Origin: Halobium salinum
GTDB taxonomy: Archaea; Halobacteriota; Halobacteria; Halobacteriales; Haloferacaceae
Length of the DNA stretch: 64,000 nucleotides
Reading direction: 5' to 3'
NCBI RefSeq assembly: GCF_026586625.1
Contig: NZ_JAODIW010000008.1
Span: forward strand, 677,811-741,810
This document shows, piece by piece, positions 1 to 64,000 of this stretch. The position numbers and the translations under genes were made by a program. The first letter of the stretch is position 1; the number at the start of each line of letters is the position of its first letter. A model generated the notes under the pieces. That model had not been told where the DNA came from and did not search any database. It worked only from the letters and a program-made list of their open reading frames with translations.

Positions 1-300
1 GCCGACGCTCGGGAGGTCGCGGTCCGCTCGGTCGTCCCCGTCGACCCGGTCGCCGTCCGTCTGCTCCGCCAGCACGGCGCGGAGTTCGGCGACGGAGTCG
101 GCGTCTTCGACCGGGTCGACCGTTTCGGCTGTCTTCCCTTCTTCGACCAACTCTTCGAGGTCGGCGACGAGCGCTTCGGCGCTCTCCGCGTCGCGGACCG
201 CCGCGTCGGCCGCGGGTTCGAGCCCCTCCGGGACGGCGGCGACCAGGTCGGCGAGGGTCGCGAGCGTGTCGTCGCCGTCGGACGTCGAGTCACCGTTCAT
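1..300 (-). CDS. Hypothetical acidic protein, cut off by the window edge
   Basis: The reading frame starts at an ATG whose first base is 300 and stays open to the left edge, so only the first 100 residues are seen. The protein begins MNGDSTSDGDDT and is rich in Ala, Asp and Glu; residues about 12-70 look like short amphipathic helices (ADLVAAVPEG, EALVADLEELVEEG). No catalytic motif is visible. A TATA-like GTTTAAC lies about 27 bp upstream (near 325-331), which fits leaderless transcription and supports this start. I do not recognise the family. Confidence 0.6.
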   Translation of the reverse strand, partial: MNGDSTSDGDDTLATLADLVAAVPEGLEPAADAAVRDAESAEALVADLEELVEEGKTAETVDPVEDADSVAELRAVLAEQTDGDRVDGDDRADRDLPSVG

Positions 301-364
301 CGGTGGCACCTCGGGGCGACCGGGGTTAAACTCGCTGGCGGTCGGGCCGGTGAGCCCGCGAGAA

Positions 365-1399
365 TCAGCCGTCGCCGGTGCCGGTCGAGTCGGAGGGCTG
401 GTCGCCGTCGCGGTCGAGCACGTGGGCGCGACTCCGGAGCAGGCTCCCGAGGTGGTCCGCGCCGTCGAGGACGGTCAGTCGACCGTCGGGGAGCCGGTCA
501 GCGAGGCGTCGCGCGCCGCCGACCGGGACGTTCGTGTCGCGGTCGCCGTGCCAGAGCCGGACCGGAGCGGAGACTCGGTCGAGGTCGGACCCCCACTCCG
601 CGGCGTGCAGGCGGCTCTCGACCACGACGCCGCTCCGGCTCCGGGCGAGCGCCTCGACGAAGTCCCGCCCGACGAGTTCGGCGACCGGCTCCGGAACCGG
701 GTCGCCGTCCGCCGACGTGTACTGCGAGACGACCGCCGACGCGTCGGTGCGCTCGACGACCCAGCGCTGGCCCCGGAGCATCGCACCGAGGAGCCGCGGC
801 GTGCGGGACGCCATCGTTCCGAGGAGTCGCTGGACGGTCGGCGTGGTCGACTGCACGGCGGGCGGGACCGCACCCCCGACGGCGTCGACGGTCGTCACTC
901 GGCCCCCGTGTGTCGCGGCGAACGCGAGCGCGTGGGGGCCGCCGCCGGAGAACCCGACGACGCGGGCGCGGTCGACGCCGGCGTCGTCCAGGACGGGAAC
1001 CAGGAACGCGCCCGCGTCGACCAGCGACCGCGTCGGCCACGGGGTCGACGCACCGTATCCGGGCCGGTCGGGAGCGAGAACGCGAACGCCACGGCGGCGC
1101 GCCGTCCGGTCGTACAGCGCGCCCAACAGGCGCGACCCCGGCGTCCCGTGTAGGAAGAGGAGCGGCGTGCCGTCGGGGTCGCCGTACTCGGCGTAGGCGA
1201 CCCGCCGTCCGTCGGCGTCGGTAGCGGTCCTGGTGGTCGCGTCGGCACGGGTCACGGCGTGGAGGGCGTCGTCGGCGTGGAGGGTGTCGTCAGCGGGGGC
1301 CGACCCGTCGGGGAGACGACTGTCGGCGTCGGTGAAACGGCCGTCGCCGTCGGGGAGGAACGTGTCGCCGAAGTCGTACGCGGTGACGCTCGCGTTCAC
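365..1399 (-). CDS. Alpha/beta hydrolase
   Basis: This 344-residue protein is a probable serine hydrolase of the alpha/beta fold; the substrate is unknown. The HGTPGS oxyanion segment is at residues 84-89, the nucleophile elbow GFSGGG places Ser at 151, the acidic residue is in WHGDRD (about 286-288), and the catalytic His is in GADHLGS (about 316). Residues 1-60 form a low-complexity acidic, Thr/Ala-rich extension in front of the usual fold. The start is a GTG preceded by a purine-rich GGGAGGG, so this gene may use a Shine-Dalgarno site. It is divergent from the HTH_10 regulator next door, which could control it, but no operator is visible. Confidence 0.85.
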   Translation of the reverse strand: MNASVTAYDFGDTFLPDGDGRFTDADSRLPDGSAPADDTLHADDALHAVTRADATTRTATDADGRRVAYAEYGDPDGTPLLFLHGTPGSRLLGALYDRTARRRGVRVLAPDRPGYGASTPWPTRSLVDAGAFLVPVLDDAGVDRARVVGFSGGGPHALAFAATHGGRVTTVDAVGGAVPPAVQSTTPTVQRLLGTMASRTPRLLGAMLRGQRWVVERTDASAVVSQYTSADGDPVPEPVAELVGRDFVEALARSRSGVVVESRLHAAEWGSDLDRVSAPVRLWHGDRDTNVPVGGARRLADRLPDGRLTVLDGADHLGSLLRSRAHVLDRDGDQPSDSTGTGDG

Positions 1400-1482
1400 A
1401 CCCTCCCTTTGTCGTCCCCCGGGAGTGTACCCTCCGCCGCATCGATGCGGCGTTTTAAGTGACGGGGCCCGGTGCGGCCCGC

Positions 1483-2160
1483 ATGAAGCACGTCGCGTTC
1501 TCGGTGACGTACCCGCCGGAGTCGGCGCATCCCGTCCACCAGGGGCTGATGCGGGAGGAGGTGCTCTCGCGCGCAGAGCTCTTGGTGTGGGGGCCGACCG
1601 ACCAGGTCACGACCCTCGTGTGGTACGACGGCGACCGCGAGTCGGTGCGGCGGGTGCTCGACGGCGTCGACAGTCTGGTCGAGGCCAGTCTCGTCCCCGG
1701 CGACGGGGGCACGTACGCCTTCACTCACCAGACGGCGTTCGAACTGCCGGCGGCGGTCGTCGACCTCGTCGCGCGGGCGAAACTGGCGTTCCTCCCGCCA
1801 GTCACGTTCCTCGACGACGGCACGGCGCGGTTCGAGGCCGTCGGCGAATCGCGCTCGCTGAGTGAGTTCCACGTCCGCCTGAGCGACCTGCTCGGCGCTC
1901 GCATCGAGCGAGTCCGCGAGTTCGACCGGGCGCCGTCGGCGGCGACGCTCACCGAACGCCAGCGGGCCGCCCTCGAGGCAGCCGCGGCGGTGGGTTACTA
2001 CGACGTGCCGCGGACGGGGAGCGTGGCGGACGTCGCCGAGCGACTCGACTGCGCGCGGAGCACCGCCGGCGAACTGCTCCGGAAGGCGGAGTCGGCGGTC
2101 GTATTCGATGTGCTCGACGGGCTGGACGGGCACAACGACCTCGACGGCGGCGCGGTGTAA
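1483..2160 (+). CDS. HTH_10 (bacterio-opsin-activator-like) regulator
   Basis: This is a 225-residue predicted DNA-binding regulator of the haloarchaeal HTH_10 class. Residues 1-150 form an N-terminal sensor-like domain, and residues about 156-206 (LTERQRAALEAA, GSVADVAERLDCARSTAGELL) form the helix-turn-helix that defines the family. A GTG in the same frame at 1459 was rejected as start because CGTTTTAAG at 1451-1459 is a good TATA element sitting 26-30 bp before the ATG at 1483, giving a leaderless transcript. Its ligand and targets are unknown. The divergent hydrolase is the nearest candidate target. Confidence 0.85.
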   Translation: MKHVAFSVTYPPESAHPVHQGLMREEVLSRAELLVWGPTDQVTTLVWYDGDRESVRRVLDGVDSLVEASLVPGDGGTYAFTHQTAFELPAAVVDLVARAKLAFLPPVTFLDDGTARFEAVGESRSLSEFHVRLSDLLGARIERVREFDRAPSAATLTERQRAALEAAAAVGYYDVPRTGSVADVAERLDCARSTAGELLRKAESAVVFDVLDGLDGHNDLDGGAV

Positions 2161-2170
2161 TCTCGGGCGG

Positions 2171-3403
2171 CTACAGTTCGACCGTCTCGCCCAGTTCCGG
2201 CGCACGGGCGTCGTGACCGTCCGCACGGAGGTCGGCGGCGAAGCCGGCGGTGTCGTCCCCGTGGTTCACCAAGACCTCGCAACCGTGGTAGCCGTCGAGG
2301 AAGGAGCGGAGACCCTCGGCGTCGGCGTGCGCGGAGAAGTCGTACTGCTCGGCACGAGCGGCGACGGGCATCACGCGGCCGTCGATCTCCGCGCGGCCGC
2401 GTTCGAGCAGTTCCCGGCCCGGCGTCCCTTCGACCTGGTAGCCCGTCATGGCGATTTTGTTCGTCGGGTCGCCGCGGATTTCGGGGATGTAGGTCATCGC
2501 TGGGCCGCCCGACAACATGCCGCTGGTCGTGACGATGACCGTGTTCTGCTCGGCGATTCGCTTTCGCTGGCCGTCGCGGCCGGTGACGACGCGGGCGTTC
2601 GACATCGCGCTCCGGAGGGCCTCGGCGTCGCGGACGTACTCGGGGTGTCGGCGGAGCATCTTCGCGACGCCGACGCCCATCCCGTCGACGTAGCAGTCCA
2701 CGTCGTGGGCGTCGAGTACGTGCAGAATCTCCTGGGTGCGCCCGATGGCGAACGCGGGGACGACGACGGTCCCGCCCTCCCAGAGCGTCGTGCGGACGGA
2801 TTCGACGAACTGTCGCTCGACCTCGTCGCGGGGCGGGTGGTCCACGTCGGCGTAGGTCGACTCACAAATCACGACGTCGGCGTCCGGACGGTCGGTGGTG
2901 CCGGCAACGAGCCGTTGGTCACCGGTGTGGAAGTCGCCGGTGTACAGCAGGCGCGTGTCGCCGTCGTCGACGAGGACGTGGGCGCTGCCGGGGATGTGGC
3001 CCGCGTTGTAGAACGTCACCTCGTAGCCCGCCGCGTCGAACGGGTCGCCGTAGCCGTGGCGCTCCGAGACCTCCGAGAGGCGCCGGACGTGCTCCTCGGT
3101 GAACGGGCAGTCGTACGTGCCGCCGTGGAGCTTGATGGTGTCGCGGGAGAGTGTGTGTGCCAACTCCTCAGTCGGCGGCGTCCAGTGGATGGGCGGGCGG
3201 GCGTCGCCGGCGAGCAGCGTCGGGAGGTTGCCCACGTGGTCGAGGTGGCCGTGGGAGACGACGACGGCGTCGGGGTCGGGGCGGGCGACGGGGTACTGCG
3301 GCGGGTTCCCCGTCAGCGTTCCGTAGTCGAGCAGGAGCGAGTCGTCGACGAGAATCGCGCTCCGGCCGACCTCCTCGGCGCCGCCGAGGAACTGGAGTTT
3401 CAT
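2171..3403 (-). CDS. Beta-CASP metallo-beta-lactamase RNase (aCPSF2-like)
   Basis: This 410-residue protein is a predicted zinc-dependent RNase. The metallo-beta-lactamase signature HGHLDHVG is at residues 51-58, followed by the later metal ligands in TGDFHTGDQ and CESTYAD. The beta-CASP part carries TSGMLSGGPA, SAHADAEGL and VNHGDD. It has no N-terminal KH domains, which separates it from the larger aCPSF1 termination factor and fits the shorter archaeal aCPSF2 group used in RNA 3'-end trimming or turnover. It converges on the HTH_10 gene with only 10 bases between stop codons. The family call is strong; the exact RNA substrate is inference. Confidence 0.9.
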   Translation of the reverse strand: MKLQFLGGAEEVGRSAILVDDSLLLDYGTLTGNPPQYPVARPDPDAVVVSHGHLDHVGNLPTLLAGDARPPIHWTPPTEELAHTLSRDTIKLHGGTYDCPFTEEHVRRLSEVSERHGYGDPFDAAGYEVTFYNAGHIPGSAHVLVDDGDTRLLYTGDFHTGDQRLVAGTTDRPDADVVICESTYADVDHPPRDEVERQFVESVRTTLWEGGTVVVPAFAIGRTQEILHVLDAHDVDCYVDGMGVGVAKMLRRHPEYVRDAEALRSAMSNARVVTGRDGQRKRIAEQNTVIVTTSGMLSGGPAMTYIPEIRGDPTNKIAMTGYQVEGTPGRELLERGRAEIDGRVMPVAARAEQYDFSAHADAEGLRSFLDGYHGCEVLVNHGDDTAGFAADLRADGHDARAPELGETVEL

Positions 3404-3535
3404 TGCCGACGGGTAGCCGCCGGCGACGTTTGGGTCGCTCGGTTCGGTTCGAGGACTGACAATGGAGGAACGGGTACCTGGCCAGGTCTGTGGTTCACGG
3501 AAGCCCCCGTCGGACGGGACTCGTCCGTTCGCTCC

Positions 3536-4876
3536 CTACTCGGCCGCCAACGTCGACACCGCGTCCACCCGGGGGAGCCGCCGGAGGGAGGGGACGGTGA
3601 GTACGTAGAGGCCGTAGACGGCGAAGCCGACCGCGCCGCCCCAGAGGACGACCGAAGTCGACGTAGCGGCCGCCACGGCGCCGCCGACGAGCGCCCCGAC
3701 CGGCGTCATCGCGGCCGAGGCGCTGCCGAGCACCGAGGAGACGCGCCCGAGCAGCCCCTCGGGGACGAGCGCCTGCACCATCGACGCGATGAGCACGTTC
3801 ACGACTCCGGCGGGGACGAACGCGAGCGCGAACAGCGCCGCGGTGGCGGGGAGCCAGCCGACGGTGACGGCACCGGCCCACACGACAGCGCTCAGGAGGG
3901 TTCCGACGACGGCGACGACGCCGAACCGGAACCGGTCGAGGACGTTTCCGGCGAGGGCCCCGACGAGGAGACCGACGCCGATACCGGCCGTGAGAATCCC
4001 GTACGCGCTCGCGCCGCCGAGTTGGTCGCCGTACGCCGGGAGGACGGCCATCACGCCGCCGAGGGTGAAGTTGACCACGACCGCCCCGGCGAGGAGTTTC
4101 GCTACGACGGTCCCTCGGAGGAAGGCGATGCCCTCGCGGAGGTCGGCGAGGTAGGAGTCGTCGCCGTTCGAATCCGAGTCCGCGTCGTCGACGCCGCCGT
4201 CCGCGACCGCTGCGTCCGAGTCGGTATCGGGGTCGCCGTCGGTCGGCGGCGACGGACCGGCGTCCCCGGTCGTGCTCGCGGCCGGGATTCGGAGTCCCGC
4301 GAACAGCCACACCGCGACGGCGAAGGTCACGGAGTCGACGAGAAAGAGGGTGACGCCGCCGACGGCGGCGATGAGAACCCCACCGAGGGCGTTGAACGCG
4401 GCGTCGACGCCCTGGTACGCGAGCGTGAACAGGGAGTTGGCGGCGACGAGTTCGTCCTGCTCGACGATTCTGGGCAGGGCGGCCGACTGCGCCGGGTACA
4501 CCGGCTGGTTCAGCAGGGAGAGCAGCGGCATGACGGCCAGGAGGAGCGGCGCGGAGAGCGCGCCGACGTGAGCCGCGGCGGGGACGACGAGGACGAGCAC
4601 CCCCTGGAGGAGTTGGGTGCCGACGAACACCTGCCGGAGCGGGAGCCGGTCGACCAGCGGGCCGAAGAGAAACTGGAGCGCCGCCGGCGCCATGACGAGG
4701 AAGCCGGCGACGCCGGTGTACAGCTCCGAGCCGGTGAGTTCGTAGACGAGCCACATCGCGGCGACGTAGTAGAGGCTGTCGCCCGCGTTCGTCACCAGCC
4801 GTCCGAGGAAGAGCCGGCGGAACGTGGGGTTCCGAAAGAGGGCGTGCATGAGGGGATTGAGAGCCGTCCACCCCAT
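3536..4876 (-). CDS. MFS transporter (MFS_3/EntS-like exporter)
   Basis: This integral membrane protein of 446 residues has about 12 hydrophobic segments split by an acidic cytoplasmic loop of roughly 60 residues (GDPDTDSDAAVADGG region). The N-terminal FRNPTFRRLFLGR and the following NAGDSLY segment are typical of MFS_3 drug/siderophore efflux carriers. The ATG at 4876 is used here. An internal ATG at 4846 (MHALFRNP) is an alternative, since TTACATTGAT at about 4872-4882 could be a TATA element for it. The gene lies just downstream of a winged-helix regulator on the same strand and behind a perfect palindrome, suggesting regulated efflux. The substrate is unknown. Confidence 0.85.
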   Translation of the reverse strand: MGWTALNPLMHALFRNPTFRRLFLGRLVTNAGDSLYYVAAMWLVYELTGSELYTGVAGFLVMAPAALQFLFGPLVDRLPLRQVFVGTQLLQGVLVLVVPAAAHVGALSAPLLLAVMPLLSLLNQPVYPAQSAALPRIVEQDELVAANSLFTLAYQGVDAAFNALGGVLIAAVGGVTLFLVDSVTFAVAVWLFAGLRIPAASTTGDAGPSPPTDGDPDTDSDAAVADGGVDDADSDSNGDDSYLADLREGIAFLRGTVVAKLLAGAVVVNFTLGGVMAVLPAYGDQLGGASAYGILTAGIGVGLLVGALAGNVLDRFRFGVVAVVGTLLSAVVWAGAVTVGWLPATAALFALAFVPAGVVNVLIASMVQALVPEGLLGRVSSVLGSASAAMTPVGALVGGAVAAATSTSVVLWGGAVGFAVYGLYVLTVPSLRRLPRVDAVSTLAAE

Positions 4877-4896
4877 CAATGTAAGCAGAAAGACAG

Positions 4897-4918
4897 TTCT
4901 GTCCGGCGCCGGACAGAA
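4897..4918. promoter_or_regulatory. Perfect 22-bp palindrome before the MFS gene
   Basis: The sequence is a perfect inverted repeat with half-site TTCTGTCCGGC and no spacer. A third partial half-site, TTCTGTC, lies at 4924-4930. It sits in the 53-bp gap between the regulator stop codon and the transporter start. Perfect symmetry at this length suits a dimeric repressor or activator site. An RNA hairpin acting as an attenuator is the alternative, but no T-tract follows it. Confidence 0.5.
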
Positions 4919-4929
4919 GATTCGTTCTG

Positions 4930-5811
4930 TCAGCGCCCGGTTATTTCGGAGCCGACCACCGACAGCGACTCGTCGACGACGAGAGTGAGTTCGTCGCCGT
5001 CGACACGGTACGTGACCGCTGCGCGGCGCGGGTCCTCGGTCACGAACCGGGCGCGTTCGTCGACGGCGGCGAAGTCGAGCAGCGAGGTCTCCCGGAGGTC
5101 GACCCCGCGGTCGTGGTAGAAGCCGGCCACGGGCGGGCGGCGGTGGAGCGCGGCGCCGAGGTCGGCGGTGATGGTCTGTCCGCAGCGGTCGCAGGCGTAC
5201 TCCACGAAGGGGACGCCCTCGAAGCGCTGGTCGTCGAAGCCGGCCCCTCTGGCCGAGGACAGCGACGGGACGATAGGACCCTCACAGACGGAGCAGAACC
5301 CGTCGTCGGCGCGGACGACCAGCGCGCGCATGTACCGTTCGGCGACCGCCGGATACACCTCGTGGTCGTGCGCGGCGAAGACGCCCGGGGGGATTCTCCA
5401 CTCCATCGTCCAGTGGCCGCAGTCGTCACAGGTGATTTTGACGCGCTCGTCCTCGTAGCGGAAGGTCATCTGACCGCCACAGAGCGGGCAAGACTCGCCG
5501 AACGGGAGCGGGTCGGCGTGGCCGTCCTGCGTGACGCTGCCCGAAAGGACGGCGCCGATGACTTGGATTCCGGCGAGTCGAAGCTTGTACCCATCATCCG
5601 TCTTCCGGACGAAGCGGTTGGTGAGCTTTCCGACGTGGTAGTTGAACCGCCCGGAGTCGTCTACCCCGACCGCCGACCGGAGTTCCGAGAAGGGGAGTTC
5701 ACGCCCGTCCGCGTCCCAGAGTGCCTGTAGAATCGCGACGCGCGTTGGGTCCGACAGCGCCGCGAACGCCTCGGCGGGGTCGGCGGCGTCGGCGGGCGTG
5801 GAGGAGTCCAT
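4930..5811 (-). CDS. Winged-helix (ArsR-like) regulator with two zinc ribbons
   Basis: This 293-residue protein opens with an ArsR-like winged helix (residues about 10-75, LSDPTRVAILQAL). Two Cys4 zinc-ribbon-like pairs follow: CPLCGG with CDDCG, and CSVCE with CDRCG. The architecture is a common haloarchaeal transcription-factor type. The ATG at 5811 begins right before the wHTH (MDSSTPADAADP); the 28 additional codons available upstream are not typical of the domain and were left out. It is followed on the same strand by an MFS exporter and a palindrome, so control of that exporter is the simplest inference. The signal sensed is unknown. Confidence 0.85.
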   Translation of the reverse strand: MDSSTPADAADPAEAFAALSDPTRVAILQALWDADGRELPFSELRSAVGVDDSGRFNYHVGKLTNRFVRKTDDGYKLRLAGIQVIGAVLSGSVTQDGHADPLPFGESCPLCGGQMTFRYEDERVKITCDDCGHWTMEWRIPPGVFAAHDHEVYPAVAERYMRALVVRADDGFCSVCEGPIVPSLSSARGAGFDDQRFEGVPFVEYACDRCGQTITADLGAALHRRPPVAGFYHDRGVDLRETSLLDFAAVDERARFVTEDPRRAAVTYRVDGDELTLVVDESLSVVGSEITGR

Positions 5812-5885
5812 GCGTGCACCTGACGTGAGGTCCCTATCAGCGTACCGGCGTGTCGCGGACGTCAGTGGTTCGGCGGTAATCGGAG

Positions 5886-5924
5886 ATTTATACAATTTTG
5901 TGATATTCAGTGCAAGAATAACAA
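5886..5924 (+). promoter_or_regulatory. AT-rich promoter region before the tRNA-like element
   Basis: This is the most AT-rich stretch of the first 9 kb, with TTTATACA at about 5886-5893, GATATTC near 5902 and GAATAACAAAG at about 5916-5926. The last lies about 30-40 bp before the tRNA-like 5' end and could serve as its TATA element. The first could also act on the minus strand for the regulator gene at 5811. Confidence 0.45.
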
Positions 5925-5955
5925 AGTGGGTGCCGGGCGTCGTATCGATTGCAGT

Positions 5956-6041
5956 GGAAGGGTCGCTCAGTGGCAGAGCACCGTTCGGTCGGCGGACGGG
6001 AGCCGTTCAGGCTTCGTGTGGTTCGAATCCCACCCCTTCCG
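5956..6041 (+). tRNA. tRNA-like element, class II shape, anticodon not assignable
   Basis: The 5' end GGAAGGG (5956-5962) pairs perfectly with CCCTTCC (6034-6040), followed by a G discriminator. A normal D-arm (GCTC AGTGGCA GAGC) and a T-loop TTCGAAT (6022-6028) are present. Positions 6000-6014 form a 5-bp hairpin that looks like a long variable arm. Two features are wrong for a normal tRNA. The anticodon arm (5981-5999) pairs CCGTT with GACGG around a 9-nt loop that has no U33-anticodon pattern, and the T-stem closes only if T6019 is bulged. It may be a degenerate tRNA, a tRNA-like RNA, or a tRNA with an unusual intron. A functional tRNA of normal type is not supported. Confidence 0.5.
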
Positions 6042-6351
6042 TTTTCCGAGGAACGTAGCGAGCGACCGACGGGAGCGAGCCAGTGAGTCGTGAAAACGAC
6101 TCGGGAAGGGTTCGAATCAGGGAGTGAAGCGAGCGTCAGTGAGCGGAACGACCGTGGTTCGAATCCCACCCCTTCCGTGCCGGCGCGAACGACAGTAAGC
6201 GCCGGCCGAGTACGGTGGCGATTCGAACCCTGTCAGTCGCAGCGTCCGAGTGAAACGAGGGCGACCGTCTGACTCCGGTTCGAATCCCACCCCTTCCGTT
6301 TTCCGAGGAACGTAGCGAGCGACCGACGGGAGCGAGCCGGTGAGTCGTGAA
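6020..6351 (+). repeat. Array of tRNA 3'-end copies
   Basis: The T-loop/acceptor end of the upstream tRNA-like element (ggttcgaatcccac...ccttccg, 22 bp) occurs three times: 6020-6041, 6156-6177 and 6277-6298. The first and third copies extend into a 75-bp direct repeat (6020-6094 and 6277-6351) with one mismatch by eye (6082 against 6339). Between them lie further T-arm fragments, one direct (about 6107-6116) and one inverted (about 6222-6231), within GAGCGAGCG-rich spacer. No gene is visible in 6042-6424. Serial integration scars or recombination between tRNA ends are possible origins. Confidence 0.8.
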
Positions 6352-6424
6352 GGCGCCTTCCACACCCTCCTCCCACCGTCGACGACCGCGAAGTTCATGT
6401 TCGGTCGCCGACCTCACCAATCCG

Positions 6425-6982
6425 ATGCAGCCGCCAGCCGACGCCAGCCGCGAGGAACTCCGCGAGTGGGCGCGGGCGTACGCCCGAACGGTCGACGTCG
6501 ACGTGGACCACGACCGGCTCTCGTGGACGGTGTCGACGCGGGCGAAGCGCCGCGCCGGGGTGTGCCTGTACGACCGCGACGCCGAAGAGGCTCGCATCCG
6601 ACTGGCGTGGCGCGCCTACGAGGCGTTCGACCCCGAGACGTTCGCGGGAGTCGTCCGCCACGAACTCGTCCACGCGTGGGAGTTCCAGCGCTTCGGCGAG
6701 TCGAGCCACGGCGAACGCTTCCGCCGTGTCGCCGCCGACCTAGACGCTCCGCTCCGGTGTCCGCGGTTCACCGACGGCCGACTCCGGCTGGTCTGTCTCG
6801 ACGGCGACTGCGACTGGGCGGCCCACCGTCATCGAGCGTCGAAGACCGTCACGCGGCCGGGTGACCACCGCTGTGGCGCCTGCGGCGGGCGCTACGAGGT
6901 CAGACACGTCGCTACCGGCGAGGGGTGGCGAACCGCCGACGGGTACGAGTCGGCGCGGACCCGAATCGGCGCCGACTGGTGA
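6425..6982 (+). CDS. SprT-like zinc metallopeptidase
   Basis: This 185-residue SprT-family protein carries the zinc protease motif HELVH at residues 79-83 and a third probable ligand in SSHGERF (His95). A C-terminal zinc ribbon follows, with Cys124, Cys129, Cys150 and Cys153. In eukaryotes the related Spartan cuts DNA-protein crosslinks; for archaeal members this role is only inferred. An upstream in-frame ATG at 6347 would add 26 Arg/Ser/Pro-rich residues from the repeat array and was rejected in favour of MQPPADASRE at 6425. It is followed by an aldolase on the same strand. Confidence 0.85.
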   Translation: MQPPADASREELREWARAYARTVDVDVDHDRLSWTVSTRAKRRAGVCLYDRDAEEARIRLAWRAYEAFDPETFAGVVRHELVHAWEFQRFGESSHGERFRRVAADLDAPLRCPRFTDGRLRLVCLDGDCDWAAHRHRASKTVTRPGDHRCGACGGRYEVRHVATGEGWRTADGYESARTRIGADW

Positions 6983-7064
6983 GTCGGGACGACGGGACGA
7001 CGCCGAGCGGCGGACACGCGACGGGCCCAGCAACGTGATGCTCGTTCGCGTCCAACGGAGTGGG

Positions 7065-7856
7065 ATGACCGACTCCCCCCGCAGCAACGGTCTCCGCGAG
7101 ACGATGGCCGACGGCGTCGCCTTCGGCGTCCTCGACAACACCTACAGCCCCGCGCTCGTCGAGCTGTACGGCGAGATGGGCTTCGACTTCGTCTGGTTCG
7201 ACCTCGAGCACGGCGGCCCCAGCCCGTGGGACGCGACGGCACTGGAGGACGCTCTCCGCGCGGCCGAACTCACGGACACCGAACTGCTCGTGCGCCTCCC
7301 CAGCGCCGACCCCGCCATGGTCCGGAAGGTCCTCGACGCCGGCGTCAGGAACCTGTTTGTCTCCCGGGTGTGGAGCGCCGAGGAGGTTCGGACCGTCGTC
7401 GAGGCGGCCCGGTTCGAGTACGCCGGCGAGCCGGGCGAACGCGGCCTCGGCTCCCCTCGCGCCAGCCGGTGGGGGCTCGCCGGCGACGACTACGTCCCCG
7501 TCGAAGACGAGGAGATTCTCGTCGGCGTCACCGTCGAGACCGAGGCGGCCGTCGACGCGATAGACGAGATTCTCGCCGTCCCCGAACTGGGGTTCGTCTT
7601 CGTCGGGCCGTTCGACCTCTCGGTCGCGCTGGGTCACCCCGGTGAGGTCGACCACGAGGCCGTGCAGGCGGCGGTCGAGACCGTCCGCGACGACGCTCTC
7701 GACGCCGACGTCTCGCTCGGGGGACTGGGCTTCGGTGACGACGACGTGCGCTCGAAAGTCGAGCAGGGGTACTCGATGCTCAACGTCGGGAGCACGGTCG
7801 GCGCGATTCGGGGAACGTTCCCCGAGAAACTGGAGGCCTACCGCGACGCTGTCTGA
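7065..7856 (+). CDS. HpcH/HpaI aldolase family protein
   Basis: This 263-residue TIM-barrel protein belongs to the class II (metal-dependent) 2-oxoacid aldolase family, which cleaves 4-hydroxy-2-oxoacids to pyruvate and an aldehyde. Diagnostic segments are WFDLEHG (residues 44-50, catalytic His49), LLVRLPS (substrate Arg), VTVETEAAVD (metal-binding Glu) and FVGPFDLSVALG (metal-binding Asp). The start MTDSPRSNG at 7065 was chosen because the upstream open frame overlaps the protease gene and encodes only low-complexity residues. The physiological substrate cannot be read from the sequence, and no aromatic degradation cluster is nearby. Confidence 0.88.
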   Translation: MTDSPRSNGLRETMADGVAFGVLDNTYSPALVELYGEMGFDFVWFDLEHGGPSPWDATALEDALRAAELTDTELLVRLPSADPAMVRKVLDAGVRNLFVSRVWSAEEVRTVVEAARFEYAGEPGERGLGSPRASRWGLAGDDYVPVEDEEILVGVTVETEAAVDAIDEILAVPELGFVFVGPFDLSVALGHPGEVDHEAVQAAVETVRDDALDADVSLGGLGFGDDDVRSKVEQGYSMLNVGSTVGAIRGTFPEKLEAYRDAV

Positions 7857-7897
7857 GCGTCACCGGGGCACCCGACAGCCCACCCCCGTTCGACAGC

Positions 7898-8215
7898 TCA
7901 CTCCCGTTCGACGGCCTGCACCTGGAACTCCCGGTAGCCGCCGTAGGCGACCTCCAACGAGCCGAGCCACCAGTTCCAGCGCTCCGGGACGGTGCAGTCG
8001 GCGGGTGCGTCGCCGAGGTGGTCGAGGAGCTCGTCGACCGTGAGGGGGAAGCCGCGGTCCGCGTCGTGTTTCCCCGAGTCGGCGAGGTCGCGCGCCTGTC
8101 GGACGACGACCCGGCGCTCCGCGTCGGTGCCGCCGAACGCCTCCCGGAGGATGACCTCGAGCGTCTCGGGGCCGAGTTCTGACACGGGGGCCGCGTCGTC
8201 TGCGGTCACGGTCAC
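7898..8215 (-). CDS. Small conserved-looking haloarchaeal protein
   Basis: The 105-residue acidic protein has an ordered-looking composition with alternating helices. The N-terminal part (ETLEVILREAFGG, RRVVVRQARDLADSG) is followed by a domain with several Trp and Tyr (ERWNWWLGSLEVAYGGYREF, residues about 82-101). No metal-binding or catalytic motif is seen and there is no signal or membrane segment. It converges with the aldolase gene (42-bp gap) and lies downstream of the lipoprotein gene on the same strand. I do not recognise the family; codon bias like its neighbours is the main support. Confidence 0.65.
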   Translation of the reverse strand: MTVTADDAAPVSELGPETLEVILREAFGGTDAERRVVVRQARDLADSGKHDADRGFPLTVDELLDHLGDAPADCTVPERWNWWLGSLEVAYGGYREFQVQAVERE

Positions 8216-8257
8216 ACTCGGTCGGCGACGATTATCAGTGCTGGGTCGGGGTCGGGG

Positions 8258-9412
8258 TCACGTCCACCAGGCGCCGCGTCGCTCGCGGTAGCCGGCGTCG
8301 CGGAACGGCGGCGGGCGCTCCTCGGGCGCCTCCATTCCGAGACCGTAGGCGAGCCAGTTGCCTACGTGCCAGCCGACGGCCTCCGTGTCGAGGTCGACGA
8401 GCACGACCGTCAGCCGGGTGTACGTCTCGATGGCGTCGTCGCCGTCGGGGTCCGGGCCGACGGTCGTGAAGCAGGAGCCCGAACCCTCCCCGCAGGGGGA
8501 GTCCTCGGCGAACTCGACGACCACGTCCGCCGCCTCGGGCGAGTCGACGAAGGTGAAGCTGAGGTTCGATGGAGCGGAGCCGTTCGCACCGCGCTCGTAG
8601 TACGAGAGGGCGTGGCGAACTTGCTCGCGGACGCCTTCCGGGTCGGCCGCGTTCTCGTCGTCGACGTAGACGCCGAACTCGGTGTCGCCCCACGGGAACG
8701 CGCGGTCGGTCGCGTCCGGCCGCGGTTGGGTGTACAGCACCGACTTCGCCTTCATTACGTCGGTCGGCGCGTCGTCGTGGCCGAGTCCGAGCGTGTGACC
8801 CAGTTCGTGTTGCAGGACGAGCGTCGTCGACGACGCCGACAGACCGGTTCGGACGAGAACGCGCTCGGGCCGATCGACCTGCCCCGCCCGCTGAATGAAC
8901 GGCGCACAGCCGGCGGCGTCCGTCACCTCGCCACACGACGGCACCTCGTCGACGAACCGTACGACGAGGTCGGGGTTCGGCGCGTCCGGACGGACGACGT
9001 ACTCCACGTCGAAGCCGGCGTACCGTCGGGCGTGCTCCTCCCAGTACGCCGTCGCGGCCTCGACCTGCGGAACGTAGTTACGGGTCTCCGAACCCCGGTT
9101 CTCCACCGCGACGACGACCGGTTCGGTCCCCCACGGGTTGTCGCGCGCCGGGGCCGGGTCCGGGGGCGCCGCCGTCGACGCCTCGGCGGTGTCGGTCGAC
9201 GACGAGGACGTGTGGGAGTGAGAGTGCGAATCGGAGTTCGAGTGGGAGGTCGTGGTCGGCGACGGCGTCGCCGTCGACGTGTTACCGTCGTCCGCAATCG
9301 TATCGGCCGCGTCGGTTACCCCGGGGAGGTTGGTCCCACCCAACGACGGCGCTACACAGCCCGAGAGAACGAGCAGGAGCGCGAACGCCGTCGGGAGGGC
9401 CGATGACCGCAT
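8258..9412 (-). CDS. Secreted lipoprotein with duplicated matrixin-like metalloprotease domain
   Basis: This is a 384-residue cell-surface protein. A Sec-type signal ends in the lipobox LSGC (Cys19). A Ser/Thr/His-rich linker spans residues 44-84 (repeated SH pairs), then the first protease domain spans about 92-225 with a full zinc motif HELGHTLGLGH (202-212) and DVM (218-220) as a possible Met-turn. Residues about 240-375 repeat the same layout (PWG start, helix, VVVEF, paired Cys). Where the zinc motif should be, the sequence reads WHVGNWLAYGLGM (348-360), which lacks the ligands. The second copy is therefore probably non-catalytic. TCATAAG about 25 bp upstream is a TATA candidate. Confidence 0.85.
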   Translation of the reverse strand: MRSSALPTAFALLLVLSGCVAPSLGGTNLPGVTDAADTIADDGNTSTATPSPTTTSHSNSDSHSHSHTSSSSTDTAEASTAAPPDPAPARDNPWGTEPVVVAVENRGSETRNYVPQVEAATAYWEEHARRYAGFDVEYVVRPDAPNPDLVVRFVDEVPSCGEVTDAAGCAPFIQRAGQVDRPERVLVRTGLSASSTTLVLQHELGHTLGLGHDDAPTDVMKAKSVLYTQPRPDATDRAFPWGDTEFGVYVDDENAADPEGVREQVRHALSYYERGANGSAPSNLSFTFVDSPEAADVVVEFAEDSPCGEGSGSCFTTVGPDPDGDDAIETYTRLTVVLVDLDTEAVGWHVGNWLAYGLGMEAPEERPPPFRDAGYRERRGAWWT

Positions 9413-9540
9413 CTACTCAAACGAGAGTCATACCCACTTATGAGGTTTCTGGTGATACATGCGAGTTGACTTGTCTGGAATTTTGAACGGAGAACGGAGA
9501 GCGGCGACGTGCGACAGACCCGGTCGGACCGGTCGACCGG

Positions 9541-9597
9541 CTACCCGTGTGTCCCGGAGTCTTCGACGTGCAGCGTCGTGTGCCCGACGCCACGCAT
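9541..9597 (-). pseudogene. Possible remnant of a CDF metal transporter C-terminus
   Basis: Directly after the P-type ATPase stop codon, an 18-codon frame encodes MRGVGHTTLHVEDSGTHG. The HTTLHVE segment resembles the conserved end of cation diffusion facilitator transporters (consensus like H-x-T-[IL]-Q-x-E). The rest of such a gene is absent. This may be the tail of a deleted metal-efflux gene or a chance match. The remaining bases of 9413-9604 show only the lipoprotein promoter. Confidence 0.25.
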
Positions 9598-9604
9598 CTT
9601 TGGC

Positions 9605-12397
9605 TCAGTCCGCCGCGGCGGCGACCTCGCCGTCCGGTTCCGGGGACGCGACCCCGTCCGGTTCCGCGGGCGAGACGCCGGCCAGTCGGAGCGCGTTGCT
9701 CGTCACGCCGAGGCTGGCGCCCATGTCGCCGATGACGATGGCGACGATGACGTCGACGAGGCCGAACGGCGCCGCGACGGCGAGGACGGCCTTCACGGCG
9801 AGCGCGGCGTAGACGTTCTGCCGGATGACGCTCGTCGCGCGCGAGGAGAGGTCGTAGAGGTACGGGACGCGGGTGAGGTCGTCGCCCATCAGCGCCACGT
9901 CGGCGGTGTCGAGGGCGGTGTCGGTGCCCGCGGCGCCCATCGCGACGGCCACGTCGGCGGTCGCCAGCGCGGGCGCGTCGTTGACGCCGTCGCCGACCAT
10001 CGCGACGTGGCCGTAGCGCTCCCGGAGTTCCTCGACCGCGTCGACTTTCTCCTCGGGGAGGAGGTCCGCGCGTACCTCGTCGACGCCGACCTGTTCGCCG
10101 ATGGTCCGCGCGGTGCGCTCGTTGTCCCCCGTCAGCATGGCGACGTGTTCGACACCCAGTTCGCGCAGACGGGAAACGGCCCACGCGGCCTCCGGCCGGA
10201 CGGTGTCGGCGACGGCGACGACCCCCTCCAGTTCGTCCTCGGTGCCGACGAGGACGACCGTCTTCCCCTCGCTCTGGAGCCGAGGGACGGTCTCGTTGAC
10301 GAGGTCGAGGTAGGTGCCCTCGTCGTGCTCACAGTCGGCGGCGTCGGCGAGGAGTTCGCCCCCCTTCGTCCTCACACCGCCGTCCGTCCGCACGTGCGCG
10401 TGTTCGAGGTCGAACCCGAGGTCCTCGAACAGCCCCGGCTTCCCGGCGTAGTGGGTGACGCCGTCGAGCGTCGCGCTGACGCCCTGGCCGGTGAGCGCCT
10501 CGAAGTCGGCGGTTTCGCGGTCGGGGACGCCGTGGTCGTCGGCGTGGGCGACGACCGCCGCGGCGATGGGGTGCTCGGAGCGACGTTCGAGCGCGGCCGC
10601 ACAGCCCAGGAGCTCGGTCTCGTCGGTGCCGTTGAGGGCCACCACGTCGGTGACCGACAGCTCGCCCGTCGTCAGGGTCCCGGTCTTGTCGAAGGCGACC
10701 GCGTCGACGGCGCCCATCGCCTCCAGCCGGTCGCCGCCCTTCACGAGCACCCCGTTCCGGGCCGCCGCCGTCACGGCGGAGACGACGGAGACGGGCGTCG
10801 AGATGACGAGCGCGCAGGGGCAGGCGACGACGAGGAGGGTCAGCGCCCGGGTGAACGCCGCCTCCCAGCCGATGCCGAACACGAAGGGGGTCGCGAGGAA
10901 CGTCGCGACCGCCACGGTGACGACGAGTGGCGTGTACCAGCGGGCGAACCGGTCGACGAACTGCTCGTAATCGCTCCGGTTGGCCTGGGCGTCCTCGACC
11001 AATTCGATGACGCGCTGGAGCGTCGACTCGTCGGCGGTGGCGGTCGCCTCGAACTCGAAGTAGCCGCCCTCGACGACGCTCCCGGCGTACACCTCGTCGC
11101 CGGCGGTCTTGTCGGCGGGGACGCTCTCGCCGGTGACGGGGGACTCGTCGACCGCGCTCTCGCCCTCGCGGACGACGCCGTCGACGGGGATGCGGTCACC
11201 GGGCCGGACGACGACGCGGTCGCCGACGGCGACTTCGGCGGCCGGGACGGTGTGTTCCTCGCCGTCGCGCAGGACCGTCGCGGTGTCGGGCGACAGCGCG
11301 GCCAGTTCCTCGAGGGAGTTGCGGGCGCGGTCCATGGAGAACCGCTCCAGCAGCGCCGCGACCGAGAACAACACCGACAGCGTCGCCGCCTCGAACGGCA
11401 GGTCGACGGCGACGGCGCTGACGATACCGATGGACATCAGCAGGTCGATGTCGAGGTTCCGGTTCCTGAGCGAGTAGTAGCCCGCCCGGAGGATGGGGAC
11501 GCCGGCGACGAGGACGGCGCCGAGGTAGGCGCCCCACGCGACGGTCAGTTCCCGGCCGAACGCGGCGGCGAGGGTCACGTCGAGGCTCGTGAGAGCGAAC
11601 TCGACGACGATGCCGACGAGCAGGAACGCGGCGCCTGCCCACGTCCGGAGCCCGCGCGTGCTCGTCCACACGTCGTGAGGCGAGCCGCCCGGCTCGCCGT
11701 CGTCGGCCTCGACGGGGTAGCCGGCCCCCTCGACGGCCGCGACGAGCGACCCCCTGTCGGTCCGTCCGGGGTCGTATCGGACGACGACGGTGCCGCTCGT
11801 CGGACGGGTATCCACGCCGAGCACGCCGTCGCGGTCGCGTAGGGCGTTCTCGACCTTCCCGGCGCAGGAGGGGCAGTCCATCTCCGGCACCGACAGGGTG
11901 GCCTCCTCGTCGCGCTTGACGGCGTAGCCGGCCCCCTCGACCCGGTCGGCGATTTCGTCGGCCGTCACGGCTCCCGGGTCGTACGTCACGCGCAGCGTTC
12001 CGCTCGTCGGTCGAGGGTCCACGGAGTCGACGCCGTCGACGCCAGCCAGCGCGTTCTCGACCTTCCCGGCACAGGAGGGACAGTCCATCTCCGGCACCGA
12101 GAGGGTGAGCGTCTCGCCGCCGTCGTCGGGAGTGCGGTCTTCGGCGCTGTGAGCGTGACCTTCGGCGTCGTCGTGGGCGTGGTCCTGCTCCGTGGCACAG
12201 CAACCAGTCTCCTGTTGCGGACCGTCCCCGTGTGCCTGGTCGCGTTCAGTTCTGTAGTCGTCGGCACAGCACGCGTCGCTCGTGCTCTCGGATTCACAGC
12301 ACGCGTCGTCCGTGCTCTCGGCTACGGGGTCGTGGCCGGCGCTCGGGACCTCCTCGACCCCGTCGTCACAGCAGCCGCAGTCGTCGCCGGCAGTCAT
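9605..12397 (-). CDS. Heavy-metal P1B-type ATPase (Zn/Cd/Pb type)
   Basis: This 930-residue ATPase exports divalent heavy metals. The N-terminus (residues 1-90) has four CC doublets and His clusters (DCGCC, DACCES, DACCAD, TGCCAT), followed by two HMA domains, each with MDCPSCAGKVENAL (first at about 104). The metal-site motif CPC is near residue 524 and the phosphorylation motif DKTGTL near 568. The last membrane pair has a Lys (LAVKAVL) and an Asp (IGDMGASLG), which is the P1B-2 (ZntA/CadA) pattern rather than the Cu pattern. TTATTAAT about 25-30 bp upstream (near 12421-12428) indicates leaderless transcription, which fixes the start at 12397. Confidence 0.93.
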   Translation of the reverse strand: MTAGDDCGCCDDGVEEVPSAGHDPVAESTDDACCESESTSDACCADDYRTERDQAHGDGPQQETGCCATEQDHAHDDAEGHAHSAEDRTPDDGGETLTLSVPEMDCPSCAGKVENALAGVDGVDSVDPRPTSGTLRVTYDPGAVTADEIADRVEGAGYAVKRDEEATLSVPEMDCPSCAGKVENALRDRDGVLGVDTRPTSGTVVVRYDPGRTDRGSLVAAVEGAGYPVEADDGEPGGSPHDVWTSTRGLRTWAGAAFLLVGIVVEFALTSLDVTLAAAFGRELTVAWGAYLGAVLVAGVPILRAGYYSLRNRNLDIDLLMSIGIVSAVAVDLPFEAATLSVLFSVAALLERFSMDRARNSLEELAALSPDTATVLRDGEEHTVPAAEVAVGDRVVVRPGDRIPVDGVVREGESAVDESPVTGESVPADKTAGDEVYAGSVVEGGYFEFEATATADESTLQRVIELVEDAQANRSDYEQFVDRFARWYTPLVVTVAVATFLATPFVFGIGWEAAFTRALTLLVVACPCALVISTPVSVVSAVTAAARNGVLVKGGDRLEAMGAVDAVAFDKTGTLTTGELSVTDVVALNGTDETELLGCAAALERRSEHPIAAAVVAHADDHGVPDRETADFEALTGQGVSATLDGVTHYAGKPGLFEDLGFDLEHAHVRTDGGVRTKGGELLADAADCEHDEGTYLDLVNETVPRLQSEGKTVVLVGTEDELEGVVAVADTVRPEAAWAVSRLRELGVEHVAMLTGDNERTARTIGEQVGVDEVRADLLPEEKVDAVEELRERYGHVAMVGDGVNDAPALATADVAVAMGAAGTDTALDTADVALMGDDLTRVPYLYDLSSRATSVIRQNVYAALAVKAVLAVAAPFGLVDVIVAIVIGDMGASLGVTSNALRLAGVSPAEPDGVASPEPDGEVAAAAD

Positions 12398-12516
12398 TGG
12401 TGACTTCTAGTTCCCTTCCGCTTATTAATCCGGCTGCCACGAACGCGGCGTGAATTAGGAGCCATTGATAAAGAACGCCGGTGAGGTTATTAACTCGGTA
12501 CAGTCGCTCGGCGTCG

Positions 12517-12917
12517 TGAGAGCGGCTGAGAGGAGTAAGCCCCCTTCTGTTCGGCCCGACATTCGGCTGAGCGTCCGCGCTCGGCCTTGCGGCGCGTTCG
12601 GACTACCTTCGAACGCGGACTTGCACCGGTGAGGGTTCGCCGTTCCATCCGTTCTCGACCCGGTCGCGTCCGAGGACGCGCCCTCGGCGGGTTAGCTCCC
12701 TCCCCTTACGGGTCGGTTCGCGCGCCCGGGGTCGCCGGGCGCCGGGGCGGCCGAAGCCGCCGCCGCGCCTCATCGGTCGGGTCGAGGGGTCTCGTTTCTG
12801 TTCCAGAGCCAGCCGTCTCCGACTCCGGGCTTACACCCGGTCACCTGTCCGGTCGGTGGGGGGACTTTCCTCATGGGTCTTCACCCACGGGGGTCGGGCT
12901 CTCTCTGCCGTCTCGTC
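12517..12917 (-). ncRNA. rnpB: RNase P RNA
   Basis: On the minus strand the region contains the universally conserved parts of RNase P RNA. Near the 5' end is GAGGAAAGTCCCCCC (CR-I). ACAGAA lies in the middle, GTGCAAGTCC is further on, and near the 3' end is AACAGAAGGGGGCTTAC (CR-V). The ends (GAGACGGC... and ...CAGCCGCTCTC) can pair as helix P1, with small bulges. It is the catalytic subunit that cuts tRNA 5' leaders. The exact ends are estimated to within about 10 nt. ACTTTTC near 12934-12941 is a TATA candidate. Open frames across this region are incidental. Confidence 0.93.
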
Positions 12918-13046
12918 GTACGGCGGTCCTCGGGAAAAGTCGTTCGATTCGACGGGTAGCGGGCGGTTAACGAACGATTAACCCCGTGGCAGACAGTGTC
13001 TGACCGAAGGGACACGTTGAAGTCCGTCCGTCGCATGTGTGGGAGT

Positions 13047-13649
13047 ATGTCCGAGGCGCAGGCCGTTCACCTTACCTACGAGGACGGGGCTCGGGCGGTC
13101 GAACTGGCGCGGGAATCGGTAGAGTCGTTCGTTCTGCAGGGGCAACGGGAACACCCCGGCAGCATGCGCGACGCCTTCTACAACCGAACCGGCGCGTTCG
13201 TTCGACTGCAATCGACCCGTGGGCGAGGACGGCTTCGAGGCTGTGCGGGCGCGTATCGAGGGAAAGACCAGCTAGGCCACGCCATCGTCGACGCGGCCAT
13301 CCAGGCCGCCTCCGGCGACTCCTGTGGCTCCGAGGTGGAGCCGGCGGAACTCGACAGCCTGAAAGTCTCGGTGTGTCTCGTCCGCGACTATCGGGTCACC
13401 GACGACCCGCTCGCCGACCTCGAGCTCGGTCGCCACGGCGTCGCCGTCGAGAACGGCCCCAACAAGGGGTGGCTCTACCCGACCGTCCCGCTCGAGAACG
13501 GCTGGAGCGCCGAGGAGTACCTCACACGCACCTGTCGGAAGGCGGGCCTCTCACCCTTCGCCTGGAAGGACGACGACACCACCGTCACCCTCTTCGACGG
13601 CCAAGTGTTCCGCGAGCGACCAGAGGGCGGAAGCGTCGAACAGCTGTAA
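13047..13649 (+). CDS. AMMECR1 domain protein
   Basis: This 200-residue protein is built from a single AMMECR1 domain. The family-typical core RGRLRGCAGAYRGK is at about residues 58-71, and the C-terminal GWLYPTVPLENGWSAEEYL fits the family too. AMMECR1 proteins are conserved in archaea and eukaryotes. Their biochemical role is unsettled, although they cluster with a Memo-like protein and a radical SAM enzyme in many genomes; those partners are absent here. The ATG at 13047 (MSEAQAVHL) is preferred over earlier in-frame ATGs because it directly precedes the domain. Confidence 0.88.
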   Translation: MSEAQAVHLTYEDGARAVELARESVESFVLQGQREHPGSMRDAFYNRTGAFVRLQSTRGRGRLRGCAGAYRGKDQLGHAIVDAAIQAASGDSCGSEVEPAELDSLKVSVCLVRDYRVTDDPLADLELGRHGVAVENGPNKGWLYPTVPLENGWSAEEYLTRTCRKAGLSPFAWKDDDTTVTLFDGQVFRERPEGGSVEQL

Positions 13650-13796
13650 CGCCCCGACGCGGCTACGACTCCTCTTCGACCACGCCTCACGGCCGTCACC
13701 GGCCGGTATCACGTCTGAAACACCTGGAAACCCCTCGTTTATTGCCGCAACGTCGGTCCACGGTCGACTCCGGCGGGTCGGAGACCGACCCCCGAC

Positions 13797-14954
13797 TCAG
13801 TGCGCTCGTTCGCCGAACCCCGTCAGTTCGGCGTCCTCGCGTGCCCGGTCTGTCGCCGCATCGAGGTCAAAGTCGGCGACGACCTCGCCGTCGCGGACGA
13901 GTGGCTCCATCAGCGACTCGGCGCCCTCCGGGCCGTCCTCGCCGCGGAGGCCGACGTGGTGGGCGCCGTCTCTCGTCCGATACACCTCCTTCACGCCCGA
14001 GAGCTTCCCGCGCTTGGCGACCGCCTCGCCCGCCCGCTCGACGATGTCGAGCGCGAAGTCGACGGGCGTGGCGTTGGAGACGTACCCCCCGACGCCGAAG
14101 CCGTCCGCCACGTCGCTCAGTTCCCGGAGGTCGTCGGGACCGAGGCCACCGCTGACGAACACGTCCACGTCCTCCCGGCCGCGGGCGCGCAGTTTCCACT
14201 TCACCTCGCGGACGATGTGGCGCATGTCGCCGCGCCGTGAGGAGGTCGTGTCGAGACGGACACCGGAGAGTCGGTCGCCCAGCGCGTCGACGGCACGGAG
14301 CACCTCGTCCACCTCGTCGGAGTAGGTGTCACACAGCGCGATGCGGGGCACGTCGTCGGGGACGGCCTCGTCGAACGCCGTCCAAGCCTCCTCCTGCTTC
14401 CCGGCGCCGAAACATATCATGAGCGCGTGGGGCATCGTCCCGCTCGCCTCCCGACCCAGTACCTCGCCGGCGGCGACGTGCGAGAACCCGTCCAGCCCGC
14501 CCATGAGGGCCGACCGTTCGACGACGGCGGCGATGCTCGGGTGGACGTGGCGCGCGCCGAAGGAGAGGACGTTCGAGTCGGGCGCGGCCCGCCGGACCTC
14601 GAGGGCGGCGGTGGCGATGCCGGACGCGTGCGAGAGAAAGCCCAGTAGCGAGGTCTCGAGGCGTGCGAACTCCAGGTAGTTCCCCTCGACGCGCATCACC
14701 GGGCCGCCGTCGAACAGCCGGCCCTCGGGAATCGCGTCGGCGTCGAGGTCGTGACCGGCGAGGAGGGTCGCGGCGTCTTTCAGCCCTGCGAACAGCTCGA
14801 ACTCCCCGTCGGGGAACTGGTCGGCCGTCACCTCGGCGACGACGCGGGGGTTCCGGTCGGCGTGGCGTAGTGTCGTCTCCGTCCGCTCGAAGTAGGCGTC
14901 GGTCGCGCGACCCGAACGGATCGCCTCCTCGCCGACGACGTCGAAGGGTGGCAT
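13797..14954 (-). CDS. Nicotinate phosphoribosyltransferase
   Basis: This 385-residue enzyme joins nicotinate and PRPP to make nicotinate mononucleotide in NAD salvage. The N-terminal segment SGRATDAYFERTE, the FEYFARLETSLLGFLSHASGIA-like region (about 95-115), SFGARHVHPS (about 132-141) and the late VSGGLGPDDLREL phosphate-binding segment fit the family. Length is at the short end expected for archaeal members. The gene is monocistronic, with about 350 bp of apparently non-coding DNA upstream. The substrate could be the related quinolinate in principle, but the family-wide pattern favours nicotinate. Confidence 0.87.
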   Translation of the reverse strand: MPPFDVVGEEAIRSGRATDAYFERTETTLRHADRNPRVVAEVTADQFPDGEFELFAGLKDAATLLAGHDLDADAIPEGRLFDGGPVMRVEGNYLEFARLETSLLGFLSHASGIATAALEVRRAAPDSNVLSFGARHVHPSIAAVVERSALMGGLDGFSHVAAGEVLGREASGTMPHALMICFGAGKQEEAWTAFDEAVPDDVPRIALCDTYSDEVDEVLRAVDALGDRLSGVRLDTTSSRRGDMRHIVREVKWKLRARGREDVDVFVSGGLGPDDLRELSDVADGFGVGGYVSNATPVDFALDIVERAGEAVAKRGKLSGVKEVYRTRDGAHHVGLRGEDGPEGAESLMEPLVRDGEVVADFDLDAATDRAREDAELTGFGERAH

Positions 14955-15301
14955 GGCCGGAGTTGGGTGCGGCGCGTCAAAAGTTCCGACGGTCGACGGT
15001 CGGTCGTAGTCGGCCCCCCGACCGGGAGTCTGTCACGCCTGAAAACCCCGGGGCGGGTGCCCCGGGACCGTTCCTCGGAAGCGGCTTCGATCGGCGCCAT
15101 CGGGGGTCGCGGTGGTGGGTTCGCGACCCGAGCACGGGTGGGCGGCGGGCGACCGCCCGAACCGATGGGCCGTCCCATCGTTGCGTGTGAACTCGCGAGT
15201 GCGTTTCCGTTCGCGAATGAAGCCCTTTATTAATCGACGCGCTAGGAGAACGTTTCTGACGGGCACAAGTCGGCCCCCAGTCGGCGGCCGAGTTCGACTC
15301 C
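14955..15301. other. Non-coding gap with an isolated TATA-like site
   Basis: These 347 bases separate two minus-strand genes. A clear AT-rich box, CTTTATTAATC (about 15222-15232), stands alone in GC-rich sequence and could read in either direction. On the minus strand it lies about 270 bp before the nicotinate phosphoribosyltransferase start, so it would give a long leader or a separate small RNA. A 116-codon frame beginning at 15178 on the minus strand is Arg/Pro-rich and overlaps the downstream gene, so I do not call it. No other structure was seen. Confidence 0.4.
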
Positions 15302-16048
15302 TCAGCGGGCCCGGTCCGTGCGCGGTTCGTCGACCACAGTCGTCTCGACGAGCGTTGCGACGGCCCGGCGAAGCCGCTGTGACACCGCCTGGTCCGACAC
15401 GTCGAGTCCGGTGGCGATGTCGCCGAGAGTCACCCGCCGCGGGGTGTCGAAGTAGCCGGCCTCCCAGGCGTCGACGAGGGCCTCGCGCTGTTTCGCAGTG
15501 AGAAGCGGGTCTGTCCCGGGAGTGCCGTCCTCGTTGACGAGTCGGTCGAGCGAGAACCGGACCTCCCGCTCGGCGGCCGCCGCTCGGAAGTCGGTCAGGG
15601 CGCCACAGTCGGGGAACCGAGCCCGAATCCGGAACCGCTCGGCCGTCGCGTCGAAGTCGAGGGCGACGGCGTCGGCCGCCGCGGCCGCGTCGTAGAGCGA
15701 GGCCCGCCTCCCCACGTCGGTCAGGCGGAACCGGTAGAGCTGCCGGTCAGGGAGCGCCGCGAGCCGCCGCTGGTCGGTCACGTCCGGGTCGGCCTCGAAC
15801 ACCCGGTCGAACGCGTCGGGGTCGGCCTCGAAGTCGAGGCCGGACACCCAGTAGAAGTAGACGACGGTCGCGCCGTCTGCCCCCTCGTCGTCGCCCACCG
15901 GCCCCTCGTCCGCCTCCGGTTGGAAGTCGCCGTCGCCCTCCGTCATCACACAGTTGACCGCTTCCAGTTTCAACTCGACCGACGGGAGCGACTCGAAGGT
16001 GTCCCGGAACAGCGGCAAACCGAGTTCGAACGTAGCGACGACGCTCAT
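15302..16048 (-). CDS. HTH_10 (bacterio-opsin-activator-like) regulator
   Basis: This is a 248-residue transcription factor. The N-terminal part (residues 1-180) is the variable sensor region, and the C-terminal HTH_10 domain covers about 190-245 (LTAKQREALVDAWEAGYF, VTLGDIATGLDVSDQAVSQRLRRA). The family includes many haloarchaeal regulators with mostly unknown signals. It is the second such regulator in the window. The downstream nicotinate gene is separated by about 350 bp, so no operon partner is evident. No operator is visible. Confidence 0.87.
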   Translation of the reverse strand: MSVVATFELGLPLFRDTFESLPSVELKLEAVNCVMTEGDGDFQPEADEGPVGDDEGADGATVVYFYWVSGLDFEADPDAFDRVFEADPDVTDQRRLAALPDRQLYRFRLTDVGRRASLYDAAAAADAVALDFDATAERFRIRARFPDCGALTDFRAAAAEREVRFSLDRLVNEDGTPGTDPLLTAKQREALVDAWEAGYFDTPRRVTLGDIATGLDVSDQAVSQRLRRAVATLVETTVVDEPRTDRAR

Positions 16049-16126
16049 CGGCGCGTCTTCCCCGTGGAGCCACCAATAGCTTCGGGTTGCTGTGTCCGAA
16101 ACAGCAGGAGGGACGTCGTCCCTTGG

Positions 16127-17344
<1,218 letters not shown>

Positions 17345-18799
17345 TTACCCCACTCTCTCGTTCCAGCGGGCCAGTTCGGCGTGGTCGGCCGCGACCGCGG
17401 CCACGTCGTCGCCGTCGAGGACGCCGTCCTCGGTGACGACGCCGGAGACGAGGTCGCCGGGCGTACGGTCGAAGACCGGGTTCCACACGTCGAGGTCGGC
17501 GTCGCCCTCGTAGATGGCCGCGTCGGGGCCGAACTCCTGGCCGGGGACGATGCCGGGGTCGGCACCTGCGTCGGCGTCCCGGGCGCCGTCGGCCCCCCCG
17601 TCTTCGGCTCCTTCGGGCGCGACCTTGTCGCGGGCGGCGGCGACGTAGACCGGGACGCCCTCGCGGGCGGCGGCGAGCGCGAGCGCCCGGGTTCCGACCT
17701 TGTTGACGACGCTCCCGTCCGCGAGCACGGTGTCGGCGCCGACGAGCAGGGCCTCCGGGGCGACGCTCGAATCGACCCCCACGTCCGCGGAGCACGCGAA
17801 CCCGGCCGCCGCGTCGGTCGTCAGCGTGACGTCGAGGCCCTCCCTCGCCAGCTCCTCGGCCACGTCGACTCCCTCCCGCGCGGTCCGGGACTCGGCGACC
17901 AGCACGGCGGGGCGAGCGGACCGGAGCGCGTCGAGCACGGTGCCGGAGCGCGAGAGGGTGCAGACGCGCTCGACTCCTTCCGCTCGGAGCAGGTCGGCGG
18001 CGTTGTCGGCGGCCGCGTCGTCCGCGTCGACGGCGTCGTCCACGGCCCGCATCGCCCGGTCGAGGACCGCCTCGGGCGTGCGGTCGGCTTCGGCCATCAC
18101 GCGGTTCACGCGGGTCGCGAGCGCCGCCATCCCGGGCCGCGCGTCACGGAGGTCGCGGGCGACTTCGGCGACCGCCTCCCAGTCGTCCCCTCGTTCGGTC
18201 GCCGCGGCGGCGCGGTCCCGGAGTACCTCCAGTGCGCGCAGGGAGACGGCGGCGGAGCCGTGGGTCTCGTCGGTCCGCACGTCGTCGACGGTGGGCGCGA
18301 CGGCCTCGTAGGCGGCCCACAGCGCCGGGACCGTCTCGCGGGCGAGGATTCCGGGGGGTTGGACCCACTCGGTCGACGCGATTTCCTCGTTCGTGTCGAG
18401 GTCGGGGCGGTCGTCGGCCGGGAGGTCGAAGAGGAACGGGTGGACGGTGAACTGCCCCTGCTCGTCGTCAACCTCGACCGCGTCGCCGGCGCGGACCAGG
18501 GTCGCCTCGTGGACGCCGACCTCCTCGGCGAGCTCGCGGCGGGCGTCGGTGAGTGTCGGAGGCGACCACTCGCTGTCGCCGGAGTCGAGCGTCGAGGGCG
18601 GCCATCCGCTGTCGTCGGAGTCGAGTGTCGGAGGCGACCGCTCGCTGTCGCCGGAGTCGTGTATCGGACCGGGCGACCCGCCCTCGACGTACCCCGAGAC
18701 GCCGCCCCACTTCCCCTGGTAGGTACCGATGGCGTCGCTACGCTGAACGAGGAGAACCTCGCCTCGGTGGCGGAGGAAGGCGGTGACGACGTGGGTCAT
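17345..18799 (-). CDS. NUDIX hydrolase fused to an eIF2B-like domain
   Basis: This 484-residue protein has a NUDIX domain at residues 1-150 and an eIF2B/R15P-isomerase-like domain at about 200-484 (LRAEGVERVCTLSRSGTVLDAL, VAESRTAREGVDVA, LLVGADTVLADGSVVNKVGT). The Nudix box starts normally (GGVSGYVEGG, 32-41) and ends normally (RRELAEEVGV, 87-96), but about 40 residues made of a 12-residue repeat are inserted between the two halves. The eIF2B-like part suggests binding of a phosphorylated sugar or nucleotide, not translation. The start at 18799 is MTHVVTAFL; the 37 upstream codons were excluded. It is divergent from cofE. Confidence 0.82.
   Translation of the reverse strand: MTHVVTAFLRHRGEVLLVQRSDAIGTYQGKWGGVSGYVEGGSPGPIHDSGDSERSPPTLDSDDSGWPPSTLDSGDSEWSPPTLTDARRELAEEVGVHEATLVRAGDAVEVDDEQGQFTVHPFLFDLPADDRPDLDTNEEIASTEWVQPPGILARETVPALWAAYEAVAPTVDDVRTDETHGSAAVSLRALEVLRDRAAAATERGDDWEAVAEVARDLRDARPGMAALATRVNRVMAEADRTPEAVLDRAMRAVDDAVDADDAAADNAADLLRAEGVERVCTLSRSGTVLDALRSARPAVLVAESRTAREGVDVAEELAREGLDVTLTTDAAAGFACSADVGVDSSVAPEALLVGADTVLADGSVVNKVGTRALALAAAREGVPVYVAAARDKVAPEGAEDGGADGARDADAGADPGIVPGQEFGPDAAIYEGDADLDVWNPVFDRTPGDLVSGVVTEDGVLDGDDVAAVAADHAELARWNERVG
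18552..18659 (-). repeat. 36-bp tandem repeat (3 units) inside the Nudix box
   Basis: Three imperfect 36-bp units are visible by the recurrence of CGCTGTCG(C/T)CGGAGTCG at spacing 36 (near 18569, 18605 and 18641). Read on the minus strand they encode DSGDSERSPPTL, DSDDSGWPPSTL and DSGDSEWSPPTL. Because the unit length is a multiple of three, copy-number change would keep the frame. Confidence 0.85.
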
Positions 18800-18932
18800 C
18801 TTCAGTTCGAATGTTTCGTTCGGGACCGGTAAGTGGTTTCGTGGTCGATTAGCCCGGAAAGCGACGAACCGAGAATCCACGAACCGAGCCACGACCAGCG
18901 CGCTTTTCACGCGACTCCCCCGACCTCAGAGC

Positions 18933-19709
18933 ATGAACGCACACGGGACGGGGATGGAACTGTTCGCGGTGCCCGACCTGCCGGAGGTGCGACCGGGCGA
19001 CGACCTCGCCGAACTCGTCGAGGAGCGCGTCGACCTCCGACCCGACGACGTGGTCTGTGTCGCCTCCACGGTCGTCTCGAAGGCCGAGGGCCGCCACGCC
19101 GACCTCGACGACTTCCCGGCGGGACCGCGTGCGAGGGAAATCGCCGCCACCCTCGAGGAACTGGCGGGCGAGGAGAAGGACCCGCGGTTCGCCCAGGCCG
19201 TCCTAGAGGAGTCGACCGACCTCGTGATGGAGGCCCCGTTCCTCCTCACCGAGACGCGCTTCGGCCACGTCGGCGTCAACGCCGGCATCGACCGCTCGAA
19301 CGTCGCCGACGCCGACCTCCTGCTCCTCCCGAAGCGACCGAGCGAGAGCGCAGAACGCATTCGCGCCGGCCTCTCGGCCGACCGCGTCGTCGTCACCGAC
19401 ACCTGCGGGCGACCCTTCAGACACGGGCAGCGCGGCGTCGCCATCGGCTGGGCCGGGATGCCCGCGAGTCGCGACTGGCGCGGCGAGCACGACCGCGACG
19501 GCCGCGAGATGGGCGTCACCGTCCAGAGCGTCGTCGACGAACTCGCCGCCGCCGCGAACCTCGTCGCCGGCGAGGGCGCCGGGGGGACGCCCGTGGTGGT
19601 CGCCCGCGGGTTCGAGTTCGGCGACCTCGGGGGGAGCGACAACCTCTATCGCGACCTGGACGGCGACTTCGTCCGCCAGGCGTTGCGGGGGTGGTCGTTC
19701 GATGGGTAG
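18933..19709 (+). CDS. cofE: Coenzyme F420-0:L-glutamate ligase
   Basis: This 258-residue GTP-dependent ligase adds glutamate residues to F420-0, the last steps in making coenzyme F420. Family-typical segments are DDVVCVASTVVSKAEG (about 33-48), HVGVNAGIDRSN (near 112-123), VVTDTCGRPFRHGQRGVAIGWAGM and the C-terminal FEFGDLGGSDNLYRD. The start is supported by GCTTTTCAC about 27 bp upstream. It overlaps the following F420-dependent oxidoreductase by 8 nt, so the two are probably co-transcribed. Confidence 0.93.
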   Translation: MNAHGTGMELFAVPDLPEVRPGDDLAELVEERVDLRPDDVVCVASTVVSKAEGRHADLDDFPAGPRAREIAATLEELAGEEKDPRFAQAVLEESTDLVMEAPFLLTETRFGHVGVNAGIDRSNVADADLLLLPKRPSESAERIRAGLSADRVVVTDTCGRPFRHGQRGVAIGWAGMPASRDWRGEHDRDGREMGVTVQSVVDELAAAANLVAGEGAGGTPVVVARGFEFGDLGGSDNLYRDLDGDFVRQALRGWSFDG

Positions 19710-20703
19710 CGACTCGAACCGACCGGAACTCGCCGTCGAACTCGCCCCCGAGCACCCGGTCGACCGCATGGCCGAACTCGGCGTCGCCGCCGAGGACGCC
19801 GGCTACGACGCCGTCTTCTCGGCGCACCACTACAACAACCGGGACGCGTTCGCCGCCCTGCACCGCATCGCCGCCGAGACCCGGGACATCAGCGTGGGTC
19901 CCGGCGTCGCCAACCCGCTCGAGGTCCACCCGGTCACCCTCGCCTCGAAGATGGCGACGCTCGCCGAGGCGGCCGGGGAGGGTCGCGGCGTGTTCGGCAT
20001 CGGCCCGGGCGACCCCTCGACGCTGGGGAACCTCGGGCTCGACGACGACCGCGGACTCCGTCCCGTGCTCGAAGCGTTCTCGGTCGCACGCAGACTGTGG
20101 CAGGGGGAGCGCGTCGACCACGACGGCACCTTCGAAGCGACCGACGCCGGCCTCAACTACGAGCCGCCGGGGGAGATTCCGGTGTACGTCGGCGGCGAGG
20201 GGCCGCACATGTGCAAGATGGCCGCGAAACACGCGGAGGGCCTGCTGTTCAACGGCTCGCACCCCGACGACCTCGCGTGGGCGCGCGAGCAGGTCGAATC
20301 GCAGAACCAACGGCTCGACGCGCTCGGCGAGTTCGACCTGCTGGCGTACGCGAGCGTGAGCGTGGCCGACGACCGGGAGAAGGCGAGGGAGGCCGCCCGC
20401 CCGCCGGTCGCGTTCATCGCCGCCGGGGCGGCCCCGCCCGTTCTGGAGCGTCACGGGGTCGACCGCGAGCGCGCGAGCGAGCTGGGCGAGCACATCGGCG
20501 CCGGCGAGTTCTCCGAGGCGTTCGACCTCGTCACGGAGCCGATGCTCGACGCGTTCTGTGTCGCGGGTACCGAAGCGGACGTGGCAGAACGGTTCGCGGC
20601 CCTGCGCGAGCACGCCGACGGCATCGTCGTCGGCTCGCCGCTGGGACCGGAGCCGGAACGGGCGCTCAGTCTCGCTGCGGCGGCTGCCGACCGATCCCGC
20701 TAG
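19702..20703 (+). CDS. F420-dependent LLM-class oxidoreductase (Mer-like)
   Basis: This 333-residue TIM-barrel flavin-like-monooxygenase-fold protein uses reduced F420. It resembles 5,10-methylenetetrahydromethanopterin reductase (PVDRMAELGVAAEDAGYDAVF, VGPGVANPLEVHPVTLASK, GVFGIGPGD). Haloarchaea lack methanopterin, so a folate substrate in place of MetF is plausible, though this is inference. The overlap with cofE supports F420 dependence. The C-terminal end is overlapped by 38 nt from the opposite strand by a small membrane protein gene. Confidence 0.88.
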   Translation: MGSDSNRPELAVELAPEHPVDRMAELGVAAEDAGYDAVFSAHHYNNRDAFAALHRIAAETRDISVGPGVANPLEVHPVTLASKMATLAEAAGEGRGVFGIGPGDPSTLGNLGLDDDRGLRPVLEAFSVARRLWQGERVDHDGTFEATDAGLNYEPPGEIPVYVGGEGPHMCKMAAKHAEGLLFNGSHPDDLAWAREQVESQNQRLDALGEFDLLAYASVSVADDREKAREAARPPVAFIAAGAAPPVLERHGVDRERASELGEHIGAGEFSEAFDLVTEPMLDAFCVAGTEADVAERFAALREHADGIVVGSPLGPEPERALSLAAAAADRSR

Positions 20704-20905
20704 AGCCGCCGCCGAGGCCGTCGGCGAGGGCGCCGAGAGCGAGGTAGCCGAGCACGCCGACCGAGGCGGTGATGACCGCCCCGCCGACGAGAATCGTGAC
20801 GATGGAGAGCGGGTTGCTCAGGATGTTCACGATGGCCTCGACGATGCTAATCTGCAGTAGCACCGACGCTGCGAGCGCCGACCCGAGTGTGAGAGACGCG
20901 ACCAT
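20666..20905 (-). CDS. Small membrane protein, two predicted helices
   Basis: This 79-residue hydrophobic protein has two probable membrane segments (about residues 4-25 and 33-60, the latter LSIVTILVGGAVITASVGVL) and a short polar tail. No family is recognised. Its 3' end overlaps the end of the Mer-like gene by 38 bp on the opposite strand. Hydrophobic residues are placed coherently, which is unlikely for an antisense shadow of this GC-rich coding sequence, and most of the frame lies outside the overlap. The gene is therefore probably real. Confidence 0.6.
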   Translation of the reverse strand: MVASLTLGSALAASVLLQISIVEAIVNILSNPLSIVTILVGGAVITASVGVLGYLALGALADGLGGGSSGIGRQPPQRD

Positions 20906-21011
20906 ACCGGCGGTTGGGAGGGCGGGTACTTGACGATGCAGGGTTCCGACGGGCGGGGTCGGCAGGGGCCAAGGACCCGGGGACGCAGGGACGACCCGAA
21001 CCCGTCACCAA

Positions 21012-21872
21012 TCAGTCCACCCGGACCCGCCGCGGGTGCTCCCCAGGCACCGTGAACCCGCGCCGTCGGAGGCGGTCGGTCCCGTTCACGAGCGCGTCGT
21101 GCCACTCCCGACCGGCTTCGGTCAGCGGCGCGGCGGCGTAGCGGATGGGTGCACCGCGGACGGTTCGGTCCTCCAGTTCGAGCGAGACCGAAGCGTACGT
21201 CTCGGCGTGCGCCGGGTCCGAGAAGTCGATACGCGCCGGGAGGTCGAGATAGGGGAGGTCGCGCTCCTCGGCCATGCTCCGGTAGACGAACGCGGCGTCG
21301 ACGGCGCCGGCTTCGAGGTTCCGCAGGAGGGCGGTCTCGGGGAAGACCTGTGAGCCGTCGAGAGCCGAGCGGTCGGCGACTCCGAAGCGCTCGGCGAGGT
21401 CGAGCACGAGCACGGTCCGGTAGCCGAGCGGGTCGGTCTCGGGGTCGGTCCGCCCGAGGACGACCTCGTCGCGTGCGAGCGCACTCGACCAGTCGGCGGC
21501 GACCGCGTCCGCGTGCTCCGACGCCGGGTCGTAGGCGACCACGAGCGCGTTAGTCGCGAACAGCGTCGCCCGGTCAGTGAGCCCCGCGAACAGCGGCGGG
21601 TCGGCGAGGGCGACGACGTCGGGGTCGCGTGCGTCGCTGACGACGAAGCGTCTGACCGCGAGGCTCCCGTGGGCCTCGACGGCCGCACCGGGCGTCGACT
21701 CGGCGACGCCGAGGAGGCTCCCGGCGACGAGCGCCGACGGGTCGCCGGCAACGTCGCCGGCGCGGTCACCGCCCACCGACCCGAGGACGCCCGCGCCGAC
21801 CGAGAGCCCTCCGGCACCGACCAGCGCCGCGCCGGCCCCGCGCCGGAGCAGTCGGCGTCGAGATTCTCCCAT
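21012..21872 (-). CDS. Tat-exported oxyanion (tungstate/molybdate-like) binding protein
   Basis: This 286-residue periplasmic-binding-fold protein starts with a twin-arginine signal (ESRRRLLRRGAGAALVGAGG). After it come AGSLLGVAE and AHGSLAVRRFV, then FATNALVVAYDP and an AAFVYRSMAEERDLPYLDLP segment, as in ModA/WtpA-type binding proteins. No lipobox Cys is present, so anchoring is unclear. The permease and ATPase genes expected beside it are absent from this window, making it an orphan binding protein. The specificity (tungstate, molybdate or sulfate) is not determinable here. Confidence 0.75.
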   Translation of the reverse strand: MGESRRRLLRRGAGAALVGAGGLSVGAGVLGSVGGDRAGDVAGDPSALVAGSLLGVAESTPGAAVEAHGSLAVRRFVVSDARDPDVVALADPPLFAGLTDRATLFATNALVVAYDPASEHADAVAADWSSALARDEVVLGRTDPETDPLGYRTVLVLDLAERFGVADRSALDGSQVFPETALLRNLEAGAVDAAFVYRSMAEERDLPYLDLPARIDFSDPAHAETYASVSLELEDRTVRGAPIRYAAAPLTEAGREWHDALVNGTDRLRRRGFTVPGEHPRRVRVD

Positions 21873-21950
21873 CGGACGAAGTGGAGTCGGTTACGGGTAA
21901 ACGGTTTCGTAACCGTCAGCAGTTACGAGCTGTCCGACCGCGACCGGGGG

Positions 21951-22430
21951 TCAGTCGAGGTTCTCCCCCTGGTAGCTCCCGTCGTAGGTCCCCTCGTGGT
22001 CGGCCTCGGCGAGGACCAGTTGGGCGATTCGCGCGCCGCGTTCGATTTCGACGTCGTGGTGGACCTGCAGGAGCCCCTCGCCTCTCCCCTCGTAGCCGGC
22101 GTCCCAGACGGCCGTGTTGAGCATACAGGAGTTGCGCAGCAGGGAGGAGCGGGGGTAGACGAAGCCGACGTGCTCCTCGGGGATGGAGATGGTCTCGGCG
22201 TAGCGGACGACGTACCCGCCGGGCGGTAGGTAGTAGGCGTCGGTGTCGTCGTCGCGCTCCTCGGGGTCGACCGGGCGACGCTCGCCGACCTCTTTGTCCT
22301 CGCGGCCGATGCGACCCGGCTCTCGGCCCTCGAACACGGCCTCGAGCGTGAGGTCGACGCCGTTGGGCTGGACCTGTTCCTCGGACACCGGGTCGACGTG
22401 TTCCGCGACGTACGCGCCTGACTCGTACAT
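21951..22430 (-). CDS. dUTPase / dCTP deaminase family protein
   Basis: This 159-residue trimeric-fold nucleotidohydrolase family member has RSSLLRNSCMLNTAVWDAGYEG (about 95-116), which contains the phosphate-binding Ser/Arg and the catalytic Asp of dUTPases. At the place where dCTP deaminases have a catalytic Glu (T-L-E-L), this protein reads LLQV, so deaminase activity is doubtful and dUTP hydrolysis is favoured. It is shorter than the usual deaminases (about 190). The ATG at 22430 directly precedes the domain. Its role is to keep uracil out of DNA and supply dUMP. Confidence 0.78.
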   Translation of the reverse strand: MYESGAYVAEHVDPVSEEQVQPNGVDLTLEAVFEGREPGRIGREDKEVGERRPVDPEERDDDTDAYYLPPGGYVVRYAETISIPEEHVGFVYPRSSLLRNSCMLNTAVWDAGYEGRGEGLLQVHHDVEIERGARIAQLVLAEADHEGTYDGSYQGENLD

Positions 22431-22688
22431 TGCCGGGAGATGGCCGAGAGCGAACCTTTGCTCTGTCGTTCCGCGTCGTCTCCCGAGACGACCCGTCGCG
22501 GGTCCCGCCGGCGAGACCTCGAGCCGGGAGTCGGCAGGGGTTGCCGACGTCTCCGACCGCGCACGACAACCGTTATGCGGAGCCACCTGCACGCCTAGAA
22601 CAGTGACCAGAGTTTCCGGTTGGTGGAGTACCACCGAGGAAGCGGCCGCCGTTGCCGATACAGCGGCGGGTCGACGACAGCCCCCCGC

Positions 22689-23726
22689 GTGACCCCGAGC
22701 CGTCCCTCAGCGCCGACGCTCGCCACCCGACTTCCCGGGCTGGCACTGCTCGGCGTGCTCGCCGGCGGTGCGGCGCTTCTCGCTCCGGTCGTCCCGGGTG
22801 TCGGCCCGCTGGTGCTGGCCATCCTCTTCGGCGCGCTCCTCGCCAACACGGTCGGCGTCCCGTCGTGGGCGGGACCGGGGGTGGTAACCCACTCGCGTCT
22901 CCTCGAACTCGGAATCGTCCTCCTCGGGGCCAGCCTCTCGGTCGGGGACGCCCTCGCGGCCGGCCCGCGCCTGTTCGCGCTCGTGGCCGCGACGGTCGTC
23001 CTCGGCCTGCTCGTGGTGGAGGCGCTTTCGCGCTTCGCGTTCGACCTGCCGGCGAAGACCGGGTCCGTGCTGGCCGGCGGGGCGAGCGTCTGTGGCGTCT
23101 CCGCCGCGGCGGCGGTGAGCGGCGCCGTCGGCGCCGACGAGGACCAACTCGCCTACGTCGCCGCCGCCATCCTCCTGTTCGACGCCGGGACCATCCTGCT
23201 CTTTCCCGCGCTGGGCCACCTGCTCGACCTCCCCGCGCGGACGTTCGGCGTCTGGGCCGGCCTCGCGATGTTCAGCACGGGCCCCGTCGCCGCCGCCGGG
23301 TTCGCCTACGGTCCGGTCGCCGGACAGTGGGCCACCGTGACGAAGCTCGTCCGCAACGCCGCCATCGGCGTCGTCGCCGCCGGCTACTCGCTGTACTACG
23401 CCCGACGCGAATCGGCGGCGGACGAAGCGGGGGAGCGCTCCGCCGAGCGCGTCGGCCTCCGGGGAGTCCTGACTTCCTTCCCGACGTTCCTGCTCGGGTT
23501 CGTCGCCGTCGCCGCCGTCGTCAACGCGGGAGCCCTCCCTCCCAGCGCGGTCGCCGGCCTACAACGGGGCGGCGACTGGCTGTTCGCGCTCGCCTTCGCC
23601 GGACTCGGACTCGACGTTCGGCTCGCCGCGATGCGGGCGGCGGGGCTGAAACCGCTCGCGGTGCTCGGTCTCTCGCTGCTGGTCGTCGGGACGACGACCC
23701 TCGCGGCGACGGCACTCCTGTTCTGA
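22689..23726 (+). CDS. YeiH/UPF0324 family membrane transporter
   Basis: This polytopic membrane protein of 345 residues with about 10 hydrophobic segments belongs to the YeiH family, often annotated as putative sulfate or sulfonate exporters. Recognisable segments are LVLAILFGALLANTVG, LLELGIVLLGASLS, GGASVCGVSAAAAV and the end LFALAFAGLGLDVRLAAMRAAG. A GTG at 22689 is used as start since a GATACA element lies about 30 bp upstream. Upstream TTG/GTG codons at 22620-22623 would add a polar extension without family support. The substrate is not established. Confidence 0.8.
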   Translation: MTPSRPSAPTLATRLPGLALLGVLAGGAALLAPVVPGVGPLVLAILFGALLANTVGVPSWAGPGVVTHSRLLELGIVLLGASLSVGDALAAGPRLFALVAATVVLGLLVVEALSRFAFDLPAKTGSVLAGGASVCGVSAAAAVSGAVGADEDQLAYVAAAILLFDAGTILLFPALGHLLDLPARTFGVWAGLAMFSTGPVAAAGFAYGPVAGQWATVTKLVRNAAIGVVAAGYSLYYARRESAADEAGERSAERVGLRGVLTSFPTFLLGFVAVAAVVNAGALPPSAVAGLQRGGDWLFALAFAGLGLDVRLAAMRAAGLKPLAVLGLSLLVVGTTTLAATALLF

Positions 23727-23894
23727 GCCGGTCCGCGGGGCTCCTCCCGGGCTCCGGTTCGAATAAACGACTACTCGGACGCGAGTTACTACCATGAACG
23801 GCCGCGAAAATTGCCGGACCGCGCCGGTTCCACACGGTCGATGGGTCGGAAACTCGCCGGATTTATATCTCCGCGCGGTCGAAGTTCGGACGAT

Positions 23895-25874
23895 ATGGGA
23901 CAGACGCTGACGGAGAAGATTCTCGACGACCACCTCGTCGAGGGCGAACTCGAACCCGGCGAGGAGATCGGCATCGAAATCGACCAGGTCCTCACACAGG
24001 ACACGACGGGGACGATGGTGTGGCTCCAGTTCGAGGCGCTCGACCTCGACGAGGTCCAGACCGAACTCGCCGCGCAGTACTGTGACCACCAGACCTACCA
24101 GTTCGACTTCAAGAACACGGACGACCACCGCTTCCTCCGCTCGGCCGCGGGGACGTTCGGTGCGCACTTCTCGCGACCCGGCAACGGCATCTGCCACCAG
24201 GTCCACAAGGAGCACTTCGCCGCACCCGGCAAGACCCTGCTCGGGTCGGACTCCCACACGCCGACGCCCGGCGGCATGGGCGAACTCGCCATCGGTGCCG
24301 GCGGTCTCGACATCGCCGTCGCCATGGGTGGCGGCCCCTACTACGTCGAGATGCCCGAGGTCACGAACGTCCGACTCGAGGGCGAACTCCCCGAGTGGGC
24401 GACCGCGAAGGACGTCATCCTCGAGCTGCTCCGCCGGCTCTCGGTGAAGGGTGGCGTCGGCAAGGTGTTCGAGTACACCGGCCCCGGCGTGGAGAACCTC
24501 ACCGTCCCCGAGCGGACGACCATCACGAACATGGGGACCGAGCTCGGCGCGACCTCCTCCATCTTCCCGACCGACGAGCAGACGAAGGACTTCCTCAAGC
24601 GCGTCGGCCGCGAGGACGAGTACGTCGAGCTCCAGCCCGACGACGACGCCGAGTACGCGGAGGAGATCACCGTCGACCTCTCGGACCTCGAGCCGCTCAT
24701 CGCGAAGCCCTCGATGCCCGACAACGTCGTGCCCGTCCGCGAGGTCGCGGGCGAGTCCGTTGAGCAGGTCATCGTCGGCTCCTGCACCAACGGCGCCTAC
24801 GAGGACATCCTCCCGGTCGCGAAGATGCTCGAGGGGCGCGAGACGGCGAAGCACACCGAGACCATCATCGCCCCCGGTTCGAAGCAGGCGAGCGAGATCC
24901 TCGCCCGTCAGGGCTGGACCGCGGAGCTGATGGCGGCCGGCGTCAACTTCTCCGAGGCGACCTGCGGGGCCTGCATCGGCATCGGCCACGTGCCGGCCTC
25001 CGACTCCGTCTCGCTGCGCACCTTCAACCGCAACTTCGAGGGGCGCTCCGGCATCGAGGACGACTCCGTCTACCTCTGCTCGCCGGAGGTCGCCGCCGCG
25101 GCGGCCATCAAGGGCGAGATCGTCGACCCGCGCGACCTCGCCGACGAGCTCGGCGACATGGACGCGCCCGGCCTCGAGATGCCCGACGAGTACAACGGCT
25201 CGAAGGCCGACCTCATCGCGCCCGACGAGGCCATCGACGACGAGCTCATCAAGGGCCCGAACATCGGCGACGTGCCGCTCAAGGACCCCCTCGACCCGCA
25301 CCTCGAGGGCGGCGTCCTGCTGAAGATGACCGACAACATCACCACGGACCACATCATCCCGGCCACGTCGGACATCCTCAAGTACCGCTCGAACGTTCCG
25401 AAGCTCTCCGAGTTCACGCTGTCGCGCGTCGACGAGAGCTTCGCCCAGCGCGCGCTGGACGCCGACGGCGGCTTCCTCGTCGCTGGCGAGAACTACGGTC
25501 AGGGCTCCTCGCGTGAGCACGCCGCCCTCTGTCCGATGTACCTCGGCATCGAGGGCGTCCTCGCGCAGTCCTTCGCCCGCATCCACAAGGCGAACCTGTT
25601 CAACTTCGGCCTCGTCCCGCTGACCATCGACGAGGAGACCTACGAGAAGATCGAGCAGGGCGACGACGTGGAGATCGTCGACGACGTGGGTGAGGGCGTC
25701 CGCGACGGCAAGGAGGAGTTCACGGTCCGCGTGAACGACGACTGGGAGGCCACCGCGCGCCTCGACGCCTCCGAGCGCGAGCGCAAGATTCTCGCGGCCG
25801 GCGGCAAGCTCTCGTACACCCGCCAGCAGTACGACGAGAAGTCCGGCAGCGGCGCGTCCCCGGCGGACGACTAG
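23895..25874 (+). CDS. acn: Aconitate hydratase
   Basis: This 659-residue [4Fe-4S] enzyme of the citric acid cycle interconverts citrate and isocitrate. Family landmarks include GSDSHTPTPGGMG (about 115-127), the iron-sulfur Cys in VGSCTNGAYED and CGACIGIG, and the swivelling-domain AGENYGQGSSREHAAL near 530-545. Length and domain order fit the mitochondrial-type aconitases. GGATTTATATC (about 23858-23868) is a strong TATA element 27-35 bp before the ATG at 23895, and a hairpin with T6 follows the stop. It is monocistronic. Confidence 0.93.
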   Translation: MGQTLTEKILDDHLVEGELEPGEEIGIEIDQVLTQDTTGTMVWLQFEALDLDEVQTELAAQYCDHQTYQFDFKNTDDHRFLRSAAGTFGAHFSRPGNGICHQVHKEHFAAPGKTLLGSDSHTPTPGGMGELAIGAGGLDIAVAMGGGPYYVEMPEVTNVRLEGELPEWATAKDVILELLRRLSVKGGVGKVFEYTGPGVENLTVPERTTITNMGTELGATSSIFPTDEQTKDFLKRVGREDEYVELQPDDDAEYAEEITVDLSDLEPLIAKPSMPDNVVPVREVAGESVEQVIVGSCTNGAYEDILPVAKMLEGRETAKHTETIIAPGSKQASEILARQGWTAELMAAGVNFSEATCGACIGIGHVPASDSVSLRTFNRNFEGRSGIEDDSVYLCSPEVAAAAAIKGEIVDPRDLADELGDMDAPGLEMPDEYNGSKADLIAPDEAIDDELIKGPNIGDVPLKDPLDPHLEGGVLLKMTDNITTDHIIPATSDILKYRSNVPKLSEFTLSRVDESFAQRALDADGGFLVAGENYGQGSSREHAALCPMYLGIEGVLAQSFARIHKANLFNFGLVPLTIDEETYEKIEQGDDVEIVDDVGEGVRDGKEEFTVRVNDDWEATARLDASERERKILAAGGKLSYTRQQYDEKSGSGASPADD

Positions 25875-25879
25875 AGCCC

Positions 25880-25930
25880 ACCTTTTTTCGGCCTCGGGTG
25901 GCCTTCGGCCACCGCTCGGCCAAAAAAGCT
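25880..25930 (+). terminator. Terminator after aconitase, probably bidirectional
   Basis: A T6 run (25883-25888) follows the stop codon within 10 bases. A perfect hairpin, GGTGGCC-TTC-GGCCACC (25897-25913), is then flanked on the other side by A6 (25922-25927). The T6-CGGCC and GGCC-A6 arms can also pair. The T-run would stop plus-strand transcription, and the A-run (T-run on the minus strand) would stop transcription from the other side. Confidence 0.7.
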
Positions 25931-26355
25931 GGATCAAAAAAGGGCCGCTCGCTCGGCCCTTCGGGCCTCGCTCGCGGTTCGACTTCTTTGACTGCCGCAC
26001 CGCTCAGCGACAGCACCGCCGACCACGACGCCCGACCGTCGCCACACAGCGACTGCGACCGCACCGCCGGCAGCGATAGCCTTGCTCCCACCGTCGACGA
26101 CCGCTGACCAGTCACTTCGGGTGGGGCTCCGGAAGGGGCCGGGCTGTCGACGAGTCCGACGAAGTAAGCACCGCAGCGAACGAGCGAAGCGAGTGAGTGA
26201 GGCGCGCAGCGAGTCAGACGAGTCGACAGCTCGGGGGCTTCCGAGGGTCATCGCCTCCAGAAGTCACGAGACGCAGATTGTGATGTTTCCAGTTCATACC
26301 CTCGATTCTCCTGAGAGCCGCCGTACTTATCACGAACAATCGCAAACGTCGCGGT
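25931..26355. other. Long non-coding gap with inverted repeats
   Basis: No gene is convincing here. A second A6 and a GGGCC/GGCCC hairpin occur at 25936-25970. A 13-bp inverted repeat (26139-26151 with 26222-26234; core CTGTCGAC/GTCGACAG) encloses about 70 bases rich in GAGCGAAGCGAGTGAG. The 20-mer CTCCCACCGTCGACGACCGC near 26085-26104 also occurs near 6368-6387. CTTATCA near 26325 is the TATA candidate for rimI. Confidence 0.5.
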
Positions 26356-26940
26356 GTGACAACCCCGGCCACCGAACCGGACGCCGAGCGGGACAGCACG
26401 GTGACGGTTCGGCAGGCCGAACAGGCGGACGTCCTCGCCGTCTACCGTATCGAACAGCGCACCTTTCCCCAGCCGTGGCCCTTCTCGGCGTTCGACAGCT
26501 TCGTCGGCGAGCGGGGGTTCCTCGTCGCGACGAAACCGGGCGACGTGGTGACGGCGGGGAGCGACGCGAAAGGGGGCGTCGACACCCCCGACACGGTCGT
26601 CGGCTACGTCGTCGGCGACGTGGTGCCGAACCACGGTCGCGACATCGGCCACATCAAGGATATCGCGGTCGACGCGGCCCACCGCGGCGCCGGAATCGGC
26701 CGCCGACTGCTCGTCGAGGGGCTCACGTCGCTGGTGATGCAGGGCGCGGCCGTCGTCAAACTGGAGGTGCGCGAGGGAAACGAGCCCGCGCTCTCGCTGT
26801 ACCGCGAGTTCGGCTTCGAACCCGTCCACCGGGTCCCGCGCTACTACGGCGACGGCGAGGCGGCGCTGGTGATGGTGCTCGACGTGAACGAGTGGATGGG
26901 TCACAGCGTGGCGGACGCGGACGACGGCGACGCGGAGTAG
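26356..26940 (+). CDS. rimI: RimI-like N-acetyltransferase (GNAT)
   Basis: This 194-residue GNAT enzyme is predicted to acetylate protein N-termini (archaeal RimI/Ard1 type). The acetyl-CoA-binding motif A is IAVDAAHRGAGIGRRLL (about 100-116), preceded by the V-G-Y-V-V strand and followed by KLEVREGNEPALSLYREFGF and the Tyr pair RYYGDG. The start is GTG at 26356, with CTTATCA about 30 bp upstream suggesting leaderless expression. A short acidic tail follows the domain. Confidence 0.87.
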   Translation: MTTPATEPDAERDSTVTVRQAEQADVLAVYRIEQRTFPQPWPFSAFDSFVGERGFLVATKPGDVVTAGSDAKGGVDTPDTVVGYVVGDVVPNHGRDIGHIKDIAVDAAHRGAGIGRRLLVEGLTSLVMQGAAVVKLEVREGNEPALSLYREFGFEPVHRVPRYYGDGEAALVMVLDVNEWMGHSVADADDGDAE

Positions 26941-26974
26941 CACCCTTTTCCGACTCGGCCCCGAACGCGAAGCC

Positions 26975-27499
26975 ATGAGCAGCGGCTACGCCTGTCCGGT
27001 CTGTGACGCCCCCCAGCGTGACGGGGAACACCTGGCGAACCACCTCGCGTTCACCGCCATGCTCCGGGGCGAGGAGCACGAGGAGTGGCTGGACGAACAC
27101 GTCCCCGACTGGGCGAGCGGGAGCCCGGACGACCTCGCCGAGCGCGTCGTCGAGTTCGCCGACGCGGCGGAGTACGAGGAGGTCTTCGAGGACACCGTCC
27201 ACGACCACGGCGGACACGGCCGGAGCGGCGGCCACGACGACCAGCACGACCCCGCACACGGCCACCCCGAACAGGGCCGCCCCTCCGTCGACGCCGCGGC
27301 CCCCCGGAGCCGAGGCGGTGCCGGCGAGCAGGGCGAACTGAGCGGGGAAGCCGCAGCCGTGCTGGAGGAGGCCCGCCGGATGACCGAGGAGATGTACGAG
27401 GACGACGACCCCGTCGTCGAGGAGGACGGGTCGGTCGGGGACGCGTCGGACGACGAAACCGACGCCGCCGACACCGACGACGAAGGACAAGAATCCTAA
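26975..27499 (+). CDS. Haloarchaeal zinc-finger-like protein of unknown function (DUF5810-like)
   Basis: This 174-residue acidic protein begins with a C2H2-like pattern, CPVCDAPQRDGEHLANHLAFT (Cys7, Cys10, then His19 and His23). A helical domain follows (EEHEEWLDEHVPDW, EEVFEDTVHDH) and then a His/Asp/Glu-rich low-complexity tail. The name DUF5810 is from memory and should be checked. It lies between rimI and another haloarchaeal gene of unknown function on the same strand, and the three probably form one transcript. Confidence 0.75.
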   Translation: MSSGYACPVCDAPQRDGEHLANHLAFTAMLRGEEHEEWLDEHVPDWASGSPDDLAERVVEFADAAEYEEVFEDTVHDHGGHGRSGGHDDQHDPAHGHPEQGRPSVDAAAPRSRGGAGEQGELSGEAAAVLEEARRMTEEMYEDDDPVVEEDGSVGDASDDETDAADTDDEGQES

Positions 27500-27521
27500 G
27501 CTGGCGGGGCGAACGCCGACC

Positions 27522-27959
27522 ATGGAGACGGAAGGCGTGTTCGCCCCGGAGACGGTCGAGGAGGCCCGCGAGCAGTACGAGAACGTCGGCCCCGCCGCGC
27601 AGGTGGTCGTCCGCGAGACCGTCCGCGCGATGGCGTTCGACCGCAAGGAGTACAAGGAACGGGTGACGAGCGACGTGGTCGAGACCGCCCGCGACGCGCT
27701 GTTCGCCTCGCTGCTCGTCGTCCACGTCGGCGACCGCGCCGAGTTCGAGGCGTGGTGTGAGGACCACCCCGACTACGACGTGACGGAGGTCGGTAACGAG
27801 AACGTCGAGCGCGTCGTCTGGCACGCCGCCCCGTTCGCCGGGGAGGTCGCGGCCGCGACGTTCCAAGAGGAGCGTACCGCGGCGGTCGGCACCCTCCGTC
27901 GACAGGCGTTCGGACGCATCTACCGCGACCGACTCGGGGCGACGAACGGCGCCGAGTGA
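27522..27959 (+). CDS. Haloarchaeal protein of unknown function (DUF5809-like)
   Basis: This 145-residue protein is mostly helical in appearance (PETVEEAREQYENVG, AAQVVVRETVRAMAFDRKEY) with a mixed C-terminal part containing EFEAWCEDHPDYDV and VWHAAPFAGEVA. No catalytic motif was found. The gene follows the DUF5810-like gene by 22 bp and the pair seems to travel together in haloarchaea (family numbering from memory). A tandem 32-bp repeat starts immediately after its stop codon. Confidence 0.75.
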   Translation: METEGVFAPETVEEAREQYENVGPAAQVVVRETVRAMAFDRKEYKERVTSDVVETARDALFASLLVVHVGDRAEFEAWCEDHPDYDVTEVGNENVERVVWHAAPFAGEVAAATFQEERTAAVGTLRRQAFGRIYRDRLGATNGAE

Positions 27960-28050
27960 CGACGCAGAAACGCCGGACGGTGAACGACTAACGGCACAGA
28001 AACGCCGAACGTCGAACGACCGGCGCGCAGGAACGTCGAACGACCGACGG
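27960..28050. repeat. 32-bp tandem repeat between convergent genes
   Basis: Nearly three imperfect units with period 32 fill the whole gap between the DUF5809-like gene and phoU (27960-27991, 27992-28023, 28024-28050). The shared core is CAGAAACGCCG followed by GAACGAC. No T-tract is visible. Confidence 0.75.
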
Positions 28051-29088
28051 TCAGTCCCCCGCCTCGACACGGGGCTCGACCCGCGGCGAGTGAAGCGAGG
28101 TCTTCACCGCCCGGTCGGCGACGTCGCGGCCGGCGTCGGCGCTCCGGCGGAGCGCGGCGATGGCCCGAGGCGGGACCCCGGCGTCCGCAAGTTCGTCCAC
28201 GGCGATTCGACACGCCTCGGCGCGCTCCCGAACCTCCCGCGCCTCGTCGAGCGAGGCGCCCGAGAGCACGGCGTCGACGCCGTCCTCGAGGAGGTCGTGG
28301 ACTCCGGTGCTCGCGTCGTGGAACGCCGCACACCCGACCGGGGCTTCCAGCTCGTCGCCCTCTCCGAGGCCGTCGACCAGCCCGGCGAGCCGGTCGGCCT
28401 CGGCGGCCACCTGGTCGAGCCGGTCGGCGACGACGACGTGGTCGAACCCCTCTAGGCGGCCGGACTCCTCGAAGTCGAGGAGGGTTCGACGGAAGCGGCG
28501 CTCGACGGCCGCGAGCTCCGCTCGCACGTCCCGGTGCCGGTCGTCCATCCCGCGGACGAGGGCCCCGTCGCCGGTGCGTAGCGCCGCCGTCGCGTCGCGG
28601 TGCATCGAGAGGGCGGCGAACTGGAGCTTCGACAGGAGTCGGTCGGTCGACAGCTCCTCGGTCGCGAGCAGGTCGCGACAGACGAACCGCCCGTCGGCCT
28701 CGACGGCCACCTCGAGACCAGCGAGCCGGTCGGTCGCCGTGCGGACCGCTCGCCGAAGCGCGGGGTCGAGACCGTCGGGTTCCGGGGCACCCTCTTCGGT
28801 GCCGTCGCCGACGCCGACGTGAACCTCGAACTCCGCACAGCCGAGCGTGTAGAACGCCCGGAGGACCCGGGTCACGTCTTCGGGCGAGACGTCCTCGAAC
28901 CGGCCGAGGTCGACCGTCGTCCGCCCGTCCGGCGTCACCTGGTCAGCACCGACGATGAGCGCCCCATTGCCGCTCGGGCGGAGTTCGAGCCGCTGGCCCG
29001 GCTCGATACCCTGTTCGACCGCCCACCCCTTCGGCAGCGAGATGGTGAACGTCGAACTCCCCGTGAGCTGGACCTTTCGCGTCTCCAT
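28051..29088 (-). CDS. phoU: PhoU-type phosphate regulator with AbrB domain
   Basis: This 345-residue protein has an N-terminal AbrB/SpoVT swapped-hairpin DNA-binding domain (residues 1-45, QLTGSSTFTISLPKGWAVE) followed by two helical PhoU repeats. It is the last gene of the pst operon, two bases after pstB. PhoU proteins restrain phosphate transport; the fused AbrB domain suggests that this one also contacts DNA and could autoregulate the operon (inference). The ATG at 29088 gives METRKVQLTG. Confidence 0.88.
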   Translation of the reverse strand: METRKVQLTGSSTFTISLPKGWAVEQGIEPGQRLELRPSGNGALIVGADQVTPDGRTTVDLGRFEDVSPEDVTRVLRAFYTLGCAEFEVHVGVGDGTEEGAPEPDGLDPALRRAVRTATDRLAGLEVAVEADGRFVCRDLLATEELSTDRLLSKLQFAALSMHRDATAALRTGDGALVRGMDDRHRDVRAELAAVERRFRRTLLDFEESGRLEGFDHVVVADRLDQVAAEADRLAGLVDGLGEGDELEAPVGCAAFHDASTGVHDLLEDGVDAVLSGASLDEAREVRERAEACRIAVDELADAGVPPRAIAALRRSADAGRDVADRAVKTSLHSPRVEPRVEAGD

Positions 29089-29090
29089 CG

Positions 29091-30086
29091 TTACCCGAAC
29101 TTGCCGCTGATGTAGTCCTCGACGCGCTGGCTCTCGGGGTTCTCGAAGATTTTCTCGGTGTCGTCGTACTCGACGAGTTCGCCGCCGGTGAGGAAGACGG
29201 CGGTCTGGTCGGAGATGCGTGCCGCCTGCTGCATGTTGTGGGTGACGACGACGACCGTGTACTCCTCCGCGAGGTCCGTGATGAGGTCCTCGATCTTCGA
29301 GGTCGCGATGGGGTCGAGCGCCGACGCCGGCTCGTCCATCAGGATGACCTCCGGGTCGGTGGCGAGACAGCGGGCGATGCAGAGGCGCTGTTGCTGCCCG
29401 CCGGAGAGCCCGAGCGCGTTGTCGTCGAGGCGGCCGCTCACCTCGTCCCACAGCGCGGCGTCGCGCAGCGAGCGCTCGACGAGTTTCTCCTCGGCCTCCT
29501 TGTCGCTCCGCCCCACGAGCCGCGAGAGCAGGCCCGTGTTGATGTCGCCGTGCTTGCGCGGGCCGTAGGAGATGTTGTCCCGGATGGACTTCGGGAACGG
29601 GTTCGGCGACTGGAACACCATCCCGACGCGCTTGCGGAGTTCGACGAGGTTCGCGTTGTCGTCGTAGACGTTCTGGCCGTCGAGTTCGACGCTCCCGTCG
29701 ATGCGAGCGGCCTTAATGCGGTCGTTCATCCGGTTGAGACACCGGAGGTACGTCGACTTCCCGCAGCCCGAGGGACCGATGAGCGCGGTGACGCTCTCCT
29801 CTGGAATCTCCATCGAGACGCCCTTCAGGGCGTGCTCGTCGCCGTAGTACACGTCGAGGTCGTGGACCGAGAGCTTCGACTCGCCGTCGAAGTCGTACTG
29901 GACCCACTCCGGCCGCGTGGTCTCGTCGGTCTCACCCGCGACGGTCGTGCGTTCGGTCGACGGCTCCGGTCGGCTCGCGGACTCGGTCGTCGCGGTCGCC
30001 GTCGAGGGCGCCGCGTCCGGCTCCGTCGCTTCCGCGGCTCTCTCGCGATCCGGCTCCGTCTCGGTCTCCGTCTGGTGTTCACTCAT
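29091..30086 (-). CDS. pstB: Phosphate ABC transporter ATP-binding protein
   Basis: This 331-residue ABC ATPase powers phosphate import with PstA/PstC. Walker [10 protein letters not shown], signature [13 protein letters not shown] and Walker [14 protein letters not shown] are intact. The first 75 residues are a disordered Glu/Thr-rich extension ([19 protein letters not shown]) that bacterial PstB lacks. The start overlaps the end of pstA by 8 nt, so translation is probably coupled. Confidence 0.95.
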
Positions 30087-31674
30087 GGCTTATCTTCCTC
30101 CGGAAGTACGTTCTGGTGGCGATACCGATGGCGTAGAAGCTGAGGACGACGAGCAGCAGGACGAACGCCGTCGCCCACGCGAACTCCAACGAGTTCTCGA
30201 TGTTCGAACTGCTCAGCCCCGCCGTGATGATGGCGTAGAGCTGGTAGGGCAGCGCCGACGAGGCCTCGAACAGCGCCGGGTTCGAGACGTCGAGGAACGG
30301 CGGCCCCATCACGACGTCGACCTGGAAGCTCCGCAGCACGGCCGGCGCGTTCTGCTTCGCCGGGAATATCTCCCCGGCGGTGACGAGCAGCAGCGGTGCC
30401 GTCTCGCCCGCAATGCGGCCGACGCCGAGGATGACTCCGGTGACGACGCCCGGCATGGCCGCCGGCAGGACGACGCTCCGGACGGTCTCCCACCGGCTGA
30501 CCCCGAGCGCGGCGCTCGCGTCGCGGTACTCGTCCGGGACGGACTTCAGTGACTCCCGACTGGTGATGAGCACCAACGGGAGCAGCATGAACGAGAGCAC
30601 GAGCATCCCCGCGAACAGCGACTTCGTGTTGCCGAATCGGGGGACGAGGAACGCGTAGCCGAACAGCCCGAAGACGATGCTCGGCGTGCTCCAGAGCCCG
30701 TTGGTCGCGACCTCGACGACCTGCGTGAACCGACCCTGTTCGGCGTACTCGGTGAGGAACACCGCCGCCCCGATGCCGAGCGGGACGGCCATCATCACGG
30801 CGCCGACTACCAGCCAGACCGTGCCGACCACGGCCGGCCAGATGCCCGGCGACTGCTCCATCAGCGAGACCCCGTTGGTGAGGAACGGCCAGTTGAACGA
30901 CAGGCCCGGACCGAAGCCGATGCCGGCGAACGCCCGGCCGGCCCCCTTCATCGTGACGAACGCGAGCAGGTACAGCAGGACGGTGAGGACGAGCGCGGCG
31001 AGCAGCCAGATGGCCATGTACGCCGCGCGCTGTCGGCCCCGCCGGCCGAACGCGCCGTGAGCCTTGGCGGCCCCCCAGGCGGTCACCAGCGAGCCGACGA
31101 TGCCGACGACCGGGACGACGACCGGCGCGGTGAACGACGCCTGGAGGTCCGGCGGCGACCAGGACCAGCCGGTGCCGACGGTTCCGGTCAGGAAGACGGC
31201 CCCGGCGAACAGCGCCAGCGCGCCGCCGGGAAGCGTCGACCCGAGGTCCTCCTTCGGGAACACGGCGCCGAACAGCACCGCGACCCCGACGGCGAGCGTG
31301 GCCGGGAGCCAGACGACGACGCCGAAGCCGAGGCTCTGTGAGACGACCAGGCCGGCGACGACGGCCCAGAGCAGTCCGAACGCCCCGGCCGTCACCAGTC
31401 CGGCGTCGCGGTCGGGGGTCGTCTCCACGACGCCGACCGCGGAGACGACACCGATTCCTATCGTGACGACGCCGAGCAGGCTCAGAATCGCCCCGAACAC
31501 GGTCGGCATCGCGATGCCGCCCAGCCCGCCCTCGAACGGAACGATTTCCGCGAGCGTCAGGAAACTGAGCGTCGAGGTGAGGACGCCGACGGCGGCCGTG
31601 GCGGCGGCTATCACCTCGTAGGTGGACGTGTCGGACTCGACGAGTTCCGAGCGCGTCGCGTTTCGGTTGCTCAT
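30079..31674 (-). CDS. pstA: Phosphate ABC transporter permease PstA with extra membrane domain
   Basis: This 531-residue permease is well above the usual 280-300. The first about 215 residues hold four to five extra hydrophobic segments of unknown role. The C-terminal part is a normal PstA with its own membrane helices and the EAA-like loop [20 protein letters not shown]. The start ATG overlaps the pstC stop by 4 nt. The extra N-terminal membrane region may be a haloarchaeal trait. Confidence 0.92.
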
Positions 31675-32750
31675 ACGTCACCTCCGAGTTTGCGCTGCAT
31701 GCGCGCCTCGACGTACTGCGCGGCGATGCTGAGCCCCATCACGGTGACGAACAGGACGACGCCGGCCGCGAACAGGGTGTTCATGTGGAGCCCGAACGCG
31801 CTCCCGTACTGGGCGGCGATGGCCGAGGTCAGCGTGATGGTGTTGCCGAACACGTCGTAGAGGGGGTCGGGCAGTTCGACGACGGTGCCGAGGATGACCG
31901 TCGCGGCCATCGTCTCGCCGATGGCCCGCCCGACGCCGAGCAGGATACCGGCCGAGACGCCCGACAGCGCGGTCGGGAGCGTGACGCTCTTCATCGTCTG
32001 CCAGTCCGTCGAGCCGAGCGCCAGCGACCCGCTCTTCATCGACTCGGGGACGCTCGCGATGGCGTCTTCGGCGACGGAGACGGTGGTCGGCAGCGCCATG
32101 AACCCGATGACGATACCGGCGAGGAACAGACTCCCCTGCCCCGCGAGCAGGAACTTCTCGGTCATGTACGGGTTGAGCACGGTGAAGCCGATGAACCCGT
32201 AGACGATGGAGGGGATGCCGGCCAACACCTCCACCGCGGGCTTGATTATCTCGCGGACGGTCCGCGGGGCGATTTCGCTGATGAACAGCGCCCCCGCGAC
32301 GCCGAAGGGAGCCGCGACGAGGGTTGCGAGAACCGTCGTGACGAACGTCCCCCACATCAGGGGCACGAGCGAGTAGACGTGCGTCTCGGTGTTCCACAGC
32401 GGCTGTTCCAGGCGCGTCAGGAGTTCGACGACGCCCATGTTGGCGAACGCCGGCGCCGCCTCGAGGAACACGTAGAACGTGATGAGCCCGAGGACCGTGA
32501 CCGTCGACACCGTCGCGACGAACATCAGCGTGCGCGCGGTCTCGGCCTGGTGTGCGAACCAGCCGTAGGCCGTCACGCCGACGAACCCGAGCAGGAACGG
32601 GACGGTGAACGGCATCGACAGCAGGAAGCTGGCGAACGCGCCGACGAGACAGACGCCGGCGACGACGCTCACCGCGATGCCGCCGGTAGCCGCCCCGTCG
32701 AGCGCCTCCTGTAGTCTCGTCAGTTGGTCGTCTTCTGTTACTTGTGACAT
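31671..32750 (-). CDS. pstC: Phosphate ABC transporter permease PstC
   Basis: This 359-residue inner permease component pairs with PstA. About eight hydrophobic segments are visible; the coupling loop EDAIASVPESMKSGSLALGSTDWQ and the preceding MALPTTVSV are typical. It starts 54 bases after the pstS stop and overlaps pstA by 4 nt. Confidence 0.94.
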   Translation of the reverse strand: MSQVTEDDQLTRLQEALDGAATGGIAVSVVAGVCLVGAFASFLLSMPFTVPFLLGFVGVTAYGWFAHQAETARTLMFVATVSTVTVLGLITFYVFLEAAPAFANMGVVELLTRLEQPLWNTETHVYSLVPLMWGTFVTTVLATLVAAPFGVAGALFISEIAPRTVREIIKPAVEVLAGIPSIVYGFIGFTVLNPYMTEKFLLAGQGSLFLAGIVIGFMALPTTVSVAEDAIASVPESMKSGSLALGSTDWQTMKSVTLPTALSGVSAGILLGVGRAIGETMAATVILGTVVELPDPLYDVFGNTITLTSAIAAQYGSAFGLHMNTLFAAGVVLFVTVMGLSIAAQYVEARMQRKLGGDV

Positions 32751-32804
32751 TGGTATGAGTAAAAATCGGCGGTCGGACGTGCTGCGAGTCGCGAAGCGGC
32801 CGCG

Positions 32805-33998
32805 TCAGTTCGACTGGCTCGCGAGCTTCGAGCGCTGGTTCTCTATCTCCGACTGTGGGAGCGGGAAGTAGTTGTTCCCCTGCACGAACAGCTCCTGCCC
32901 CATCGGGCTGAGCATCATGTTGATGAACGCCGACTCGCGCTTGTCCGTCTCCTCCCACGTGTACATGTGGAGGTCACGGTTGAGCGGGTAGTCCGACGCA
33001 CCGAGCCCCGGGTCCTCGCCGAGTTCGTAGACGGTGCCGTCCTCCGACTCGAAGGCGACGGCCGGGACCTGGTCGCTGACGAACGCGAGCGCCATGTAGG
33101 CGATGGCGTTGTCCGACTGCTGGACGAGCGTCTGGACCTGCTGGTTCTGTCCCTTCCGAGTGTCGACGCCGGACATGGAGGCGTTCGCGTCGCCGAGGAG
33201 GTTCGAACGGAACGCGGTGTCCGTCCCGGAGCCCTCGGCACGACCGACGGCGTATATCTCCTTGTCCTCACCCTCGTAAGAGTCGATCTCGGACCAGTTC
33301 GTAATCTCGCCCTGGTATATCTGAGTGACCTGCTGTGCGGTGAGCTTCGTGACGCCCGCGTCGTATATCTGCTTGCTGACGACGATGGGCTGGCCGTCGC
33401 GGCCGACGACGTGGTCTTTGAACTTGTTCAGCGTCTCCTCGCTCGGGTTGTCGAGTTCGGCCTCGACGGGCGCGCTGGAGTTGCCGATGTCGACCTGCTC
33501 CTCCATGACCGCCTTCACGCCGGTGCCGGAGTGGCTCAGACCGACCTGAACCGGGAACGGCGGGTTCGCGGTCTCGCCCGTCGCCTCGAAGCCGTAGAGG
33601 CCGGCGAAGTAGTCGGCGAGGCGCTTGTCCGTGTCGATGTCGTACTGACCCGGACCCCAGTACTCCTCGTCGTCCGCCGGCGGGTTGGAGTTCCAGTAGG
33701 ACGACGCGGTGTTCGAGATGGGGTACACGGTCGAGGACCCTTCAGCCGAGACACGACTCGGCTGTGACTCCTCGCTCTCGGCGGTCTCGGTCTCGCCAGA
33801 CGCGGCCTCGGTCGTCTGGTCGCTGGACCCAGTCGTGGTGCTCTCGCTTCCACCCGAGGACTCGGTCGTCGAATCGCCGCTACCGCCACCGGACTCACCG
33901 GAACAGCCGGCCACGGCCGCGACACCGGCTGCACCGACGCCAGCGAGGAATTTCCGTCGCGATTCGATGGATGAGTCGCCCTCGTCTCGGTCAGACAT
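32805..33998 (-). CDS. pstS: Phosphate-binding lipoprotein
   Basis: This 397-residue substrate-binding protein heads the pst operon. It has a twin-arginine signal (SRRKFLAGVG, Arg14-Arg15) and a lipobox AVAGC (Cys32), then a long Ser/Thr/Glu linker (about 33-80). The phosphate-binding fold contains SAEGSSTVYPISN, GLSHSGTGVKAVMEEQVDIGNSSAPV and GRAEGSGTDTAFR. The ATG at 33998 (MSDRDEG) directly precedes the signal; an ATG 24 bases upstream is less likely. Expression is expected to rise on phosphate limitation. Confidence 0.94.
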   Translation of the reverse strand: MSDRDEGDSSIESRRKFLAGVGAAGVAAVAGCSGESGGGSGDSTTESSGGSESTTTGSSDQTTEAASGETETAESEESQPSRVSAEGSSTVYPISNTASSYWNSNPPADDEEYWGPGQYDIDTDKRLADYFAGLYGFEATGETANPPFPVQVGLSHSGTGVKAVMEEQVDIGNSSAPVEAELDNPSEETLNKFKDHVVGRDGQPIVVSKQIYDAGVTKLTAQQVTQIYQGEITNWSEIDSYEGEDKEIYAVGRAEGSGTDTAFRSNLLGDANASMSGVDTRKGQNQQVQTLVQQSDNAIAYMALAFVSDQVPAVAFESEDGTVYELGEDPGLGASDYPLNRDLHMYTWEETDKRESAFINMMLSPMGQELFVQGNNYFPLPQSEIENQRSKLASQSN

Positions 33999-34450
33999 CA
34001 CCTGAACAACGCCGAGTGACACTCAAAACGGCTGCTATGATGGGTCTATCCGGTCATTTTCGGTACCCCGTGGTAACGAGCTGCACATTGTAGAAATGTG
34101 TCTATATACCGGTCTGACGGCCGCCCCGCGCCGCTGCCGACTGGAGTGTTCGGAGACCGACGCATAGTTCTTTCCCCAATATACTATTTCGCAATCAACA
34201 CATTCCATCGGCCTGGTCGACGGGGACGGCCGAGCGTCGGGAGCGAGGTCGGCGAGGGTCCGAACGGTGGACCCGGGACCGGCGGGCGCCACTCGCGGTA
34301 CCGAGTCGGAGAGTGACCGGCGCTACCCGGCGAATCCCTGGCTCACGACGGGTCGTGGCTGGGAATACGAGCGGCCGCGACGAGGAGAACAGCAACTTTA
34401 TCAGGCGTTCGGGGCGAATCCCACACAGAAACCTTGCTCTCAGGAGGCCA
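33999..34450. promoter_or_regulatory. Divergent promoter region between pstS and aIF2-gamma
   Basis: This gap of 452 bases holds several TATA-like sites and no convincing gene. For pst (minus strand), GGTATATAGAC (about 34100-34110) and AGTATATTGG (about 34176-34185) are the best. For aIF2-gamma (plus strand), ACTTTATC (about 34396-34403) gives a start near 34428, followed by the Shine-Dalgarno-like CAGGAGG at 34441-34447. No phosphate box could be assigned with confidence. Confidence 0.55.
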
Positions 34451-35692
34451 ATGGTGACAGAGACACCAACACAACCGGAGGTGAACATCGGACTCGTCGG
34501 CCACGTCGACCACGGAAAGACGACGCTCGTCCAGGCGTTGAGTGGGTCGTGGACCGACCAGCACAGCGAAGAGATGAAACGCGGTATCTCCATCCGACTG
34601 GGCTACGCGGACGCGACGTTCCGCCAGTGCCCGGAGGAGGAGGCGCCCGACTGCTACACCGTCGAGGAGACGTGTGGCGAGCACGACACGGAGACCGAGG
34701 TCGTGCGCACCGTGTCGTTCGTCGACGCGCCGGGCCACGAGACGCTGATGGCGACGATGCTGTCGGGGGCCGCCCTGATGGACGGCGCCGTGCTCGTCAT
34801 CTCGGCGACCGAGGACGTTCCCCAGGCACAGACCGAGGAACATCTGATGGCGCTCGACATCATCGGCATCGACAACATCGTCATCGCCCAGAACAAGGTC
34901 GACCTCGTCGACCGCGAGCGCGCACGGGACAACTACCGGCAGATACAGGAGTTCGTCGAGGGGACCGTCGCCGAGGACGCCCCCATCGTCCCGGTGAGCG
35001 CCGGCCAGGAGGTCAACCTGGACCTCCTCATCGACGCCATCGAGCGCGAGATTCCGACCCGGGAGCGCCCCGCGGACGAGGACGCGCGGATGTACGTCGC
35101 GCGCTCGTTCGACATCAACCGGCCGGGGACGACGTGGGAGAACCTCTCCGGCGGCGTCGTCGGCGGGTCGCTCGTCGCCGGCAAGATGGAGAGAGGCGAC
35201 GAGATTCAGCTCCGCCCCGGCCGCGAGGTCGAACACGGCGGGAAGACCTCGTGGGAGTCCATCGAGACCGACATCCGTTCGCTCCAGGCGGGCGGCAAAC
35301 AGGTCGACGAGGTCACCCCCGGCGGCCTACTCGGCGTCGGCACCGGTCTCGACCCCAGCCTGACGAAGGGGGACGCACTCGCCGGGCAGGTCGCCGGCGA
35401 ACCCGGGACGCTCCCGCCGACGCGGGAGTCCTTCGAGATGGACGTCGACCTGCTCGACCGCGTCGTCGGCGGCGACGAGGAGATCGAGGAGATTTCGACG
35501 GGCGAACCGCTGATGCTCACGGTCGGCACCGCGACGACGGTCGGTGCGGTGACCAGCGCCCGCGAGGACGAGTGTGAGGTCAACCTGAAGCGGCCCGTCT
35601 GTGCGGAGGCGGGCGCGAAGATCGCCATCAATCGGCGGGTCGGCGCCCGCTGGCGACTCATCGGCGTCGGCACGCTGAACGAGGACGCGTAG
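34451..35692 (+). CDS. Translation initiation factor aIF2, gamma subunit
   Basis: This 413-residue GTPase delivers initiator Met-tRNA to the ribosome as part of aIF2. The G-loop GHVDHGKTT is at residues 17-25, G3 is DAPGHE, and G4 is NKVD. A Cys cluster (Cys60, Cys68, Cys75) marks the zinc knuckle typical of aIF2-gamma. The ATG at 34451 has an unusually good Shine-Dalgarno sequence (CAGGAGG, 34441-34447). It opens a cluster with a PIN nuclease, Rpo7, Spt4 and a dephospho-CoA kinase, each spaced by 0-10 bp. Confidence 0.95.
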
Positions 35693-35701
35693 GCTCCAGC
35701 C

Positions 35702-36091
35702 GTGCCCACACCGACCGTCGTCATGGACACGAACGCGCTGATGCTGCCCGTCGAAGGGGGCGTCCGAGTGTTCGAGGAACTGGACCGACTGTTGACGGCC
35801 TACGAGCTCGTCACACCCCGCGCGGTCGTCGACGAACTCGAGAAGCTCGCCGATGGCAATGGCGAGGAGGGCGTCGCGGCGTCGGTCGGCCTCGACCTGG
35901 CGACGGAGCGCTGTCGGACTGTGGACACCGAAGCATCGTACGCGGACGACGCGGTCGTCGAACTCGCCGCGAGCGGCGAGGCGGACCTGGTCGTCACGAA
36001 CGACCGACCCCTGCGCGACCGACTGCTCGAACGTGACGTTCGGGTAATCGGTTTAAGGGGCCGGGACAAACTCGCGATAACGGAACCCTGA
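35702..36091 (+). CDS. PIN-domain (Fcf1-like) nuclease
   Basis: This 129-residue single PIN domain is predicted to be a metal-dependent RNase. The acidic residues are visible in VVMDTNALM (about 6-14), VVDELEKLA and ASGEADLVVTNDRPLRDRLL. The arrangement resembles the Fcf1/Utp24 group involved in rRNA processing rather than VapC toxins, and no antitoxin gene is adjacent. The start is GTG, 10 bases after aIF2-gamma. Placement between translation and RNA polymerase genes supports a housekeeping role. Confidence 0.85.
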   Translation: MPTPTVVMDTNALMLPVEGGVRVFEELDRLLTAYELVTPRAVVDELEKLADGNGEEGVAASVGLDLATERCRTVDTEASYADDAVVELAASGEADLVVTNDRPLRDRLLERDVRVIGLRGRDKLAITEP

Positions 36092-36095
36092 GGAC

Positions 36096-36668
36096 ATGTA
36101 CAAGAAGGTCAGACTCAAGGACACGGTCGAGGTGCCCCCGCGGCACCTCGCGGACGTCTCGACGGACCGGGTGAAGCACCTGCTCCAGGACAAGCTAGAG
36201 GGGCGAATGGACGAGGACGTGGGCAGCGTGGTCAGCGTCGTCGAAGTGCACAACATCGGCGACGGCGCGGTGCTGCCGAACCGCCCCGGCGTCTACTACG
36301 AGGCGGAGTTCGACGCCATCACGTTCGACCCGCAAATGCAGGAAGTGGTCGACGGCAACGTCGTCGAGGTCGTCGAGTTCGGCGCCTTCGTCGGCATCGG
36401 TCCCGTCGACGGGCTGCTCCACGTTTCCCAGATTTCGGACGAGTACCTCGCCTACGACGGCGAGAACCAGCAGCTCGCCTCCACGGAGTCGAACGACACC
36501 CTCGGCGTCGAGGACTCGGTGCGCGTGCGCATCGTCACGAAGAGCATCGACGAGCGCAACCCGCGCGACTCCAAGATCGGGCTCACCGCGAAACAGCCCG
36601 GCCTCGGCAAGCACGGGTGGCTCGAACAGCGCCGGGAGAGTCAAGAGGCGACGACGGAGGGGAACTAG
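36096..36668 (+). CDS. rpo7: RNA polymerase subunit Rpo7 (E')
   Basis: This 190-residue protein forms the polymerase stalk with Rpo4. It has an N-terminal RNP-like domain (MYKKVRLKDTVEVPPRHL) and a C-terminal S1 domain (GNVVEVVEFGAFVGIGPVDGLLHVSQISDEY) that binds the emerging RNA. The C-terminal tail is extended (EQRRESQEATTEGN). The next gene, spt4, starts at the very next base after its stop. Confidence 0.94.
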   Translation: MYKKVRLKDTVEVPPRHLADVSTDRVKHLLQDKLEGRMDEDVGSVVSVVEVHNIGDGAVLPNRPGVYYEAEFDAITFDPQMQEVVDGNVVEVVEFGAFVGIGPVDGLLHVSQISDEYLAYDGENQQLASTESNDTLGVEDSVRVRIVTKSIDERNPRDSKIGLTAKQPGLGKHGWLEQRRESQEATTEGN

Positions 36669-36866
36669 ATGGCCGAGAAGCGCCTGGCCTGCCGGGAGTG
36701 CCACCGCGTCAACGAGCCCAACGCGACCACGTGTGACTCGTGTGGCTCCTCCTCGCTCACCGAGGACTGGGCCGGCTACGTCGTCATCACCCACCCGGAG
36801 GAGAGCGAGGTCGCAGTCGAGATGAACGTCGACGAGGCGGGCAGTTACGCGCTCAAGGTCCGCTGA
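36669..36866 (+). CDS. spt4: Transcription elongation factor Spt4
   Basis: This 65-residue zinc protein pairs with Spt5 to keep RNA polymerase processive. Cys9 and Cys12 (LACRECHR) and the CDSCGSSSLT pair form the zinc site. Residues EDWAGYVVITHPEESEVA match the Spt5-binding region. It is also named RpoE2 in older annotations. It sits immediately after rpo7. Confidence 0.93.
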   Translation: MAEKRLACRECHRVNEPNATTCDSCGSSSLTEDWAGYVVITHPEESEVAVEMNVDEAGSYALKVR

Positions 36867-36870
36867 GCCG

Positions 36871-37422
36871 ATGTCCACGCTCCTGCGTCTCCCCGACGAC
36901 CTCCGCGAGGCGTTCAAAGAGCCGATGGGCCGCGTCTACACCGACCCGGCGAACCTCCTGCGCGACGCGAAGACGAGCGGCGACGGTCCCGTCGTGACCG
37001 TCGGCGACGTGGTCACCTACCACCTCCACAAGACGGACCACGAACCCGCCGTCGCGTTCATCGACGGGAAGACCGAACGGGAGGCGGTGAACGACGAGGT
37101 GGGAGCGACGCTCGCCGAGAGCGACGCCGAACGGGTGAACGTCGAGAACCCGCCCGCCACCCTCTCCGAGGCGCTTCTGCGGGCGCTCCGCGAGTCGCTC
37201 GACGACGGCGGCCCGACGGTCGTGTTCGTCGACGGCGAGGAGGACCTCGCGACCCTGCCGGCCATCGTCGCCGCGCCCCTCGGGGCGAGCGTCGTCTACG
37301 GCCAGCCCGGACAGGGGATGGTTCACGTCCCCGTCACCGAGGAGTCCCGAGCGGAAGCTCGCGACCTCCTCGCCCGGATGGAGGGCGACGTGGACGCCGC
37401 ACTCGCTATTCTCGAGGGCTGA
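36871..37422 (+). CDS. GTP-dependent dephospho-CoA kinase (DUF359 family)
   Basis: This 183-residue enzyme makes the last step of coenzyme A synthesis in archaea using GTP. Family-typical parts are PMGRVYTDPANLLRD (about 19-33), VVTVGDVVTYHL, AFIDGKTERE and VFVDGEEDLATLPAIVAAPLGASVVYGQPGQG. It follows spt4 by 4 bases and closes the cluster. The function rests on the family; the gene is a metabolic outlier in an information-processing group. Confidence 0.9.
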   Translation: MSTLLRLPDDLREAFKEPMGRVYTDPANLLRDAKTSGDGPVVTVGDVVTYHLHKTDHEPAVAFIDGKTEREAVNDEVGATLAESDAERVNVENPPATLSEALLRALRESLDDGGPTVVFVDGEEDLATLPAIVAAPLGASVVYGQPGQGMVHVPVTEESRAEARDLLARMEGDVDAALAILEG

Positions 37423-37581
37423 CCCCGAGCGGGTTCCACACGCGACGCGGGCGACACTCGCGCGACGACCGCCGCTCGGAAGCCGACGTACTGTCATCTC
37501 AAGATACATTAATTCGTGCAGACCCGTCCGACGCAAAACCTATAAGTGAAGCCGAGAGACCCGTCTATCGAGACAGTTCGC

Positions 37582-38976
37582 ATGCGTTCACGCACACGCC
37601 GTGACGCGTTGCGTCTCGGTGCCGCGGCGCTCGGTACGCTCGCGGGGGGGTGTCTCGGGGTCGGTGGTGGGCAGGTGCCACGGGAGTCGGAGACGACGAC
37701 CGAAACGGCGGAGCCGACGACGACGTCGGAGTTCACACTGCCGCCGCCCGCTACCGCCACCGCGCCGGAGGACCCGGTCCCCCTCCCGGTCGACTCCGAG
37801 TGGCCTCGCTACCAGGCCGACGCGTCCAACACGGGACATCGGAGGGGAACGACCGCCGTACCGACGGCGCCGGCGCTCCACTGGCAGTTCGCCGTCCGCG
37901 CGACGACGCCGGTCGTCGCGGGTCGTCGGCTGTTCACCGTCGAGACCAGGCGCGACGAGCGGGTGGTCTGTTCGCGCCGGGCCGCGACCGGCCGAGTCGA
38001 GTGGGAGCGCTCCGTCGACGGCGGTCCGGCGACCGCCCCGGTCGTGACCGAACGGCGGGTGTTCGTCCAGAGCCGCCAGCGCCTCCACGCGTTCGACCGC
38101 GAGACGGGCGAGCGCCGCTTCACGACGGACCTCGGTAGGGGCGAGCCGAGCGTGCCGGCCGTCAAGAACGGCGTCGTCTACTGCTGTGCCGGCGCCCGCG
38201 AGTCGTGGCCGACGACCGTCTTCGCGGTCGACGCCGAGATGGGCAGTCGCCGGTGGGCCGCCGAGGTCGACGGGCGGGTGTCCGGGTCGCCCGCCGTCAG
38301 CGGCGGCGCGGTGTACGTCGCCACGAACGGGGTGGCCGGCGAGGACGGCGAGACGGGGCGGCTTCAGGCGCTCGGCACCGTCGGCGGCGGCGTGCGCTGG
38401 CAGGTCGACCTCGGGGCGCCGGCGGCGGGGTCGCCGCTGGTGGCTCGGGAGATGCTGTTCGTCCCCACCGAGTCGCGCCTGCAGTCGTACTGGGTGGAGG
38501 ACGGCCGAGCGCGGTGGTCCACGCGGGTCGGCCGAGTCACGGGCGACGCCCTCGCGTTCGCCGGCGATTCGGTGTACGCCGGCACCGAGCACGGCGTCCA
38601 CGCGCTGAAGTGGGCGACCGGCGAGGAGCTGTGGCGCCACGAGACCGCGGCGCCGACGACCGCACCCACGGTCGACCGCGAGGCGGTGTACGTCGGCGAG
38701 CTCACCGGGACGGCCCCGGCCGTCGTCGCCGCCGACCGCGACACCGGCGAGGAGCGCTGGCGCTACGGGACGAAGACACGGGAGGCCGAAGGGGCGCGCC
38801 GCGCCGGCCTCGTCGGCCCGCCGACCCCGGTCGAGGGCGGGGTGTACGCCGTCGCCGCCGACGGGATGTACGCGTTCGGACCGCAGTCGGTCGCGGGCGC
38901 GAACGGAGCCGACTCGAACGCCAGCGAGCCGGCGAACGCGACGACGACCTCGCGTTCGAGCTCGGCCGCGGAGTAA
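37582..38976 (+). CDS. Tat lipoprotein with PQQ-like beta-propeller
   Basis: This 464-residue surface protein has a Tat signal (RTRRDALRLGAAALGTLAGGC, Cys24 as lipid site) followed by a Thr-rich linker (TTTETAEPTTTS). A beta-propeller with repeated blades of the type [AG]-x-D-x-x-T-G-x-x-x-W, as in RETGERRF, DRDTGEERWRYG and KWATGEELWRHE, makes up the rest. No PQQ-binding residues can be assigned, so a scaffolding or folding role is as likely as enzyme activity. CCTATAAG at 37537-37544 is the TATA element, supporting the ATG at 37582 rather than an earlier GTG. Confidence 0.82.
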   Translation: MRSRTRRDALRLGAAALGTLAGGCLGVGGGQVPRESETTTETAEPTTTSEFTLPPPATATAPEDPVPLPVDSEWPRYQADASNTGHRRGTTAVPTAPALHWQFAVRATTPVVAGRRLFTVETRRDERVVCSRRAATGRVEWERSVDGGPATAPVVTERRVFVQSRQRLHAFDRETGERRFTTDLGRGEPSVPAVKNGVVYCCAGARESWPTTVFAVDAEMGSRRWAAEVDGRVSGSPAVSGGAVYVATNGVAGEDGETGRLQALGTVGGGVRWQVDLGAPAAGSPLVAREMLFVPTESRLQSYWVEDGRARWSTRVGRVTGDALAFAGDSVYAGTEHGVHALKWATGEELWRHETAAPTTAPTVDREAVYVGELTGTAPAVVAADRDTGEERWRYGTKTREAEGARRAGLVGPPTPVEGGVYAVAADGMYAFGPQSVAGANGADSNASEPANATTTSRSSSAAE

Positions 38977-39091
38977 CGCCGGCGGTTCCGTCCCCGCCGG
39001 GGCGACGAGAGTCGGCCGTCGCTCGGAATCGCGGCGTCACGAGGTCGAAATCCTTTTACTCGCTTCCCCGGGATGTACGGACAACTGACCC

Positions 39092-39409
39092 ATGGAAGTC
39101 GACATCATCTCGGAAGAGGAGAACCCGATGCTGCACCGAACCGACGTCCGCTTCGAGATCGTCCACGACGACGCGAGCCCCTCGCGCCTGCAGGTCCGCG
39201 ACAGCCTCGCGGCGAAGCTCGACAAGGGCTCCGACGAGGTCGTCGTCCACAAGCTGGACACGAAGTTCGGCATGCGCCACACCGTCGGCTACGCCAAGGT
39301 GTACGACTCCGCCGAGTTCGCCCGCGACGTGGAGCAGGACTACATGCTCGAGCGCAACAAGATCAGCGCCGCCGACGAGGACGCCGACGCGGAAGCCGAA
39401 GAGGCATAA
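39092..39409 (+). CDS. rps24e: Ribosomal protein S24e
   Basis: This 105-residue small-subunit protein has the family start MEVDIISEEENPMLHR and the core LAAKLDKGSDEVVVHKLDTKFG and GYAKVYDS. CCTTTTACT lies 34-42 bp upstream. Only 9 bases separate it from kae1, leaving no room for S27ae, which is often found between these two genes in archaea. Confidence 0.95.
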   Translation: MEVDIISEEENPMLHRTDVRFEIVHDDASPSRLQVRDSLAAKLDKGSDEVVVHKLDTKFGMRHTVGYAKVYDSAEFARDVEQDYMLERNKISAADEDADAEAEEA

Positions 39410-39418
39410 GCGGGGTAG

Positions 39419-41044
39419 ATGCGCGTTCTCGGCATCGAGGGGACGGCCTGGGCCGCCAGCGCCGCCCTCTACGATTCGGAACGCGACGACGTCGTTATTC
39501 AGTCCGACCCGTACGAACCGGAGAGCGGCGGCATTCACCCGCGCGAGGCCGCAGAGCACATGGGGGAGGCGATTCCTCGCGTCGTCGCCGCCGTACTCGA
39601 CCACGCCGAAACGACTGCCGATGATGACGGCACGGGGCCCGGAATCGACGCAGTTGCCTTCTCCCGCGGCCCCGGCCTCGGCCCGTGCCTCCGCATCGTC
39701 GGCACCGCCGCCCGGGCGCTGGCGGGGGCACTGGACGTGCCCCTCGTCGGCGTCAACCACATGGTGGCCCACCTCGAGGTCGGCCGCCACCGGTCGGGGT
39801 TCGACTCGCCGGTGTGTCTGAACGCGAGCGGCGCGAACGCCCACCTGCTCGGCTACCGCGACGGCCGGTATCGAGTGCTCGGCGAGACGATGGACACCGG
39901 CGTCGGCAACGCGCTCGACAAGTTCACCCGGCACGTCGGCTGGTCACACCCCGGCGGACCGAAGATAGAGGCCGCCGCCGAGGACGGCGAGTACGTTCCC
40001 CTCCCCTACGTCGTGAAGGGGATGGACTTCTCGTTCTCGGGCATCATGAGCGCCGCGAAGGACCGCTACGACGACGGCCACTCGGTCGAGGACGTCTGTT
40101 TCTCCCTCCAGGAGCACACCTTCGCGATGCTGACCGAGGTGGCGGAGCGAGCCCTCTCGCTGACGGGTACCGACGAACTCGTCCTCGGCGGCGGGGTCGG
40201 ACAGAACGCGCGCCTGCGGGAGATGCTCGCGGAGATGTGTGCGGCACGCGGCGCCGAGTTCTACGCGCCCGAACCCCGCTTCCTCCGGGACAACGCCGGG
40301 ATGATTGCAGTTCTGGGGGCGAAGATGTACGCGGCCGGCGACACCCTTCCGGTCGCCGAGTCGGCTATCGACCCGAACTTCCGGCCCGACCAAGTGCCCG
40401 TCACGTGGCGCGACGGCGAGGAGGACGTGGCCCGAAGCCTCGACGTAGGCGACACCGTCCGCGGCGCCGAGGCCGACGTGACCCTCGGCGACGACGCGAC
40501 GAAGGCTCGCGTCCCCAAGACCTACCGCCACTCCGCCCTCGACGAGCGCCTGCGCACCGAGCGGACGGTCGCCGAGGCACGCCTGCTGAACGAGGCGCGG
40601 AAGGCCGGCGTCCCGACGCCGCTGGTTCGCGACGTGGACGTGCCGGCGGCAACGCTCACGATGCAGCGCGTCGGCGACGCCGACCTCGCGACCACGCTGA
40701 CGCCCGACCGCGCCCGCGACGTGGGCCGATTCCTCGCCCGGCTACACGACGCCGGGGTGGTCCACGGCGACCCGACGACGCGGAACGTCCGAGTGGTCGA
40801 CGCGGCGACTACCGAGGGCAGAGACCACCCGGACACGTTCCTCATCGACTTCGGCCTCGGCTTCCACACCGGTCACGTCGAGGACCACGCGATGGACCTC
40901 CACGTGTTCGCCGGGAGCGTCGAGGGGACCGCCGCCGACCCCGAGCGGATAATCGAGGCGTTCGAGGCCGGCTACGCCGAGGAGGGCGACGAGGCCGTCC
41001 TGGAGCGCCTCGCCGAGGTGCGTGGGCGGGGCCGGTATCGGTAG
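39419..41044 (+). CDS. Kae1-Bud32 fusion (KEOPS complex)
   Basis: This 541-residue protein makes the t6A modification on tRNAs that read ANN codons. Kae1 (residues 1-330) has the iron-binding NHMVAHLEVGRH (about 111-122), FTRHVGWSHPGGPK and GGGVGQNARLREM. After a linker, the Bud32 kinase/ATPase part (about 360-541) has VVHGDPTTRNV (catalytic loop, about 446) and LIDFGLGFHTG (metal-binding Asp). The fusion of the two KEOPS subunits is common in euryarchaea. Confidence 0.95.
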   Translation: MRVLGIEGTAWAASAALYDSERDDVVIQSDPYEPESGGIHPREAAEHMGEAIPRVVAAVLDHAETTADDDGTGPGIDAVAFSRGPGLGPCLRIVGTAARALAGALDVPLVGVNHMVAHLEVGRHRSGFDSPVCLNASGANAHLLGYRDGRYRVLGETMDTGVGNALDKFTRHVGWSHPGGPKIEAAAEDGEYVPLPYVVKGMDFSFSGIMSAAKDRYDDGHSVEDVCFSLQEHTFAMLTEVAERALSLTGTDELVLGGGVGQNARLREMLAEMCAARGAEFYAPEPRFLRDNAGMIAVLGAKMYAAGDTLPVAESAIDPNFRPDQVPVTWRDGEEDVARSLDVGDTVRGAEADVTLGDDATKARVPKTYRHSALDERLRTERTVAEARLLNEARKAGVPTPLVRDVDVPAATLTMQRVGDADLATTLTPDRARDVGRFLARLHDAGVVHGDPTTRNVRVVDAATTEGRDHPDTFLIDFGLGFHTGHVEDHAMDLHVFAGSVEGTAADPERIIEAFEAGYAEEGDEAVLERLAEVRGRGRYR

Positions 41045-41196
41045 GCGAAGGGTCGGCGGACGACGCTCGGCCGACCGGCCGCCTCGGGTGAGGCCCCTTT
41101 CGAGGGGCATCACGACCGACGTACATCTCTCGAAACCAGTGCAGAATCCGAACGCCAGCCCAAACGCTTTATCCCAGTCCGCTGTACCGTTCCGGT

Positions 41197-41475
41197 ATGG
41201 TAGAGAAGCCGCAGTCCGGTGAGATTCTCGGCGTGCCGTACAACTTCGACCGACCCAGCGTCGGGCGGATGCTCTCCTCATACTTCCAGCCCGGCGAGGG
41301 GATGCTCGTCAAGAAGCCCTTCGGCATCGGCTACACGCTGAACCTCGCCTCGTGGCGCTCGTGGGTCGTCCTCCTCGTCGCCGGCGCTCTGCTCTGGCAC
41401 GAGCAGAAGGGCAAGACGGCCTCCGAGTCGAACGACGACGACGGTCCCGTCGAAGTAATCGTCGACGACGACTGA
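41197..41475 (+). CDS. Small membrane-anchored haloarchaeal protein (DUF5808-like)
   Basis: This 92-residue protein has a conserved-looking N-terminal part (ILGVPYNFDRPSVGRML, PFGIGYTLNLASWRSW), one hydrophobic segment (VVLLVAGALLW, about 56-66) and an acidic tail. GCTTTATCC about 28 bp upstream supports the start. The family number is from memory. Its stop codon TGA (41473-41475) lies inside the first copy of the dispersed hairpin element. Confidence 0.75.
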   Translation: MVEKPQSGEILGVPYNFDRPSVGRMLSSYFQPGEGMLVKKPFGIGYTLNLASWRSWVVLLVAGALLWHEQKGKTASESNDDDGPVEVIVDDD

Positions 41476-41673
41476 GCGCCAGGACGCCCGCGCGTTCGTG
41501 CGCGGCCGACTCGCTGACGCGGTGGTGTAGACGATTACGACGACTGAGCGCAACGTGAGTGGGCCGTCTCGTCGGCTCACGACGCGCTGACGCGGAGGGA
41601 CGACTGAACGCAACGACGCGCGGCGGCTCATCGCCGCGTATCTCGCTGACGCGGCGGTGCGGACGATTACGAC
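41469..41673 (+). repeat. Three tandem copies of a dispersed hairpin element
   Basis: Copies begin near 41469, 41541 and 41601. Each has a left box CGACTGAGCGC(A/C)ACG (third copy GAACGC), a hairpin with a different stem in each copy, and a right box (T/G)CGCTGACGCGG(T/A/C)GG. The second copy's right flank is shorter; the first and third continue into GACGATTACGACGAC. Stems are GCCCGCGC/GCGCGGCC (one mismatch), GTGAG/CTCAC with an inner GCC/GGC, and CGCGGCG/CGCCGCG. The array fills the gap up to the next gene. Confidence 0.85.
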
Positions 41674-41752
41674 GACGACGACCGACTTCTGCCACGCACG
41701 AGCGACCTCCGGAGTCGCCACCGCTAAACAGCCACGTCGCGCAGTGGCGACC

Positions 41753-42097
41753 ATGAGCGGGGACCGGAGTCTCGACGAGTTCGCGACGGGGGCGGAGACG
41801 GCCGAGTCGGAGGCGAGAGACGAGGGCGAAGCCGACGTGGAGGAGGGCGGCACCGACGCCGACGCCGCGGCCGACCCGGTCAGCGAAGCCGGAGAATCCG
41901 ACGAAGCGGACGTCGCTGACGGCGAGGAGGACGCGGAAGCGAAGACGGAGCATCTCGACGCCGACGCGGTCGACCCGGCGACGCCGACGATGCGGCACGA
42001 CCCGGCGGGCGTCGCCTGTGGCGCCTGTGGCGAGACGGTCGAGCGCCGCTGGGAGGAGGACGACGCGTTCGTCTGTGCCGACTGTAAGGCGTGGTGA
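41753..42097 (+). CDS. Small acidic protein with C-terminal zinc ribbon
   Basis: This 114-residue protein starts MSGDRSLDEFA and runs through an extremely acidic low-complexity middle (residues 12-75). It ends in a compact zinc ribbon with GVACGACGETVERRW and DDAFVCADCKAW. Such SLDEFA...W proteins recur in haloarchaea; the function is not known. The ATG at 41753 is chosen since the 32 codons upstream belong to the repeat array. Confidence 0.7.
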   Translation: MSGDRSLDEFATGAETAESEARDEGEADVEEGGTDADAAADPVSEAGESDEADVADGEEDAEAKTEHLDADAVDPATPTMRHDPAGVACGACGETVERRWEEDDAFVCADCKAW

Positions 42098-42113
42098 GGG
42101 TGGTCGACGGGGG

Positions 42114-42860
42114 TCAGTTCCCGCCGTCGTCGCCGTCGTCTTCACCGTCGCCCGCGTCTACCGCCCCAGCCTCGTCTCCCTCCTCGTCATCGTCGACGCC
42201 CATCTCGGCTCTGAGCGTCGCGAGCTCGTCTTCGATTTCGTTTTCGGCCTGCACCCGGTCGAGTTCCGCACCCGGGTCGTCCTCCTCCCCGTCGCCGAAA
42301 AAGCCCGACTCCTCCAGCTCTTCGAGGGCGGCCGCGCGAGCCTCCTGTTCGTCGATTTCGTCCATCGCGTCCGCCGTCCGGGGTGCGGACTCTGGGTCGC
42401 CGCTCGCGACACCCTCGGCGCGGGCGGCGGCCTCCTCGGCGTCGAGGCGGGCGCGCTCCGCGCGGTAACGTGAGACCCGCCGCTCCATCTCCTTCGCGCG
42501 GTCGACGAGCTCCTTCTGGGCCGATTCGAGGTCGTCGATTTGGCCCTCCAGCTCGTCGAGTTCGGTCACTTCGGTCGTCTTCTTCCGGAGGATGTCGCGG
42601 GCGAGGTCGTCCCGGCCGGCCCGGACGGCCTCGCGGGCGTCGCGGTTTCGCTCCTCGATGGTCGCTTCGAGGCGGTCCCGTCGTCGTTCGAGGCGCTTCT
42701 TCTCGGTGACGAGGTCGACGACGGACTCCTTGATGGCGGCGAGTTCGTCGTCGAGGCGCTCGTAGGTGTACTCGCGGCTCTCCTTCGGGTCCTCCAGTTC
42801 GTCGAGGAGGGCGTCGAGCTTGACACGGAGCGTCGATTCGGTGCGGTCGCGGAGTCCCAT
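42114..42860 (-). CDS. PspA/Vipp1 (IM30) family coiled-coil protein
   Basis: This 248-residue protein is almost entirely a predicted long helical hairpin (residues 5-150, KESVVDLVTEKKRLERRRDRLEA and QIDDLESAQKELVDRAKEMERR). This is the signature of the PspA/IM30 family, related to ESCRT-III membrane-remodelling proteins. The last about 45 residues are very acidic. It is expected to bind the membrane under stress. It converges with the zinc-ribbon gene with 16 bases between stop codons. Confidence 0.82.
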   Translation of the reverse strand: MGLRDRTESTLRVKLDALLDELEDPKESREYTYERLDDELAAIKESVVDLVTEKKRLERRRDRLEATIEERNRDAREAVRAGRDDLARDILRKKTTEVTELDELEGQIDDLESAQKELVDRAKEMERRVSRYRAERARLDAEEAAARAEGVASGDPESAPRTADAMDEIDEQEARAAALEELEESGFFGDGEEDDPGAELDRVQAENEIEDELATLRAEMGVDDDEEGDEAGAVDAGDGEDDGDDGGN

Positions 42861-43013
42861 GTCGCTAGGGAGGGATGTCGGAGGGCTTAGGCTTTTGCCG
42901 ACGGGCGGCGGCCCGCGGGTGTCGATTCACAGGGGCGTATGGCTCCTCCGGTTCCGGCGATTCGACACCCCACACGGGAGCTTATTCGGCGGCAGTCCTA
43001 CCCGTGAGACGAG

Positions 43014-43319
43014 ATGCCAAACTCCCAGTACGCACTGCAGGCACACCTGCAGGCCAAACCCGACAAAGCCGAGGAGGTCGCCGAGTTCCTCGAGTCCGCC
43101 CTGTCCGCGGCCGAGGAGGAAGCGGCCACCACGACGTGGTTCGCGCTCCGGTTCGACGAGACCACGTTCGGCATCTTCGACACGTTCCCGGACGAGGAGG
43201 GACGACAGGCCCACCTCGACGGCGAAATCGCAGCCGAGCTGATGGGCCGGGCCGACGAGCTGTTCGAGGAGGAGCCGCGCATCGACGAAATCGACGTGCT
43301 CGCCGCGAAACACCCGTAG
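43014..43319 (+). CDS. Antibiotic-biosynthesis-monooxygenase (ABM) domain protein
   Basis: This 101-residue dimeric alpha/beta-barrel domain has the usual pattern ALQAHLQAKPDKAEEVAEFL, then TTTWFALRFDETTFGIFDTFPDEEGRQAHL. Family members include quinol monooxygenases (YgiN) and heme-degrading enzymes, but many have no known substrate. The gene is alone, convergent to mutL. Confidence 0.85.
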   Translation: MPNSQYALQAHLQAKPDKAEEVAEFLESALSAAEEEAATTTWFALRFDETTFGIFDTFPDEEGRQAHLDGEIAAELMGRADELFEEEPRIDEIDVLAAKHP

Positions 43320-43370
43320 CGGCGGCCGGAGACGTCCCGAGCCGGCCGTCGCACCGCCCGCTCGCTCCGT

Positions 43371-45074
43371 CTACCCTAGCCGCGCGTGTCGGTCGAACCC
43401 GCGAATCAGCGCCGACTCCTCGACGGTGAGGACGGTCGGTCGGCCGTGCGGGCAGTCGAACGGCCGCTCGCAGGCCGCGAGGCGGTCGCGGAGCGCCGTC
43501 GCCTCGGCCTCGCCGAGGGCGTCGCCGGCCTTCAGGGACGGGTGGCAGGCGAGGTCGGCGAGCAATTCCTCACGGCCGTCGTCCGGGTCGCCGCCGGCGT
43601 GAAGCGCCGCGACCGTCTCACGGAGCGCGTCGAGGTCGGCCACCCGGCCCAACGGAGCCGGCACCGACCGGACCCTGAAGGTCCCTCCTCCGAAGGGCGC
43701 CACGTCGAAGCCGAGTCCGGCGAGGGTCTCGCGCTCGGCCTCGACGGTGGCCGCCTCGCCCGGCGGGAAGGAGACGGTCTCGGGCGGGTCGAGGGGTCGG
43801 GTCGGGACCCCCTCTTCGGCGACCGCCGCCCGCAGGCGCTCGTAGTTCACCCGCTCGTGGGCGGCGTGCTGGTCGACGACGAGCAGGTCGTCGTCGGCCT
43901 CGAACAGGAGGTAGGTCCCCCGGAACTGCCCGACGTACGTCGCGCCGGCGAGCCGGGAGTCCGACTCCCCCTCGGCGGGAGCGAGCGAGGAGTCGAGGTC
44001 CATCGCCACGTCGCCGGCGCGCCGGAGGTCGGCCGTGGAGAGCGCGTCTCGCACCGCCCGCTCGACGACCCCCGCCACCGCGTCGGCGTCGGCGTGGGCC
44101 ACCTCGCGCTTCGCCGGGTGGACGTTCACGTCCACCGTCTCGGGCGGCACGTCGAGACGGGCGACCGCGACCGGGTGGCGACCGTCCGGGAGGAGCGAGC
44201 CGTACCCGGAGTCGACGGCCCGCCGGACCGCGTCGTCGCGGACGAGTCGCCCGCCGACGGCGACGTGGATGTGCTCGCCCGAGGCGCGCGTCACGGAGGG
44301 GTAACAGAGCAGCCCCTCGACGCGGACCTCCCGCCGGCGGCCGTCGAGGTCGACTTCGGCTTCGGCCTCGAACGTCGTCGACCGCGAGGCGACCGTCCGG
44401 TCGTAGACGGCGAGTGCGGCGTCCACGTCCCCGCCGGAGCCGGGCGAGGCGAACGTCTCGCGGTCGTCGTGGGTGAGTCGAAAGCGCACGTCCGGCCGGA
44501 CGAGCGCGTAGCCGGCGACGAGGTCGCTGACGCGGGCGAACTCCCGTTTCGGTCCGCCGAGGGACTTGCGGCGCGCGGGCCGGTCGGCGAACAGGTTCCG
44601 GACCTCGACGGTGGTGCCGGGGGCGCGGCCGGCGTCGGAGACGTCGGGGCCGTCGTCGCCGACGGCGAGGCGGGTCGCGGGTCCGTCTCCGTCGCCGCTC
44701 CCCGCCCCGTCGGCCGGCGCCGTCGTCAGCGTCAACTCGCCCGCCTCGGCGATGCTCGGCAGGGCCTCCCCGCGGAAGCCGAGCGTCCGAACCCCTCGGA
44801 GGTCGTCGTCGGCCCGGAGCTTACTCGTCGTGTGACGCTCGACGGCCAGACGTGCGTCTTCACGGGCCATTCCGTGCCCGTCGTCGGCGACACGAATCAG
44901 GTCGGTTCCGTCGCCGACGACGTCGACCTCGATTGATTCGGCGCCGGCGTCGAGGGCGTTCTCGACGAGTTCCTTGACGACCGCCGCGGGCCGGGTGACC
45001 ACCTCGCCGGCGGCGATGCGCTCGACGGTCCGGTCGGGGAGGCGTTCGACTCCCCGACCACTCCCGTCGGTCAT
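43371..45074 (-). CDS. mutL: DNA mismatch repair protein MutL
   Basis: This 567-residue GHKL ATPase acts between mismatch recognition and strand cutting. The N-terminal ATP site has [12 protein letters not shown] (Glu36, Asn39), DDGHGM and [12 protein letters not shown]. The C-terminal domain keeps the endonuclease motif [12 protein letters not shown] near residue 395 and a late CPHGRPT, so it is predicted to nick DNA itself, as expected where MutH is absent. It overlaps mutS by 4 nt. Confidence 0.95.
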
Positions 45075-47905
45075 CCCCCGTCCTCCGCTCCCTCCAGCCG
45101 CCGCTGGAGGTCGTGCAGGGCGTTCAGCGCCTCCAGCGGCGTCGTCCGGGCGAGGTCGAGGTCCGCGAGGTCCGCGAGCACGTCGGCGTCGACACCGTCG
45201 TCGGTCTCGGCTCCCTCAACCACCGGCTCGGTCTCGACGTGTGCGCCCCCGTTCGTCGCCGCCGCGTCGGCGAGCGTGCGCTGGCGGGAATCGGCGGCGG
45301 GTTGCCGCGAGGCGGCCTGGGTCTCGGTCGCTTCGTCCGCACCGTCTGCGCCGTTCACATCGTCCGCGCCGTCCCGTTCGGCGTCGACCAGCGCCCGGGA
45401 CCGGGAGACGACGCGTTCGGGGACGCCGGCGAGTTCCGCCACCTCGACGCCGTAGGAGGAGTCGGCAGCCCCCTCCCGGACCCGGTGGAGGAACGTCACC
45501 GACTCCCCGTCGCTCTCGGGGTCGCGGCTCGCCGCGAAGTGGAGGTTGAACACCGAGTCGAGGTCCTCGGCGAGGTCCGTCAGTTCGTGGTAGTGGGTGG
45601 CAAAGAGGGTGTAAGCGCCCACCGCCTCGGCGAGGAACTCGGTCGTCGCGCGGGCGATGGCGCGGCCGTCGGCGGTCGACGTCCCCCGGCCGACCTCGTC
45701 GAGGAGGACGAGCGACTCGTCGGTGGCGTCGTGGAGGATGTCCGTCAACTCGCTCATCTCCCGCATGAACGTCGACTGCCCGCCGGCGATGTCGTCGCTG
45801 GCGCCGACGCGGGTGAACACGCGGTCGAGTATCGGCAGTCGGGCCGCGTCGGCCGGGACGAACGAGCCGGCCTGTGCGAGCACGACGACGAGGGCGACCT
45901 GCCGCATGTACGTCGACTTTCCGCTCATGTTCGGTCCGGTGACGACGGCGATTCGGCCGCGCTCGCCGTCCTCGCTATGTCGGCCCCCGAGCCGCGCGTC
46001 GTTGGGGACGAACTCGCGCCGGGTGCGCTCGACGACCGGGTGGCGACCGTTCTCGATGTGGATTCCCTCGTCGTGGCTCCCGAACTCGGGGCAGACGTAG
46101 TCGTTGGCGACCGCGACGGCCGCGAACGACGCGAGCGCGTCGAGGTCGGCGACGGCGTCCGCGAGGCGCTGGATTCGGTCGGTCTCGGCGGCGACCCGCT
46201 CTCGCACCTCGACGAACAGGTCGTACTCCAGCGAGTCGGCGCGCTCCGCGGCGCCGAAGATTTCGTCCTCCCGTCGCTTCAGTTCGGGCGTGTAGAACCG
46301 CTCGGAGTTCTTCAGCGTCTGCCGGCGCGTGTAGTCGTCGGGCACCCGGTCGAGGTTCGGGTTCGTCACCTCGATGTAGTAGCCGTGGACCTGGTTGTGC
46401 CCGACCTCCAGCGAGTCGATGCCGGTCCGCTCCCGTTCGCTCGCTTCGAGGTCGGCGACCCACTGGCGACCCTCCCGTTCCGTGGCGCGGAGGTCGTCGA
46501 GGTCGGCGTCGAACCCCTCGCGGATGACCCCGCCCTCGGTCACCTCCATCGGCGGCTCCTCGGCGATAGCCGAGCGAAGCAGGTCGCGCACGTCGTCGAG
46601 GGTGTCGAGCGCGTCGAGGAGGTCGCAGAGGTGGTCGGACGCGACGTGGTCGGCGTCGTCGCCGACCGTGTCACTGCTTCCCTCCAAGGCCGCTCGCAGT
46701 TCGGGCACCGTGTCGAGCGTCGTCAACAGCGAGCGCAGGTCGCGGGCGTTCGCCCGGCCCCGCGAGACGCGGCCGACGAGGCGCTCCACGTCGTACACCT
46801 CGGCGAGCAGTTCGCGGAGACGTTCCCTGAGCAGGGAGCGCTCGACGAGTTCGGCGACGGCGCCGTGGCGCGCCTCGATGCGCTCGCGGTCCAGCAGCGG
46901 GCGACGGAGCCAGGCGCGGAGCCGCCGCCGACCGGGCGCGCTCGCGGTGTCGTCGACCACGTCGACGAGCGGCCGGCCCCGCGAGTCGCCGCGGGTCTCG
47001 AACAGTTCGAGCGAGCGCAGTGCGGTGGCGTCGAGGCGGAGCGACTCGCGGGGGTCGTAGCGCGTGATTCGCGAGACGTACTCCAGTCGCTCGTCGCCCT
47101 GCGTGTACTCGGCGTAGGCGAGGACGGCGCCGCAGGCCCGGACTTCGACCTCGGCGTCGAGCACGGCGTCGGGCGAGGGGACGTACGCGCCGACGCGCTC
47201 GCGGGCGGCGTCGAAGCCGAAGGCGTCGGGGTCGTGGGCGCTCTCCATCGCCGGAAGCGAGCGGTCGTCCGGGAGGTCGACACCGGGGCCGAGGAGGAGT
47301 TCGGCCGGCGCGAGTCGTTCCAGTTCTTCGACGCAGCGCTCGGCGTCGGGGAGGCTCGTGACGAGACACTCGCCGGTGGAGACGTCGACGGCGGCGAGGG
47401 CGTAGGGGCCATCGGCGTCGGAGGCGCCGCCGGCGCCGCCGGTCCCGACGTCGGAGCCGTCCCCCCGCGCCACGGCGGCGACGTAGTTCGCGTCGGCGGC
47501 GCCGAGGAGTTCGTCGTCGGTGAGCGTCCCGGGCGTGACGATACGGGTGACGGCGCGGTCGACCAACCCGGACGCTTCCTCGGCGTCCTCGACCTGGTCG
47601 GCGACGGCGACGCGGTAACCGGCGTCGAGCAGACGGTCGAGGTAGGAGGCGGCGTTGTCGATGGGGAGGCCGGCCATCGGATACGTCCCGGTGGAGTCCT
47701 CGCGCTTCGTGAGAGTCACCTCGCACGTACGAGCGACGACCTCGGCGGCCTCGCAGAACGCTTCGTAGAAGTCACCGACCTGAAAGAGGACGAGCGCGTC
47801 GTCGTAGCGCTCACAGAGCTCGTAGTACTGACTCAGCATCGGCGTGAGCTCGTCCCTGACCTCGGTCATCGACGGAGGCGGGCCGAGGGCGGATTCCGAG
47901 GGCAT
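45071..47905 (-). CDS. mutS: DNA mismatch repair protein MutS
   Basis: This 944-residue mismatch sensor has the mismatch-wedge motif GDFYEAF at residues 44-50, the clamp and lever domains, and the ABC-type ATPase with Walker [11 protein letters not shown] (near 656) and the [12 protein letters not shown] signature. An inserted acidic, Ala-rich tail region (about 850-915) is longer than in bacterial MutS. The start at 47905 or the ATG 36 bases further in ([10 protein letters not shown]) are both possible. It is co-transcribed with mutL. Confidence 0.94.
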
Positions 47906-48210
47906 CGCGTTACCCTATCGGCGGCGACCGAGGGCCATGAGGGTTTGGGAGTCGGCCGACGGCGACTCGGTCGAGGTGCCGGCGACGACTCGGCCGAGGT
48001 GTCGGTGACGGCGGGAGCGGCTGACCACCGGGCGGCTCGCTCGTCGCCGGCCGAGCGCCCCCGTTGCGGCCGAACTGCCCACACCCGGCAGATATACGTG
48101 TATTCCGCCCTCAGGGAGGCCTGTGAACGACCTGCACGGACGTGTCGACCGCCAGGTAGCGACCCAAGACATTTGCCGCCGCCGACTGTGTCTCCGGCAG
48201 GTCCCCGAGA
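47906..48210. other. Intergenic region between mutS and the MoxR operon
   Basis: This 305-base gap lies between divergent operons. AGATATACGTGTAT (about 48089-48102) is the clearest AT-rich site and could be a promoter in either direction. A second site, GACATTTGCC (about 48168-48177), is about 35 bp before the MoxR start. No gene is seen. Confidence 0.4.
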
Positions 48211-49188
48211 ATGCCAATGAGTGACGGAGAAGCGACAGCCGTCCCCGACGCCGGCACCGACGGAGCGCTCCCGGTGGGGGAGGCCGCAGACCTGACGGAC
48301 CGCATCACCGACAACGTCGAGCGCGTCATCGTCGGCCACCACGACGCCATCAAGCACATCGTCGTGACGATGCTCGCCCGGGGCCACCTCCTGCTGGAGG
48401 ACGTGCCCGGGGTCGGCAAGACGATGCTCGCCCGAGCGATGGCCCGCTCGGTCGACTGCTCGTTCAAGCGCGTCCAGTTCACGCCGGACCTCCTTCCGGC
48501 GGACGTGACCGGTGTCAACGTGTTCAACCAGAAGAGCCGGGAGTTCGAGTTCCAGCCCGGCCCCGTCTTCGCGAACGTCGTCCTCGGCGACGAGATCAAC
48601 CGCGCGCCGCCGAAGACCCAGTCCGCGCTCCTGGAGGCGATGGAGGAGAGCCAGGTGACCGTCGACGGCGAGACCCGTGCGCTCCCGAACCCCTTCACCG
48701 TCATCGCCACGCAGAACAACGTCGAGCAGTCCCGCACCTACGAACTGCCGATGGCCGAGACCGACCGTTTCACGAAGAAGCTCAAACTGGGCTACCCGAC
48801 CGAGACCGACGAGACGGAGATGCTCGGACGGGTCGCCGGCTCTCACCCCATCGAGTCGCTCGACCCCGTCGCGTCCGTCGAGGACCTCGTACGCGCCCGC
48901 GACACCGTCTCGAAAGTCGAAGTCTCCGAACCGGTCCGTGGGTACGTCACCCGACTCGCCGGCCACACCCGCGAGAACGCCGAACTCGGCGTGAGTCCCC
49001 GCGGCTCCATCGCCCTCGTGCGGACCGCACAGGCCCGTGCGGTGCTCGACGGCCGGGACTACGTCATCCCCGACGACGTGCAGGCCGAGGCGCGGACCGT
49101 CCTCGCACACCGGGTGGTTCCCGGCGGCGGGGCGCGGACCGGCCTCGACGTGGTCGAGGACGCACTCGACGCCGTCCCGGTGGAGTGA
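48211..49188 (+). CDS. MoxR-family AAA+ ATPase
   Basis: This 325-residue AAA+ chaperone-like ATPase has Walker A LLEDVPGVGKTML (about 63-75) and Walker B VVLGDEINRAPPKTQ (about 124-138). Sensor 1 is seen in TVIATQNNVEQ. MoxR proteins help mature or assemble partner complexes, usually with von Willebrand-factor proteins. The next two genes encode a DUF58 protein and a transglutaminase-like membrane protein, a conserved set whose function in archaea is unknown. A second ATG 6 bases later is an alternative start. Confidence 0.92.
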   Translation: MPMSDGEATAVPDAGTDGALPVGEAADLTDRITDNVERVIVGHHDAIKHIVVTMLARGHLLLEDVPGVGKTMLARAMARSVDCSFKRVQFTPDLLPADVTGVNVFNQKSREFEFQPGPVFANVVLGDEINRAPPKTQSALLEAMEESQVTVDGETRALPNPFTVIATQNNVEQSRTYELPMAETDRFTKKLKLGYPTETDETEMLGRVAGSHPIESLDPVASVEDLVRARDTVSKVEVSEPVRGYVTRLAGHTRENAELGVSPRGSIALVRTAQARAVLDGRDYVIPDDVQAEARTVLAHRVVPGGGARTGLDVVEDALDAVPVE

Positions 49189-49221
49189 GTCAGGGGGACC
49201 GAGAATGAGGGCCCTCCTCCC

Positions 49222-50250
49222 ATGAGACTCACCCGCCGCGGCGGCGGCGTGGTCGTCGTCGCCGCCGCCGGATTCGCGCTCGCCGGCCTCTTCGGCGCCC
49301 GCGCCATCAACGCCGTCGTCCTCCCCGCGGCGGTCGCGATGGCGGCCGCCTACCTCCAGCTGCGCACGTTCCCCGTCCCCGACCTCGCCCGCGACCTCCC
49401 ACCGGACGACTTCGTCGGCGAGACCGCCACGGTCGAACTCCGCTTCGAGGGCGTCTCGCGCCCGTTCGCCGGCCGCGTGACCGACGAGCTGAGTGAGGGG
49501 CTCTCGGGTGACGCCGCCGGCGACGTCGCCGTCGGCGGCGACCCGTTCGTCTACGAGGTGACCTACGAACGGCGGGGCGTCCACACGCTCGGTCCGGCGA
49601 CGGTCGTCGGCCGCGACGTGTTCGGCCTGCTCGAACGCGAGCTGCGCGTCCCGAACACCGACGAGCTACTCGCCTACCCGACCGTCTATCGGCTCGGCAG
49701 GGCCGCCCAGCACGAACTGCTCGGTCTGCGCGAGACCGAGCGCAGCGAAGAGCGCGACGAGTTCGACCGTCTGCGGGAGTACGACCGCGGCGACGCCCTA
49801 CGCAACGTGAACTGGAAGGCGAGCGCGAAGCGCGACGAACTCGTCGTCACCGAGTTCGCCGCCGCCGCGGACGTGTCGGCGGTCACCGTCGCCGCGAGCG
49901 CGAGCGCCGAGGGCGCGGACCGGATGGCCGAGGCGGCCGCCAGCGTCACCCTCGCGCTGCTCGACGTGGACGTGCCGGTCCGGCTCGTTCTACCCACCGA
50001 GACCGTCGAGGTCGAGTCCGGCGTGACCGGCCGGCGTCGCCTGCTCGAGGCGTGTGCGTTGACGACCGCCGGGAGCGCGGCCGACGCCGACGCCGACATC
50101 GTCCTGCGGGCGACGGGCGACGGCGTGACGGTCGCCGTCGACGGGCTGGAACACGACTTCGACGGGCTCCGGGTCGGGTCGGGACCGCGGAGTCGCCCGA
50201 TTGCCGAGGACGGGAGCCGGCCGGACGACCACGAGGAGGTGGCGGTGTGA
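49222..50250 (+). CDS. DUF58 domain membrane protein
   Basis: This 342-residue protein has two hydrophobic segments near the N-terminus (residues about 8-38) and a beta-rich region (about 50-160). The central DUF58 signature is RLREYDRGDALRNVNWKASAKRDELVV (near 186-212), followed by a VWA-like part. It is the usual partner of MoxR ATPases. The stop codon overlaps the GTG start of the next gene (GTGTGA). Confidence 0.88.
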   Translation: MRLTRRGGGVVVVAAAGFALAGLFGARAINAVVLPAAVAMAAAYLQLRTFPVPDLARDLPPDDFVGETATVELRFEGVSRPFAGRVTDELSEGLSGDAAGDVAVGGDPFVYEVTYERRGVHTLGPATVVGRDVFGLLERELRVPNTDELLAYPTVYRLGRAAQHELLGLRETERSEERDEFDRLREYDRGDALRNVNWKASAKRDELVVTEFAAAADVSAVTVAASASAEGADRMAEAAASVTLALLDVDVPVRLVLPTETVEVESGVTGRRRLLEACALTTAGSAADADADIVLRATGDGVTVAVDGLEHDFDGLRVGSGPRSRPIAEDGSRPDDHEEVAV

Positions 50251-52538
50251 GCGAATCCGGCCCGAGCGACGTGCAGTCCGCACGCGAGGCCGCCAGCCGC
50301 TACGTCGGCCTGCGCGACCCGGCGCTCGTCGGCGCCCTCCTGCTGACGCTCTCGTACGTGAGCGTCCTGTATCACGTCACGGACGTGGTCGGCGGCAGTC
50401 GCGACTTCGCGCTCGCCGTCGGCGGGGCGTTCCTGCTGGCGACCGTCCTCGGACGGTTCCTGCGGCTCCGAACGGCGGTGCTCGTCACGGCCGTCCTCGT
50501 CGCCGGTGGGGCCGCCGTCTACTACTTCGCGGTGCCCGAAAGCAACCGGGCGCTGTTCACGACGGCGCGCGTCGTCGACGACACCGTCGCCCTGCTGACG
50601 GGGCTCTCCGTGCTCAGACTCGCGAAGGCAGGGGTGTGGGCGCTCGCGATGGCCCCCGGCCCCGTCTTCCTCTCCTGGTACCTCGCCCTCCGCGGGCGCT
50701 ACGTCGGGAGCGTGCTCGTCGGCGGCGCCGCGCTCGCCTTCTTCGTCCTGACGGGCGACGCGGGGGTGCTGGTGACGCTCGTCGGCGTCGTCGGCGCCGC
50801 GGCCGCGGTCGGCCTCGGGACGCTCGGCGAGGTCGGCGCCGTCTCCGCCCAGTGGGACACCCTCGCCGTCGTCGTGGCGGCGATGGTGCTCCTCTCGGCG
50901 ACGCTGACGGTCGTCCCCGGCGGCGCCGCCCAGCCCCTGCTCGCGGACCGCGGGGCGCCGACGATGCAGGGGAACCTCGTCGGGAGCGCCGCCAGCACCG
51001 ACAGCGTCACGGTCCAAGGCTCGATTCGACTCTCCCCGGAAGTGCAGTTCACGATGGAGAGCGAGGAGGGCCACTACTGGGGCGTCGCGGCGTACGACCG
51101 CTACACCGGTAGTACCAGCGGCGGGACGTGGGTCCGGACCGGCGAGGCCGAGCCGTACGACGGCCGGTTGGGCGGACCGCCGGGCGACGCCCGAGAGGTC
51201 GAACAGACCGTCACGGCGCGCAGCCGCATGAACGCCCTCCCCTCCGCGTGGCGGCCGGTCGCCGTCGACGACTCGGTCTCCTCGGCTACCGAAGTGACCG
51301 GTCAGGGGTACCTTCGACCGACGGGCACCGTCCGGACGAACCAGAGCATCTCGGTGGTGAGCGAGGTCCCCGAGTACACCCAGCGTGAGCTCAGGGAAGC
51401 CGACGGCGACGACTACCCGGCGAGGGTGAGCGAGGCGTACCTGCAGCTCCCCGAGAGCACCTCCGAGCGCGTCCGGCAGCGGACCGCCGAGGTGACCGCC
51501 GACGAGGAGACGGCCTACGACAAGGCCGTCGCCATCGAGCGCTACCTCGAGTCGAACAAGCAGTACTCGCTCACCGTCGACAAGCCCGACGGGGACGTCG
51601 CCGACGCGTTCCTCTTCGAGATGGAGTCGGGCTACTGCGTCTACTACGCGAGCACCATGGTCGTGATGCTCCGCACGCAGGGCATCCCGGCACGGTTCGT
51701 GACGGGGTACACCTCCGGCCAGCAGGTCGAGAACGGGGAGTACGTCGTCCGCGGACTGGACTCCCACGCGTGGGTGCAGGTGTACTTCCCCGACGTCGGC
51801 TGGGTGAACTTCGACCCGACGCCGTCCGGACCGCGGGAGTCGAGCGAGAACGCCCGCGTCGAGGAGGCCCGGCAGAACGGGAACCCGAACGTCGACGTCG
51901 ACGGCTCCGAGCAGACGACGACGGCGACGACGGTGGCGCCCGACTCGCCCGAGACGAACACGACGACGACGGCGACGACCACGACCGAGGCGGACGGCAA
52001 CGCTACCAACGGGACGGACAGCAACGCTCCGCGCGGCCCGAGCGACGAGATCGTCGGTCAGGAGCCCGGGGTCGGCGGCAACGTCACGACGGCCGACGAG
52101 GGCATCGGCGGTAGTCTTCCCTCGATACCCTGGCCGCCGACCCGCGAACAGGTCGGCATCGGGTTGGCGCTGCTCGTCGGCCTGGTGGCTGGCGGCCGCC
52201 GATTCGGCGCGTTCACGGGGACCTACCGAACGCTCTGGCTCTACCGCCACGGCGCCCGGACCGAGCCACGGGCGGACATCGAGCGGGCCTACACCCGTCT
52301 CGAACACCTGCTCTCGCGGGAGTACCGCGACAGACGCCCCGGGGAGACGCCGCGTTCGTACCTCCAGTCGCTCGGCAACGTCGGACTGGACGACCGGGCC
52401 GTCGAGGTCGGTCGACTGTACGAGCGAGCCCACTACGGCGCGACGGTCGACCGGGCGGACGCCGACCGGGCGGTCCGGACGGTGAACGAACTGGTGTGGG
52501 AGCGGACGCCGCTCGTCGGTCGTCTCCTGCGGAACTGA
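50247..52538 (+). CDS. Transglutaminase-like membrane protein (TgpA type)
   Basis: This 763-residue protein has about six to seven N-terminal membrane helices (residues 25-215) and an extracellular transglutaminase-core domain with the triad Cys in ESGYCVYYAS (about 464), His in DSHAWVQVYF (about 506) and Asp in NFDPTP (about 522). A Thr-rich stretch, a last membrane helix near 640 and a cytoplasmic DUF4129-like tail follow. It may process or cross-link surface proteins; this is inferred from the fold. The start is GTG, overlapping the DUF58 stop. Confidence 0.87.
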   Translation: MSESGPSDVQSAREAASRYVGLRDPALVGALLLTLSYVSVLYHVTDVVGGSRDFALAVGGAFLLATVLGRFLRLRTAVLVTAVLVAGGAAVYYFAVPESNRALFTTARVVDDTVALLTGLSVLRLAKAGVWALAMAPGPVFLSWYLALRGRYVGSVLVGGAALAFFVLTGDAGVLVTLVGVVGAAAAVGLGTLGEVGAVSAQWDTLAVVVAAMVLLSATLTVVPGGAAQPLLADRGAPTMQGNLVGSAASTDSVTVQGSIRLSPEVQFTMESEEGHYWGVAAYDRYTGSTSGGTWVRTGEAEPYDGRLGGPPGDAREVEQTVTARSRMNALPSAWRPVAVDDSVSSATEVTGQGYLRPTGTVRTNQSISVVSEVPEYTQRELREADGDDYPARVSEAYLQLPESTSERVRQRTAEVTADEETAYDKAVAIERYLESNKQYSLTVDKPDGDVADAFLFEMESGYCVYYASTMVVMLRTQGIPARFVTGYTSGQQVENGEYVVRGLDSHAWVQVYFPDVGWVNFDPTPSGPRESSENARVEEARQNGNPNVDVDGSEQTTTATTVAPDSPETNTTTTATTTTEADGNATNGTDSNAPRGPSDEIVGQEPGVGGNVTTADEGIGGSLPSIPWPPTREQVGIGLALLVGLVAGGRRFGAFTGTYRTLWLYRHGARTEPRADIERAYTRLEHLLSREYRDRRPGETPRSYLQSLGNVGLDDRAVEVGRLYERAHYGATVDRADADRAVRTVNELVWERTPLVGRLLRN

Positions 52539-52679
52539 GCGCGACCACGACGTGCCGTTCGGCGTCGACGGTCGGGACCGCTGTGCGAACCGACCACCCC
52601 AGTCCGGTCGCTCGAACCCGCCGACTGAACGCGGGACCGACCCGTGTTCCCGACACTGTTTAATATCCGTATCGTGTAG

Positions 52680-52985
<306 letters not shown>

Positions 52986-53007
52986 TCGTGGTCGGCACCT
53001 GACTTCC

Positions 53008-53036
53008 GCGCGTCGAGCGCGTCACGCGACTTTTTA
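53008..53036 (+). terminator. Candidate terminator after aIF1
   Basis: A GC-rich segment (GCGCGTCGAGCGCG... GCGAC) able to form a short hairpin is followed by TTTTT at 53031-53035, about 45 bases after the aIF1 stop codon. Confidence 0.4.
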
Positions 53037-53102
53037 TCGGACGGTCGAATCGAGGAGCCACTGCGTCGCCGGTCGACTCCCCGCGTCCGGCGGAGAGCGC
53101 GG

Positions 53103-53474
53103 TCAGAACGGCGCGTCCGGCCCCTCGTCGGCGTCGGCCGCCGCCGGTTCGGCGGCCTCGATTTCGCCGCCCCACGCCTCCAGCCCGCCCGCCATGCTCT
53201 CGACGAGCGCGTCGGCGGTCCCCTCGTAGGACTTGATGAGCCGCGCGGCCTGCTGGCTGGCCTGCCCGTGCGGACAGACCGTGACGATGCGCTCTGCCCC
53301 TTCGAGCGAGGCGATGCGGTCCGCGAGCTGGTCGAACGGGACGTTCTCGCTACCCGGGATGTGACCCCGGTCGAAGGCGGGCTTCGAGCGGATGTCGACC
53401 ACTCGAATCCCTTCGCCGTTCGCGTCGAGTCGCTCCGCGACCTCCTCGGGGGAGACTTCGCCGTCCATGCGCAT
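53103..53474 (-). CDS. Rhodanese-domain protein
   Basis: This 123-residue single rhodanese domain is a predicted sulfurtransferase. VVDIRSKPAFDRGHIPGSENVP (about 27-48) is the conserved entry and CPHGQASQ (about 72-79) holds the active Cys. The last about 20 residues are Ala/Glu/Asp-rich. Two ATGs (53474 and 53468) are possible starts. It lies 58 bases downstream of the NUDIX gene on the same strand. Confidence 0.88.
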   Translation of the reverse strand: MRMDGEVSPEEVAERLDANGEGIRVVDIRSKPAFDRGHIPGSENVPFDQLADRIASLEGAERIVTVCPHGQASQQAARLIKSYEGTADALVESMAGGLEAWGGEIEAAEPAAADADEGPDAPF

Positions 53475-53532
53475 CCGTACCGCCTCACGGCCGATAAGCC
53501 CCTCGGAGGCGGACGCCGTTCGGACGCTCGGA

Positions 53533-54117
53533 CTACAACAGCCCTTCCGCGTCGGCGAGCAGGACCCCCTCGACGGTCGCGTCGTTGGTCGGCGTCTCGC
53601 GGGCGGTCGAGACGGCGTCCTCGACGGGGACGGCCTCGGGGGTGAGGAACTCGTTGTCGTCGAGGTTCGCCTCGACCGGCTCCAGCCCGTCGGCGTAGAC
53701 GAACGCGCGCTTGTGGCGGAGCAGGCCGGTCGTGCACCACACCTCCTGGAGGAGCGTCGTACTCGACGGCTCGAAACCGGTCTCCTCGGCGAGTTCGCGG
53801 GCCGCCGCCGTCGTGTAGGACTCCCCGGCGTCGACGATACCGGCCGGAAGTTCGAGTTGGGTCTCGCGGATGGTGGGGCGGTACTGCTCGACGAACAGCA
53901 GGTCGTCGCCGGCGCGGGCGACGACGACGACCGCCGTGGCGAGCTCCGCCCAGTAGTAGCGCTTCGTCGAGCCGTCGGGCTGTTCGACCTCGTCGTACCC
54001 GCCGACGAACCAGCCGGTCTCGTACTCGGTCTCCGATTCGAGGACCGGCCACTCCGGGTCGGAGAGCGATTCGTGACGGCGACCGTCGTCGGGATGTGAA
54101 GGGTCGTGACCGGGCAT
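53533..54117 (-). CDS. NUDIX hydrolase (ADP-ribose pyrophosphatase-like)
   Basis: This 194-residue hydrolase of nucleoside diphosphate derivatives has an uninterrupted Nudix box, GIVDAGESYTTAAARELAEETGF (about 93-115), in contrast to the interrupted one at 18.6 kb. QYRPTIRETQLELPAG just before it is the pattern of ADP-ribose pyrophosphatases. The first about 35 residues are a polar extension. Confidence 0.87.
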   Translation of the reverse strand: MPGHDPSHPDDGRRHESLSDPEWPVLESETEYETGWFVGGYDEVEQPDGSTKRYYWAELATAVVVVARAGDDLLFVEQYRPTIRETQLELPAGIVDAGESYTTAAARELAEETGFEPSSTTLLQEVWCTTGLLRHKRAFVYADGLEPVEANLDDNEFLTPEAVPVEDAVSTARETPTNDATVEGVLLADAEGLL

Positions 54118-54459
54118 CGCTCTCCACCGAGGGACGGTAGGGGCTTAACCGCCCGGATAGGAGAGAAGCGACTCGCTCGGAGGGAAACGCGTGGCGGACA
54201 GGCGACACAGGCCGGCTCGGCGGTCGCAGGGTGTCGTGTCGCACACGTCGGGTCGGTGTCCCCATCGAGGTCGGCCGGAGTACCGGCGACGGCGGCGATG
54301 GCGACAGTAACCGACGACGGTCGGGAACCGTCACGAGCCACCCCGCGGTGGCGGTCAGCGCACGGCGAGGGTGGTCCCGGCCTCGTATTTGAACCTTCTC
54401 GCCGCCGGCGCTCGAATCGGGCACAACCCGTTTGACCCGGGCGGCCGTAGGCCGGAGCG
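54118..54459. other. Non-coding gap, nothing distinctive
   Basis: These 342 bases separate divergent genes. They are GC-rich with no recognisable gene, strong TATA element or repeat. CCTCGTATTTGAACC near 54382-54396 is the only AT-rich spot and is too far from either start to be a standard leaderless promoter. Confidence 0.35.
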
Positions 54460-54774
54460 ATGAGCGCATCCAACGACGACCGCGAACAGGGCGTCGACTT
54501 CGGCGACCTCGACGACGAACTGGACGGACACGACTACCCGGCCGAGAAGGACGAACTGGTCGAGGAGTACGGCGACCACGAACTCAAACTCCCCGGCGGA
54601 GAGATGACCTTCGAGGAGGCACTCGAGGGGTACGAGCCGACCGACGGCGAGTTCGAGGACGCCGACGCCGTCCGCTCGGCGGTCAAGAACATGGTCGACT
54701 CGGAGGCCGTCGGTTCGGAGGGGTACTCCGACCGCGGCACCGGCACCGCGGGCGAAGAGAGCGACTCGGTCTGA
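54460..54774 (+). CDS. Small acidic haloarchaeal protein (DUF5789-like)
   Basis: This 104-residue acidic protein has the pattern DYPAEKDELVEEYGDHELKLPGGEMTFEEAL (about 26-56) and DADAVRSAVKNMVDSEAVG, a two-helix layout seen in haloarchaeal DUF5789 proteins (name from memory). No catalytic residues are evident. The gene is monocistronic and followed by dispersed hairpin elements. Confidence 0.72.
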   Translation: MSASNDDREQGVDFGDLDDELDGHDYPAEKDELVEEYGDHELKLPGGEMTFEEALEGYEPTDGEFEDADAVRSAVKNMVDSEAVGSEGYSDRGTGTAGEESDSV

Positions 54775-54874
54775 GCCGGCGGCGACTTCTCTTCTACGAC
54801 GACGCACGGTCATCGCGAGGCAACCGTCTCCGTGTAGTCTCGAACACCGCCGCGTCGTCGTGTTGCTTCGCCCA

Positions 54875-54995
54875 TACCATCACGTCAGCGAGTCGCGGGC
54901 GGACGGGACCGCCAGCGTCGTGGCGCTCAGTCGTCACACCATCGCGTCAGCGAATCGGCCGCGCACGAACGCGCGGCCGTCGTGGCGCTCAGTCG
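54875..54995 (-). repeat. Two tandem copies of the dispersed hairpin element
   Basis: Read on the minus strand, copies run 54994-54936 and 54933-54875. Left boxes are CGACTGAGCGCCACGACG; stems are GGCCGCGC/GCGCGGCC (loop GTTCGT) and GGCGG/CCGCC (loop TCCCGT); right boxes are TCGCTGACGCGATGGTG and TCGCTGACGTGATGGTA. The pair lies about 60 bases after the ABC exporter stop codon, so it would be in that gene's 3' UTR. The remaining bases of 54775-55054 show nothing else. Confidence 0.85.
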
Positions 54996-55054
54996 CACCT
55001 CCGCGACGGCGCGTCGCGGCGCCAGAGGGACGCCGCAGCCGCGGTCGCTCCGGC

Positions 55055-56995
55055 CTAGTCGTCGCCGGCCTCGGTTCGTGCCTGCCGCCGACTCGCCCGC
55101 TCGATGAACTCCTGTGGGAGTTCGTCGATTTCGCCGGCCTGCACGCCCCAGAGATGCGCGTACAGCCCGTCGTTCTTCAGTAGGTCGTCGTGGGGGCCGC
55201 GCTCGACGATGCGTCCGTCCTCCAGCACGACGATTTGGTCGGCGTCGCGGATGGTCGAGAGGCGGTGAGCGATGGCGAACGTCGTCCGGTCCGCGGTGAG
55301 TTCGTCGAGACTCCGCTGGATGAGCATCTCGGTCTCGGTGTCCACGTCGGAGGTGGCCTCGTCGAGGACGAGAATCTCGGGGTCCTTCAGAATCGCGCGG
55401 GCGATGGAGAGGCGCTGACGCTGGCCGCCCGAGAGCTTCACGCCGCGCTCGCCGATTTCGGTGTCGTACCCCTCGGGCAGGTTCCGGATGAACTCGTGAG
55501 CCTCGGCGGCCTTCGCGGCCGCGACGACGTCCTCGTCGCTCGCGTCGAAGGTGCCGTAGCGGATGTTCTCTTCGACGGTGCCGTAGAACATGAACGTCTC
55601 CTGGCTCACGTAGCCGACCTTCTCGCGGAGGCTCGGGATGGTCACGTCCCGGATGTCGGTGCCGTCGACGCTGATGGCGCCGTCGTCCACGTCGTACATC
55701 CGGAGGAGAAGCTTGAGAACGGTCGACTTTCCGGCGCCCGTGGGGCCGACGAGCGCGAGCGTGTCGCCGCCCTCGACGGTGAAACTCACGTCCTCGACGA
55801 TGGTCTCCGCGTCGTCGTAGCCGAAGGTCACGTCCTCGTACTCGACGCGGCCGTCGCCGACGACGAGTTCGTCGGCGTCGGGGTCCTCGGCGATGCGGGA
55901 GGGCTCGTCCATCAGCCCGAAGATGCGCTCGGCGGAGGCGCGGGCGCGCTGGTACATGTTGATTATCTGTCCGAATTGGGCCATGGGCCAGACGAACTGT
56001 TGGGTGAGGAGGATGAACGTCGTGAACTCGCCGACGCTGAGCGTCCCGGTGAACGGTCCCGGCCCGGTGCCGGTGAGCACCCAGAGCCCGCCGACGAGGA
56101 ACGTGGCGGCGAAGCCGACGCCGGCGATGATGCGGAGCGCGGGGAAGAACTTGATGCGCGTGTTGATGGCGCCCCAGTTGGCGTCGAAGTAGTCCATCGA
56201 GGTGTCGTCGACGCGGTCGGACTCGAAGTTCTCCGTGTTCGCGGTCTTGATGACTTGGATACCCCCGAGGTTGTTCTCCAGCCGGGAGTTCAGCTGGCCG
56301 ACCGACGAGCGCACGTCGCTGTACTTCGGCTGGATTATCTTGATGAACTGCCAGGTGAACAGCCCGATGACGGGGACGGGAAGCAGGGCCACCAGGGCGA
56401 GCTGCCAGTTGTAGCTGAAGAGGATGGCCGCGATGGCGACGACCATCACCGACAGTCGGAAGAAGGAGTTCATCCCGTCGTTGAGAAAGCGCTCCAGGCG
56501 ATTGACGTCGTTCGAGAGGATGGACATCATCTCGCCGGTCTGCTTGTCGGCGAAGAAGTCCATGTTCAGCCGCTGCATCTTGTCGTACGTGTCCGTCCGG
56601 ATGTCGTGTTGAATCTCCTGTGCGAAGGAGTTCCACCCCCAGTTGCGCACCCAGTGGAACGCCGCACCGCCGAAGAAGCCGACGCCGATGAGCCCGACCG
56701 CGAAGTAGAACTGGCCGGTGGCGTCGGCGGGGACGTACGGGGCGACCCACTCGGTCGGGACGAGCGGGAGCCCCTCGGCGAAGGACTTGTCGTCGTTGAA
56801 GACGGCGTCGATGGCGAGGCCGAGGATGACGGGCGGGAGGAGGTCGAGGACGCGGGCGGCGACGCTGGCGAGGACGCCGACGACGAACTGGAGGGCGTTG
56901 TCGGCGCCGTACTCCGAGAAGAGCCGTCGCATGGCGTTCTCGGTCCCCTCCCGCTGTTCCTCGAAGGGGTCGTCGTCGTCGAGAGAAGCGTTCAC
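55055..56995 (-). CDS. ABC transporter, fused permease and ATPase (exporter type)
   Basis: This 646-residue half-exporter has six membrane helices in the first about 340 residues, then an ATPase with Walker A VGPTGAGKST (near 413), signature KLSGGQRQRLSIARA (near 518) and Walker B ILVLDEATSDVD. It would work as a homodimer exporting lipid, peptide or drug; the substrate is unknown. It is divergent from a Usp-like gene, with 126 bases between starts. Confidence 0.92.
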   Translation of the reverse strand: MNASLDDDDPFEEQREGTENAMRRLFSEYGADNALQFVVGVLASVAARVLDLLPPVILGLAIDAVFNDDKSFAEGLPLVPTEWVAPYVPADATGQFYFAVGLIGVGFFGGAAFHWVRNWGWNSFAQEIQHDIRTDTYDKMQRLNMDFFADKQTGEMMSILSNDVNRLERFLNDGMNSFFRLSVMVVAIAAILFSYNWQLALVALLPVPVIGLFTWQFIKIIQPKYSDVRSSVGQLNSRLENNLGGIQVIKTANTENFESDRVDDTSMDYFDANWGAINTRIKFFPALRIIAGVGFAATFLVGGLWVLTGTGPGPFTGTLSVGEFTTFILLTQQFVWPMAQFGQIINMYQRARASAERIFGLMDEPSRIAEDPDADELVVGDGRVEYEDVTFGYDDAETIVEDVSFTVEGGDTLALVGPTGAGKSTVLKLLLRMYDVDDGAISVDGTDIRDVTIPSLREKVGYVSQETFMFYGTVEENIRYGTFDASDEDVVAAAKAAEAHEFIRNLPEGYDTEIGERGVKLSGGQRQRLSIARAILKDPEILVLDEATSDVDTETEMLIQRSLDELTADRTTFAIAHRLSTIRDADQIVVLEDGRIVERGPHDDLLKNDGLYAHLWGVQAGEIDELPQEFIERASRRQARTEAGDD

Positions 56996-57121
56996 TGTCT
57001 CGGTTCAGGGTCGGTCGGCTAAAAAGCGTTCCCTACGAATCGAAATACCCGAGTCGGCGACGACTCCCGCCGACGGGCCAGCGGAACTTTACATGCGTTG
57101 TCCGTCAACTCCACCGAACGG

Positions 57122-57823
57122 ATGACCGAAGAGACCCTCTTGATTCCGGTCGAGTTTCCCGACCCCATGGCGCTCCCCTCGACGTTCGTCAGCGGGTTCA
57201 CCGACTGCCGCGTGCTCCTCGTCGGCGTCTACGAGACGCCGGACGATATCGACCCCGACGAGCGACAGCGCCGCGAGATAGAGGCGTACAACACGCTGTA
57301 CTCCTACGCCAACCAGTTCGTTCGCGCCGGGGACGTCGCGGAGGTCGAGCTGGTGATGGGCGAGGACGTCGCCGACGCTCCCTCCCGAATCGCGGAGGAG
57401 CGCGACGTCGACGCGCTGCTCGTCCCCAACCCCATCACCGCGCTCGACGACGTGCTGATATCGGTCCGGGACCCGGAGTTCGTCGACCCCATCGGAAGGT
57501 TCGTCGGGATGCTCGACGAGGACGTCCTGCTTCACTCGACGCTGTTCTCCGCCGCCGAGTCCGAAGCGGCGGTCGAGGAGAAGCGGGGGCTGCTCGGCGA
57601 GCTCGAGGACCGGATGGTGGAAGCCGGCTTCAACAGGACGACCATCGACGCCGAGGTCGCGGTGTCGGACGACCCCCCGTTCGCCATCAGCGAGGCCGCG
57701 CGGGACCACGACCTCATCATCATGGGCGAGACGCAGGACTCCGAGTTCGAGCGGGTCTTCGGCGCGACCTACCAGTCCATCGCCGACGAGACGGACCACC
57801 CCATCGTCGTCGTCCGGAAGTAG
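57122..57823 (+). CDS. Universal-stress-protein-like protein
   Basis: This 233-residue protein is related to UspA. The N-terminal part (TLLIPVEFPDPMALPSTFVSGF) and the C-terminal part (AARDHDLIIMGETQDSEFERVFG, HPIVVVRK) match the alpha/beta fold, but the glycine-rich ATP loop G-x2-G-x9-G-[ST] is not intact, so nucleotide binding is uncertain. The ATG at 57122 (MTEETLL) is preferred over one 24 bases upstream; ACTTTACATG near 57089-57098 is the TATA candidate. Confidence 0.82.
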   Translation: MTEETLLIPVEFPDPMALPSTFVSGFTDCRVLLVGVYETPDDIDPDERQRREIEAYNTLYSYANQFVRAGDVAEVELVMGEDVADAPSRIAEERDVDALLVPNPITALDDVLISVRDPEFVDPIGRFVGMLDEDVLLHSTLFSAAESEAAVEEKRGLLGELEDRMVEAGFNRTTIDAEVAVSDDPPFAISEAARDHDLIIMGETQDSEFERVFGATYQSIADETDHPIVVVRK

Positions 57824-57859
57824 TCGGTCACCGGTCCCGACCGACCTCCCGGCGTAAGA

Positions 57860-57877
57860 GTAATATATCAGTATACA
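57860..57877 (+). promoter_or_regulatory. TATA-rich promoter before a probable small RNA
   Basis: GTAATATATC and the adjacent GTATACAC form the strongest AT-rich site of the region. It is 37 bases after the Usp-like stop codon, where no protein gene follows on the plus strand, and about 25 bp before the first stem of the candidate RNA. Confidence 0.55.
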
Positions 57878-57888
57878 CTACTGTCTGT

Positions 57889-57990
57889 GTCCGCAACCCA
57901 TCGCTGGGGGTGGGTGGGCGGACGCCGTCGTCCGAGGTTCCCTCGGGACGGCCTTGTGCGTGTCCGTGTGCCCACACGGACGCTTTTCTG
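57889..57990 (+). ncRNA. Candidate small RNA with three hairpins
   Basis: The segment folds into three consecutive stems. Stem 1 is GTCCGC (57889-57894) with GCGGAC (57918-57923). Stem 2 is GTCCGAGG (57930-57937) with CCTCGGGAC (57941-57949, one bulge, 3-nt loop). Stem 3 is GTCCGTGTG (57962-57970) with CACACGGAC (57973-57981), directly followed by GCTTTT. Stem 3 plus the T-run looks like a terminator. A promoter lies just upstream and no frame is open through it. A processed 3' UTR of the Usp-like gene is the alternative. Confidence 0.5.
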
Positions 57991-58061
57991 GACGTGTCAC
58001 TCCGGGAGCGACGCCGCTCGCGGTCGACGCTCGTCGGGACGAATCGAACGAGGGAGGGGCC

Positions 58062-58745
58062 TCAGGCGGTTCCGTTAGGAATTACGAGCCGGTCACCGAC
58101 CTCGATTCCGGTCTCGTTCGCGTAGCCCATCGGGACTTCGAGGACGTACTTCCCGGTGCCACGGTAGCGTTCCAACTCGTTGCCGCTGGTCCCCTCCGGC
58201 GGCACCGGGGCGTGGTGGATGGTCGTGATGGTCCCGTTGGCGTCGACGAAGAGGATGTCGAGCGGGAAGTCCATCTTGCGCATCACGTACGCGTGTCGTC
58301 CCTCTTCGTCGTGGACGAACAGCATCCCCTCGCCGGAGTCGAGGGATTCGGTGTCGCTCAGTCCGGTGTAGCGCTTCTCGTAGGTGTCGGCGATTCGCAC
58401 CTCGATGGTCGCCAGCGTGCGGCTCCCGTTCTCGACGCTGACGGTCTCGCGGTCGTAGGTCGGGCCGTCGGTCGCGGTCGTCGTGGCGGTGGCGGTGGGG
58501 GTCGCAGTAGTGGCCGCGGTAGCGGTCTCCGTCCTGTCGGTCACGGTCGCCTGCTCGTCGGTCCCGGTTCTGGCCGCGGCGTCGGTCGGCTCGTCGGGGG
58601 ACGCGGTTCCGGTCTCGTCGACGACGGTGACGGTCGTTCGGTCGTACTCGCCGCGCTCCAGAAATCCGAGGTCGGCGGCGACCGCGACCCCGCCGGCGAC
58701 GGCGACGAGCGCCACGGCGAGGGCGAGGAGGGCCCGTTGGTTCAT
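58062..58745 (-). CDS. Membrane-anchored DUF192 protein
   Basis: This 227-residue protein has an N-terminal membrane anchor or uncleaved signal (LLALAVALVAVAGGVAVAA, about 6-24), a Thr-rich linker (to about 100), and a DUF192 domain with RYTGLSDTESLDSGEGMLFV, YVMRKMDFPLDILFVDANG and GKYVLEVPMGYANETGIEVGD. DUF192 proteins are extracytoplasmic and of unknown function. It converges with the candidate small RNA. Confidence 0.85.
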   Translation of the reverse strand: MNQRALLALAVALVAVAGGVAVAADLGFLERGEYDRTTVTVVDETGTASPDEPTDAAARTGTDEQATVTDRTETATAATTATPTATATTTATDGPTYDRETVSVENGSRTLATIEVRIADTYEKRYTGLSDTESLDSGEGMLFVHDEEGRHAYVMRKMDFPLDILFVDANGTITTIHHAPVPPEGTSGNELERYRGTGKYVLEVPMGYANETGIEVGDRLVIPNGTA

Positions 58746-58842
58746 ACCGACGGGAAGACCGGGTCGTCGGTAAGCGTTCCGGGACCCGGCACTCGGTGCG
58801 AAGGGAAACGGTTATTCGGCCACGTGGGGTGAAATCGGGTAC

Positions 58843-58916
58843 GGGCTCGTAGTCTAGTTGGTTATGACGCGGCCTTTACAAGGCCGAGATCGGTGGTTCG
58901 ACTCCGCCCGAGCCCA
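58843..58916 (+). tRNA. tRNA-Val (anticodon TAC)
   Basis: This is a complete 74-nt cloverleaf. Acceptor GGGCTCG pairs with CGAGCCC, followed by A. The anticodon stem CGGCC/GGCCG closes the 7-nt loop TTTACAA, giving anticodon TAC. The T-arm is CGGTGGTTCGACTCCGCC. GGTTATTCG near 58810 is a promoter candidate. Confidence 0.95.
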
Positions 58917-59172
58917 TGAAACTCCGCGAGCGACAGCGAGCGTAAGTTTCTGCCGTGAGGTGTGGAGTCGAACCCTACAAGTCGCGCGCAACGAGCGGAG
59001 CGAGTGAGCACGTCTTGCTCCGGTTCGACTCCGCCCGGGCCCATACGAGTGCCCGAGCGACAGCGAGGGCCGAGTACGTTCGTGAGGCGGCGTCGAACCA
59101 GGGAGGTCGCAGTCTCGCGAGCGTCAGCGAGCGAGGAAGCGTCCGAGTGAGGTTCGACTCCACCCGGGCCCA
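58895..59172 (+). repeat. Array of tRNA-Val 3'-end copies
   Basis: The last 22 bases of tRNA-Val (ggttcgactccgcccgagcc...) recur at 59022-59043 and 59151-59172 with one or two changes, spaced by 127 and 129 bases. Each repeat is followed by CATACG(A/G)GTGCCCGAG. Inverted fragments TGGAGTCGAACC (58962-58973) and CGTCGAACCAGGG (about 59091-59103) lie between them in GAGCGACAGCGAG-rich spacer. No gene is visible in 58917-59245. Confidence 0.85.
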
Positions 59173-59245
59173 TACGGGTGCCCGAGCCCACTACTTCAGT
59201 GCGAGCGACAGCGAATACGAATTCGTGACGACGCGTCGGGGCCGA

Positions 59246-59866
59246 TTACGCCGTCCGCCCACCCCGACGTGACTCCACCCGACCCGGCAGGTAGTGATAC
59301 CCGAGAACGGCGACGGCGACTCCGGCGACCGCTCCAACCGGGAGCCCGACCAGCAGCGACGGCCAGATGTAGGGGTCGAGCACGGCAGTCGTGCCGACGG
59401 CGACGGCCCCGAAGGTCACCAGTCCGGCGACGAGGCTCCCGGCGACGCGGAGCGTCCGGCCGGTTCGGTCGTCGTCCGTCCCGACACGGTGGTCGGCTTC
59501 GAGGGTTCCACCGAGCGCACCCCCGACAGCGGCGACGACGCCGCTCCCTGCGAATCCGACGACGGTGAGGACGCCACCGACGAGGAGGCCGGCGAGGGGG
59601 ACCTCCCCGAGGTTCTCGAACGGAACGGTACCGAGGTTCAGGAACGCGCCGACCGTCGTCAGTACGGCGGTGACGACCGCGAGGAGGACGCCGGTGAGGG
59701 CGCCGATGAGGGCGCCGCGTTTCGCGCCGGCGCGTTCGAGGTAGCCGGCGACGCCGCCTCCGAGCAGGGGCGCGACGAGAGCGACGACGGGAACGAACCA
59801 GGCCGCGAAACCGACGACGAGCCCCGCGAGGACGCTCCGAGCGGTGCGAGTTGACGTGTCGTTCAT
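59246..59866 (-). CDS. Membrane protein, Gly/Ala-rich (DUF5518-like)
   Basis: This 206-residue membrane protein has about five hydrophobic segments with many small residues (SVLAGLVVGFAAWFVPVVALVAPLLGGGVAGYLERAG at about 10-45). The Gly-rich first half matches the haloarchaeal DUF5518 type (name from memory). The ATG at 59866 (MNDTSTRTARS) is preferred over TTG/GTG codons about 120 bases upstream. The function is unknown. Confidence 0.72.
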   Translation of the reverse strand: MNDTSTRTARSVLAGLVVGFAAWFVPVVALVAPLLGGGVAGYLERAGAKRGALIGALTGVLLAVVTAVLTTVGAFLNLGTVPFENLGEVPLAGLLVGGVLTVVGFAGSGVVAAVGGALGGTLEADHRVGTDDDRTGRTLRVAGSLVAGLVTFGAVAVGTTAVLDPYIWPSLLVGLPVGAVAGVAVAVLGYHYLPGRVESRRGGRTA

Positions 59867-59998
59867 GGGTGGGGATACGCTCGCCGACGACGACTCGGTA
59901 GCGGTGGTTCCCGAGGGCGGAGAATCGGAGGGGAGCGCCGGCCGTCGAGGTCCGGGACGGCCGTCGGCTCTTTCCACCCCTCTCACCAATCACGACCC

Positions 59999-61081
59999 GT
60001 GCCTTACGACCGCCTCCGCGAGCGCCTCGACGACGGCCTCCCGTCGCCCACCCTCACCGCGCTCCCCGACGGCAGCGTCGACCGCTACTGCGACGTGCAG
60101 GTGGGAATCGGCGCCGACGTGGCGTCGGCCCCGGACCTCGGCGAGCTAATCGCGGCAGGGACGGTCGGCTCCGTCCACGCCCAGGAACACACCGAGCGCG
60201 CCGGCGGGCAGGCGGTGAACCTCGCCGACGGCGCCCACGCCCTCGGCGCCGACGTGACTCTCTACGGCCTCCTCGACCACCCCATTCACGACGGCTACCC
60301 CTACGAGACCGTCTCGATGGGCGAGCCGATCGAGATTCTCGTCCTGGAGTTCGAGGAAGACGCGTTCTTCGTGGCGAACGACTCGGAGGACAGTCAGGAG
60401 TGGACGTTCGCGACGCTCGCCGAGGCCGCCGAGGCGGCCGGACGCGACCTCGACGCCGACCTGACCGCGGACGGCGTCGCGCTGGTCAACTGGGTGTCGT
60501 TCCCGGGGCTGGCGGACGCGGTCGGGGAGATGGCAGAGCGGGCCGCCGTGACGGGCGGTGACGGCGACACCGACGGCGCCGACCCGACGCCGCTCCTGTT
60601 CGACGCCGGCGACGTGGGCGGGAGCGACCCCGACTCGCTCGACGCCCTCCTCGACGGGATGCGGACGCTGAGCGAGGGGTACGACCTCCTGTTCAGCGCC
60701 AACGAGACCGAGGCCCGGGTGCTGGGCGAGGCCGCCGGCTGTGACGGCGACGACCCCGTCGACTGTCTCCGGGCCGTTGCGGAGTCGACGGACGGCGCGG
60801 CCGTCCTCCACGCGAAGAAGGGGGCGGTCGCGGTCGAAGACGGCGAGACGTACCGCCTCGCCGCACCCAAAATCGAGGAGCCGGACCGACCCACCGGCGG
60901 CGGCGACACCTTCGGCGCGGCGCTGTTGCACGCCCGCGCCGCCGGCTGGGAGTGGGAGCCGTCGCTCGAACTGGCGAACGCCGCGACCTCGTACTACGTC
61001 GAATACGGCGAGCACGCCGGCGTCGACGAACTGAGCGAACACCTGGTGGGCGCCGAGCTCGCCGACTTCGAACAGTGCTGA
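59999..61081 (+). CDS. PfkB-family sugar or nucleoside kinase
   Basis: This 360-residue ribokinase-fold kinase has the N-terminal glycine pair in ERAGGQAVNLADGAHALGADVTLYG and the C-terminal anion-hole/base motif PTGGGDTFGAALL (about 298-310) that identify the family. A His-rich or acidic insertion lies near 190-205. The substrate (ribose, fructose phosphate or nucleoside) cannot be told. The start is GTG. Confidence 0.87.
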   Translation: MPYDRLRERLDDGLPSPTLTALPDGSVDRYCDVQVGIGADVASAPDLGELIAAGTVGSVHAQEHTERAGGQAVNLADGAHALGADVTLYGLLDHPIHDGYPYETVSMGEPIEILVLEFEEDAFFVANDSEDSQEWTFATLAEAAEAAGRDLDADLTADGVALVNWVSFPGLADAVGEMAERAAVTGGDGDTDGADPTPLLFDAGDVGGSDPDSLDALLDGMRTLSEGYDLLFSANETEARVLGEAAGCDGDDPVDCLRAVAESTDGAAVLHAKKGAVAVEDGETYRLAAPKIEEPDRPTGGGDTFGAALLHARAAGWEWEPSLELANAATSYYVEYGEHAGVDELSEHLVGAELADFEQC

Positions 61082-61106
61082 CTCGGCCGGCGAGAACGGT
61101 CTCGAC

Positions 61107-61778
61107 CTACTTCGTCGGGTAGTCGCCGTCCGGCACGTCGACTTCCTCCAGTCCCGAGAGCGAGAGGCCCGACCCGGAGCTACCGGACCCCTCGGCGTCG
61201 AGGCCGTACTTCTCCCGGACGGCGCCCGCGAGCCGGCCGTCCTTCTCGAAGACGACGTACACACAGACGCAGGCGCCGTCGGCGGGTCGGAGCACGAACA
61301 CGTCGTGGTCGTCGTCGCGCTGGTCGTTGACGCGGTCGACCAGCGGGTCGAGCGGGCGCTCGCCGTCGCGGAACTCGGCGAACAGGTCGGCGGCGCCCGG
61401 CTGTTCGGCGAAGACGTACAGCGCGCCGTTGGGCTCGCCGTCGGTGTCGTGGGTGGTCTGCGAGCCCATCCCCTCGCCCGCCGAGAGAGCGGCCTGCCAC
61501 GTCGATTCGGCCGCCGAGAACAGTTCGGGGACGGCGTCGACGAAGGTGAATCGCGTCCGCTTCAGGACCGAGAGGTCGGTCACACGCGGCTCGTCGCCGT
61601 CCCACTCCACCGTCGCGTCGACGAGGTTGCCCGGTTCGAGGTCGTCGAGCACCGCGGGGTCGACGCCGTGGTCGCCGCGGGGGACGTACAGCGGGTCGAA
61701 CGTCTCCCGGTCGAGGAGGAGCCAGTCGTCGCCGTCGCGGGGGCCGTCGAGGACGCGGTACGTCCCGGTCGTCGTCAT
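61107..61778 (-). CDS. Haloarchaeal protein of unknown function (DUF6663-like)
   Basis: This 223-residue soluble protein has a compact N-terminal beta-rich part (TGTYRVLDGPRDGDDWLLLDRETFDPLYV, about 3-31), a central region (RTRFTFVDAVPELFSAAESTWQAAL) and a C-terminal domain with DGACVCVYVVFEKDGRLAG. A Ser/Gly-rich linker precedes the last 18 residues. The family name is from memory. It converges with the kinase gene (25-base gap). Confidence 0.75.
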   Translation of the reverse strand: MTTTGTYRVLDGPRDGDDWLLLDRETFDPLYVPRGDHGVDPAVLDDLEPGNLVDATVEWDGDEPRVTDLSVLKRTRFTFVDAVPELFSAAESTWQAALSAGEGMGSQTTHDTDGEPNGALYVFAEQPGAADLFAEFRDGERPLDPLVDRVNDQRDDDHDVFVLRPADGACVCVYVVFEKDGRLAGAVREKYGLDAEGSGSSGSGLSLSGLEEVDVPDGDYPTK

Positions 61779-61987
61779 GCCCGAGGGTAGTGGACCACGA
61801 CCCAAACCCGTGTCGGAAGTGGACGGGCGGGCGTCGGTGGGGTCAGTTCAGTCGGAGACCCTCTCGAAGCGAGGGCCGCGAACTCACGCTGCCGACGCCG
61901 GCGTCACGGTGTGGCGTTCGTGCAGTTCGCGGTCGCTTGGGAGCCGTCGGCGACCCAGGGGCGACGGTTTCGACGGCGGGCCGTAGC

Positions 61988-62872
61988 TCACTCCCGTCCG
62001 GATGGGCTCCGAACGGTGAGCACCGGCCGTGTCGCCCCCCGGAGTACCTTGCTCGCGGTGCTCCCGAGAAGCAGCCGCTCCGTTCCCCGTCGTCCGCGGG
62101 TCCCCATCGTGATGAGGTCCGCGCCGACTTCGGTCGCGTAGTCGAGAATCTCGCGGGCGGGAACGCCCTCCCCGATTGCCGTCTCCGTGGAGATTCCTTC
62201 GGCGTCGAGCGTCGCCGCCGCCGCGTCGGCGTACCGTTCGCTGAGTCGCGCCAGTCCGCCGAGGAGACCGACCACCACGTCGGGGTCGAACACGCTCACG
62301 TCAGTGACGGCGAGAACGTGAACGGGGGCGTCGAACTGCCGCGCCAGCGCCGCCGCGTGCGGGAGCGCCGCGAGGGACCCCCGGCTCCCGTCGGTCGGGA
62401 GGAGTACCGCCGTCACGTCTGCGAACCCGTCCGCACCCGTCGCCGTCAGCACCGGGGTCGTCGCCTCCCTGACGACCCGTTCGGCCGTGCTCCCGAGGAG
62501 GAATTCGGGACGGTTCGTCCGACCGTGGCGTCCGACCACGACGAGGTCGGCCCCTACGCGGTCGGCGTGTTCGAGGACGACCCGATGCGGGCGGCCGCGT
62601 TCGACCGCCGTCTCGACCCGCAGGCCGCGCTCCCGAGCCGTCGTCTCCGCGTCGTCGACGGCCGCTTCCGCGGAGGTCGCCAACGCGGCGGCCGCGTCGT
62701 CGAGAGGCGGTCCGGAGTCACCCGTCGCCGACGCCGAGCGTCGGCCGGGCGTCGGGACGACGCTCACCACGTGAAGCGTCGAGCCGAACGCCGCCGCCAA
62801 CGTCACGGCCTGTGCAGTCGCGACTGCGGCGCCCACACTGCCGTCGGTCGCGAGCAGGACCCGTTCGTACAT
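61988..62872 (-). CDS. Tandem universal stress protein (two UspA domains)
   Basis: This 294-residue protein holds two UspA domains (about 1-145 and 150-290). Both keep the ATP-binding loop G-x2-G-x9-G-[ST]: GRHGRTNRPEFLLGST and GTRGRRGTERLLLGST. The protein is therefore predicted to bind ATP at two sites as an intramolecular dimer. It follows the VIT1-like gene on the same strand. Confidence 0.92.
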   Translation of the reverse strand: MYERVLLATDGSVGAAVATAQAVTLAAAFGSTLHVVSVVPTPGRRSASATGDSGPPLDDAAAALATSAEAAVDDAETTARERGLRVETAVERGRPHRVVLEHADRVGADLVVVGRHGRTNRPEFLLGSTAERVVREATTPVLTATGADGFADVTAVLLPTDGSRGSLAALPHAAALARQFDAPVHVLAVTDVSVFDPDVVVGLLGGLARLSERYADAAAATLDAEGISTETAIGEGVPAREILDYATEVGADLITMGTRGRRGTERLLLGSTASKVLRGATRPVLTVRSPSGRE

Positions 62873-62932
62873 GCGGGTAGTTGGCGGCGGACGGACAAGA
62901 CCGTAGCGTGGGGCGTCGACCGGTGGTCGCTT

Positions 62933-63463
62933 TCAGACGAGCCCCTCGATGAAGAACCCGGTGGCGAAGGCGACGCTCGCCGCGAGCATCCCGACGACGA
63001 ACATCTCGACGCCGTTTCGCACCCACCAGCGGTTCGTCACGAGCGTCCGGCTCGCGCCGACGGTGAAGAAGGCGACACCGGTGACGGCGACGGAGAAGGA
63101 GAAGGTCGGTCGGAGGTCGAGGACGTACGGCAGCAGCGGGGTCCACCCGGCGACGACGAACGCGAGGAAGGTGACCAACGCCGTCCGACCGGGCGTCCGG
63201 TCGTCGTGGACGGCGTTACCCGTGGCGGCGGCGTAGTCGCGCTCCGAGCGGGTACTGAGGTAGTTGCTCATCCCCATGGAGAAGCCGTCGGCCAGGAGGT
63301 TCGCCACGCCGAGCACGAGAACGATAGTCGGGTCGAGCGCCGCCCCGGCGACGCCTGCGACGACCGCGAAGGTCGTAACGATTCCGTCGTTCGCGCCGTA
63401 GACGACCTCTGCGATGTACCGGCCCGCATCGTCGACCTCGTCACCTAGGAGCCGTTCGAGCAT
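62933..63463 (-). CDS. VIT1/CCC1-family iron/manganese transporter-like protein
   Basis: This 176-residue membrane protein belongs to the VIT1/CCC1 family of vacuolar iron and manganese transporters. Typical parts are [28 protein letters not shown] (about 13-40) and [24 protein letters not shown] (about 50-73), with three more hydrophobic segments. It is shorter than eukaryotic VIT1 and lacks the cytosolic metal-binding helices. A GTG at 63472 is an alternative start. Confidence 0.85.
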
Positions 63464-63564
63464 CGGGTACACCTCGGTAGCCCCTGGTCAATGGCGTTTC
63501 GGGAAGTCGACAGCGGCCGAACTCCTGTCCTCGGTCGGGGAGGGTGCGACCGCGACGGTCGCCG

Positions 63565-63624
63565 ACACCACCGCGTCAGCGATGCGGGCGCGCACGAACC
63601 CGCGCCCGTCGTTGCGCTCAGTCG
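63565..63624 (-). repeat. Single copy of the dispersed hairpin element overlapping a stop codon
   Basis: On the minus strand the left box CGACTGAGCGCAACGACG begins at 63623 and contains the TGA stop codon (63620-63618) of the NhaC gene. The stem is GGGCGCG/CGCGCCC with loop GTTCGT. The right box is TCGCTGACGCGGTGGTG. Confidence 0.85.
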
Positions 63625-64000
63625 TCCGTCCCCACCACGGACTTCGCGGCCCCGACCACGCCGGCCTGTGTCTCTTCGGCCCGCCGGGTGATTCGCCACC
63701 CGGTGACGCCCATCGTCACGAGGATGAGCGGCGAGAGAAAGCCGAGGAAGTAGTAGGGCGCGTACGCGAGCGTCGGGACGCCCAGCACCGTCGCCATGTA
63801 CACCCCGCCGGCGTTCCAGGGGACGAGCGCGCTGGTGGTCGTCCCGGCGGCCTCGACGGCCCGGGAGAGGTTGCGCGACTCCAGTCCCTCGTCGTCGTAC
63901 AGTCCGCGGAGGCTGAGCCCCGGGACGACGATGCTCATGTACTGCTCGGCGGCGAGGACGTTCATCCCGAACGCCGAGACGGCGGTGCCGGCGATGAGCA
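63618..64000 (-). CDS. NhaC-family Na+/H+ antiporter, C-terminal part
   Basis: The frame is open at the right edge, so only the last about 127 residues are present. The segment LAAEQYMSIVVPGLSLRGLY, then ALVPWNAGGVYMATVLGVPTLAYAPYYF and a final hydrophobic helix, is typical of the end of NhaC antiporters, which expel sodium in exchange for protons. Its stop codon lies inside a dispersed hairpin element. Confidence 0.88.
   Translation of the reverse strand, partial: LIAGTAVSAFGMNVLAAEQYMSIVVPGLSLRGLYDDEGLESRNLSRAVEAAGTTTSALVPWNAGGVYMATVLGVPTLAYAPYYFLGFLSPLILVTMGVTGWRITRRAEETQAGVVGAAKSVVGTDD

Follow-up and report, generated by a model that had tools for sequence, protein, structure and literature searches.

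What process places copies of a tRNA 3′ end behind the tRNA gene itself, in tandem and in the same layout at tRNA genes of unrelated sequence? The question arises from two loci in the window (the whole 64,000-nucleotide stretch of Halobium salinum DNA that was analysed), one behind tRNA-Val and one at 6.0 kb. An earlier note had reported the last 22 bases of tRNA-Val twice more downstream, had found GAGCGA(C)AGCGAG-type sequence and inverted T-arm fragments in both arrays, and had proposed one mechanism that copies tRNA ends at a fixed spacing. Both descriptions are accurate: the coordinates and number of the tRNA-Val copies are correct, and the motif and the inverted fragments are present at both loci (Table 1).

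Table 1. Features of the two tRNA 3′-end arrays, in positions of the window
Feature	Position	Strand	Remarks
tRNA-Val (TAC), intact	58843..58916	+	ARAGORN; Rfam RF00005, 66.8 bits
Copy 0, final 22 nt (nt 52-73) of tRNA-Val	58895-58916		within the gene
H1, unit 1 of tRNA-Val array	58918..58950	+	stem GAAACT...AGTTTC, apex GCGAGCGACAGCGAGC
Inverted T-arm, unit 1 of tRNA-Val array	58962..58974	-	GTGGAGTCGAACC
H2, unit 1 of tRNA-Val array	58962..59034	+	inverted T-arm, inner hairpin, copy-1 T-arm; 58-bp start-to-start class
Direct copy 1 of tRNA-Val 3′ end	59022..59043	+	1 mismatch
H1, unit 2 of tRNA-Val array	59051..59070	+	GCCC-GAGCGACAGCGA-GGGC; from sequence and motif scan
Inverted T-arm, unit 2 of tRNA-Val array	59089..59099	-	GGCGTCGAACC, 1 mismatch
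H2, unit 2 of tRNA-Val array	59087..59163	+	closes on copy 2
Direct copy 2 of tRNA-Val 3′ end	59151..59172	+	2 mismatches
Degenerate H1-like remnant beyond last tRNA-Val copy	59173..59216	+	GCGAGCGACAGCGAATA
tRNA of second array	5955..6042	+	ARAGORN call Arg(TCG); 3′ end 6020-6041
H2, unit 1 of second array	6107..6168	+	T-arm variant, then AGGGAGTGAAGCGAGCGTCAGTGAGCGGAACGACCGT, then T-arm copy
Direct copy 1, second array	6156..6177	+	0 mismatches
H2, unit 2 of second array	6219..6288	+	58-bp class, CTGTCAGTCGCAGCG...GCGACCGTCTGACTCC
Direct copy 2, second array	6277..6298	+	0 mismatches

The tRNA-Val copies are separated by 127 and 129 bp from start to start, and those of the second array by 136 and 121 bp. 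In the first unit behind tRNA-Val the inverted T-arm is an exact match to that tRNA's own GACT T-loop variant, and the position of H1 is matched in tRNA-Val arrays of other genera. The first H2 of the second array is an R1 match (G000:C13:683918-683976, E 2.7e-14), and beyond the second copy there the first H1 is partly repeated. Rfam release 15 matched nothing but the tRNA itself over positions 58800-59300, and thus no described structured RNA. The tRNA-like gene of the second array is odd and low-scoring (38.8 bits), as is another in this genome (L044, G000:C11:1424899-1424997; 40 bits), which seems to be intron-bearing; the two share the acceptor stem GGAAGGG/CCCTTCC and each has a three-copy array behind it. 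Elsewhere in the window there is an archaeal RNase P RNA (positions 12524-12909, minus strand; RF00373, 150 bits), and an ARAGORN call of tRNA-Ser at 44606-44696, which lies inside apparently coding sequence without support from the Rfam tRNA model, is probably a false positive.

Whether such arrays are a general property of tRNA genes can be read from a census of the genome, in which the Rfam tRNA model gives 47 matches, two of them fragments, leaving 45 genes whose loci were read in tRNA orientation. A copy of the gene's own last 22 nucleotides is present within 500 nt downstream, with up to four mismatches, at 21 of the 45 genes (16 with no more than two mismatches). None of the 45 has its own 22-mer copied upstream, none has it inverted, and when 22-mers are swapped between dissimilar tRNAs there are matches in 6 of 1454 comparisons; the copies are therefore not the product of chance. 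Arrays contain between one and three downstream copies, and arrays also occur throughout the haloarchaea. Because one polarity and one two-hairpin anatomy are common to the 21 loci and recur haloarchaea-wide, a single mechanism is likely, and in this the preference of the earlier note for one process over two independent integration histories holds. The check that the note had called for, a scan of other tRNA loci that would refute the idea if arrays were absent or randomly spaced, did find arrays.

There are several consistent features of the units. First, at unrelated tRNAs they follow one plan: the tRNA end, the hairpin H1, an inverted copy of the tRNA's own T-arm, a purine-rich segment (for example AGGGAGTGAAGCGAGCGTCAGCGAGCGGAACGACCGT) and a direct copy of nt 52-73. 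Second, the inverted T-arm and the T-arm of the next direct copy are the 5′ and 3′ arms, respectively, of the second hairpin, H2, whose stem of 11–12 bp is extended by short stems with tandem G.A pairs between them. Third, the inverted T-arm fits its own tRNA better than other tRNAs (a mean of 2.3 mismatches in 13, versus 4.3), and of 33 inverted T-arms measured, 18 start 47 or 48 bp ahead of the copy and four more start 57 or 58 bp ahead. Fourth, the loop lengths of H2 fall into clusters at 28/36 and at 39/47; each step of 8 corresponds to one stem module of 4+4 nt. Finally, the first units, 69–201 bp long, contain hairpins alone and no genes.

The spacing of an array is the length of H1 plus that of H2. 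Fixed-period copying is accordingly rejected, and the interval of about 130 bp that had been taken as constant is not: first-copy spacing at the 21 loci ranges from 69 to 201 (median 136), as set by the lengths of exchangeable hairpin modules. The number of units also varies, from 0 to 3 even behind identical tRNA-Val genes. Helical phasing was considered as a cause of the 47 and 58 bp spacings and dropped, the length classes differing by 8 nt, the 4+4 stem step.

Compared with shuffled sequence, H2 folds more stably as RNA (z -3.4 to -6.8); as DNA it does so in four of five cases. Across 32 H2 sequences there are double changes at 10 of 20 pairs, a level reached by none of 500 shuffles and far above that of slid versions, in an alignment that was partly picked by the T-arm inverted-repeat pattern and so favours the outer stem; inner pairs that were not selected for also change, U18-A41 to C-G in 12 sequences and G26-C33 to A-U in 10. 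This covariation already weakens an account in which polymerase slippage or template switching at the near-palindromic T-arm gives rise to direct and inverted copies and hairpins accumulate neutrally. Tandem duplication does occur: in one tRNA-Val array (L116, genome G045) there are about four tandem repeats of H2 alone, at a period of 46 bp, and another locus (L286) contains an exact tandem duplicate of a whole unit. A neutral process does not, however, yield covarying stems, nor does it explain the symmetrical 4+4-nt steps between loop classes or the independent assortment of H1 and H2 described below, and we regard passive duplication as very improbable.

The hairpins are also strongly polar, with 258 apex motifs on the tRNA-sense strand versus 8 on the antisense strand. 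Such restriction fits an RNA, and it also fits a directional process acting on single-stranded DNA. The first possibility is the main rival to the exchange of cassettes that we propose below: H1 and H2 would be folded portions of the pre-tRNA trailer, shaped by selection on processing, on termination, on stability or on a small RNA made from it, and the copies would have come from duplication and been kept by function; the inverted T-arm would mask the T-arm copy downstream and so keep it from competing with the genuine end of the tRNA. The placement of the hairpins on the transcribed strand, the folding of H2 as RNA and its covariation all speak for this, as does the overlap of E. coli tyrV repeats of like anatomy with the annotated small RNA RttR. 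The apex loops speak against it, being GNA triloops in 134 of 171 cases and, among 34 tetraloops, GNYA in 30 and GNRA in none (counts that are not independent, as the sequences are related), whereas selection for a stable RNA should have favoured GNRA. DNA mini-hairpins with d(GNA) loops are known for their very high stability (Hirao 1994 and Yoshizawa 1997, as referenced in PMC11101458), and the prevalence of GNA and GNYA apices without GNRA leans towards DNA hairpins, short of proof. Furthermore, about half of the tRNA genes have no units at all, identical tRNA-Val genes differ in unit number, and some H1 types have no T-run and so are not simple T-stretch terminators, which have been mapped in Haloferax (PMC7237163). 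We consider a function in the RNA trailer rather unlikely.

Comparison between species shows how the modules are combined. Behind tRNA-Val in 30 genomes of the family, mostly of different genera, there are 0–3 units. In one genus, represented by 52 genomes, the tRNA-Val of 28 species is identical, and the arrays of these species, again of 0–3 units, draw on a small repertoire of H1 and H2 modules in many combinations; one H1 type is paired with seven H2 types and others with three to five. The junctions between species fall at the direct T-arm and at the inverted T-arm. An H1 module used as a probe was found in tRNA-Val arrays only, among the genomes searched, as would follow if cassettes were exchanged only where the tRNA ends match; on the result of that one probe, the idea that modules move from one tRNA gene to another within a genome was rejected. 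Two tRNA-Ala genes of this genome that have the same 3′ end are followed by a nearly identical unit. In 16 of 27 arrays of at least two copies the last copy is a poorer match than the first; in 11 the two are equal, and in none is the last copy better. This mismatch gradient agrees with insertion of units next to the tRNA as the rule; the anchoring of units between related species divides evenly on tRNA-proximal insertion, 17 versus 17.

As the best-supported account, held at somewhat less than even confidence, we tentatively propose that non-coding cassettes are exchanged by recombination at the tRNA T-arm/3′ end, with a putative recombinase. The cassettes, which measure about 70–200 bp and contain H1 and H2 followed by a repeat of nt 52-73 of their upstream tRNA, would be inserted or exchanged where their matching tRNA end meets the T-arm/3′ end, the presumed crossover site. 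The agent could be a putative tyrosine recombinase from among those that target tRNA ends; alternatively, the process could be homologous exchange between orthologous arrays from other cells. The tRNA would stay functional because each exchange restores an identical 3′ end, and the hairpins of the tRNA-sense strand may be the form read by the recombination machinery. Cassettes would be lost by recombination between the 22-bp copies; short-repeat-mediated deletion has been described in haloarchaea (PMC3119063). The proposal is supported by the copies of own 3′ ends at 21 of 45 genes, the common anatomy, the closer fit of inverted T-arms to their own tRNA, the covariation of H2, the reassortment of H1 and H2, the restriction of the probed H1 to tRNA-Val, and the decay of last copies. 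It also draws support from the real integrations at tRNA ends in this genome and from the prophage T-arm repeat beside an integrase gene, both described below. It is weakened in that an RNA function would leave covariation of the same kind, and in that the arrays showed no inverted modules, such as might be generated by a recombinase working on inverted sites. It is weakened further by the islands and the searches for mobile carriers that follow.

A third alternative is that the arrays are scars of mobile elements, each copy being the attR of an element that had entered at the tRNA and of which, after later deletion, nothing but the attP arms was left. The 3′ ends of tRNA genes are a classic integrase target, and they have been used by real integrations in this genome. 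Some H2 matches are situated away from tRNA genes: one lies 2.2 kb past tRNA-Arg(TCT), and the N-terminal fragment of an integrase (weak Pfam matches) intervenes; tRNA-Arg(TCG) is separated from its 3′-end array by about 32 kb (G000:C2:291753-323744; L058, L059, L084), a stretch that is a probable genomic island; and two lie behind partial tRNA-Met copies, 13–17 kb from the tRNA-Met gene. That displaced arrays and partial tRNA copies sit behind islands or element remnants is in keeping with scars, as are T-arm inverted repeats beside an integrase gene in Bifidobacterium-type prophages. On one such contig a T-arm inverted repeat and a tRNA 3′ end lie 58 bp before an integrase gene (PF00589), so a T-arm inverted repeat can belong to an att region. 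Long inverted repeats with a tRNA 3′-end-like terminus also occur at five IMG/VR loci (L130, L131, L133, L135 and L138) and two of Bifidobacterium (L180, L182), and these are likely prophage att regions; that of L135 adjoins a tyrosine recombinase gene.

The islands of this genome nonetheless separate a tRNA from a pre-existing array rather than creating one, and an island's own far copy has no H2 ahead of it. From this the arrays look older than the islands and not to be their attP arms, and H2 as the attP arm of these islands was rejected. A viral source of H2 was likewise rejected, the 17 matches in IMG/VR including none of the haloarchaeal type; the plasmid collection yielded no carrier and the phage collection none of relevance. 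These results count against scars, as does a two-hairpin anatomy that is uniform across some 20 unrelated tRNAs, and we find this origin quite improbable. The far copies without H2, and the failure to find a halovirus or plasmid with H2, also count against cassette exchange.

The tRNA-Val array is one member of a class of hairpin cassette arrays that occur at tRNA 3′ ends across the order. The pattern of an inverted T-arm, 28–52 nt and a T-arm is present in 116 of 148 genomes of the family (a reversed control gives no match) and in most other families of the order, and has no occurrence in the sampled genomes of the rest of the phylum. Of 40 genomes of the order, 30 contain matches to a covariance model of H2. 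In a scan of species representatives, 89 of 118 loci among the matches listed are downstream of a same-strand tRNA with a matching 22-mer, most others being bacterial matches or at contig ends, and the 22-mer copy is without mismatch in 53 of the 93 counted among those listed. Two of these listed loci are non-haloarchaeal, behind a tRNA-Ala of a Lachnospiraceae MAG (L145) and a tRNA-Ser of a Woesearchaeota MAG (L205), and have units of the same plan, 3′-end copies with inverted T-arm hairpins.

The closest known case, alike in layout, is that of the distal repeats of E. coli tyrT/tyrV (rttR, tpr). In K-12 tyrV the 3′ 19-mer of tRNA-Tyr recurs exactly at +178, +356 and +534, and in each unit an inverted GGGGAAGGAT complementary to that copy is accompanied by a hairpin motif of GA type, CTCGAGCGCCAGCGAGAG, over the annotated small RNA rttR; K-12 was the comparator, the tyrT repeats being absent from strain SK1144. 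In both, tandem units behind a tRNA close with a 3′-end copy that is exact or nearly so, but the E. coli repeats are confined to one locus, with nearly identical 178-bp units that include the CCA end, and are not genome- or order-wide. Archaeal integrative elements that target tRNA genes through tyrosine integrases (SSV, pT26-2 and SNJ2 types; reviewed in PMC8371274) also use the tRNA 3′ end as core, leave the tRNA intact and place a direct repeat of its 3′ end at their far boundary, as the 22-mer copies are placed here; the haloarchaeal units differ in being 70–200 bp long, without integrase or cargo genes, and in their fixed two-hairpin plan. PATE, MITE and SMR elements of haloarchaea (PMC3119063) are similarly short, palindromic, non-coding and repeated, but they are dispersed and many are transposon-related, whereas the units described here are tied to tRNA 3′ ends and carry matching tRNA sequence. 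Nor is this a CRISPR array, in which unique unstructured spacers lie between identical repeats; the spacers here are shared structured modules.

Integron attC arrays resemble these in plan only, with an inverse core, a hairpin and a core in tandem cassettes of fixed strand. The haloarchaeal core is GTTCRA with, in the usual case, the inverse TTYGAAC, as opposed to GTTRRRY and RYYYAAC in integrons, and the haloarchaeal units, unlike integron cassettes, hold no ORFs. In a bolder form of our proposal, which we think improbable, tRNA genes would be integron-like platforms without genes, from which cognate hairpin cassettes are excised, and into which they are inserted, at the T-arm by a putative recombinase reading the folded sense strand; the inverted T-arm, hairpin and T-arm would be the equivalent of attC and the tRNA gene the primary site, and E. 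coli tyrT, L145 and L205 would represent the same or a convergent system.

No prior description of the haloarchaeal arrays was found in the open-licence literature, in which a structured repeat class tied to haloarchaeal tRNA 3′ ends thus appears to be undescribed. What had been a single puzzling case at E. coli tyrT becomes a testable class, and the tRNA end looks like a place where recombination has long occurred. Each genome offers many natural replicate loci for the study of how recombination and tRNA genes coexist, and the annotation of haloarchaeal tRNA flanks, att sites and tRNA trailers would be affected.
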